The notes beneath the pieces were generated by a model that ran no database searches, was not told where the DNA came from, and was given only the letters and a program-made list of their open reading frames with translations. A stretch of DNA of 37,244 bases from Deltaproteobacteria bacterium. GTDB lineage: Bacteria; Bdellovibrionota_C; UBA2361; OMII01. Positions within the stretch are counted from its first letter, which is position 1. Each line of letters begins with the position of its first letter. Below, piece after piece: positions 1 through 37,244 of this stretch. The DNA lies in the NCBI GenBank assembly GCA_947467385.1, contig CANIHJ010000013.1, forward strand, positions 1 to 37,244, given 5' to 3'. A program made the translations under genes and the position numbers.

Positions 1-120
1 ATGTCGCTGCAGCTGCGGTACCTGGAAACTCTCAAGCAGATCGCAGCGGAGAACAGCTCTACGATACTGTTTCCAATGCCAATAAACCTCCTTGATGCGT
101 TCTCAAAGCCAAAAAGCTAG
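1..120 (+). CDS. SPFH/stomatin-like (slipin) protein, C-terminal fragment
   Basis: The window opens inside this gene. Frame 1 is open from base 1 to a TAG at 118-120 and encodes 39 residues. The segment LRYLETLKQIAAENSSTILF followed by PMPINLL closely resembles the C-terminal end of slipin-type SPFH/band-7 proteins, where a 'QLRYLQTL..IA.EKNSTI.FP.PI' ending is typical. Such proteins are membrane-anchored oligomeric scaffolds. The membrane anchor and the SPFH domain would lie left of the window. The ATG at base 1 is an internal Met, not the start. The gene ends 20 bases before queA on the same strand, so co-transcription is possible. The family call rests on a short segment. Confidence 0.72.
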   Translation: MSLQLRYLETLKQIAAENSSTILFPMPINLLDAFSKPKS

Positions 121-140
121 GGCTTTTAGGCAGTGCCGGC

Positions 141-1184
141 ATGGATGACGCGCTCGTTCCATACACGTATGACCTCCCGCGAGACCGCATAGCGCAGCGG
201 CCTGCGCATCCGCCTGAGTCGGCCCGAATGCTTGTCGTCGACAGGCGCAGCGGAGAGGTGCAGCACTCGGATTTCTCACGCATCGCCTGCTTCCTGCGGC
301 GGGGAGACCACCTCGTCTTTAACGAGACAAAGGTTCTCCCGGCACGGCTCTTCGGAGCGCTTGCCTCGCAGCCTGGAAGCGAGGTGGATGTGCTGCTCGT
401 TGAGCAGCAGGGGCCGCAGCGCTGGCTGTGCCTCGGGCGGCCGCTGCGCAAGATAAAAGCCGAGGGCCGCCTCGTCTTTGGGGACAAGCTTCGGGCCGTG
501 GTTGTGCCCTCAGGGCACGTTGATCGGGTAGTGCTCGATTTTGAGGCGTGCGACGGCAGCTCGTCGGTAGCCGGTCTCATGCACGAAGTTGGTACGATGC
601 CGATCCCACCGTACATCCGGTCTGGTCACGGCGACGAGCAGGACCGAAAGGATTACCAGAGCGTCTTTGCGCGGCATGAGGGGTCTATCGCCGCCCCAAC
701 TGCATCGCTCCATTTTACGGAATCTCTCGTGGCGCAGCTCCGCACTGATCCTGGCGCTGACGTGTCAACGGTGACGCTCCACGTCGGGACGGCGAGTTTC
801 CAGCCGGTGCTGATGGATGGCGCGCTACGGGCACCGGCTCGGGAGCATTTTGAAGTGCGAGGAGAGGTGCTACAGGGCCTCAAAGAGAGCAAGGCGCGGG
901 GGCACCGAGTCATTGCGGTGGGCACAACGGTAACCCGGGCGCTTGAGACGGCGGCCGGCTCCTCGTCATCCATTGAAAAGGGTGGCACGGAGCTCTTTAT
1001 TAAGCCTGGTTTTGAGTTTACGTTGGTGGACGTCTTGGTGACGAATTTTCATCAGCCGGGAACGACACACCTGCTGCTGGTCGAAGCGCTGCTGGGAAGG
1101 TCGTTGGTAGCGAAGTGCTACGAGGAGGCGCTCCGCGAGGGATATCGCTTCCTTAGTTACGGAGACGGAATGTTGATACTATGA
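141..1184 (+). CDS. queA: S-adenosylmethionine:tRNA ribosyltransferase-isomerase QueA
   Basis: QueA transfers and isomerises the ribosyl moiety of S-adenosylmethionine onto preQ1-modified tRNA, making epoxyqueuosine in the wobble position of GUN tRNAs. The 347-residue product is the usual family length. Visible family motifs run in order: FNETKVLPARL near residue 60, GTMPIPPYI, the block DYQSVFARHEGSIAAPTASL, VGTASFQPV, VGTTVTRALE, NFHQPGTTHL and the C-terminal YRFLSYGDGMLIL. The ATG at 141 gives the expected N-terminus (YDLPRDRIAQ.P); the ribosome binding site before it is weak. Its last four bases, ATGA, overlap the start of tgt, which acts just before QueA in the same pathway, so translational coupling is likely. 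Confidence 0.97.
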   Translation: MDDALVPYTYDLPRDRIAQRPAHPPESARMLVVDRRSGEVQHSDFSRIACFLRRGDHLVFNETKVLPARLFGALASQPGSEVDVLLVEQQGPQRWLCLGRPLRKIKAEGRLVFGDKLRAVVVPSGHVDRVVLDFEACDGSSSVAGLMHEVGTMPIPPYIRSGHGDEQDRKDYQSVFARHEGSIAAPTASLHFTESLVAQLRTDPGADVSTVTLHVGTASFQPVLMDGALRAPAREHFEVRGEVLQGLKESKARGHRVIAVGTTVTRALETAAGSSSSIEKGGTELFIKPGFEFTLVDVLVTNFHQPGTTHLLLVEALLGRSLVAKCYEEALREGYRFLSYGDGMLIL

Positions 1185-2311
1185 GCAGCCGGTACACCCT
1201 GATTAAGCGCGTCGGCAAAGCGCGGAGAGGATCGTTTCGCGCGCGGAGCGGAGAGTTTCAGACACCGACCTTCATGCCGGTCGGCACGAAGGCATCCGTG
1301 AAAGGTGTCGATGTCGAGAGGCTCGCTGAGTGCGGAGCCTCGGTTATGCTCGTGAACACGTACCACCTTTGGCTCCGTCCTGGCGCAGATCGCATCAGCC
1401 GGCTGGGAGGCATTCACGCCTTCACTGGATGGAAGGGGCCCATCCTGAGCGACTCGGGCGGCTTCCAGGTGTTCAGCCTCAAGGGAATGCGCGCGCTCTC
1501 GGAGCAGGGAGTGGAGTTTCGCTCGCACCTCGACGGTTCAAAGCAGTTTCTCTCTCCGGAGGTCTCGATCGGTGTTCAGCAGACCTTAGGCGTGGACATT
1601 GCGATGGTACTCGATGAGTGCCCAGCAAGCGACATAAGCAGGGATGAGTTTGAGCGCTCGCTTGACCTGACTTTTCGCTGGGCGAAGCGGTCTCTAGATG
1701 CGCGAACTGATCCTGAGATGTGCATGTTCGGGATTACGCAGGGCGGATGCCACCGAGAGCTCCGCACGAGGGCGGCGCAGCAGATATCGAGCTTGCCTTT
1801 CGACGGCTTCGCCATCGGGGGCCTGAGTGTCGGTGAGCCGAAAGCGTCTATGTATGAGGTGCTCAGTTACCATGTGGATCAGCTCCCGGCCGATCACATC
1901 CATTACCTTATGGGCGTGGGCACGCCTGAGGACATTATCGAGGCGGTGTCTCAGGGAGTGGACATATTCGACTGCGTCATGCCCACGCGCTCGGGTCGCT
2001 TTGGGCGCGTTTTCATCGACAGCGATCCTCCCTTCATAAACATCAAGAACGCCCGATTCGCTGAAGACACACGTCCGCTTGATGCGGGGTGTGCTTGTGT
2101 TGCGTGCCGGAGGTACACTCGAGCCTACGTTCACCACCTCTTTAAGGTGGGCGAGATGCTCGGCCCGCAGCTTGCCAGCATCCACAACCTGGCCCACTAT
2201 CTGAGTCTTATGGGCCGCATCCGGGCCTCTATAGAGGACGAAAGCTTTCCGGCGCTCTACGCTTCGCTGAAGGCCCGCTGGGCTTCGCTCGACCTGCATG
2301 AGTTGGCATAA
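1181..2311 (+). CDS. tgt: tRNA-guanine transglycosylase (queuine tRNA-ribosyltransferase)
   Basis: Tgt exchanges guanine-34 of GUN tRNAs for preQ1, the step before QueA. The protein is 376 residues, normal for bacterial Tgt. Seen directly: SDSGGFQVFSL with the general acid/base Asp91, GITQGG near 184-189, FDGFAIGGLSVGEP near 207-220, LMGVGTPEDI, and FDCVMPTRSGRFG carrying the nucleophile Asp264. The zinc site is intact: Cys304, Cys306 and Cys309 plus His335 in IHNLAHY. The start ATG lies inside the queA stop (ATGA). A hairpin with a T-run begins at the stop codon, so queA-tgt probably forms the end of a transcription unit. Confidence 0.97.
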   Translation: MSSRYTLIKRVGKARRGSFRARSGEFQTPTFMPVGTKASVKGVDVERLAECGASVMLVNTYHLWLRPGADRISRLGGIHAFTGWKGPILSDSGGFQVFSLKGMRALSEQGVEFRSHLDGSKQFLSPEVSIGVQQTLGVDIAMVLDECPASDISRDEFERSLDLTFRWAKRSLDARTDPEMCMFGITQGGCHRELRTRAAQQISSLPFDGFAIGGLSVGEPKASMYEVLSYHVDQLPADHIHYLMGVGTPEDIIEAVSQGVDIFDCVMPTRSGRFGRVFIDSDPPFINIKNARFAEDTRPLDAGCACVACRRYTRAYVHHLFKVGEMLGPQLASIHNLAHYLSLMGRIRASIEDESFPALYASLKARWASLDLHELA

Positions 2312-2337
2312 AAATCTCGCCGCTTGGGCGATTTTTC
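2311..2337 (+). terminator. Probable rho-independent terminator after tgt
   Basis: Starting at the last base of the tgt stop codon, the sequence forms a stem AAAAT-(CT bulge)-CGCC / GGCG-ATTTT around a 5-base loop and runs into TTTTTCT. The stem is imperfect because of the two-base bulge, but position and T-run fit termination of the queA-tgt transcript. Confidence 0.5.
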
Positions 2338-2464
2338 TAGGTTCTGAGCCGCTTTTGTGGTGACATTGAAAGATCTCAATCACTGCCATAACGGCGTATG
2401 ACAACGAGCTCTTGATATTGTCCTACGCGGCTGATAAACAACCCCGGCTTTTTCGTTTCTCCCT

Positions 2465-3082
2465 ATGGAATCAGAGTCCTTCCGCTCACGAGTAATGGCG
2501 CTCATTCAAAAGAGCCGCAGGGCGTTGCGCCTGTACAACAGCGCTGGCAGCGCTTCTTTCGTGCGGCTTGAGGGTGCGACGGCAGAGCTGTCGGGTGCGC
2601 AGGTGGCCGAGTGGCGCGAAATAAACGGGCTTCTGCTTCGCAAGCTTACTGAGGCGGCAGACTCGCCCAACACTAAGAAGCTCATTTACGACATCTTTGC
2701 GCTTCGCAACGAGTTCCAGTCCCTGTGGCGTTCCAGCGAGAGCGAGCTCGTCACGTCCCAGCGCGAGCTGATCGCGTGCGCAGAGCGCGGAGACTTCATC
2801 AAGGCTACATCGCTTGCGACTGTGCTGGTGAGCCTCAAGGCGAGGGTTCAGGCCGGGCAGGCGGCTCATCACGAGCTGGACATGCTTATCAAGAAGAGCA
2901 GGGTGGTACGCCCGGCAGCGGAGCTCTCTGAGGATGGCGCAACGGTTCTCTCGACCCTTGAGCTGCTGGATGAGCAGGCGATTGATGAGCTTGCGGATGA
3001 CGGCAAGGATCAGCGCGGTGTACCGCAGCTCAAGCTTGCGGTGGGCGCAGGCAAGGTCATTCCGCTGAAGCGCAAAAGTTAG
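2465..3082 (+). CDS. Hypothetical protein, 205 aa, mostly helical
   Basis: I do not recognise this protein. It has no signal peptide and no clear membrane segment. It is rich in Ala, Leu, Glu and Arg, and long stretches (about residues 1-30, 50-90, 95-135) look alpha-helical, so a cytoplasmic helical-bundle or coiled-coil protein is plausible. The C-terminus is basic (PLKRKS). Coding support comes from an uninterrupted GC-rich frame in the same orientation as tgt and from the lack of a better frame. No good Shine-Dalgarno precedes the ATG at 2465; the ATG at 2495 is an alternative. A loose -35/-10 pair (TTGATA at 2412, TAAACA at 2435) lies upstream. It stands alone, convergent with the next gene. 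Confidence 0.7.
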   Translation: MESESFRSRVMALIQKSRRALRLYNSAGSASFVRLEGATAELSGAQVAEWREINGLLLRKLTEAADSPNTKKLIYDIFALRNEFQSLWRSSESELVTSQRELIACAERGDFIKATSLATVLVSLKARVQAGQAAHHELDMLIKKSRVVRPAAELSEDGATVLSTLELLDEQAIDELADDGKDQRGVPQLKLAVGAGKVIPLKRKS

Positions 3083-3103
3083 CGCTCGTTCGATACACGC
3101 TAG

Positions 3104-3171
3104 GTCTTTGGCGATTCACTCGATGTCTTTGGCGACTCCCGCTAGGTTTCTGGCGACAAAGTTTTTGGCGC
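3104..3171. repeat. Four degenerate short direct repeats (GTCTTTGGCGA type)
   Basis: Between two convergent genes the motif GTCTTTGGCGA occurs at 3104 and 3125, then as GTTTCTGGCGA at 3146 and GTTTTTGGCGC at 3161, a spacing of 21, 21 and 15 bases. There is no hairpin. The repeats could be a small tandem duplication or a protein binding array. Confidence 0.5.
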
Positions 3172-3200
3172 ACACGTTTTTTCGGGGTGCTTTAGGAGCG

Positions 3201-3740
3201 CTACCCGACCTGGGTGAGCACTCGCACCGGCGCGCCCGTAAATGCCGACACTACTGGCACCGGCCCAGGGCCGAAGGTGCGATCGATAAGTGTAGCCCAA
3301 CACAGGACTGGAATGCCCTTGAGCGTGGCGCGCGTGTGCGCTTCAAGGCTGGATCGGGCAGTCGTGATTACGTCCGTGACGAGTATCGCAGAATGGCCCT
3401 TGTACTTCTCGCCGTGGCCGTTTGACATCTTGCTCTCAAGGTACTGCTCAAGCGGGACATCCTTGCCCTTGTTGTAGAGCTCCGAGTAGACGGCACAGAG
3501 GCGCTCCGCAAAGAACGAATAACCTCCCGGCAGCTTCAGAAAAAGCTGGGGCTTGCTCGGGGACACGACGTTCTTAATACGCTCCGCGACGTATTCCGCG
3601 CACGCATCCAGATCAGCATCGCTCAGGTCGCCAACCCGATAGAAGATGCGGCTTTCGCACCGCCCTCCGATCGGAACCGGCTCCTCGTACTCCTCGGTGA
3701 TGCGGCTAAAGATCTCCTCAAGCTCTTTGATACTGGCCAT
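3201..3740 (-). CDS. Orotate phosphoribosyltransferase-like protein
   Basis: The 179-residue product carries the type I phosphoribosyltransferase PRPP-binding loop VTDVITTARS at 121-130, preceded by a hydrophobic strand (SAIL) and followed by a pattern usual for orotate PRTases (helix, then a hydrophobic strand ending near IDRT). The family transfers 5-phosphoribose from PRPP to a nucleobase. The second acidic residue of the loop is Val here (TDV rather than DDV), as in some orotate-type members. I chose the ATG at 3740 because AGGAAAGAG sits just upstream; a longer reading frame to 3851 adds 37 low-complexity basic residues and lacks support. The gene is monocistronic. It may be PyrE itself or an uncharacterised paralogue; substrate is not determined. 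Confidence 0.72.
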   Translation of the reverse strand: MASIKELEEIFSRITEEYEEPVPIGGRCESRIFYRVGDLSDADLDACAEYVAERIKNVVSPSKPQLFLKLPGGYSFFAERLCAVYSELYNKGKDVPLEQYLESKMSNGHGEKYKGHSAILVTDVITTARSSLEAHTRATLKGIPVLCWATLIDRTFGPGPVPVVSAFTGAPVRVLTQVG

Positions 3741-4070
3741 CTCTTTCCTACGGGTTGTTTTATTCCTAAGCGTCCAAGGACGCGCTCCGAGCGGTCCGCT
3801 GGGCACCTCCAAACGGGTACCGATTCCTTTGCGGCATCGCCATGTCTCCACTCAGGCTGCCTCGTTGCGCATGCTGTTGGCTGCAATGCGCCCTAGAGTC
3901 GGCAGCCCAAGGAGGATACAATAATTATCGTGTCTTAACAGGGGGTTTTATTGGCGGTAGAAGCTGCGCCGGAGCTTAAACATTAGCCCTCGCCGTATAG
4001 CCACGGAAGAGGTAAAAAGCTAGAATCGTCGCTGTTTTAGTCAGAAAAATCGCGAAGTTCGGTAGTGCCC
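3741..4070. other. Intergenic region between divergent genes
   Basis: About 330 bases separate the divergent phosphoribosyltransferase-like gene and ispG. The stretch is more AT-rich around 3915-4050 and must contain both promoters, but I see no convincing -35/-10 pair. An AAGGAGG at 3909 is not followed by an open frame. No RNA gene was recognised. Confidence 0.5.
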
Positions 4071-5246
4071 ATGGTCGAAAAGTTGTCTCAAATAGGTTCC
4101 TCAGGTCCAAAGATCACCCGCCGCAAGACCCGCTCGGTTCGCGTCGGAGACCTCGTTATCGGGAGTGAGTCGCACATCTCGGTCCAGTCGATGTGCGCAA
4201 CCAAAACGCAGGACATCAAGGCGACGGCTGGCCAGATAGCGCTCCTGCAGGAGCATGGGGCTGACATTATTCGTGTGGCAATCGACAGCCGCCGCGATGT
4301 CGAGGCGCTGGTTGAGCTTCGCAAGGGGACCTCCGCACGGCTCGTGGTCGACCTTCAGGAGAGCTACAAGCTGGCAAAGAGCGTCGCGCCGTACGTTCAA
4401 AAGATTCGATATAACCCGGGGCATCTCTACCACCATGAGAAGGACACGCCGGTTTTCGAGAAGGTGAAGTACATCGTGGGGGTGGCCCGTGAGCATGACC
4501 TGGCGTTGCGCGTTGGAGTTAATTTCGGCTCGCTAGACCCGGCTCAGGCCGCGTCGGGCCAGGACCGCTTCGACGTAGCACTCGAGTCGGCGCGCGAGCA
4601 CATCGGCTACCTCGAGGATTTGGGGTTCACCAACTACGTCGTGTCGCTCAAGAGCTCGGACCCGAATGATGTGATGGATATCAACCTGCGATTCTCTAAA
4701 CAGTTTCCGGAGATACCGCTGCACCTCGGCGTGACAGAAGCAGGGATGCTTCCGTTGGGCGAAATAAAGACCCGCGTTGCTTTTGAGAACCTTTTAGCGC
4801 AGGGCATCGGCGACACGCTGCGCGTGTCGCTCACCCTTCCGTATGCGGAGAAGTTTCAGGAGGTGCTCGTCGCCAAGAAGATAATTGCCGACGTGAATGC
4901 CGGGCGATTCCGCTCGGTGCCGCGATTTGAGCATGACGGACTCAACATCATCTCGTGCCCATCGTGCTCACGGGTTGAGAATGAGGCTTTTGTTGATCTC
5001 GCCCAGCAGGTTCGGGCCATGACGCAGGAGTTTGCCGACAAGAAGCTTACGATCGCTGTAATGGGCTGCCGAGTTAACGGCCCAGGCGAAACAGATGACG
5101 CGGATCTGGGGCTGTGGTGTGCCCCGACCCACGTGAACCTCAAGCGCGGCAAGGAGCTCCTGGGGCAGTTCTCGTACGACGAGATCATTCCCCGGCTGAA
5201 GGCCGAGATAGATGCGGTGCTCTCGTCTAGGCCGAGCCAGGCATAA
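4071..5246 (+). CDS. ispG: 4-hydroxy-3-methylbut-2-enyl diphosphate synthase IspG (GcpE)
   Basis: IspG reductively converts methylerythritol cyclodiphosphate to HMBPP, the penultimate step of the MEP isoprenoid pathway, using a [4Fe-4S] cluster. The 391-residue protein has the two-domain bacterial form: a TIM barrel beginning with VGDLVIGS and ISVQSMC, and a C-terminal cluster domain. The cluster ligands are visible: Cys296 and Cys299 in ISCPSCSR, Cys333 in [11 protein letters not shown] and Glu340. Barrel motifs [20 protein letters not shown] and LHLGVTEAG are also present. The ATG at 4071 is chosen; an in-frame GTG at 4065 adds two residues and cannot be excluded. No strong ribosome binding site precedes either. 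The next gene follows after 22 bases. Confidence 0.96.
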
Positions 5247-5268
5247 CTGATATCGCGAGAGGCTTCGT

Positions 5269-7563
5269 ATGCGGCTACTGGCTCCTGACGCACTGCGAGA
5301 CGACCAGAGGCAGATGCTCGACTCGTACCGGCCGTGGCTTCCCCCGGGGGCGGTGTGCGTCAACGTGATGGTCGGAACCGAGCCGTGGGATATCCGGCTT
5401 CTTGTGCTTTCCGGAAGCCAGGTTTCGCTCTACCGGTTTTCGCGGCACCTGCCCGAGCTGCGCTGCAGGACGTATGCGGCAGAGCTTGAAGGATTTTCGG
5501 TGCTGCCTGCTTGCTCCATATCCGTTGTGAGCCCTCATCCCGCCGCTCAGTTCCTGGCGGTGCGGCCCTATGAGCAGGCGACTCTCGCCATTGAACTAGA
5601 GAGTGGCGCACGTGAGGCGGGGCCCGGCAACCTGCCCCTTGTCCAGCAGGTGATCCGGTGCGTGCGAGATATGCGTTCTCGAAACTTAGTGCACGGGCAC
5701 CTGTGCCCGGAGAACATCGCATGGGTGCACGGAGAGTTGCGGCTCCTCGATCCTATCTTCGGCGCCGCAAGTGGCGCTACCGGCGGCACGCTAGCGCCGG
5801 AGATTAGCGCCGACCAGGAGCTGTCTCATCCGAGCGACCTGTACGGGCTCGGCGTGGTCCTGCGCGCGTTGCTGGGAACGGCGCTGCCGGAAGAGCAGGG
5901 GCAGGTGCTCAAGCGCCTCCTTCTGCCGTCCCCCAAGCAGCGCCCGTCGCTGGAGGAGGTGGAGGAAGCCTTTGGGGGGCCGTCCAGCGCGAAGGGCGCT
6001 AGCAGCTCCGGCAAGCTCGTAAAACGTCCCTCGGCCTCTGTATCTGACAGCCGTGCGGGCAGGGCTCCGCTTCCGCCCGCGCCAGTTTTCGTCCAGCGCC
6101 GAAGCCCGCTCTTCACGCTATTTCTCTTGGCTGTCCTCGTCGCTGCAGCCGGATATTTCGTGAGGCTTCGGTACCCCAAGGCTTACTTTGCGCTCGCTCG
6201 CAACATTCCGGTCCTCGCCTCGCAGCGAAGCGAGGACTTTGAGAGGGATTGGGAGAGCGGCGACCGTGCTCGGATGCTGACGGTTGCTCGCGCGGCGGTG
6301 CTTGACAACAATCCTGCTGCCGAGAACGCCATAATCGACTCAATCTTGGCGGGTGCAAATCCGCCCGAAACGTCTCCGAGGCTGATGCGGGTTGCATTCA
6401 ACGCCGTGTGGAGGGACTCCCTAGCCAGGGGCGACCAGGAGGCGGTGATCGCCCTGACGGTTGCGCCGATGCTGCGGCAGGGGCTCGACGAGATCCCCCC
6501 ACTGAGCTCTCTGCACCCGGCCGTTGTGTTAGCGGTGGCTGCCGAGATGTCACCGGCAAATCCCGGTGATCCGCTGAAAAAGATTCCGCTTTCAACTTTC
6601 GCCCGCCTTCCGGATGTTGTGGGCGGGGCGTTTCGGCAGCTTGGTGAGCTGGGCGTAAGCTCCGTTGGGTCCCCGGAGGCGATCGGGCTGGCGAGCATCG
6701 TCACCGGAGCTTTTGAGCCCGCCGCATTTGACGCCTTTATCGGCAGCGACAGCAACCCTAAGATCGTTATCGCGAAGGTGGCGATCATTCGGCCGATAAT
6801 CTCAAAAAACGATGCGGCCGCAACGCAGCTCCTCGTGACGCTCCGGGATCGCGGTGGAGAGTTTGGGCAGGTTCTGAGCTGGTTCGATATCGAGGATCTC
6901 GCTAAGTGGTCCCGCTTGCCGAGCCAGGACAAGCTTTCGATCGTGCTCAACCAGCTGCCGAGGGATCTGTCCCAGGCGCAGTACGCAGACCTTCTGACCT
7001 TCCCCCTTCCAGGAGTGCGGGAGCAGGCGGCGGCGGCCCTCAAGCAGCGCTTCTTTAAGGACGCGGACACAAACTTGCTCTTGACGCTCTCGGGAGAGGG
7101 AAATCGCCTGACGCGAGAGCAAACGATAGCTATCGTCTCTGCGCTCACCCTTGAGCCGAGCAAGCAAGTGCCGTTCATCGCCGCGTGGTTTGGCCTCAAG
7201 CCAGCACCCGACACGGTGCTCCTGCTTCTCCTGGCCCGAGGTGGCTACGACAGCACCGACACGTTTAATCTTGAGGCTGCGCGATACTTGCGGCGCTCCC
7301 AGTGGAGCGCCACCACCGACATGCTGAAGCTGCTCGCGCAGCACCCTGAGCCCCTAGCGAGGACCCTTGCATACGTGCGCCTGGACCCCAAAGACGACGA
7401 GCAGCGAAAGATCCTTCAGGCCCGCATATCGGCCGAGAAGGACAAGGGGCTGCTTAAGATGGTAATGGCGAAGCTCTCATCTGACCTGCCCTCTGGGGCG
7501 CCGGCTGCTACTCCAGCGGCTGACCAGCAGCCCCCACCAGCAGCGCCGCCCAAGGGGAAATAA
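5269..7563 (+). CDS. Membrane-anchored protein with a degenerate protein-kinase domain
   Basis: The 764-residue protein has three parts. Residues about 60-236 follow a eukaryotic-type kinase C-lobe: HGHLCPEN at 142-149 where active kinases have HRDLKPxN, LLDPIFG at 159-165 in the DFG position, LAPE at 175-178, SDLYGLGVVLRALL at 189-202 and QRPSLEEVEEAF at 224-235. The catalytic Asp and Lys of the HRD loop are replaced by His144 and Cys146, and no glycine-rich loop is obvious, so a pseudokinase is likely. A proline-rich linker leads to one transmembrane helix at about 280-298, putting the kinase-like part in the cytoplasm. The remaining 460 residues are helical and possibly repeat-like, ending in a Pro/Ala tail. 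It follows ispG by 22 bases and converges with the T4SS operon. Substrate or partner is unknown. Confidence 0.82.
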   Translation: MRLLAPDALRDDQRQMLDSYRPWLPPGAVCVNVMVGTEPWDIRLLVLSGSQVSLYRFSRHLPELRCRTYAAELEGFSVLPACSISVVSPHPAAQFLAVRPYEQATLAIELESGAREAGPGNLPLVQQVIRCVRDMRSRNLVHGHLCPENIAWVHGELRLLDPIFGAASGATGGTLAPEISADQELSHPSDLYGLGVVLRALLGTALPEEQGQVLKRLLLPSPKQRPSLEEVEEAFGGPSSAKGASSSGKLVKRPSASVSDSRAGRAPLPPAPVFVQRRSPLFTLFLLAVLVAAAGYFVRLRYPKAYFALARNIPVLASQRSEDFERDWESGDRARMLTVARAAVLDNNPAAENAIIDSILAGANPPETSPRLMRVAFNAVWRDSLARGDQEAVIALTVAPMLRQGLDEIPPLSSLHPAVVLAVAAEMSPANPGDPLKKIPLSTFARLPDVVGGAFRQLGELGVSSVGSPEAIGLASIVTGAFEPAAFDAFIGSDSNPKIVIAKVAIIRPIISKNDAAATQLLVTLRDRGGEFGQVLSWFDIEDLAKWSRLPSQDKLSIVLNQLPRDLSQAQYADLLTFPLPGVREQAAAALKQRFFKDADTNLLLTLSGEGNRLTREQTIAIVSALTLEPSKQVPFIAAWFGLKPAPDTVLLLLLARGGYDSTDTFNLEAARYLRRSQWSATTDMLKLLAQHPEPLARTLAYVRLDPKDDEQRKILQARISAEKDKGLLKMVMAKLSSDLPSGAPAATPAADQQPPPAAPPKGK

Positions 7564-7592
7564 AAAAAGCCGAGGGATTTCTCCCTCGGCTT
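7562..7592 (-). terminator. Strong rho-independent terminator of the T4SS operon
   Basis: A perfect 10-bp stem AAGCCGAGGG (7567-7576) pairs with CCCTCGGCTT (7583-7592) around a 6-base loop. Read on the minus strand it is followed by a run of seven T, so it ends the minus-strand T4SS transcript 30 bases after the pilin stop. It overlaps the stop of the + strand kinase-like gene and, lacking a T-run in that direction, would act there less efficiently. Confidence 0.9.
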
Positions 7593-7621
7593 CTCCGATA
7601 TCCCACGTTGTGGGGCTACCG

Positions 7622-8026
7622 TTAGTCCTGAATGTTCAGGTCGTTGAAGAACGTCGACATGAACGAGCGGAGGATGAACGCGCCGACGGCGACGATCATC
7701 AAGCTCAGCGCGGCCTTGTACTGGCCGAACGCGGCGCTCATGATCGAGCCGATGCCGGCAGCGGCCATCACCAACGCTCCGAAGCTTCCTTCCAGGTAGG
7801 TAAGAACTGCGTTAACCGCGTTTGCTACCTTCGAGTCGTTGTACTTCGTCTGAGTCATGCTGTTCTGGGCGATGGCGTCGAACGAAAAGCTCAGAGCTAT
7901 AAGTCCGAGACCTGCAACGAACAGCACTGCACGGGCCTGCTTCTCGGTCGGCGCAACGAATGCAGCCGAAACGCGCTGGCAGAGCGCCGTAATCTTGTTA
8001 CTAACAACCGTAATTGACTTTTTCAT
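7622..8026 (-). CDS. TraA/VirB2-like prepilin of the T4SS
   Basis: The 134-residue product has the architecture of F-type prepilins: a long leader with a hydrophobic core (about 32-50) ending in a signal-peptidase-I-like AIA (51-53), then an 81-residue mature part with two hydrophobic segments (about 82-99 and 105-121) separated by a short polar turn GQYK. F TraA has a 51-residue leader and a 70-residue mature pilin with the same two segments. Sequence identity to known pilins is not evident by eye; the call rests on size, topology and position in the cluster. AGAGG sits at proper spacing before the ATG. It is the last gene, set off by 328 bases with its own predicted promoter, and a strong terminator follows. 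Pilins need high expression, which fits. Confidence 0.72.
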   Translation of the reverse strand: MKKSITVVSNKITALCQRVSAAFVAPTEKQARAVLFVAGLGLIALSFSFDAIAQNSMTQTKYNDSKVANAVNAVLTYLEGSFGALVMAAAGIGSIMSAAFGQYKAALSLMIVAVGAFILRSFMSTFFNDLNIQD

Positions 8027-8080
8027 AATACCTCTTTGAATTGCCTAATCTTAATTATCTTTACGTTTCTTTCTTCAAAC

Positions 8081-8097
8081 GGCGCGACTAGCGCGCC
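8081..8097 (-). promoter_or_regulatory. Palindromic hairpin in the pilin mRNA leader
   Basis: GGCGCG at 8081-8086 and CGCGCC at 8092-8097 form a perfect 6-bp GC stem with a 5-base loop. It lies between the predicted transcription start (about 8105) and the pilin ATG at 8026, so the roughly 80-base leader would begin with this hairpin. It could stabilise the pilin mRNA or be an operator. Confidence 0.45.
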
Positions 8098-8112
8098 CCA
8101 GTTTCATTGAAG

Positions 8113-8141
8113 GTTATAGCAGATTCGAACAGGTGTGTTGC
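8113..8141 (-). promoter_or_regulatory. Predicted sigma-70-type promoter for the pilin gene
   Basis: On the minus strand GCAACA (8141-8136) is followed after exactly 17 bases by TATAAC (8118-8113), matching TTGACA in four and TATAAT in five positions. Position and orientation suit independent transcription of the pilin gene. Confidence 0.45.
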
Positions 8142-8354
8142 ATAAGGGACAGGTGCCAAACCAGAATAAATGTCCAATGCTACCCGTTGCTTAGGTGTGT
8201 TTTTGGGCTAGGCGCATCATTTTTCGAGTCAAAACGTGTGCTCGCAGGCTCATTCGGCGACCTGGGATCTCTGGTGCGAAAGCTAGGAGCGGCGTTTGGG
8301 GGCCTGCGCCACGGGGATTGCTGTTGGGGCTCGGTGGTTTGGTGGAGAAGGGGG

Positions 8355-8891
8355 TTAGCCCTGGGCGGAATCGGCGATGCCTGGAAGCACCTTCTCCGGA
8401 TCGAGAGGCTTGCCGGACTTGCGGATCTCAAAGTGTAGGTGGGGGCCCGTTGAGTTGCCCGTGCTCCCAACCGTCCCGATGAGGTCCCCGGCCCGCACTG
8501 ATTGGCCCGGCTGGACTTCGATCTTGGCGCAATGGCCGTAGTGGCTCGTAAGACCGTTCTTGTGGCGCACAACGATCAGCTTTCCGTACCCCGCATATGG
8601 ATCTGCATACACCACGTGCCCTTCGGCGATCGCCCTTATTGGGGCACCCTTCGGGGCGGCAAGATCGATCCCGTTGTGGTGGTGAGAGAATCGTTTAATC
8701 GGGTGCCGTCGGGTGCCGTAATCACTTGATATGCGCGGTCCCATGACCGGGTAGACCATTGCGCTTGAATTCGGCGACTCAAGAAATGCGATGAGGGTTG
8801 CCTCCGGAAGCGCACATGCTTCGCCGGCAGCGATGCCCGAGACTGTAACTGCCACCGCCGCAAGCACTGATGTCAGGGAAGGGCACCTCAT
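8355..8891 (-). CDS. Secreted M23-family metallo-endopeptidase (LytM domain)
   Basis: M23 peptidases cut peptide cross-bridges of peptidoglycan. The 178-residue protein starts with a signal peptide (about 1-27) and has a complete LytM domain from about residue 48. Zinc ligands are His72 and Asp76 in HHNGID and His153 in HLHFE, and the catalytic His is in SHYGH (His120), so the site looks active. YPVMGPRISSDYGTRRHP and GSTGNSTGPHLHFEIR are characteristic. The SH3b-domain gene ends six bases upstream, suggesting the two work together on the cell wall. In this operon it takes the place of the lytic transglycosylase that usually opens the wall for T4SS assembly. No adjacent activator domain is fused. 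Confidence 0.93.
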   Translation of the reverse strand: MRCPSLTSVLAAVAVTVSGIAAGEACALPEATLIAFLESPNSSAMVYPVMGPRISSDYGTRRHPIKRFSHHHNGIDLAAPKGAPIRAIAEGHVVYADPYAGYGKLIVVRHKNGLTSHYGHCAKIEVQPGQSVRAGDLIGTVGSTGNSTGPHLHFEIRKSGKPLDPEKVLPGIADSAQG

Positions 8892-8897
8892 GCCTGG

Positions 8898-9953
8898 CTA
8901 CTCCTTTCCTGAAAGCTTCTGGAGTCGGCGGAACGCCTCCTCCTCCGAGTTCGTCGAGAAGCCCTTGACCCTTACTGCGCTGCCGTCATTCATGTCGGCC
9001 GCCCCATCGCCGAATGAGACGAGGCTTGCATGGATCCAAGCCCGCTCGCCGTTTGGCGCAAAAACTCGGTACCATTCGCCGCTGCGCTCTTCCACCGCGA
9101 GGCGAGAACCGCGCCGCAGCGTCATGAGGGAGGAGTTGTTCTTGCCCGGGCCGGCGCGAAGCTCCGCTTTCTCAACGGTAATAGTCGCAATTTCGAGAGC
9201 GACATTGGGCTTTGGCGGCTTGACGTCCGCAGCAGCCTTTGGGGCTGGAGCGATGGCTGCCGGCTGTGTCAGCGCCGAAACGGGGGCGCGAGCGGCCGGC
9301 GGCGGCGGAACGTTGTACTGGCGCAGGCTCGCGCGAGCTTTGGCATCGACCATGCTGGAGAGTCGACTAGCCTCGGTCTCAGCGACTGAGAGCTGCTGCT
9401 GAGTATCGCGCAGGTCGCCCTCAAGCTTCGTCACCTGGGACTTCAGAGCGTCCACCTCCTTGCGAAGCGAGGCGTTTTCTCGGGAGAGAGCAACAGTTTC
9501 GGGGGATGCCTCGTGGCTCGCGGGCGCCTTGACCTGCAGAGGAGGGGCTGGGGCTCGCTTGGCCTCAGATTGTGCGGCTTGGGGGGACTTCTTCGGAGGG
9601 GGAGCAGCCTTAACCGGCACGGCCACCTTGGCTGGTATGGCCGCCTTAGCCGGTGCGGGTCGCGGTTGCGGTTCCGCAGCGGGAGCCTTCTGTCCTGCGC
9701 TGGCGCGGATCGGTCGAGCTTCGGTGATGAAAGGCTGCGAGGCGAGATCCTCCATGATCGCGCGCTCGGCGTTGAGAAGGGTCTGATTGTACTCGTCTGA
9801 ACTTGAGGAGCCCGATTGGGCGTGCCCGGATTGAAGAGGAATCAGGATTGCGGCGCACACCGGCATTGCCACCCGTAGGAGGGTAGCACCGAAGCCCCAT
9901 CCGTGTGTGGGGGTCCTCTGAAGCGCCAAAACCATAGAAACCTTCTGGTCCAT
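8898..9953 (-). CDS. Exported coiled-coil protein with C-terminal bacterial SH3 domain
   Basis: The 351-residue protein has a hydrophobic N-terminus (about 25-45) ending in SGHAQ, consistent with a signal peptide or anchor. A Pro/Ala/Lys-rich linker spans about 85-150, a heptad-like coiled coil about 152-205, another Pro/Ala-rich linker, and an SH3b domain about 255-313 (VEKAELRAGPGKNNSS, GSRLAVEERSGEWYRVFAP, ERAWIHASLV). SH3b domains commonly bind peptidoglycan or target murein hydrolases. The build suggests a periplasm-spanning wall-binding tether. It directly precedes the M23 peptidase by six bases, so I infer a wall-opening pair for the T4SS. AGGGG precedes the ATG at 9953; the in-frame ATG at 9935 is also possible. 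Confidence 0.8.
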   Translation of the reverse strand: MDQKVSMVLALQRTPTHGWGFGATLLRVAMPVCAAILIPLQSGHAQSGSSSSDEYNQTLLNAERAIMEDLASQPFITEARPIRASAGQKAPAAEPQPRPAPAKAAIPAKVAVPVKAAPPPKKSPQAAQSEAKRAPAPPLQVKAPASHEASPETVALSRENASLRKEVDALKSQVTKLEGDLRDTQQQLSVAETEASRLSSMVDAKARASLRQYNVPPPPAARAPVSALTQPAAIAPAPKAAADVKPPKPNVALEIATITVEKAELRAGPGKNNSSLMTLRRGSRLAVEERSGEWYRVFAPNGERAWIHASLVSFGDGAADMNDGSAVRVKGFSTNSEEEAFRRLQKLSGKE

Positions 9954-10058
9954 CTACCCCTGTTCCGCCGGGGCGGGCGTCATGCTTCACCTTTTCTCAC
10001 ATAGGGGACCAGGCCTGCGAAAAACTCGTAACTTCCTGCGGGTATCTCCTAGCCAGCG

Positions 10059-10430
10059 CTACTCCAAACCGAGATCTCTTGCGATATCGCCGAGCTTCTT
10101 GGGTTTGGTCGAGTCTGAATCTTGTTCCGGCTGCTCACGCTGCGTGCCACCGCCCGCCATCAGGTCGTCGAGGCGGGCGTCTCCGGCGACCGGCTTGCGC
10201 TTGGCGCCGTTAAGCTGCGCTTCCTGGTCGGCCATGAGGTCTGTGAGCGCGCTCGATGATCGGCGCGATTCCTCCGTTGCAACCCGCAGGTTTGGCTCCG
10301 ACGCTCGGTTTTCGGGGCCGTTAGAGCCATACCGAACCACGAATGCGAGAAAGGCCAGCACAAGAAGCGCGCCGATCTGCACCTTGCTGCGGAAAGGAGA
10401 CAAAAAATTGCGGACGCTAATAAGGCTCAT
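10059..10430 (-). CDS. Hypothetical single-pass membrane protein of the T4SS operon
   Basis: I do not recognise this 123-residue protein. A basic N-terminus (SVRNFLSPFRSK) precedes one transmembrane helix at about 18-34, predicting an inner-membrane anchor with the rest in the periplasm. The remainder is polar, charged and probably disordered, with repeated 'LMA' segments (DLMADQEAQLNGAKRK, DDLMAGGG) and an ending KKLGDIARDLGLE. Six bases separate it from the lipoprotein gene upstream. TrbI, TraW or TrbB analogues of F are candidates by position only; nothing in the sequence proves any of these. Confidence 0.62.
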   Translation of the reverse strand: MSLISVRNFLSPFRSKVQIGALLVLAFLAFVVRYGSNGPENRASEPNLRVATEESRRSSSALTDLMADQEAQLNGAKRKPVAGDARLDDLMAGGGTQREQPEQDSDSTKPKKLGDIARDLGLE

Positions 10431-10436
10431 ATGGGG

Positions 10437-10745
10437 CTACTCTTCTTTCTTCTTCTTGGCAGGCTTGTAGTACTGCCACCGTCCCTGCCGAATCTCGACA
10501 ACCTCCTGGTGGCCAGGCCGGTAATAGTGTCCCTCCGGGTCAAGTCCTGGCGGAACGTCTATCACGTCGACCATGGGCTCCTCCCAGATGTACTCTACCA
10601 CGCCCGGCACATTCCTTACCTCATAGTTGATGACCGGCGGAACCGGAGGGGGAGGCGGCGGCTCGCTTGAGCAGCCGGACAGTAGAGAGCCGAGCGCCAT
10701 GAGCGCCCCGAATACCTGCATCGCATAGGTCTTATTCATACTCAT
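10437..10745 (-). CDS. Small proline-rich lipoprotein of the T4SS operon
   Basis: The 102-residue product has a lipoprotein signal with lipobox LLSGC, lipidated Cys25, then a polyproline run (PPPPPPVPP) and an acidic/aromatic domain with YYRPGHQEVVEI and QGRWQYYKP, ending in a lysine-rich tail. It should be an outer-membrane lipoprotein facing the periplasm. AGGAGAA lies immediately before the ATG at 10745; the ATG at 10739 has better spacing and is an equally good start. It begins five bases after the VirB4-type ATPase gene. I know no family for it; a T4SS assembly or stability role is inferred from context. Confidence 0.68.
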   Translation of the reverse strand: MSMNKTYAMQVFGALMALGSLLSGCSSEPPPPPPVPPVINYEVRNVPGVVEYIWEEPMVDVIDVPPGLDPEGHYYRPGHQEVVEIRQGRWQYYKPAKKKKEE

Positions 10746-10750
10746 TTCTC

Positions 10751-13492
10751 CTAAACACCGGAATCTCTAAAACCGGTGTCCATCATGGAATTAATTGAGC
10801 CTGTCACGCCTGCCGCGTCGTCAGGCTGGAACCCAGCGCCGCCCATCATCCGATCCTGGAGGTCCTTTGCGCCGTACGGGGCTATGAGGACGACCTCCTC
10901 TAAGGCCTTGCTGAAGTCGTTATTGTGGCGGGTCAGGGAGTCGCTAAAGAGCTGATTGTCGTCTCCGTTGTTGGTACTGACCCAGTAAAAAGCCGGCTCT
11001 ACAGGCAGAACAAGAGCCCCTTCCCCGATGTCCGAGAGGAGGTAGAACTGGGACTCAAGGCCCTTAACCGTGCGCAGGCGCATGATGACGTCAGCCTGCT
11101 GTGGAGTGAGGTTGAACGCTTGCGCGGTCAAGTGGAACTTGTTCGGGTCTTGCCGCAGGAAGATCTTGTGCGCGCTGTTCTGGACGATCGCCTGCCCGCC
11201 GGAGCCGACGTAGAAGTCCTCTCCGGATTGCGACGCCGCGATCACGATACCTTTGCGCTTGCGGTAGAGGCGGAATGCGGTCTCGATCGTATTGGCCTGC
11301 GTCTTTCCGATAAGCTCATGCGCCTCGTCGAACACGAGAACCTTTCTCGTGTCGAGCTCCTTCGGATCGTTCATCACCGTGTCGGCCCACACCATCGATA
11401 TCTTGAGGAACACGCGCTGCAGGTCCGGGTTCCTGCTGAGTGCCTTGAGGTCAAACACGATGAAGCGCTCCTTGAGCTTGAGCGAGCCCGGCCTGTCGAA
11501 GAAACGGGCATAGGTTCCCTCGCCGTAGTAGTCAGCGATGAGGAGGGCGATGCGCTGCCGGCGGCGGGCTGTATCTTCGGTCTCGTCGACACGCCGCGGC
11601 GCGCGCAGCACGCTTACGACGTCGCTCAGGATGAACTCACGGCGCATCGGGCCGCTGCGGTAAATGCGGTGCGCCTCGCTCAGAGACTCTGCAACACTTC
11701 CGCGCTCAAGGCGGTCAGGCTGGTTGCTGCCGTCAGTCGCCATATCGCAGATCACGTCCGCGCACATGTCGATCAGGTCCTTGTAGTCGTCGTTGCGCGA
11801 GTCGGGAGTGAGCTCACCGAGGCGCGCCAGGAAGTTCATGGCAGGAGCCTTAGATGGAGTCGCCTCATACACGCGACCACCGAACAGCTTGGCGATCTTC
11901 TCGAAGCCGCACGGCTGGCCCGTCATCCCCTTGTCGAAGATGAAGGTGATCGGCGCGCGCTCCACTATGCGCCCGTCAGAGAGCGTCGCGTAGTGGCCGC
12001 GGTTGAGCATGGTAATGAGGAAGCACATGAGGTAGCTCTTTCCAGCTCCCGACACTCCGCTGATGAGGACGTTCGGGGCGATATTGGAGTCGAACAGGTC
12101 GAACCCAATGAGCTCGCGGTTCCAAAGGCTCGGGAGAAGGATCTGCGCTCCGGCGCTTCCGCGCCAGTTGCCCCACAGCGGGAACATCCGCACGCCGCGC
12201 GATGACTGTAGTACCGTCGTCCAGCCTGAGCCGTCCGTTGCCGGATCGTACGCGCATGGGAGGCTGTTGATGAGAACCGCCATGTCCGAGATCTCATGCA
12301 CCATACCGCGTGCTCCGTTGAGCTGCGGGAATGTTGCCACAGCCTCCGAGGTCGCACGGATAGCCTCATCGTCGGTTTGGCAGATGAAGGTCTGGTGCAC
12401 CCCCACGCGCACGATCTGCTCGCGGGAGTCATAGAGCTCCTGGCGTGCGTTTCTAATCGCCTGGATCTGGTGAATCACCTTCTGGTTCGAGCGGCCTCCC
12501 CAGGCGCGCTCGCGCATGCCGAGGGTGCTGTCGAGCCGGTCGAGGCGCTCAAGCTGCCTCTCTTTTGGATCCTTCGAGAAGGTAACGCTTATGATGTTCT
12601 CGTACGGGGCCGACTGCAGCGGCGCTATCATGAGCGGCATGCACGACTTCGGCGGCTTCACCATTGAAACTGAGCGGAACACGCGCCCGTCCTTGCGGAT
12701 GATGCCGTCTTTCGGATGATCGACGTGGGTTTCCGACACCTGATTAGCGAGCAGATCCTCGGGATCGTACTCCGGAACCGGGATAGCCGTGGTCCTGCCG
12801 CGGCGATGCTTGCCGGGCTTGACGCTGCGGCGGTTGAGGATGGGATAGAGCAGGTTGATCAGGCCCTGGCCGTCAACGCGTTTCGGGGCGAATCCGAGGT
12901 CGGCGAGCTTGGCGGCCGAGCCGTCCATAAGGCCCTTGAACTTGTTGGCAAACCCCATGTACTCAGCTTCTCGCTGATCGGCGCTCATTCCGACGGCGCC
13001 GTACATGAGCATCTTCATCGAGCGGGCGATCTGGTTTAGGAGCCCCTTTGCCTGCCAAGGCGGGTCATAACGGAAGGCTATATAGAGACGCAGCCGGCGG
13101 GGCCGGCGCTGGAGCGCACGGCTCTGGCTTGCGAGGCGGATCGAGCGGATCCAGCGGCGGGTCATCCAGCCGGCCGGGCCGCTCAGGGGATACTTGGAAA
13201 TGCAGTCCCTGAGAAGATCCTCAACGTCGAAGGTGGTGATCCATGAGATCTGGGCGGAAACGGTGTGCTCAAGGGAGTCCAGAAGCTCCTGCACGCGCTC
13301 GGTGAGCTGAAACGCGTCTGCGTCGGAGACCTTGGTTATCCACTTTGGCTGGAGCTCCCACATCGACCAGAGCGAGGCGTCGGTATGGACGAAGATCTCG
13401 TTCTCCGCGTCCCATCGGCAAAATGGCAGGAGCTTGTTAAAAACCTGCTCATCTTGAAACAACCTTTGTCGAGTTAACCTATTAATGCTCAT
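10751..13492 (-). CDS. TraC/VirB4-type T4SS ATPase
   Basis: VirB4-family ATPases energise assembly and substrate passage at the inner-membrane base of T4SSs. The 913-residue protein has the long N-terminal domain of F-type TraC and a C-terminal RecA-like motor: Walker A GVSGAGKS at 479-486 and Walker B VLVFDEAHE at 718-726, followed by the helix-strand 'AASQSGEDF' near 755-765. The usual TraC segments LWNRELIGFDLFDS before Walker A and KISMVWADTVMNDP before Walker B are present. No transmembrane helix is obvious. It begins five bases after the DotD-like lipoprotein gene. Both Walker motifs appear intact. Confidence 0.94.
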   Translation of the reverse strand: MSINRLTRQRLFQDEQVFNKLLPFCRWDAENEIFVHTDASLWSMWELQPKWITKVSDADAFQLTERVQELLDSLEHTVSAQISWITTFDVEDLLRDCISKYPLSGPAGWMTRRWIRSIRLASQSRALQRRPRRLRLYIAFRYDPPWQAKGLLNQIARSMKMLMYGAVGMSADQREAEYMGFANKFKGLMDGSAAKLADLGFAPKRVDGQGLINLLYPILNRRSVKPGKHRRGRTTAIPVPEYDPEDLLANQVSETHVDHPKDGIIRKDGRVFRSVSMVKPPKSCMPLMIAPLQSAPYENIISVTFSKDPKERQLERLDRLDSTLGMRERAWGGRSNQKVIHQIQAIRNARQELYDSREQIVRVGVHQTFICQTDDEAIRATSEAVATFPQLNGARGMVHEISDMAVLINSLPCAYDPATDGSGWTTVLQSSRGVRMFPLWGNWRGSAGAQILLPSLWNRELIGFDLFDSNIAPNVLISGVSGAGKSYLMCFLITMLNRGHYATLSDGRIVERAPITFIFDKGMTGQPCGFEKIAKLFGGRVYEATPSKAPAMNFLARLGELTPDSRNDDYKDLIDMCADVICDMATDGSNQPDRLERGSVAESLSEAHRIYRSGPMRREFILSDVVSVLRAPRRVDETEDTARRRQRIALLIADYYGEGTYARFFDRPGSLKLKERFIVFDLKALSRNPDLQRVFLKISMVWADTVMNDPKELDTRKVLVFDEAHELIGKTQANTIETAFRLYRKRKGIVIAASQSGEDFYVGSGGQAIVQNSAHKIFLRQDPNKFHLTAQAFNLTPQQADVIMRLRTVKGLESQFYLLSDIGEGALVLPVEPAFYWVSTNNGDDNQLFSDSLTRHNNDFSKALEEVVLIAPYGAKDLQDRMMGGAGFQPDDAAGVTGSINSMMDTGFRDSGV

Positions 13493-13497
13493 GGCAT

Positions 13498-14001
13498 CTA
13501 CTCACTAAAAAGTCGGGGCTGTTCTCCGGTTGGCGGCAGAAAGCGCACCTCCCTGTTCCTGTGATCAATTACAACTTGAACCTGGGCCTTTTGCTCGATC
13601 GTTTGGCCGAGCTCATCGATCGTCCCAAGGCTCTCTATCGTCAGCTTTTGGCTTGCGATTGAGGGATCCGTGTAGCTGGTGTAGCGCGATGTGGCCGCGA
13701 GCACGCGGGCCGCCTCAGCGAGCGGGGTAGCTTTAAGCGAGAGCTGAAACACGGGACGGAGGGGAGGCGCCGAGCTCGCCATATCAGAGTCGCGAGAGCC
13801 GGGCCGTTCGCGGTTTGGAAGCACTTCAGGGGGCTGCGTCCAACGCGTGCGGCTGTATACCGGCGCAGGTCCGACCGGGCGCACGGATGGAAGGAATAGC
13901 GTGCGGGCGGCTGCATCCGGCTCCCATGGCTTCGGCCCCTTCTGACAGGCCGCCGAAGCGAATACCAGCGATGCTAAGAGGATTCCCCTACACAGCTTCA
14001 T
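13498..14001 (-). CDS. DotD-like lipoprotein with secretin N0-type domain
   Basis: The 167-residue protein starts with a lipoprotein signal (ASAAC, Cys19), has a Pro-rich linker to about residue 80 and a compact C-terminal domain (about 85-160) with the pattern LSLKATPLAEAARVLAATS, QKLTIESLGTIDELGQTI and VQVVIDHRNREVRFLPP. That beta-alpha-beta-beta-alpha-beta order, and the 'L..I' pairing around 'TIDELGQTI', resembles secretin N0/STN domains and Legionella DotD, an outer-membrane lipoprotein of the Dot/Icm core complex of similar length (about 163 residues). It overlaps the preceding lipoprotein gene by one base. I infer an outer-membrane core component. The domain resemblance was judged by eye and needs a profile search. 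Confidence 0.6.
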   Translation of the reverse strand: MKLCRGILLASLVFASAACQKGPKPWEPDAAARTLFLPSVRPVGPAPVYSRTRWTQPPEVLPNRERPGSRDSDMASSAPPLRPVFQLSLKATPLAEAARVLAATSRYTSYTDPSIASQKLTIESLGTIDELGQTIEQKAQVQVVIDHRNREVRFLPPTGEQPRLFSE

Positions 14002-14459
14002 TACCGAATATCCTCCGGATTTACGTAGCCGATTGCAGAACCGTCGCCCGAGCCCTCGCCGAGCTGGGCCTCCAGCTCAAACGAGTCGGTGACCGCCCAT
14101 TGGTCCTTCTTAACCTTCAGGTAATAGTAGTGGGCGGGAACGAGGTCTCCATGGCTGTTAAGGTGGTCTGGCACCCACATGAGGCGCACAACTGCCGGCT
14201 GAATGACTGGGTTGTTGGGCTGGGGCGCAAGAGCCCGCTGGTATGTACCCATGGCGGTCAAGGCCTCGCGAGCCTTAACTCCGCCGCCGCCATCTGCGTT
14301 GATGGCAGCATCGTTCTTCTCGCCGAGATATGCCTCGGGAGGGGGATCCGCGTAGAACGGATTTAATATGTTTCCAAGGTAGCCGCACCCTGAAACCAGC
14401 GATGCCACCGCCAGCGTGCAACCGATGCGAAGATACGTTTTCGTGACCATAACCTTCAC
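14001..14459 (-). CDS. T4SS lipoprotein in the TraV position
   Basis: This 152-residue protein has lipobox LVSGC with Cys25, followed by GYLGNILNPFYADPPPEAY. The middle and end are soluble, with VVRLMWVPDHLNSHG and VPAHYYYLKVKKDQWAV as the most structured parts. It lies between the TraB-like and TraC-like genes, where F and related plasmids encode TraV, the VirB7-like lipoprotein of the outer-membrane core. No sequence match to TraV is evident to me, so the role is inferred from lipidation, size and gene order. The gene starts three bases after the TraB-like stop and overlaps the next lipoprotein gene by one base. Confidence 0.68.
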   Translation of the reverse strand: MKVMVTKTYLRIGCTLAVASLVSGCGYLGNILNPFYADPPPEAYLGEKNDAAINADGGGGVKAREALTAMGTYQRALAPQPNNPVIQPAVVRLMWVPDHLNSHGDLVPAHYYYLKVKKDQWAVTDSFELEAQLGEGSGDGSAIGYVNPEDIR

Positions 14460-14462
14460 TTC

Positions 14463-15620
14463 CTAGTCGAGAGACGTGTACACCATAGTCGGATTTTCGT
14501 CGTCGAGAGCCTCGAGCAGATCCGGAATCGCCAGGGATTGCGAGAACACTGCCGTCGCTTCACGACCAGACAGCACCTGCACGACCGGCACGAGCTGCGA
14601 AATGCGCTGCCGAATCAGCTGCTGCCACTCAAGCGCTGCTGACGAGAGGGCCACGCCGCCCGCGTATGCCGGAATCTGGCTTGAATCAACGCTGCTTGAT
14701 CCAGTGCCGTTGCTATAGAGGGTGTACTGCTGGTTGGCAGCAGCGATTCCCTGCCCGAGGCCGGCCAGAGCACCCGCCATGCCGGCTCCGGCGATCGCCT
14801 TGCCGATCGGATCAATCAGGACGCCGGACAAGCCACGGATGCCGTCCTCGCCGACGATCCACCCGTCGATCGAGAACTCCTTGCGGCGGCCGTTCGGAAG
14901 CCTGATGCTCAGGCGCGTCAGGCGGAAGAGCACGCGCGAGTCGGTAAGTGAGCCCTGGGCCGCAGCGATGATGCGGGCTTCGCCGAGGGGGATCGAATTT
15001 CCGTCTGGGCCCATGATTGATCCGAGAAGCTTAAGAACGACCGGATACGGCGTGCCGTCCGTCGGCGCGTTTACGCCGGCGAGGAGCTTCACCCGCACAG
15101 AGTCACCCGGCATGACTGCCGCGAGCCGAGGCTTCTGGGGGGGAGGCGGAGGCTGAACCGCGATCGGGCCTGAGGAGATAGGCTCAAGCTCCGGATCGTT
15201 CACCGGCTCGGTAAGGAGTGGGTCATCACCAACGGGACGTGGGGCCGGATCATTTGTGCCTGTGTTTTGGGTAGACTGAATCTCGTGCAGGCGCTCAAGG
15301 ATCTTCTTGAAGATCTCGGCCGTCGTTGCCTCGTAGTCCTGCAGGGCCTTCTTCTGAGTTGCCATCTCCTCCTGGAGCACGCTCGTCTGCTGCTGAATGC
15401 TCTGCAGATCTCCGCGGAAGCGCTGAACGAGATCTCCCCAGCGCTCATCCGGATCTCCCGCACCGGAGGCTGCTTCGGTCTGCTTGGGGGCCCGTGGGCG
15501 CCGCGTGCCGTTCTCGGAAAACATAAGGAACAGGATCGAAACGACGACAAGGCCCGCAATAACCTGGGTCTTTCTGTCGCTGCGAAGCCTGAGGGTAAGA
15601 TCCTTAAGAAACTGTGACAT
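14463..15620 (-). CDS. TraB/VirB10-like T4SS core protein
   Basis: VirB10-type proteins span the periplasm and link inner and outer membrane parts of the T4SS. The 385-residue product has a short cytoplasmic N-terminus, one transmembrane helix (about 18-34), a coiled coil (about 65-112) as in F TraB, a proline-rich segment (about 120-165) and a C-terminal beta-barrel-like domain. In the latter, PGDSVRVKLLAGVNAPTDG, LLGSIMGPDGNSIPLGEARIIAAA and SRVLFRLTRLSI match the pattern of TraB/TrbI/VirB10 C-terminal domains, followed by a Gly/Ala-rich antenna-like region (IAGAGMAGALAGLGQGIAAA). Gene order next to TraK- and TraE-like genes is that of F. Confidence 0.88.
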   Translation of the reverse strand: MSQFLKDLTLRLRSDRKTQVIAGLVVVSILFLMFSENGTRRPRAPKQTEAASGAGDPDERWGDLVQRFRGDLQSIQQQTSVLQEEMATQKKALQDYEATTAEIFKKILERLHEIQSTQNTGTNDPAPRPVGDDPLLTEPVNDPELEPISSGPIAVQPPPPPQKPRLAAVMPGDSVRVKLLAGVNAPTDGTPYPVVLKLLGSIMGPDGNSIPLGEARIIAAAQGSLTDSRVLFRLTRLSIRLPNGRRKEFSIDGWIVGEDGIRGLSGVLIDPIGKAIAGAGMAGALAGLGQGIAAANQQYTLYSNGTGSSSVDSSQIPAYAGGVALSSAALEWQQLIRQRISQLVPVVQVLSGREATAVFSQSLAIPDLLEALDDENPTMVYTSLD

Positions 15621-15634
15621 ACTTCACCTTTTCG

Positions 15635-16429
15635 CTAGCGCGAGCGCGTAACGATGTACACCTTTGAATTGTGCTTGTTTGCAATCTGCTCCTCGACGTT
15701 GAGCGGCCGGGCCGCAAGCTCCCACGTCGAAGCCGATATCGCGCGCGTGCCGTCGATGCGGAACGTTGCGGGATTGAGCTTCTGGGACTGGTCCAGGAGA
15801 TTTGTCGTGTCGAGCACATAGCCCCACAGATTAGACCCGATGAAGATCTTGTCGATTTTGGCCAGCACGGCCCCGTCGCTGACGACCGTTTGGCCCTTAA
15901 AGCGATCGCTCTCGGTATAGCCTGGAATTGAGCTCTTGCCGAACTCCGCGCACAGCACCATCTCGCGCATGAGACCTGAGACCTTGCTGGCCGGGGCGTA
16001 GTCGTAGTTACGTTCCTTGTATGGCGGCACCGCCTCTTCCTCGGCTCCCATGGGGCCCTTACCGTCCTCGATCAGGATGGTTGCGTCGCGCGGGTTCTCT
16101 GGGCTCGACTTCATGATGCGGATCGGGTACGAGCGGCCGTCCTCAAGGCGCACAAGGAGGGCGGCGCCCTCATTCTCAAGGTTGGACTTGCCGAACACGA
16201 TGAGCGCGTTTCCCTTGTTCTCGATGGCAACGCCGGCGTTTGAGTTCTTAAAGCCGTCCTTTATCTGTCCACCCTCAAAGTTAATTTCGGTGGGCTCGCC
16301 GATATTGACGTACACGTCGATCTCCGGGTCGCCGGCTTGGTAAAGCACGTCGCGAGCAAATGAAGTGTCCGGAGCGCCGAGAAGGGCCGCCGTGATTCCG
16401 AGGAGTGCTTGCAGTTTATTCCGAGTCAT
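15635..16429 (-). CDS. TraK/VirB9-like T4SS core protein
   Basis: The 264-residue product has a signal peptide (about 1-25, ending SFA), so it is periplasmic or outer-membrane associated. The body is beta-rich: VYVNIGEPTEINFEGGQ near the start is the TraK-type N-terminal pattern, and the C-terminal part (FIGSNLWGYVLDTTNLLDQS, FRIDGTRAISASTWELAARP) resembles the C-terminal domain of F-type TraK, the VirB9-like secretin of the outer-membrane core. It lies between the TraE- and TraB-like genes exactly as in F. The spacing to TraB-like is 14 bases. Family assignment rests on both sequence pattern and order. Confidence 0.85.
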   Translation of the reverse strand: MTRNKLQALLGITAALLGAPDTSFARDVLYQAGDPEIDVYVNIGEPTEINFEGGQIKDGFKNSNAGVAIENKGNALIVFGKSNLENEGAALLVRLEDGRSYPIRIMKSSPENPRDATILIEDGKGPMGAEEEAVPPYKERNYDYAPASKVSGLMREMVLCAEFGKSSIPGYTESDRFKGQTVVSDGAVLAKIDKIFIGSNLWGYVLDTTNLLDQSQKLNPATFRIDGTRAISASTWELAARPLNVEEQIANKHNSKVYIVTRSR

Positions 16430-16453
16430 ACCTTCCTCTGTAAATCTCTTCCA

Positions 16454-17146
16454 TTACCCCTTCGCCGGCTCCGGGCGCTCGTTGCGCGTGTTGGGCGTGA
16501 AGAGCACATTCGTAATTACAATTCCGTACGGGTTGACCGGGTTGCGAGGGATGGTGGTCATCTCGACGCGGTAGCGGCTCGAGACCGTCGGGATCTCCGC
16601 GCCAGCTATTACCTTCCAGCGCTCTCCGGCGATCGAAACGAGAACGCGCTGCCCCTCGCGCTCAACGCGTGTCTGGAGCGGGTCGATGAAAAACACCTGC
16701 GTGCGCAGCGTCGTCTCGATTGCCGGCAGCTCGGAGCTCATGTTCTCGTCATTAAACTTGGTGAGGAGCGGTTCCTTGAGCATGGCGCGTGCAACCTCAA
16801 ACTGCTTTCGGGCGGTGTTGGGCTGGTAGGTTGCGACCAGGTTGACATAGTCGTTAGCCACATTGACGAACTCCGTGTCCGGAATATCTTGTGCGGCGTA
16901 CATGCCCGGCATGGGCTTTGAGGGAACTGAGAGGGTGATCTCCCTCGTCGACCACATGACGAGAGCAAAGATGATAGCGATGAAGGTGGTCGGAAGCTGT
17001 ATAAGCGAGAGCGCGCGCCACATGAGCGCCTGGTCCTTGTAGTTCTCCCAAAGGCGGATCGTGTCGTTCTTGCTGCGGGCAGCCGTGAGCTGCGTGTCAG
17101 CAACTTTTTCCCGAACCCCTTGAGCTGCGTCCTTAATTTTGCTCAT
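16454..17146 (-). CDS. TraE/VirB8-like inner-membrane T4SS protein
   Basis: The 230-residue product has a cytoplasmic N-terminus, one transmembrane helix (about 44-66) and a periplasmic domain of about 160 residues, the topology of TraE/VirB8 proteins. Segments such as YVNLVATYQPNTARKQFEVA, MLKEPLLTKF, VFFIDPLQTRVEREGQRVLV and SRYRVEMTTIPRNPVNPYGI fit the TraE family, including the motif where the periplasmic NTF2-like fold ends near NPYGI. Such proteins bridge the inner-membrane complex and the core. It follows the TraL-like gene by 27 bases. Confidence 0.88.
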   Translation of the reverse strand: MSKIKDAAQGVREKVADTQLTAARSKNDTIRLWENYKDQALMWRALSLIQLPTTFIAIIFALVMWSTREITLSVPSKPMPGMYAAQDIPDTEFVNVANDYVNLVATYQPNTARKQFEVARAMLKEPLLTKFNDENMSSELPAIETTLRTQVFFIDPLQTRVEREGQRVLVSIAGERWKVIAGAEIPTVSSRYRVEMTTIPRNPVNPYGIVITNVLFTPNTRNERPEPAKG

Positions 17147-17173
17147 GCAAAAACCTCGTTCAATTCCTCTCTC

Positions 17174-17569
17174 TTACCGCTCGCGGTCAGCGCTGCGATC
17201 CCTGAAAATCACCTGATCCAACTCAAGCTGCGAATAGAGACATCTGTTATTTAGCTGTCGCAACGGCGCGCCACTCCACAGCGGCTGGAGGCGGGAGGGG
17301 GCGGGGATTCCGATCGGCTCAAACCCGCACGTCACCATGCACAGGTTTCTCACCCCACGCTCCTCGTCAGGGAATTTCTTGCGGAGAGTTGCAAGCGATA
17401 GTGTCGTGCCGATCATCATCAGCACGAGCATCGGCATCGCGTTGGCCGGCTTGTGCATAGCCGAACCGACCATGAGAGCCATCGTCAGGCCGGCCATCCA
17501 CTCCATGGCTTTGCAGCCACCGAAGGTCCAGTCCTCATTCAAGCAGGGTATTACGTCGCCGCTGTCCAT
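17174..17569 (-). CDS. TraL-like small inner-membrane protein
   Basis: The 131-residue product has two hydrophobic helices, about 22-38 and 43-62, joined by a short HKPANA turn, then a charged segment (LRKKFPDEERGVRNL) and a soluble tail of about 60 residues. TraL/VirB3 proteins are about 90-105 residues with two adjacent helices, and F encodes TraL immediately before TraE, as here. Sequence identity to TraL is not obvious, and the C-terminal extension is longer than usual. AGAAAGAGG lies about 12 bases before the ATG at 17569, rather far; a start further in is possible. Confidence 0.68.
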   Translation of the reverse strand: MDSGDVIPCLNEDWTFGGCKAMEWMAGLTMALMVGSAMHKPANAMPMLVLMMIGTTLSLATLRKKFPDEERGVRNLCMVTCGFEPIGIPAPSRLQPLWSGAPLRQLNNRCLYSQLELDQVIFRDRSADRER

Positions 17570-17604
17570 AGTTCGATTGAGCCTCTTTCTGTAATCACCT
17601 CTCC

Positions 17605-17964
17605 CTACTTCTTTGCTTCAGGTAAAAGTCTGGGATCGGCTGAAAATCTGATTCCTCCCCTCGTCGCCCGTGGTTGGGGGTCGAGCACCCGCTCCAGGTC
17701 CTCCGCCCGGTCGATCAGGGTGTTACGCCACTTGACCGGGTCTAACAGCTCGTCAGGACGGGCTATTTTGCGGGCAGTGTCGAACTCGTTCAGTGCCGCT
17801 ATGAGCAGCGCACGGGCGCGGGCGTAGTGGGCTACCGCGTCAACGCTGGTCTCTTGGCTCGCCTGGCCTAGCAAAACGGTTTTACCCTCAGCGTAACTAT
17901 TTGAAATGCCGTTCGAGCAAAAAACTGCCGCAAGTGCTAAACCTGCTAGAGCCCTGGTAACCAT
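17605..17964 (-). CDS. Small exported protein, first gene of the T4SS operon
   Basis: I chose the ATG at 17964 because GAGGG sits five bases upstream and because it creates a proper signal peptide (LAGLALAAVFCSNG, cleavage near SYA-EGK). The frame continues upstream to 18189, with another ATG at 18003, but the added residues look non-coding. The mature part (about 93 residues) is helical: VAHYARARALLIAALNEFDT and LIDRAEDLERVLDPQP. It is a periplasmic protein of unknown family. It heads the operon, 35 bases before the TraL-like gene, and may be a periplasmic accessory factor of the secretion system. Confidence 0.66.
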   Translation of the reverse strand: MVTRALAGLALAAVFCSNGISNSYAEGKTVLLGQASQETSVDAVAHYARARALLIAALNEFDTARKIARPDELLDPVKWRNTLIDRAEDLERVLDPQPRATRGGIRFSADPRLLPEAKK

Positions 17965-18344
17965 TTGATCCCTCAACGTTTGTACCCAATGAATTAGGGC
18001 CATCACCTTTCCCTGACTATCTATCGCCAGGATCCCCCAAACTACTGGAGGAAACCCAGCTATTCTGTAATCCGGATAATCATCCGAAAGACTCTGATAG
18101 GGGGCGGAGAGGAACTGTATCCTCCTCCGGCGGTATCTCCCTTCTCTCGGGGTATGGTCAGGATTGCGCTCCCTGTTGCCTAACGGCATGGATCCGTTCC
18201 GATCGGGTCGATACGGGCGGTTTTAAGGTGGTTAGTCCCTATGGATTTCCTTGATTTAGGCTGGGTTGGGGACTTAGACTTCGGTTCGCTCCCGGCAGGT
18301 GGGCACGTTCGGTTGTATAGTCGGTTTTATCGTAAGGGGTATCG
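17965..18344. other. Divergent control region of the T4SS gene cluster
   Basis: These 380 bases separate the minus-strand T4SS operon from the plus-strand DotM-like/coupling ATPase pair and should hold both promoters. On the plus strand TATAGT at 18316-18321 is a good -10 element but lacks a recognisable -35. A small palindrome, CGGAT-AATC-ATCCG (18073-18086), lies on the minus-strand side and could be an operator. The minus-strand promoter was not resolved. No gene was supported here. Confidence 0.5.
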
Positions 18345-20402
18345 GTGGTAGAGGGGCTTCCCGCACCAGACGCAAAAGACCTTGAGCTTCTCCGCTCAAC
18401 GGGTCGGCGCAGCTACTCGAGCTTTATTATTCGCTCTGTGGTCGCGGTATTAGGCGGCCTCGCCGGCATACTAATCACAGTGCACCTTTTGCGGGACGAG
18501 CATGCTGTCACCGAGGCTAGCCAGGTGGCGCATCAGCGGCTTGTCGCCGTCAACGCGCCCTGGGGACAGGAGCTCTCCACGCAAGTCCAAGAATACCAGG
18601 ATTGGCTCGTAGCTCACGGCACCCGGACTGAGTATGAGATATTTAACGAGATATCCACCCTGCTCATTCAGGGAGTCCTTGCCACCTTTCTTGATGAGGA
18701 CTCTCAGGGGAGGGAGGGATTCTTCTCAAGGGTCCTGTTCTCGCTCCAGACCGGCTTGATCCGGCTCTCCTTCCTAATCATTGCATCCGCTCGCGCCTGG
18801 TTCGTGGTTGTAATCGGCGCGGTGATGTGGGGCCTCAGGAGCTACAGGCCTTACCACGGGGAGGATGCGCTCGGGCAGATGGGAAACGGGCGGCTCTTTT
18901 ACTCGGGCTTGCGCGCTGGCCTCGAAAAAATTACTGCTGAGGGGGCTCCCGACGTGCAGGTTCGGGGGTTCGCATGCCCACAGCATGGCAGCTCAGTCGA
19001 GGCTCGAGCCTCGTCTATGTGGCGCGTTCTTGGCGAGTACGGGGCCCAGAACGTCACGAACGAGGCGCTCGTTGCGATCCTCGTGAAAAACGGCGCAATA
19101 GCCCCTTATGTGGTGCCGTTTGAGGAGGATGCCATATTCGCAAAAGCCTTCAAGGGAAGCTCGCTTCTTGAGCACACGCCGGCGCTTCTTGAGGCTGCGC
19201 TTTCGCTGCATGCCCTCTTCGCTGCGGGCGAGGTCAGGGCGGGGCTTAGGGAGATTCCGGAACAGGCAATCGACCGTCCATTTGACTCCGACGAGTACGC
19301 GCTCGCAGTGAGATCGGCGATGAACCGAGTGCTTTCGCCGACAGACCGGCAGCAGCTGGGGCAGATTCCGGCGAGCGAGGTGGCAACGGCTGTGCTTGCG
19401 CTTCAGTGCGGCAAGGTCATGGCCCACTCATACGAGGGCGGCAGGTGGATCAAGCGATCTCAATTCCCTAACCTTAGCGCGCGGGCCGTGCTCCACTCTG
19501 TGCTGGCATATCCCGAGGACTACGACTTCTACTCGCGCTCTCGCATCCGTCGTGCGCTCATCTATGCCTCGAGGTCCAGCTCCTTTGCCCCAGTGAGGAT
19601 GCCGATAGGGCTTCCGCCCGACGTGTGGGTGCTGCGCCAATGGATGGAGGTGCTCATGGCTAATCCGCACGAGCTCTCCGGAGCAGCCGACGAGGTTGAG
19701 CTTGTGGGCCTGGTGCGCGCTGCACACGAGGCATGGGTCATGGACTTCCTGGGCGCATCAGGGGTGCTTGCGCCCGAGATATCCGGAGCGAGCTACGCCA
19801 CCGCATCCGGCCTGCTCCTCGTCCCGCTCACGCAGATTGTGCAGGCCCTCCGCCGGTCGGTAGACGCGCCGTCGATCGCCCGCATGGCTGAGTTGCTTGA
19901 GGTGGTCAGTGCCCGTCAGCGGCTTCAGGCGGCGGAGCTTGCGAAGCGGGAGGGAGAAGCCCCGGATCCTCTCTCATTCGACCGCATCTTCCCGCCGCTG
20001 CGGGACAAGGAGACCGCCGAGTTGGCCAACCTGCATGCGCTGGCTGAGGTTGATGTTCGCGACTGGTCGGCGCTTCGCATCGTGCTGACCTCATTCGGCT
20101 GGCTTGCGCGGCGCGTTGGCGACTACACCGTGCCGGAGAGCTCAATCATCTTCGCCGTGTTCAAGTCGAGAGAGCCGCTGCCCGGGGCCAATTCGCTTGG
20201 GCTCGTGGGCAAGGCTGGCATGGTGCCGTTCCGTGGGGCCAAGCTTGAGGCGCGCTGGGGCGGCTCGTGGAGCGCGCGGTTCGCGTATGCTGACAAGGCG
20301 ACGATGGCAGAGGCAACAGAGGACTTCGAGAAGCTGATGAAGGGCTTCGAGGAGAAGATTGAGGATGACCTGGCCAGCACGAACTCGCCGGTTAGTGCGT
20401 AA
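18345..20402 (+). CDS. DotM/TrbA-like membrane protein, partner of the coupling ATPase
   Basis: The 685-residue protein starts at GTG 18345 with AAGGGGT six bases upstream. Two transmembrane helices (about 28-49 and 138-163) flank a periplasmic loop of about 90 residues; the remaining 520 residues are cytoplasmic. The segment after the second helix (RSYRPYHGEDALGQMGNGRL) and the helical domain with RRALIYASRSSSFAPVRMPIG, PPDVWVLRQWMEVL and RAAHEAW recall the cytoplasmic domain of DotM/IcmP and plasmid R64 TrbA, where helices of the form 'LL.AR..G.L....FLWLKP.DR.LW' and a C-terminal HA/HE segment occur. In Dot/Icm, DotM binds the coupling ATPase DotL; the gene for a coupling ATPase follows here after nine bases. 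The resemblance was judged by eye and is moderate; context strengthens it. Confidence 0.6.
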   Translation: MVEGLPAPDAKDLELLRSTGRRSYSSFIIRSVVAVLGGLAGILITVHLLRDEHAVTEASQVAHQRLVAVNAPWGQELSTQVQEYQDWLVAHGTRTEYEIFNEISTLLIQGVLATFLDEDSQGREGFFSRVLFSLQTGLIRLSFLIIASARAWFVVVIGAVMWGLRSYRPYHGEDALGQMGNGRLFYSGLRAGLEKITAEGAPDVQVRGFACPQHGSSVEARASSMWRVLGEYGAQNVTNEALVAILVKNGAIAPYVVPFEEDAIFAKAFKGSSLLEHTPALLEAALSLHALFAAGEVRAGLREIPEQAIDRPFDSDEYALAVRSAMNRVLSPTDRQQLGQIPASEVATAVLALQCGKVMAHSYEGGRWIKRSQFPNLSARAVLHSVLAYPEDYDFYSRSRIRRALIYASRSSSFAPVRMPIGLPPDVWVLRQWMEVLMANPHELSGAADEVELVGLVRAAHEAWVMDFLGASGVLAPEISGASYATASGLLLVPLTQIVQALRRSVDAPSIARMAELLEVVSARQRLQAAELAKREGEAPDPLSFDRIFPPLRDKETAELANLHALAEVDVRDWSALRIVLTSFGWLARRVGDYTVPESSIIFAVFKSREPLPGANSLGLVGKAGMVPFRGAKLEARWGGSWSARFAYADKATMAEATEDFEKLMKGFEEKIEDDLASTNSPVSA

Positions 20403-20411
20403 AGGATTTGC

Positions 20412-22589
20412 ATGGCTCGAAACTATAAGCGGTTCGATTACACCGCCATCCGCGAAGAGCAGATGCGCCAGTCGCTTCTGACGTCGGGACTGACGTCGCT
20501 GGGCGCGCTAGGCGCGGCGCTGTCACCGATGTTTTCTTCTGTTGATCCGACGATTCTCTTCGGCCTGGGGCTCCTGCCCGCGGCTGCCTTCGGGCGCTCC
20601 GCCTTTGAGTGGGGAAAACAGCGTTCGCTTGAGATTGAGCGCGCGAAGGAGTCGGCATTCCGCGGCGGACGCGAGGTGCTTGGGATGCCGCCCGAGCGTG
20701 ATGCCCTCGGCCATGCAATTGAGGACGCCCGGGCAAAGAACAAGAAGATGCTCGATCGCTACTTGGTTGGATTTGAGCTGGATTCAGGGAAGCCACTGTG
20801 GGTTGATGACGACGAGATTTGCACGCACGGTGCGGTGTTTGCCAAGACCGGAGTGGGAAAGACGCTGTGGCTTGAGTCGCTCATCTTTCAACAGATGGCG
20901 CGCGGGCGCGCAAGCGGCTGCACCTTCATCGATGCCAAGCGCGACTCGGCCACCCTGGCCCACATTATTCTCATGGCGATGGTGACGGGCCGCATTGAGG
21001 ACCTGATCATTGTCGACCCGTTCGAGAGCGTGCATGCATACAACTTTGTGATGACGAACCAGCGCGCCGACGTGAAGGCCAGAAAGGTTCTACGCGCGGG
21101 CCTCCCGCCAACCTCCGACCAGAGCACAACCAAGCACTACGACCGCCTCGCAGCTGACTCCATTTACCGCATGGTGCGTGCCATGGAGAGCTTCGGCCTT
21201 GCCTGGTCTATTCGCGACATCGCCGTGGCGCTCTCTGCCTTCCAGCTTGCATACCCGCACCTAAGAAATATGCTCAACAAGATCGGTGCCCGGCAGGCGA
21301 TGGTTGAGCTGGGGCACCTTGCGTCGAGCTACCGCAGCGTGAAGGGGGTGCTCGACACGGCCCGTATCACGGACAACCTCCGCGGCATCGCATCCGAGCT
21401 CCATGCCATCTCGGGCAGCGAGGCAGGGGAGATCTTCTGCACCAAGTACACGGACCTCGTTCTCACGGACGCGATACTGCGGGGCAAAATCATCTACTTT
21501 ATGCTGCCTCGGCTTGAGGAAGCCGAGAGCGCAGCCCGCATGGTCAAGGTTTTTCGCGAGGACCTTGAGGTTTCCATAGGAGAGATAACGTCCTCGCGCA
21601 TCCACAACCTTGAGGATCCGCACCTCGTTATCATTGATGAGGGCTCTTCGACCTTTGGGCCAACATGGGCCAACCTCTTCGAGCTTGCCCGCCGCGGACG
21701 GTTTGCGCTGCTCTTCGGGGCACAGTCGACCGGTGGCCTCACCGATGCTGCGGCGGGCCTCAGCGAGGCGTTTTACGAGCGCGTCATGGCGAACGTAAAC
21801 CTTAAGGTCATGATGCGCATCGGAGACAACCGCACCGCGGCTGACATGACTGAGTGGTTCGGCAAGATAACATCGACCAAAAGGTCTGTGGGTGCGGGCA
21901 TAACCACGGGCCTCTCAAGCACGCTCCTGAAGGGCTCGCTGGACCTGAGCGCAAGGCGCTCGGGCGGAGAGTCGCAGAGCGTAAGCTACCAGGAGGCGGA
22001 AGAGGATCTCGTCAGCGCTGAGGAGCTCAAGCACGAGATGTCGGCAGAGAAGGGGCTCGCGTGGTTCGACCTTGGCAACGGCAAGATCGTCAAGGGCCGC
22101 GCCTTCTGGTTCAACGCTAACCTGCCTGACACGTGGGAGGGGCGAGAGTTTATCGTTTATCCGGAGAAGCTTGAGGTCGACGAGATTGGCCTGGCCGATT
22201 GGGTCGACGAGCAGATCCTCTCGCAGGAGCAGGAGGAAACTTCACAGAAGTTTGCTCCAAAGCCGCGCGCGCAGGAGGTCCCGCCAACTCCAGAGAGGAG
22301 ACCCCCGGCGGCGGGCGGCTCAAGCTCCGCCTCGGCCGATCAGCCACAGTCGGGGGCGTTTAAGTTGGGGCTTATGCCGAGGGGGTCGGCGCGGCCAAGA
22401 GGAAGCGTGACCGCGCTCATGAAGCCCTCTGCTGCGCCTCCGCCCGCGCCGGAGCCGCCGCCTGCGCCGCCCGAGCCAGCAAAAGCCACCGCTCCCCAAG
22501 CAGAGAAGGGGAAGGGCAGCTCTACACCACCCAAGGATCCACCCCCCAAAGGAGGTCCTAAGTTCGGGCCCCTTAAACTCCGAAAATAA
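20412..22589 (+). CDS. VirD4/DotL-type coupling ATPase of the T4SS
   Basis: Coupling ATPases recruit substrates to the T4SS. The 725-residue protein has two hydrophobic segments (about 24-40 and 46-62) near the N-terminus, then a RecA-like motor with Walker A AKTGVGKT at 144-151 and Walker B HLVIIDEG at 404-411. DLIIVDPFESVHAYNF (about 197-212) and the GRFALLFGAQSTGGL segment (about 429-443) are typical of VirD4/TrbC/DotL proteins. The last 140 residues, from about 588, are Pro/Ala/Lys-rich and probably disordered, like the extended C-terminal tail by which DotL binds adaptors and effectors. It follows the DotM-like gene by nine bases. Both Walker motifs are intact, so it should be active. 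No terminator was seen after it. Confidence 0.9.
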   Translation: MARNYKRFDYTAIREEQMRQSLLTSGLTSLGALGAALSPMFSSVDPTILFGLGLLPAAAFGRSAFEWGKQRSLEIERAKESAFRGGREVLGMPPERDALGHAIEDARAKNKKMLDRYLVGFELDSGKPLWVDDDEICTHGAVFAKTGVGKTLWLESLIFQQMARGRASGCTFIDAKRDSATLAHIILMAMVTGRIEDLIIVDPFESVHAYNFVMTNQRADVKARKVLRAGLPPTSDQSTTKHYDRLAADSIYRMVRAMESFGLAWSIRDIAVALSAFQLAYPHLRNMLNKIGARQAMVELGHLASSYRSVKGVLDTARITDNLRGIASELHAISGSEAGEIFCTKYTDLVLTDAILRGKIIYFMLPRLEEAESAARMVKVFREDLEVSIGEITSSRIHNLEDPHLVIIDEGSSTFGPTWANLFELARRGRFALLFGAQSTGGLTDAAAGLSEAFYERVMANVNLKVMMRIGDNRTAADMTEWFGKITSTKRSVGAGITTGLSSTLLKGSLDLSARRSGGESQSVSYQEAEEDLVSAEELKHEMSAEKGLAWFDLGNGKIVKGRAFWFNANLPDTWEGREFIVYPEKLEVDEIGLADWVDEQILSQEQEETSQKFAPKPRAQEVPPTPERRPPAAGGSSSASADQPQSGAFKLGLMPRGSARPRGSVTALMKPSAAPPPAPEPPPAPPEPAKATAPQAEKGKGSSTPPKDPPPKGGPKFGPLKLRK

Positions 22590-22945
22590 CAGGGGATAGA
22601 GCACCGTAGCGGTCCGTCGCTGAGATGCCGTCTTCGGGTAAGCGTAGGGAATTATTGCAATTGGCCCTGTTGAGAAGTATCGTCGGTCCAACGAGAAGTT
22701 GCACCCCAATCCCTTCAGTTGCTGGGCGGAGAGGCCGAGAGATAGTAAAGGGGAAGGGGGGGATAGTGAGGCGCTCGCGGCTCAGTTGAGTGCTCATTCC
22801 GCAACCTCTCAAGTGTAACCGATCGCCCGATGAAAGTGGCGACTGTGTGGACGCTTGAGCCGAGAGCGCCGGTAAAGAGGCGCTGTTGGTCCGGCAGTAG
22901 GGCGCTCAAGCGAGACGCACAGGTTTTAAGAAAGGTGAAGGTTCT
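22590..22945. other. Intergenic region after the coupling ATPase
   Basis: No gene, hairpin terminator or RNA was recognised in these 356 bases. Open frames on the minus strand here (from 22812 and 22709) have poor coding character and end inside the ATPase gene. The promoter of the following small gene is presumably within it. Confidence 0.5.
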
Positions 22946-23425
22946 ATGTACCGTGGCGGAGTAACTTTTTCGATCAGCAAGTCCTTCGGTCGCCTGCAGC
23001 TCATTCCCGAACCTCAAGGTCTGAGGCTCTTCTACACACCGATTATTGACGGGGCAGAGGCTCCGGGCGCTCCTGGAAGCCTCGATATGATATTGCCGAT
23101 AGACGCCATCGGCGGGCTTTGGGCAACCACTCGCGCATTCCTGTATGGCGTTGAGTCGCTCGATGAAAACGTGATTCTCCAAAGCGGCGAGAGTGAGAGC
23201 GACTCTGATACCCTTATTAAGCTGTATCGTGACAAGCCGCGTGGCCAGCAGGGCAAGCTGAGCGGCGAGGAAACGTGTTGGCTCCGCATCGTGACGGGGC
23301 GCACTGAAGAGGAGCGCCGCCGAATTAAGCTTGGACCCCGCGACCTTCTCTGTCTCGAGCTCTCATGTAACTCGGTGATGATGCTTGCGAGCGAGGGGGG
23401 TGCCCACAAGCCAGCGCTGATGTAG
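22946..23425 (+). CDS. Hypothetical protein, 159 aa
   Basis: I do not recognise this protein. It has neither signal peptide nor membrane helix, so it is probably cytoplasmic. The first 60 residues look beta-rich (GGVTFSISKSFGRLQLIP, LRLFYTP, LDMILPIDAIGGLW); the second half is charged (EERRRIKLGPRDLLCLEL). GAAGG lies six bases before the ATG at 22946. It stands alone, 356 bases after the coupling ATPase and convergent with the next gene. A link with the T4SS is possible only by proximity. Confidence 0.6.
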   Translation: MYRGGVTFSISKSFGRLQLIPEPQGLRLFYTPIIDGAEAPGAPGSLDMILPIDAIGGLWATTRAFLYGVESLDENVILQSGESESDSDTLIKLYRDKPRGQQGKLSGEETCWLRIVTGRTEEERRRIKLGPRDLLCLELSCNSVMMLASEGGAHKPALM

Positions 23426-23455
23426 GGGCTCGTCCAGCCCAGAGACTCAGTGCCT

Positions 23456-23485
23456 GGTTAAGCGACGCATAGGTTAAGAGACGCA
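23456..23485. repeat. Tandem duplication at the end of the 434-aa gene
   Basis: GGTTAAGCGACGCA at 23456-23469 is repeated as GGTTAAGAGACGCA at 23472-23485 (13 of 14 bases the same, 16-base period). The second copy contains the stop codon of the minus-strand gene, and the first supplies a second stop just behind it. It lies between two convergent genes. Confidence 0.6.
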
Positions 23486-24778
23486 GCGGAGAAACCGCGC
23501 CAGCTGACTCGCCTGGAATGTAATCGCCATCGGGTGCGGCCGCCCCGTTTGCGCGTCAACCAGCCACAGGGTGTTGTGCTCAACGACTTCAAATCCTCGC
23601 CGCTCGACGAGGGTGCTTAAGCTAAATTCGCGCGGGGATTTTAGAATCGTAAACACGCCGCCCGGGTCGGGCCTGTACTGCGAGCGCTCAAGAATCGGCT
23701 CAAGAATCGAGCGCTCATCCCTGCCGCGCCCCTCAAGAAGCGAAATGTGCATGGCAGTGGCATTGTCCCTGCGCTCCCGCACAAGCTGCGCAACATCATC
23801 GAGGATCTCCCGCGGCGGCTCTCCCATCTTAAGCCGCAGCGAGAAGTCGCGGCCCTCTTCAGGCGTGAGGGCAGTAGGGGCGACGTCATCGTGGCGCTCA
23901 AGTACGAAACGGGCGCGAGGATCGGCCTCGTAGATGCCGCTCAGGCAGTTGCGCACAAGGTGGTCCCGCTCCCTGTGGCCGGGGCTGCTAAGCTCAAAAA
24001 CTCCTGGGGTAAGCTCCGCCGCTTCGTCCCAGATCGATTGCGCGAGCTCACGCGCATCCAGGTAGTCGGGGCCATACTCGCGCAGCAGCTCCGGGCTTCT
24101 CGAGCCTGCTGCCAGTTCAACGATAAACCTCTCGATTGCAAGGTGCGGGTCGGCGATGGGCGATGCCCCGCGGCGTGCCAGAAATCCGGTTCGAACCTGC
24201 AGCGCCGAGAGACTTTGCTGTAGCATCTCATGAAATGCGGCCGCATTCGGGGCTATGCCATCAGCCTGATCGAGCAGCTCTGTGACTATCTCGTCTGCGC
24301 GCGGACCGATAAGCGCCCGAGCGATTGTATTCAGGGGGCGGCGTGAGTCGGGCCGCTTGCCGATCGGGATCGAGTCGTCGATGAGCTGTGGCTTTCCGAC
24401 GAGGATGGCATCGCTCGCCTGGTACATGCCGGCGATAGCCGCATAGTCCCGCCGGGAGAATGCGGAAGCTGAGAGAAAGAGGGTGGTCGCGTTGGGGTGC
24501 AGGTTCTCGAGAAACGCGATCTGCCCATGCCGATTCGCCCAATTTGTGAGCTGCGTTTCGCCCACGACGTTGAGACATGGCTCACCGCGGCGCTCCAGGG
24601 CGATAGCGCGATAGAGCGCTGCGGCGGCTAATAGGTTCGGTAGCGCCGATCCGTACCGTCCGCGCTCAAGCACAAACAGCACTGAATCAACCGTGGACAG
24701 GTCAACCATAAGAGGCGGCATGTTGGGAGCGGGGCCCCGGGAGTGTTCGGGTGTCCCTGGCGAGGGGCTGAGATCCAT
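23474..24778 (-). CDS. Hypothetical protein, 434 aa
   Basis: I do not recognise this protein. It is soluble, Arg/Glu/Leu-rich, with no signal peptide or membrane helix. An N-terminal region (residues about 24-140) looks alpha/beta (VDLSTVDSVLFVLERGR, LFLSASAFSRRDYAAIAG, ASDAILVGKPQLIDDS), and the later part is helical with DDVAQLVRERRDNATAMHIS; the C-terminus again has strands (FEVVEHNTLWLVDAQTG, HPMAITFQASQLARFL). No good ribosome binding site precedes any of the three possible starts (24778, 24721, 24709); the longest is given. It is convergent with the 159-aa gene and divergent from tlyA. The frame is clear and long, so it is very likely real. Confidence 0.72.
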   Translation of the reverse strand: MDLSPSPGTPEHSRGPAPNMPPLMVDLSTVDSVLFVLERGRYGSALPNLLAAAALYRAIALERRGEPCLNVVGETQLTNWANRHGQIAFLENLHPNATTLFLSASAFSRRDYAAIAGMYQASDAILVGKPQLIDDSIPIGKRPDSRRPLNTIARALIGPRADEIVTELLDQADGIAPNAAAFHEMLQQSLSALQVRTGFLARRGASPIADPHLAIERFIVELAAGSRSPELLREYGPDYLDARELAQSIWDEAAELTPGVFELSSPGHRERDHLVRNCLSGIYEADPRARFVLERHDDVAPTALTPEEGRDFSLRLKMGEPPREILDDVAQLVRERRDNATAMHISLLEGRGRDERSILEPILERSQYRPDPGGVFTILKSPREFSLSTLVERRGFEVVEHNTLWLVDAQTGRPHPMAITFQASQLARFLRCVS

Positions 24779-24875
24779 GCCGGGGATGATAGCAGATGTT
24801 GCCGATCTGCCGAGCTCTTATTTTAGGCCGCAAGGTTGGATGTGCCGGTGGGGGCATTTATGAGATACTTAAAAG

Positions 24876-25634
24876 ATGCCCCCACGACAGAACAAAAAGC
24901 GCCCCCTTCATGAGCGGCTCGTCTCCGACGGACTCGCTACCGACCGCACTGCGGCTGAGCGCGAGATCTTGGCCGGCTTGGTGCGGGTAGACGGTGAGCG
25001 AGTCGACAAGGCGGGAACCCTCGTTGCCGATTCCGCGGTTGTGTCAATTGAGGGGCGGCGGCAGCATGTCGGCCGCGGTGCCCTCAAGCTGCAGGAGGCC
25101 TTTGCGCGCTTTCCGGTGTCGTGTGCCGGAGCGGTGTGCGCAGATGTTGGGGCGTGCACAGGAGGGTTCACCGAGATCCTGCTCAAGCAGGGCGCATCGA
25201 AAGTTTTTGCCATAGACGTTGGGTACGGAGACCTCAATTGGAGCATTCGTTCGGACCCGCGAGTGGTGGTAATGGAGCGCACTAACGCACGGCACCTGAC
25301 GGAGCTGCCTGAGCCGGTGTCATTCGTTTCGATAGATGTGTCATTCATCTCTCTCTCAAAGATCCTGCCTGTAGTGGCCAGATGGATGGTCGAGGGTGGT
25401 ACGGTCATCGCGCTGGTTAAGCCACAGTTTGAGGCCGAGCGCGCCGAGATCGGCGAGGGGGGGATAGTGCGAGATCCAGCCGTGCATGCGCGGGTTGTTG
25501 CTGCCATTACCGAGGCGCTGCCCGGATGGGGCTTTGATTTTCGCGGGGTTGTGGACTCGCCGATTCTGGGCGGCGATGGCAACAAGGAGTTTCTCGTATG
25601 GGCGCACAGAGCAGGTAGCTCACTGGGTGAGTAA
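24876..25634 (+). CDS. tlyA: TlyA-family rRNA 2'-O-methyltransferase (hemolysin-like)
   Basis: TlyA proteins methylate ribose 2'-hydroxyls of ribosomal RNA with S-adenosylmethionine. The 252-residue product has an N-terminal S4 RNA-binding domain (LHERLVSDGLATDRTAAERE through about residue 65) and an FtsJ-type methyltransferase domain. Seen: DVGACTGGFTEILLKQGA (SAM-binding), AIDVGYGDLNW, SFVSIDVSFISLSKILP, ALVKPQFE and NKEFLVW. The K-D-K-E tetrad would be Lys71, Asp154, Lys182 and Glu238. Length is within the family's usual 240-270. It overlaps no neighbour and may be transcribed with the small membrane protein behind it. Name as hemolysin is historical. Confidence 0.95.
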   Translation: MPPRQNKKRPLHERLVSDGLATDRTAAEREILAGLVRVDGERVDKAGTLVADSAVVSIEGRRQHVGRGALKLQEAFARFPVSCAGAVCADVGACTGGFTEILLKQGASKVFAIDVGYGDLNWSIRSDPRVVVMERTNARHLTELPEPVSFVSIDVSFISLSKILPVVARWMVEGGTVIALVKPQFEAERAEIGEGGIVRDPAVHARVVAAITEALPGWGFDFRGVVDSPILGGDGNKEFLVWAHRAGSSLGE

Positions 25635-25759
25635 GGTGCTTTTGGAGGGCCTACATGAGGTCGCCGACATGCTATGCTTGGAGAGTAACTGCCTGCTGCC
25701 GGCGACAGCCGAGATTTTAGCGGCTGAGAGAGTCGTCTGCCACAACCGAGAGGGAAAGC

Positions 25760-26104
25760 ATGGAACTGGCAATGTTTGGGTTTGCGACAGCGATCGTAGG
25801 GCTCTATCTTTTGCCAACTGTGATTGCAGCGGCGCGAGGACACAACAGCGCGGGACTGCTCTTCTGCTTCAACGTCGGTTGTGGCTGGATGATCTGGGGC
25901 TATGGCGTGGCGCTTGTCTGGGCAATCGCCGGGCAAACGCGCGCGGAAGCTCGGGGAACCACACCGGAAGAGACGCCGGTATTTTACCCGGATGGCGACC
26001 CCGATGGTGGCGAGCCAGTGCAGCTCGTGCCAAGGCGCCCGGTCGTGCGCCGCGTTGGTCGGCGGCATCCCGGGCGGTGCGCTGGTCTTCGCCGGGTCGG
26101 ATAA
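25760..26104 (+). CDS. Superinfection-immunity-like small membrane protein
   Basis: The 114-residue product has two hydrophobic helices (about 5-25 and 31-58). The motif FGFATAIVGLYLLPTVIAAA followed by RGHNSAGLLFCFNVGCGW and VALVWAI is typical of the phage T4 Imm-like 'superinfection immunity' family of small membrane proteins (pattern 'YFLPTIIA..RGH.N...I...N...GWT.IGWV.ALVWA'). In phage T4 Imm blocks DNA entry of related phages; chromosomal members are common and mostly uncharacterised. The tail (60-114) is Pro/Arg-rich and low complexity. AGAGGGAAAG precedes the ATG. It lies 125 bases after tlyA. Confidence 0.82.
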   Translation: MELAMFGFATAIVGLYLLPTVIAAARGHNSAGLLFCFNVGCGWMIWGYGVALVWAIAGQTRAEARGTTPEETPVFYPDGDPDGGEPVQLVPRRPVVRRVGRRHPGRCAGLRRVG

Positions 26105-26284
26105 GGGCGCCTGATGCGTAGGGCTCCCGAGTAGTGCCTGACGGCGCTAGCAGGCGTCTGAGTGGGCCTAATGGCCAGCAGGGGGCAGGCCTCTCTACAG
26201 AGCCTCTGCGGGAACGGCTAAAAACCCTAAGTCTAATAGTTTAAAGCGATTTTAAGGGCTCATTGCAAGCGCTCTCTAAAGTGA

Positions 26285-26304
26285 CCGATAAGTAAAGTTA
26301 TCGG
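26285..26304. other. Perfect hairpin between convergent genes
   Basis: CCGATAA (26285-26291) and TTATCGG (26298-26304) form a 7-bp stem with a 6-base loop 25 bases beyond the stop of the minus-strand dehydrogenase gene. It lacks a T-run in either direction, so it may stabilise a 3' end more than terminate. The rest of 26105-26329 shows only an imperfect inverted repeat near 26190-26215. Confidence 0.4.
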
Positions 26305-26329
26305 GCAATATGGGGATTGCCTCCAGGTA

Positions 26330-28816
26330 TCACCGCGCGCGCCTTACGCGCACTTCGAAGCTCTGCCTGGCAAGCCCGCCCAAGGGGTCGCGCACAGTAA
26401 CCGTGCCCGTGTGCCTGCCCAGGCCGTTAAAACGCTTCGTAACGACCTTTCCGAGCTTTTGGGAGCCGTCCGAGAAGCGCCATGCGACCGAAACGGGCTC
26501 GCCCTCTGGGTCGCGCGACGCCGAGGCATTGAGCGTAAAGACGTCGCGGCGCTTGGTGGGACGAACTGTAACTTTTGCGATCGGCTTTCGGTTGACGTAA
26601 ACGGCCGTGAAGGTCTTCTCGGGCCGCTCAACAACGAAGGTCCGGCCGAGCGTTTTTAGGCCATCCAGCCAGCGGTCGAAGCTGCGGCCAGCGTGGATCG
26701 GCGCGGCGGCGATCGTTTGACGGGCGCCGAGAATCGGCTGGATGGTCATCGGCGCGATGAGCTCTCGCTCGTCGTCTACATATGAGATGAGCGCGCCACG
26801 AGGGACGCTTGCGATCCTGTAGGTTGTGGTCTCAGGAGCAATGGAAACGCATTTCTGGTCAAGAAGCCCCTCCCCTGCAGATGCCCTCAAACAAAGTTCG
26901 TAGGAGGTGGTGTCGGTGTGCTCTGTAGGCTCAAACGAACCGGTCGACCCGAGGAACTCCCCAACGAGGTGCTCATGCAGGTTGTGCTTCTGAAGCAGCG
27001 ACCACGTTAGCTCCGAGGGTGAGCCATCGGGAGTGGTCGCGTGGCCTGAAAAGGAGAATCGTTGGCCGATGCGAAAGGTGGTTCCAGGCGCAGGGCTGTC
27101 GATGAACGCGATCGGCGGCGTTACTCCGGTCCGGATCGTAAGCGTGTCGCTTGAGGCAGCAAACGGCGATGTATTCTCGGAAACGGTGAGCCTTACTTCA
27201 AACGTCCCAACGCTCTGGAAGGTGTGTGTGGGGTTGAGAGCGGCTGAGGTTGGGGAGCCGTCGCCGAAATCCCAGCGCAGCGTGACGGGCTGGCCGTCGG
27301 GATCGTACGAGCCTATGCTTGAGAAGGAGACCGTTAGGGGGATGTCACCTGCTATCGGTGACGCAGATAGTTTCACAAGCGGGGAGGCGTTGTCCCCTTC
27401 GCGGTACTTGAAGCGCCTGACCTCACTCGTGCGGCTCTTAAGGTCGAGGTGCACGGCGTAAATGTTTGTGTCGGGGCCCGCAATAAGCTGAACTGCGCCG
27501 AGCGCCGATGTTTCCTGCGCGAAGTTGTGCCTCGTTGGGCGGCCCATCGCATCAAACGTGAGGTAGCGAATAAAGCGCTGGGCGTAGTCGGCATAAAAGA
27601 GAGCGCCGTGGTAGGCCTCCGGATACGACGAGCCGTGATAGAATGCGAGGCCCGTTATGGATGAGCCGAGATCCTTGCCGGTGCTGTCGTATGGGTGCCT
27701 GTAGTTGAAGAGCGGCTTCGTCACAAATGACTGCCCCTGTGCGTACCAAGCGTTGCAGGTCTCGGCCGTGGTGGGCGCGCTCTTAAAGCCGACCTGCCGA
27801 ATGTTCTCGTCGGCTGGGCCGTCCTGGGTTGCCTTGAGCAGGAAGCCCCCCTCGTAGCATGGCCAGCCGAAGTACGCCCCCTTTCCTACGTTTATCTCCT
27901 CGTAGTACGAGGTGCCCACGTCGCCGGAGTAGATCTGTCCGTTGTCGGGATTAAGGCCGATCCGGAACGGGTTGCGCATCCCGAGGTGCCACACCTTTGA
28001 GCGATTTGAGAACGGGTCGTTGCTGTCATAAAAGGGGTTACCCGGAACCCCTGCTCCCGTGTCGGGATTCACCCGCACCACGCGGCCGGACATGGCATCG
28101 AGATCGAGCGAACGGAACGAGAGGGTTGAGGGGCGATCGTAGCTCGATCCGTCACCAAACGACGCGATCAGGGTGCGATCGGGGCCGAAGAGGAGCGTTC
28201 CGGCGGTGTGCGAGGTGGCATCGCACGGTATGCAGTCGTTAACGGGAGTGCCTGCCATAGTGAGCCCGGTCATGCAGGATGCTTTTTCCGGGTCGTTTGG
28301 CTCTCCCGCAAGAACGGCCGGAGCCATGTTCTCAAGCGTTGAGTTTTTGCCGAGGATCACCTTCATGCTGCCGGGCAGGGCGACGTTGTAGTCCTGGGCC
28401 GCATCCGCGGTAAATCTCACCACCCGTAGGACGCGGGGATCGTGGGAATCCGGCGTGCTGCCCGGAGGATCGTACACGTATGAGAGGTAAATATAAGGCT
28501 TTTGGGGAAAATCGGGGTCAACAGCGATGCCGAGTAGGCCTCGGTCAGTTGCCTTGTTCACCTCGGCCGAGAGGTCAACGAACGGGGCCGCGAGAACCGA
28601 GCCGTTGCGCGCTATCTGCACAGGCCCATTTTTCAGGGCGAGGTAAATCCGCTCTCCCGGGGCAAACGCCATAGCCGTCGCAATCGGCAGACCCTTGAAC
28701 ACCACCTCCTCCGTGAAATTCTCTCCCGGGGCGAAGACGGACTGTGCCTGGGCGCTTGCGATGGGTGCGGCGAGCACAACCAGGGCTGATAAGATGAGGG
28801 AGCGGATGCGGAGCAT
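26330..28816 (-). CDS. Secreted PQQ-type sugar dehydrogenase with PKD domains
   Basis: The 828-residue product begins with a clear signal peptide (MLRIRSLILSALVVLAAPIA to SAQAQ) if the ATG at 28816 is used, with GGAGG ten bases upstream; the frame runs up to 28930 but those extra residues look untranslated. Residues about 30-475 match the glucose/sorbosone dehydrogenase beta-propeller (RGLLGIAVDPDFPQKPYIYL, TAGTLLFGPDRTLIASFGDG, WHLGMRNPFRIGLNPDNGQI, VGTSYYEEINVGKGAYFGWP). Then comes a PKD domain (about 482-570; SYDPDGQPVTLRWDFGDGS and NPTHTF) and a final PKD-like domain (about 742-826; RDPEGEPVSVAWRFSDGSQ). Such enzymes oxidise sugars in the periplasm or outside using PQQ; PKD domains aid binding to carbohydrate or surfaces. 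Neighbours do not suggest a pathway. Confidence 0.9.
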   Translation of the reverse strand: MLRIRSLILSALVVLAAPIASAQAQSVFAPGENFTEEVVFKGLPIATAMAFAPGERIYLALKNGPVQIARNGSVLAAPFVDLSAEVNKATDRGLLGIAVDPDFPQKPYIYLSYVYDPPGSTPDSHDPRVLRVVRFTADAAQDYNVALPGSMKVILGKNSTLENMAPAVLAGEPNDPEKASCMTGLTMAGTPVNDCIPCDATSHTAGTLLFGPDRTLIASFGDGSSYDRPSTLSFRSLDLDAMSGRVVRVNPDTGAGVPGNPFYDSNDPFSNRSKVWHLGMRNPFRIGLNPDNGQIYSGDVGTSYYEEINVGKGAYFGWPCYEGGFLLKATQDGPADENIRQVGFKSAPTTAETCNAWYAQGQSFVTKPLFNYRHPYDSTGKDLGSSITGLAFYHGSSYPEAYHGALFYADYAQRFIRYLTFDAMGRPTRHNFAQETSALGAVQLIAGPDTNIYAVHLDLKSRTSEVRRFKYREGDNASPLVKLSASPIAGDIPLTVSFSSIGSYDPDGQPVTLRWDFGDGSPTSAALNPTHTFQSVGTFEVRLTVSENTSPFAASSDTLTIRTGVTPPIAFIDSPAPGTTFRIGQRFSFSGHATTPDGSPSELTWSLLQKHNLHEHLVGEFLGSTGSFEPTEHTDTTSYELCLRASAGEGLLDQKCVSIAPETTTYRIASVPRGALISYVDDERELIAPMTIQPILGARQTIAAAPIHAGRSFDRWLDGLKTLGRTFVVERPEKTFTAVYVNRKPIAKVTVRPTKRRDVFTLNASASRDPEGEPVSVAWRFSDGSQKLGKVVTKRFNGLGRHTGTVTVRDPLGGLARQSFEVRVRRAR

Positions 28817-28971
28817 GTGGCGAGGCCTCCAAGCGAAAGTGGCGAGGGTGCACGGTCGCACATAGCTTCTGGGCGGCCATATGACCAACGTTAGGGGTTT
28901 TGCCGGAGTGATGTTGAGCGTGGGAATCATGTAGGGGCGTCAGGTGCCCCTGCTGCGTCGCGGCCTCAGGC

Positions 28972-29011
28972 AAAAAAAGGACCAGGTCGCCTGGTACGAG
29001 CGACCTGGTCC
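28972..29011 (-). terminator. Strong rho-independent terminator
   Basis: A perfect 12-bp stem GGACCAGGTCGC (28979-28990) / GCGACCTGGTCC (29000-29011) with a 9-base loop is followed, on the minus strand, by seven T (28978-28972). It ends a minus-strand transcript arriving from the FMN-reductase gene or from the structured RNA region between. Confidence 0.93.
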
Positions 29012-29160
29012 GTGACCGTATCTGGGAGCAATACGCCCTGAAGTAAACGTGATGGTGCAGTGTTTCCCTCAGAGCGACAGGCGCCGTGCGCCTTCACTCC
29101 CCTTGTCGCGCTCAGACGTTCCGCTGCTTCCGTTTTTTCAGGAAGTCGCTCCAAAGCCGA
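29012..29160 (-). ncRNA. Candidate structured non-coding RNA, family unknown
   Basis: The 166 bases between the FMN-reductase stop and the strong terminator fold, on the minus strand, into several helices. An 8-bp stem GGAGCGAC (29152-29145) / GTCGCTCT (29078-29071) encloses a hairpin directly next to its first strand (TTCC/GGAA, 29144-29128) and one directly next to its second (AGGCGC-ACG-GCGCCT, 29093-29079), like a junction. A further hairpin CGTAT/ATACG spans 29035-29017. The only minus-strand frame here (62 codons, from 29154) runs through the terminator stem and is not protein-like. I could not match it to 6S, SRP, tmRNA or RNase P. It could be an independent small RNA or a long 3' UTR. 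Ends are estimates. Confidence 0.35.
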
Positions 29161-29177
29161 TAGGATGGAGGTTTCCG

Positions 29178-29780
29178 CTACATTCCGTAGGGGAATTCCT
29201 TAAGGTTTATCTTTCCGCTTGAGCGCACATGCTGGAAAGCCTTGGCGTACTCAATGAGCATTTCAAGCGAGTAGTGGATCCGCTTCCGCAGCTCCGTATC
29301 GCGGTCATTGGCTGCAGTGGTGCCGTTTAGCATCCCTTCTGCCTCGCGCACGATGACGTGATCTGGGACGTAGACGAGGCGCGTGTTCTTGTACGAGGAC
29401 ATGCGCAGTTCGGCCACCGGGTAGCTGCCCCCTATTCCGCTTGAGACCGCCACGATCAGCGCCGGCTTGTGGCCAAGCTCGCTCGAGTCGCACAGCAGCA
29501 GAAAGTTCTTGAGGCCTGCCGGGACCATCCCGGACCACTCAGGTGACACGATGACAAAGCCATCGCTTTGCTGGAGGGTCTTCGAGATAGGCGACCACGC
29601 CGCTTCCCACTTGGGATCATCGCCCCACACCCCCTCGTCCCATAGGGGTAGGGGGTTCTTGGCCAGCGAAACCACGCCTGCCTCGACTTTGAGCGACGCA
29701 AGGTCAGAGGCCAAGTAGTTTGCGACTTTGTCTGATTGCGAGTTCTCGCGGTGACTGCCTGAGATGATGGTGATTTTCAT
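29178..29780 (-). CDS. NADPH-dependent FMN reductase family protein
   Basis: The 200-residue product has a flavodoxin-like fold: the phosphate-binding loop GSHRENSQSDKVANYLA (8-24), a PLWDEG segment, VIVSPEWSGMVPAGLKNFLL (about 76-95) carrying the usual P-E-(Y/W)-x-x-x-x-P flavin contact, and VAVSSGIGGSYPVAELR (about 110-126). Members reduce FMN or quinones using NAD(P)H. It is divergent from cysD with 139 bases between, so a link with sulfur assimilation (FMN reduction for desulfonation, as with SsuE) is possible but unproven. Transcription ends at the strong terminator beyond the structured RNA region. Confidence 0.92.
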   Translation of the reverse strand: MKITIISGSHRENSQSDKVANYLASDLASLKVEAGVVSLAKNPLPLWDEGVWGDDPKWEAAWSPISKTLQQSDGFVIVSPEWSGMVPAGLKNFLLLCDSSELGHKPALIVAVSSGIGGSYPVAELRMSSYKNTRLVYVPDHVIVREAEGMLNGTTAANDRDTELRKRIHYSLEMLIEYAKAFQHVRSSGKINLKEFPYGM

Positions 29781-29919
29781 GCCTGAAAGTATGCACCACG
29801 GCCCTATGCCTGGCTAGGCGAATTTGGAGAGTAAAGTTAGCAAGCACCTGAAAACGATGGGAAAAAACCGTCTTTCTCGGCTGTTACGGCGTTGCGTTCC
29901 ATGATAGAAATCTCGCTCT

Positions 29920-30822
29920 ATGCATTTACCATCGCACCTTGAACAGCTAGAGGCTGAAAGTATCTATATCATGCGCGAGGTAGCGGCTCAGTTTGAGCGG
30001 CCCGTGCTCATGTATTCGGTGGGCAAGGACTCCTCCTGCCTGCTGCGCCTGGCTCAGAAGGCGTTCTACCCGGGCAAGATCCCTTTCACCGCGCTTCATG
30101 TCGACACCTCGTACAAGTTCGCCGAGATGTACGACTTTCGCGACCGCATGGCGAAGGAAGTTGGGCTCAACTTGATCGTTCACCGTAACGAGCCGGCGCT
30201 CAAGGACAACGCCAATCCCTATGAGCTTGGGACTCAGCGATGTTGTGCACTGCTCAAGACCGGCGCCCTGCTTGAGGCGCTCAAGAAGCACGAGTTCGAC
30301 GCCGCCATCGGCGGGGCCCGCCGTGAGGAGGAGCGAAGCCGGGCGAAGGAGCGTGTTTTCTCGTTCCGCGACAAGCACGGCCAGTGGGACCCCCGTTCGC
30401 AGCGGCCGGAGCTATGGAACCTCTACAACGGCAAGCTCGCCAAGGGCGAGTCGATGCGAGTATTCCCCCTGTCTAACTGGACTGAGCAGGACATCTGGAA
30501 CTACATCCTTCAGGAGGAGATCCCGATCGTCCCGCTCTATTACGCAAAGAAGCGCAAGGTCGTCGTGCGTGGCAACATGCTCATCCCAGTCATCGACTCT
30601 GACCCTCGCACCTACCAGGGCCACAAGGTAGAGGAAGTCCTGTGCCGCTACCGAAGCCTTGGGTGCTACCACTGCACCGGGGCGGTGCGCTCGGATGCGG
30701 ACACCCTTGAGAAGATAGTGGATGAGATGACGTCCGTTAAGACGTCTGAGCGCGCCACTCGAATTATTGACTTTGACACGGACGGCTCTATGGAGCTCAA
30801 GAAACGGGAGGGATACTTCTAA
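29920..30822 (+). CDS. cysD: Sulfate adenylyltransferase subunit 2
   Basis: CysD is the catalytic subunit of ATP sulfurylase, making adenylylsulfate from sulfate and ATP with energy from the GTPase CysN. The protein has 300 residues, the normal length. The PP-loop is SVGKDSS at 33-39 in the form typical of CysD; further family segments are [62 protein letters not shown] and [13 protein letters not shown]. The C-terminal half ends [11 protein letters not shown] as expected. Its stop overlaps the start of cysNC by one base (TAATG), so the two subunits are translationally coupled. The Shine-Dalgarno before 29920 is weak. Confidence 0.97.
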
Positions 30823-32738
30823 TGATGTCCCCAGCACCTGCAGCAGACCAGAACGGTTCTCACCTCTCAATCCTGCGCTTCTCGACCGCGGGTAGCGTCG
30901 ATGACGGCAAGTCAACCCTCATCGGGCGCCTCCTGCACGATTCGGGCAACGTCTATGAGGATCACCTCGCGGCTCTTGAGGCCACCGCAAAGAAGGCAGG
31001 CTCGACGCGTGTGTCGCTTGCGCTCCTGACCGACGGCCTCAAGGCCGAGCGTGAGCAGGGCATCACAATCGACGTCGCCTACCGGTACTTCGCCACGCCT
31101 CGCCGGCGCTTCATCTTAGCTGACTCTCCCGGGCATGTTCAGTACACGCGCAATATGGCCACCGGAGCGTCGACGGTAGACCTAACGATTATACTGGTCG
31201 ATGCGCGCACCGGCGTGATAGAGCAAACCAAGCGTCATGCGTTCATCACGGCCCTGCTGGGCGTCCCGCGCATCGTGCTTGCAGTAAACAAGATGGACCT
31301 CGTTGGCTACTCGCAGGACAGGTTCGAGGAGATCGTCGCGGACTTCACCGAGTTTTCGGCCAAGCTCGGCGTGCGCGAGATAAAGTTTATCCCGGTGTCC
31401 GCCCTCGAGGGCGACAACGTCGTCGAGCGAAGCGGCAAGATGCCGTGGTACGGCGGCGAGACGGTGCTTGAGCACCTTGAGAGCGTCTACATTGCGGGAG
31501 ACCAGAACCTGGTCGACTTCCGCTTTCCGGTGCAGTACGTGCTCAACCCAAACCAGAACTTCCGTGGGTATGCGGGAACGGTTGCGTCCGGGCTTGTCCG
31601 TGTTGGCGAGGAGGTTGTTGTTCTCCCGTCTCTGGCAAAGTCGAAGGTCAAAAGCATCGCTGTCCCGGGCAAGGGTGTGAAGGGAGCGCAGATTCCGGAG
31701 GCCACGAGCAGGGACGCGGTAGTTATTCAGCTTGAGCACCAAATCGACATCTCGCGCGGCGACATGATCGTGCGGCCCAAGAACGTGCCTCGAGTCACGA
31801 CCCAGTTCGACGCCATGCTGGTGTGGATGGGCGATGTCCCGATGGACACGGCGACCCGCTACATAATCCGCCACACGGCGCGCGAATCAAAGGCGTACAT
31901 CAGCGGCATCGACTACAAGATCGACATCCATACCCTTGGCAGGATGGACCCTGCCCCGTTGGCGTCCAACGAGATCGGCCGAGTCTCAATCTCAACAACC
32001 ACGCCGCTCTTTGTCGACCCGTACCAGAAGAATCGCTCGACCGGTAACTTTATCCTGATCGATCCCGTATCGTTCTTGACGGTCGGGGCCGGCATGATAA
32101 TCGATCGTGGGCGCTCGGAAGGTGCGGAGCTTGAGGACGGCGAGGCTGCCCCCAACCTGCACCACGAAGTTGCCCTGGTGACGCAGCGCGAGCGTGAGCT
32201 TCGCAGCGGGCGCAAGGCGGTCACCGTGTGGCTGACGGGGCTGTCCGGTTCGGGCAAGTCGACTATAGCCAAGGCCGTTGAGCGAAGCATTTTTGACGAC
32301 GGTGTCCCGGTCTACTTCGTTGACGGGGACAATCTCCGCACAGGCCTTAACAAGGGGCTTGGTTTTTCGCGTGAGGATCGCTCCGAGAACCTGCGCCGGG
32401 CTGCTGAGGTTGCTGCGCTCATGAACGAGGCTGGCGTAACCGTCATATGCGCCTTTATCTCGCCGTATGCGGCGGATCGTGAGCGCTCGCGCGAGATCAT
32501 CGGCAAGGAGCGCTTCCTTGAGGTGTACCTAAGCACGCCGGTATCAGTATGCGAGGAGCGAGATCCGCATGGCCTCTACAGGAAGGCTCGTGCGGGAGAG
32601 ATTAAAAACTTTACGGGAGTTAATGACCCGTATGAGGTTCCGGAGAGTCCTGCCCTAAGGATAGATACTGCAGCAAAATCGGTTGAGAACAGCGTTGAAG
32701 AGGTAGTGGCGCTTGTTGTGAACCGGGCCTCTCTCTAG
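30822..32738 (+). CDS. cysNC: Sulfate adenylyltransferase GTPase subunit fused to APS kinase
   Basis: This 638-residue protein joins CysN (about 1-455) and CysC (about 464-638), giving adenylylsulfate and then PAPS. The GTPase domain has GSVDDGKS (24-31), DSPGHVQY (101-108) and NKMD (156-159), followed by EF-Tu-like beta domains. The kinase domain has Walker A GLSGSGKST at 473-481, DGDNLR (501-506), GFSREDR and the phospho-Ser motif FISPYAADR with Ser547. Both halves look intact. It overlaps cysD by one base; an ATG three bases later is an alternative start. The PAPS made could feed cysteine synthesis or sulfotransferases, neither of which is in the window. Its TAG shares a CTAG with the opposing gene's stop. 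Confidence 0.97.
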   Translation: MMSPAPAADQNGSHLSILRFSTAGSVDDGKSTLIGRLLHDSGNVYEDHLAALEATAKKAGSTRVSLALLTDGLKAEREQGITIDVAYRYFATPRRRFILADSPGHVQYTRNMATGASTVDLTIILVDARTGVIEQTKRHAFITALLGVPRIVLAVNKMDLVGYSQDRFEEIVADFTEFSAKLGVREIKFIPVSALEGDNVVERSGKMPWYGGETVLEHLESVYIAGDQNLVDFRFPVQYVLNPNQNFRGYAGTVASGLVRVGEEVVVLPSLAKSKVKSIAVPGKGVKGAQIPEATSRDAVVIQLEHQIDISRGDMIVRPKNVPRVTTQFDAMLVWMGDVPMDTATRYIIRHTARESKAYISGIDYKIDIHTLGRMDPAPLASNEIGRVSISTTTPLFVDPYQKNRSTGNFILIDPVSFLTVGAGMIIDRGRSEGAELEDGEAAPNLHHEVALVTQRERELRSGRKAVTVWLTGLSGSGKSTIAKAVERSIFDDGVPVYFVDGDNLRTGLNKGLGFSREDRSENLRRAAEVAALMNEAGVTVICAFISPYAADRERSREIIGKERFLEVYLSTPVSVCEERDPHGLYRKARAGEIKNFTGVNDPYEVPESPALRIDTAAKSVENSVEEVVALVVNRASL

Positions 32739-34444
32739 CTCGGGTTAGCCGCTGAAGGTGCTTGTGATGATGCTGAGCCTGCTGTCGCCGCACCTTCCGT
32801 GTACAGATACATCAGCACGCCCTTGAATGGGAGGTTAGAAAAACGCTGCAACTCAATATAACCCGGAGGCGCAGGATTCTCCTCGCAAGGCCCCTTGATG
32901 ACCGTCAAAACGATTGAATTCGGAGGAGGCGGAGGCTCCGGCACGCAGCGGCCGGAAAACTGGGCGCCTTGCATGCTTCTGTCCCACGGCTGCACCGAGC
33001 GTTGCAGCGCATCGAACAAATACACGTCCGATCGGTAGAAATACGCCGGGTGAATCCTCACGCCAAATGGCACATTCTCCTTATGCGCGCGGGCGAGGAA
33101 ATACGCGAATAGGGGGTTGTCTTGGTACGGATACGTAACGAATGTCTCGACCGAGGGAGCCAAAGCAATCGTCAGTGCCGCGGTAGATGCGATCGTGTTG
33201 AATGGCCGCGGCCCCCACCATCGCCGGAGTTCAATCGCCAAGAGGATGCCTAAAACCGGCAGCGCTGGCAGGGCGCGATGAGCTCCACGCATTGCATACC
33301 ACGCCAAGCCAGGACTAAATCCCGAGGGGAAAAAAGAGACAATAACGAGGGTGGTAATCCATAGCGACAAGAATGAAACCTTCCACCCACGAAGGCCGGA
33401 GAGGCCGATCGCCAAAACAACAAAGGAAATGAGCCGCAGTGGCAGCTGCGCATACGGATATCCGCCTCGCTGAAGAGCCAAGAAGGAAAAGACTCGGTGA
33501 AGGCGGTACGAGGGCTCGGCGATCACCTCCGGAGCGACTGCAAGCCGCAAGTCATCCCGAAATGGGAGCGTTTCAAGGAATGCGACGGCGGCGAAAATGA
33601 TGCCTGCGACAACAAGGATTGCTCCACCCACTGGAAGCCGGCCGGCGACGGCAGTCCAGGTCAAACAGCATCCAGCAAGCAAGAGCGCCGCCAGGATAGG
33701 CGGGTAATACGAGGTTCCAAGAATCATCCATCCGAGGAGGAGAACCAGCGCGCCGCGGCGCTTGTCGATTGTGGCGGAGGCAAATAATCCCACGAGGCTT
33801 AGCGTTATTGCGAACGGCTGAATGGTCTGGTCGTGATAAGCGATCGTCCGAAACAGTGTGGTGCTCTGGAAGAAAGCCCCAAGCACAGTCGCGGCGATAG
33901 TGTCGCTCATCGCACTTCCCCGAAGAAAGAGCCTTAGCCCACGCGAAAAGATAATCAGCCCTGGAATCAGGATCAGGACGGTACCAGCGTTTGCGGTTAT
34001 GTGAGACATGCCGAAAAGCTTTGCCGGCAGGCTTTGAAGAAAGTAGGCGCGGGTTGGATACCCGATAAAGCAAGCGGAGTTGAATCCCCATGAGTGGTTC
34101 TTGTGAATTTGCGAAAGGGCGCAACTAATCTGAAAGGAGTTTTCCGAGCCAACGAGGTAGGCAGGTAAGACGGACGCGCAGACCGCCAGAAGCCACAGCC
34201 CGGTGACCGACACGGTCAGCCAGCGTCCCTCCTCCTTAGCTTGAGAGAGAAGCTTGTAGCCGCAGAATCCTGCCTCTACACAGAGAGCCACATAGAGCGC
34301 CACGATCCAGGCATACCCGGCGAGCGCCAGTTGCGGGTCAATTTGGGACAGGGGCGTCACTGCTGGATAAATCGCCAAGAGGACCAATCCGCACAGTACC
34401 GACGGGATGAGGCCCATTTTATTGCACCAGACCCTAATCGACAT
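32735..34444 (-). CDS. Polytopic membrane protein, glycosyltransferase-like in build
   Basis: The 569-residue product has about ten predicted transmembrane helices (clear ones begin near residues 12, 42, 76, 148, 205, 235, 262) and a C-terminal periplasmic part of about 130 residues with HPAYFYRSDVYLFDALQRS and a CVPEPPPPPNSI segment. This build is seen in GT39/GT-C-type or O-antigen-related membrane proteins, but I see no clear Asp-containing catalytic loop, so the function is unassigned. It overlaps the upstream glycosyltransferase gene by 11 bases, so a shared pathway in surface polysaccharide or glycolipid synthesis is likely. Its stop overlaps the cysNC stop in a CTAG. Confidence 0.78.
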   Translation of the reverse strand: MSIRVWCNKMGLIPSVLCGLVLLAIYPAVTPLSQIDPQLALAGYAWIVALYVALCVEAGFCGYKLLSQAKEEGRWLTVSVTGLWLLAVCASVLPAYLVGSENSFQISCALSQIHKNHSWGFNSACFIGYPTRAYFLQSLPAKLFGMSHITANAGTVLILIPGLIIFSRGLRLFLRGSAMSDTIAATVLGAFFQSTTLFRTIAYHDQTIQPFAITLSLVGLFASATIDKRRGALVLLLGWMILGTSYYPPILAALLLAGCCLTWTAVAGRLPVGGAILVVAGIIFAAVAFLETLPFRDDLRLAVAPEVIAEPSYRLHRVFSFLALQRGGYPYAQLPLRLISFVVLAIGLSGLRGWKVSFLSLWITTLVIVSFFPSGFSPGLAWYAMRGAHRALPALPVLGILLAIELRRWWGPRPFNTIASTAALTIALAPSVETFVTYPYQDNPLFAYFLARAHKENVPFGVRIHPAYFYRSDVYLFDALQRSVQPWDRSMQGAQFSGRCVPEPPPPPNSIVLTVIKGPCEENPAPPGYIELQRFSNLPFKGVLMYLYTEGAATAGSASSQAPSAANPS

Positions 34445-35666
34445 CGCCTACAGCCTCCTTTAATAGATCTCGGTATCGAGCGGAGGCCTGTTGCCGCGTC
34501 CATTCGTGACGGGCGTAGCGCCAGCCATTGAGCCCCATATCGCGCAGAATCTCTGGAGAGGCACGGAGGTCATGCAGGCAGGCAAGCATGGCTGCCGCAA
34601 GCGACTGAGGGTCCCCTGCCCTGCTGACATACCCCAGTTGCCGCTCAAGCACGAACTGCTCGAGACCAGAGCCGGCCGGCATGCAGGCAATCATGGGCCT
34701 GCCGTATGCCATGATCGAGCTCGCCTTGGAAGGGTAAACGCATCCAAGGAGCTCAGTCGGCATAAGTACGAGGTGTGCGTGACACTGCCCCATGCTGCGC
34801 CCGACCTGATTGAGGGGAAGCCTCTTGTGAAGCTGCACCTGCGGATATCGGTGGGCGAGCTCTTTGGCTTGGTGCACCTTAAGCCCATCGCCCCGAATCA
34901 CAATAGAGAAGTTGTCGAGCTGGCCCGAGCGCCGCAGGATCTCGAGGGCGCCACCAAGGGTGGTGAGGTCGCACGCGAGCCCAAGATTCCCGGCATAGTG
35001 AACGATAAGCCTAGTGCGCTCGGGCGGAAGCTCTCCAGGAGCTGCAGCGGGTTCGGGTGGCTCGGTGCTTGAGACCGGAGCCCAATTAGGAAGCACATGA
35101 GTAACTTTCGCATGCCTCGACTCTAGGGAGCGCTGGTGGTCAGGAGAGATAGTGACGACCACTCGCGCGGCACGTGTGACTCGGGTGTGGAGCCATTTCA
35201 GGGGCCTCGACGCAAAGCATATTGGCTTAAGGCGAACAGCCTCTGCCAGCTCTGGATAGAGGTCCTGAATCAAAAGGCCGTACGGCTGGCGCGACATCCA
35301 GCATACGACCCCGAGCACGGTGTCGACGAATGGCGGCTCGGACGCAAGGAGCACCAGCGACTGCTTTTTGCTGAAGATGAGCCACAACGCGCTCCGCAGC
35401 AGAAAGAGCCCCGCCCCGATCCATCGCAGAACGAGGGAGGACGGGGTCGTCGCCTTCGACATCCAACGCGGAGGGGGCAAGCGCACGATACGGTACTCGG
35501 CGTGCGGCGCACTCTCATCGCCCTTTTGAGCTTCGGGCTGACACACAACAGTCACTTCAAAGTCAGTCGAGAGGTCTTCAGCAAGCTCACGCAAGAGAAC
35601 GCCCGCGGCGCTTTCCATCGGGAAGAAGTACTGATTAATAATGGTTAGAGAGCTTTTCTTGTGCAT
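34434..35666 (-). CDS. Glycosyltransferase family 4 protein
   Basis: The 410-residue product has the GT-B two-domain layout of GT4 enzymes of the WcaI/colanic acid type. The N-terminal domain begins SLTIINQYFFPMESAAGVLL, followed by LAEDLSTDFEVTVVCQ. The C-terminal domain has LIVHYAGNLGLACDLTTLGG, NFSIVIRGDGLKV, and YPSKASSIMAYGRPMIACMP with GSGLEQFVLERQLGYVSRAGD, the nucleotide-sugar binding region. An internal hydrophobic stretch (LRWIGAGLFLLRSALWLIF, near residue 80-98) would attach it to the membrane. The ATG at 35666 is used; the frame runs up to a TTG at 35708. It overlaps the membrane protein gene behind it by 11 bases. The sugar donor and acceptor are unknown. Confidence 0.9.
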   Translation of the reverse strand: MHKKSSLTIINQYFFPMESAAGVLLRELAEDLSTDFEVTVVCQPEAQKGDESAPHAEYRIVRLPPPRWMSKATTPSSLVLRWIGAGLFLLRSALWLIFSKKQSLVLLASEPPFVDTVLGVVCWMSRQPYGLLIQDLYPELAEAVRLKPICFASRPLKWLHTRVTRAARVVVTISPDHQRSLESRHAKVTHVLPNWAPVSSTEPPEPAAAPGELPPERTRLIVHYAGNLGLACDLTTLGGALEILRRSGQLDNFSIVIRGDGLKVHQAKELAHRYPQVQLHKRLPLNQVGRSMGQCHAHLVLMPTELLGCVYPSKASSIMAYGRPMIACMPAGSGLEQFVLERQLGYVSRAGDPQSLAAAMLACLHDLRASPEILRDMGLNGWRYARHEWTRQQASARYRDLLKEAVGDVD

Positions 35667-35743
35667 GGGCTGCCTGTCGAGGATATCGGATGCCCTCGGG
35701 AGCCACAATCAGTCCTCTTTGGCGCGCCACCCCGGCTGGTCTG

Positions 35744-37244
35744 CTACGCCTTTTGAATTGGCTTCCCATCCATCTCGGCAGGAACTTCGAGGCCGAAGCT
35801 TGCAAGGATGCTCGGCGCGAGGTCCCAGATGCCGTGCGAGCCCTGCTTCCAGTCTGTCTTGTTTGACAGCAGCACCCCAGGAACAAGGCCCGGCTCAAAG
35901 CAGTGATCTGCCGACCAGAGGTTTGTGCGGTCGCCGATGACCTCCATCGGGAACTTGCCGAGCACAGCCTCATCCGACACCCGGTACCCGCGGTTGTAGC
36001 CGACGAGCACATCAGGCGCGAGCGCCATGAAGGGGCCTGAGTAGATCTTGCTAGAGTCGTATGCGGTGCGGACGACCTGCTGGTTTCGGGCGGGGTCCAT
36101 AGCCTTTGGAAGCCTGGCGATGATCTGGTCCTTAATCGACTGCGCCTGATCCGGCGTAACGATGCCGTTTGGCTCGCGGTCCCTCATGTTGAGGTAAATG
36201 CCGTTGATGCCGAGGGCGTACGCCTTAGACTGCGACCAGTCGACCTGGTCGAAGAGATCTCCTGGCTCTTTCGAGGAGGGGTCCTTGAGGACAGTGAAGC
36301 CCTCCTGGACGAGCCATCGGCTGAGATGGAACTCGCGCTCAAAGGTCCCGAATCCGTGGTCTGACAGGATAAAGAAGGTCGTGTTCGCGTCAACCTTTGT
36401 GAGCACAAGCCTGAGCGCCTCGTCCATTCGTTGATAGAGCAGCTTTACAGAGTTTTTCAGGTACTCAGGGGCGTCAGGCTTGTAGAGGGGATGCTTCGGG
36501 TCGCACAGCCGCCACAGCATGTGGCAGTTCTGGTCGATGCACGAGAAGTAGTAAAAGAAGAAGCCGTCATCGAACCGCGAGAGCTGGTAGTCCAGGATCT
36601 TGAAGTTCTCATCGATGACGATGTTGGCCTGTTGAAAGTACTCCTCGTCTGAGAGCACTCCCATAGCCAGCGCCTTCTGGTCAGCAGGGAATCCCTGGGT
36701 GTAGAAGCGCCCTGCGGCCTGCGCGATCTCTTTCGAGTAGTGCGAGGGCGATCCGATCGGAAGCGTCGGATCCATCGGGTCTATATTGATCGGCGAGACG
36801 TACACCTTGAGCGTGGGGTGCACCTGCTTAACGAAGAAGCGCACCATGCCGCCCACCGAGGCGAAAAGAGGCACGAACTCAAACGTCAGAGGGACCCATT
36901 CGGACCATTCTCCCTGCTTGAGGACGAGCTGCTTGCCGCACACGTCGATCTTTACGGTCGGATCCCATGGGTCTCGCGCAATCGACACCGGTACGGAGAC
37001 CGCTGAGCCATCATTCCTGAAAGAGTTGGTGGGCCCCTGGATCGAGGCGTTAAAGACGTTGTTAACGGGCCTGACTCGCACGAGCCGTCCGCCGTTCCAG
37101 TCCTCCGAGCCTGGGGCGTTGACCTCTGAGATTAGGGTGAACGTGCCATATGTCCCGAGAAGATCGGGTGTGCCCATTCCAGAGAGGGCCTGAACTCCCC
37201 CATCCTCGACAATCGGGAAATTCGCCGGCAGCGCAAACATGGTC
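35744..37244 (-). CDS. Alkaline-phosphatase-superfamily hydrolase (phosphodiesterase type), N-terminus missing
   Basis: The open frame continues past the right edge; 500 residues of the C-terminal part are in the window. Two-metal site residues of type I phosphodiesterase/nucleotide pyrophosphatase-like enzymes are seen: Asp and His in SCIDQNCHMLWR (236 and 240, counted from the ATG at 37240), SDHGFG (Asp294, His295) and the late GSHGIWDLAPSILASFGL His. A beta-rich insert covers about 90-150. The first metal ligand and the Ser/Thr nucleophile would lie outside the window, so activity cannot be judged. The ATG at 37240 is probably internal because the family is longer at the N-terminus. The glycosyltransferase gene follows 77 bases later in the same direction, suggesting cell-envelope work. 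Confidence 0.85.
   Translation of the reverse strand, partial: TMFALPANFPIVEDGGVQALSGMGTPDLLGTYGTFTLISEVNAPGSEDWNGGRLVRVRPVNNVFNASIQGPTNSFRNDGSAVSVPVSIARDPWDPTVKIDVCGKQLVLKQGEWSEWVPLTFEFVPLFASVGGMVRFFVKQVHPTLKVYVSPINIDPMDPTLPIGSPSHYSKEIAQAAGRFYTQGFPADQKALAMGVLSDEEYFQQANIVIDENFKILDYQLSRFDDGFFFYYFSCIDQNCHMLWRLCDPKHPLYKPDAPEYLKNSVKLLYQRMDEALRLVLTKVDANTTFFILSDHGFGTFEREFHLSRWLVQEGFTVLKDPSSKEPGDLFDQVDWSQSKAYALGINGIYLNMRDREPNGIVTPDQAQSIKDQIIARLPKAMDPARNQQVVRTAYDSSKIYSGPFMALAPDVLVGYNRGYRVSDEAVLGKFPMEVIGDRTNLWSADHCFEPGLVPGVLLSNKTDWKQGSHGIWDLAPSILASFGLEVPAEMDGKPIQKA

Follow-up and report, generated by a model that had tools for sequence, protein, structure and literature searches.

A candidate structured 3'-UTR RNA downstream of an FMN reductase gene in two sister genomes of an uncultured deltaproteobacterial genus

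The DNA analysed here, called the window throughout, is a stretch of 37,244 nucleotides from a Deltaproteobacteria bacterium (GCA_947467385.1, contig CANIHJ010000013.1). On its minus strand, a gene for an NADPH-dependent FMN reductase (PF03358; Pfam E = 1.9e-27) occupies positions 29178-29780 and lies immediately 5' of the candidate RNA. The whole element, a 3' UTR or candidate small RNA, runs on the same strand from the reductase stop codon to the end of a T run (29177 to 28972). The next gene, again on the minus strand (26330-28816), encodes a glucose/sorbosone dehydrogenase with PKD domains; its start was placed at 28816, the ATG that precedes a signal-peptide-like stretch, and the mechanical ORF starts at 28930. 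FMN reductase matches were found in 8 of the 11 other genomes of the genus, one of the eight (G005) being partial and at a contig end. Divergent from the reductase gene, at 29920-32738, lie a CysD-like gene and then a fused CysN-CysC gene (GTPase plus APS kinase), and the same CysD-like/CysN-CysC order is also visible 5' of the FMN reductase in G002, G011, G010 and G006.

From the stop codon to the terminator stem there are exactly 166 bases, and all of the features described here are on the minus strand. In the predicted fold, an upstream hairpin of the form CTTCC..GGAAG (29127-29145) is followed by an 8-bp closing stem, the 5' arm of which (29094-29101) pairs with a 3' arm, TTGCTCCC, at 29024-29031. 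Hairpin 1 (29079-29093), with 6 bp and a 3-base loop, directly abuts the closing stem, and hairpin 2 (29034-29076), with 10 bp formed by 29076-29067 and 29043-29034, is enclosed by it. A 22-base linker (29012-29033), within which the 3' arm of the closing stem falls, connects hairpin 2 to an intrinsic terminator identified by a terminator scan, consisting of a hairpin with a 12-13 bp stem (28979-29011) and a run of seven T's (28972-28978). The most conserved part of the element is a 25-base core, GGGCGTATTGCTCCCAGATACGGTC (29014-29038), made up of the last five bases of hairpin 2 and 20 bases of the linker. An initial annotation of the window had proposed an 8-bp closing stem, two inner hairpins, a further hairpin, a 166-base spacer and a terminator, and all of these were present as described.

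A counterpart of the element was found in another genome of the genus, G011, on contig JAFMJG010000012.1, where the same layout follows the FMN reductase gene, including, as judged from sequence and fold, a hairpin of terminator type and a T run on the same strand. In a tree of eight FMN-reductase proteins, those of the window and G011 were sisters, with moderate support (81/86). Hairpin 2 starts 101 bases after the stop codon in the window and 97 bases after it in G011, and the linker has the same length, 22 bases, in both genomes, with 16 of the 22 identical. The core is identical at 21 of 25 positions although only 29 of 79 fourfold-degenerate sites of the adjacent gene agree between the two genomes, which argues that the core is under constraint. 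A simple terminator scan of the window listed two sites, compared with 1.2 +/- 1.0 in shuffles; the same scan did not list the G011 terminator because the scan allows loops of up to 8 and the one predicted there has 9.

The pairing of hairpin 2 was retained in G011 at all 10 of its 10 pairs, two of which differ between the genomes at both bases and three at one base, and all 9 of the 9 modelled terminator pairs were retained, five of them changed on both sides; these counts lean towards structure because the alignment was picked among several trimmings for having both helices in register. Among shuffles of the upstream sequence, 35 of 5000 for the window and 33 of 5000 for G011 could pair over 10 bp with the strand that ends in GGGCG. 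There was little conservation between the two genomes 5' of hairpin 2. A hairpin is predicted in G011 at the place of hairpin 1, separated from hairpin 2 by three bases rather than the two seen in the window, and its sequence is unrelated and unalignable. The GAAGCAG of the upstream hairpin (29130-29124) recurs in G011, at 44 bases past the stop codon compared with 47 in the window, a 7-base match that could be due to chance. As for the closing stem, G011 folded without its terminator gave a 3-bp GGG/CCC stem around both hairpins, and folded with its terminator gave a 6-bp stem in a different register. Alignment of the homologous region brought out paired changes in hairpin 2 and the terminator, but the 8-bp closing stem, the mainstay of the initial annotation, was not fully kept in G011.

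It had also been proposed that the order of the helices was too regular for chance. With the terminator included, the segment 28960-29190 was more stable than 200 of 200 shuffles on the minus strand (z -3.3), and the plus strand likewise did better than 200 of 200 (z -2.4). The junction alone, a region selected because it folds, gave z -4.3 and beat 500 of 500 shuffles. The 166 bases without the terminator were weakly unusual (z -1.9), with 20 of 500 shuffles folding equally well, and the equivalent stretch of G011 was not unusual (z -0.1), 222 of 500 shuffles being as good; the two G011 hairpins alone gave z -3.5 and were matched by one of 500 shuffles. Because the terminator-free segment is only weakly unusual and the G011 stretch is not unusual, fold stability alone is insufficient to show that the order is too regular for chance, and the case is carried by the comparison with the sister genome, a source of evidence that is positive but thin.

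A search of the whole window against Rfam at gathering scores gave no match, and the earlier claim that the region belongs to no known RNA family was upheld. When the E-value was relaxed for the window stretch and for G011, only sub-threshold matches were obtained, all of them short of membership in SorY, suhB/mmgR or Atu_C4. The G011 stretch resembles SorY (RF02651, singlet oxygen resistance RNA Y) in having a hairpin, a CAUA..UCCC linker and a GGCCGAG-type terminator (E = 0.0098), but its 23.3 bits are far under the gathering score of 111 bits, and for the window SorY did not appear even at E-values of up to 10. The resemblance is likely to be chance or convergence. G011 is also like suhB/mmgR (RF00519), an sRNA family of rhizobial origin, with which it shares a GGGCG-arm hairpin, a CUCCC linker and a terminator (16.9 bits, E = 0.38); the gathering score, however, is 41 bits, and the window was without a suhB match. 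The window in turn shares with Atu_C4 (RF02499) the layout of short hairpin, linker and terminator, but at 17.1 bits (E = 0.51) against a gathering score of 80 bits the element is not a member of that family.

To survey the distribution of the element, the core was searched as the pattern GGGCGYATWGYTCCCAGAYACGGTC, which was written from the window and G011 sequences themselves. With up to three mismatches, it was found in 2 of the 12 genus genomes, the window's and G011; there was no match in the other ten, or in any control. A covariance model, R1, was built from the same two sequences, and it found these two genomes only, both among the 28 genomes of the order and, with stricter filters, among 45 genomes of the class that include those 28. 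In G002 and G006 the pair of FMN reductase and dehydrogenase genes is present with a short spacer and the element is absent. Given that R1 finds two genomes only and that the gene pair occurs in G002 and G006 without the element, the element would be recent, easily lost, or elsewhere too diverged for R1 to detect. A DNA similarity search of 57 genomes gave matches at E <= 1 in 33 of them, none better than E 0.0015 besides the element itself. The matches listed were short, and among them those in G011 (query 1-23), G010 and G006 lay at the end of the FMN-reductase gene.

A degenerate core pattern was also run over two contig collections. It had no match in the viral collection and matched 23 loci in the genome collection, one of which was judged to be the G011 contig (L033). 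On rescoring with R1 alongside the window and other loci, L033 gave 98.1 bits and the other 22 loci gave at most 23.2 bits (L028, E 0.0023; L035, E 0.014), E-values that are flattered because the loci had been preselected for a core match. The 22 loci, which belong to Clostridia, Flavobacteriales and further unrelated groups, were treated as presumed chance or coding matches. Conservation holds for the core and the hairpin 2 pairing in one sister genome, but it reaches that one other genome only.

The window contains a second feature, a 28-bp dif-like site at 26281-26308, GTGACCGATAA-GTAAAG-TTATCGGGCAA, which lies 3' of the dehydrogenase gene and about 2.7 kb from the element. The site is a non-coding palindrome of 11-6-11 bp with 12 G+C in 28 positions, compared with a G+C fraction of 0.57-0.63 in the window. 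Its 20-base core, with up to one mismatch, was found exactly once in each of 9 of the 12 genus genomes and had no control match; in 8 of the 9 it follows the dehydrogenase gene at a distance of no more than about 1 kb. In G010 a dehydrogenase match was not found and the core follows the FMN reductase. The pattern missed G006, where a variant occupies the same locus, and had no match in G004 or G005. A sustained GC-skew reversal was absent from the window itself. One G001 contig, of 174 kb, had a skew of +0.091 to the left of the dif-like site and -0.059 to the right, with the cumulative maximum 21 kb from the site. The octamer motif GGGNAGGG occurred in the G001 contig four times to the left of the site and once to the right, and its complement occurred not at all to the left and five times to the right.

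PMC2731167 describes dif sites as non-coding 28-bp sequences of low G+C that lie near the cumulative GC-skew maximum and consist of two inverted 11-mers separated by 6 bp, and it puts the third quartile of their distances from that maximum at 21,445.5 bp. The dif-like site has these features, the skew part having been tested in the one G001 contig. Matches to Xer-like recombinases were found in four of five genomes, the exception being the incomplete G000, with none of the five over the XerD cut-off. All 14 control genomes also matched, four of them over the cut-off, so the Xer model is not specific below it. On these sequence features, 26281-26308 is a candidate chromosomal dif site. If so, the window would lie near the replication terminus, and for that reason the site is perhaps more useful than the RNA. 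Right beside the dif-like site in G010 there is a CRISPR-like array (locus L012, 2214 to beyond 2766 on the FMN-reductase-forward strand). The array starts about 110 bases past the FMN-reductase stop codon, and its 26-base repeat unit, TTCATCCCCGCACACGCGGGGAACAC, is present 10 times without mismatch in the locus.

We think it probable that the element is a genuine regulatory RNA, restricted to this lineage and ordinary in kind. The suggestion of a small RNA or regulatory 3' UTR stays the best, though tentative, reading; the more specific form of it, a lineage-specific 3'-UTR RNA that probably acts as a small base-pairing RNA, is one in which we have moderate confidence. The stretch would then form a structured 3' UTR on the FMN-reductase mRNA, carrying in the lineage of the window and G011 a conserved hairpin, then the conserved 22-base linker, then the intrinsic terminator. 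A discrete RNA may arise by cleavage of this mRNA or by transcription from a promoter of its own. Base pairing would be through the linker, the CUCCC/UUCCC stretch of which could cover ribosome-binding sites, and the hairpin and terminator would shield the RNA from decay. In bacterial RNAs a linker just before the terminator stem often serves for base pairing or binds a chaperone.

Small RNAs derived from the 3' ends of mRNAs sit past the stop codon, share the mRNA's intrinsic terminator and have a conserved segment preceding that terminator. The element is like them in its 3'-UTR position and its common intrinsic terminator, as far as position and sequence go, and in having a segment conserved beyond neutral expectation (21/25 vs 29/79, in two genomes); it is unlike them in being a candidate known from the sequence of two genomes only. 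These bacterial RNAs are reviewed as a class in PMC9438474. None of the short ORFs listed spans the core in both genomes. A promoter-like site was not found in either the window's genome or G011. Possible targets were sought in two genomes with the complement of 13 core bases, allowing up to one mismatch, and with the reversed pattern as a control. There was no clear enrichment of complementary sites, with 4 sites compared with 6 for the control in G000 and 15 compared with 9 in G011, the element itself being counted in each genome. The ORFs around the other complementary hits, at 3 loci in G000 and 14 in G011, had no common relatives at E 1e-5.

That no target or promoter was found also fits a plain 3' UTR, in which the hairpins and terminator merely end the FMN-reductase transcript and block exonucleases without acting on other genes, as would be expected of an element directly past a stop codon with a 13-bp terminator stem. 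A terminator or stability hairpin, however, needs structure rather than a particular linker sequence, yet it is the core, mostly linker, that is conserved best, and we regard a plain 3' UTR as a possible but rather unlikely explanation. A bolder model, which we consider doubtful, is that the element founds a new lineage-specific regulatory RNA family of this uncultured genus, in which the closing stem would mask the conserved linker and so switch the RNA between silent and active states. In the predicted folds the CUCCC of the linker is paired in the window, and CCAGAC is paired in one fold of G011.

The remaining explanations are weaker. GC-rich spacer hairpins and a terminator might match one relative by coincidence, and the number of shuffles that fold as well without the terminator (20 of 500 for the window, 222 of 500 for G011) would be in keeping with this. 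But the 21/25 core identity at the same locus, set against a neutral identity of 37%, has a P of about 1.6e-6 at one position by a simple binomial, and local alignment of the two intergenic stretches scored 34, far above the 16.6 +/- 2.1 (maximum 23) of 60 shuffles; chance is already disfavoured, and we judge it quite improbable. Another proposal is that the element serves the downstream dehydrogenase gene as a leader or attenuator, with an aptamer-like fold that decides whether the terminator forms. The terminator is on the same strand about 160 bases ahead of the dehydrogenase start that we infer, the order of parts is riboswitch-like, and the RNAs of the window and G011 both fold into a junction just 5' of the terminator. 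Against this, strong full-length dehydrogenase matches occur in 9 of the 12 genus genomes (G005 has weak ones only) and the element in 2 of the 12, and visual inspection suggested an alternative pairing in the window, between 29150-29143 and the left arm of the terminator, for which inspection of G011 showed no counterpart. Because other genomes of the genus have the dehydrogenase but lack the element, a leader role is less likely, and we rate it very improbable. Least probable of all is that the core is a conserved protein-binding DNA site near the putative replication terminus and not an RNA, since, for all that the dif-like site is about 2.7 kb away, the core is non-palindromic and is flanked at fixed spacing by the terminator and by a hairpin that shows paired changes.

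In sum, a lineage-specific 3'-UTR RNA is the reading that we prefer for the element. If it is transcribed, the RNA would lie beyond the current Rfam library, its sister copy being in an assembled environmental genome. It would also be an example of how fast such RNAs arise, found as it is in a single sister pair among the genus genomes examined.
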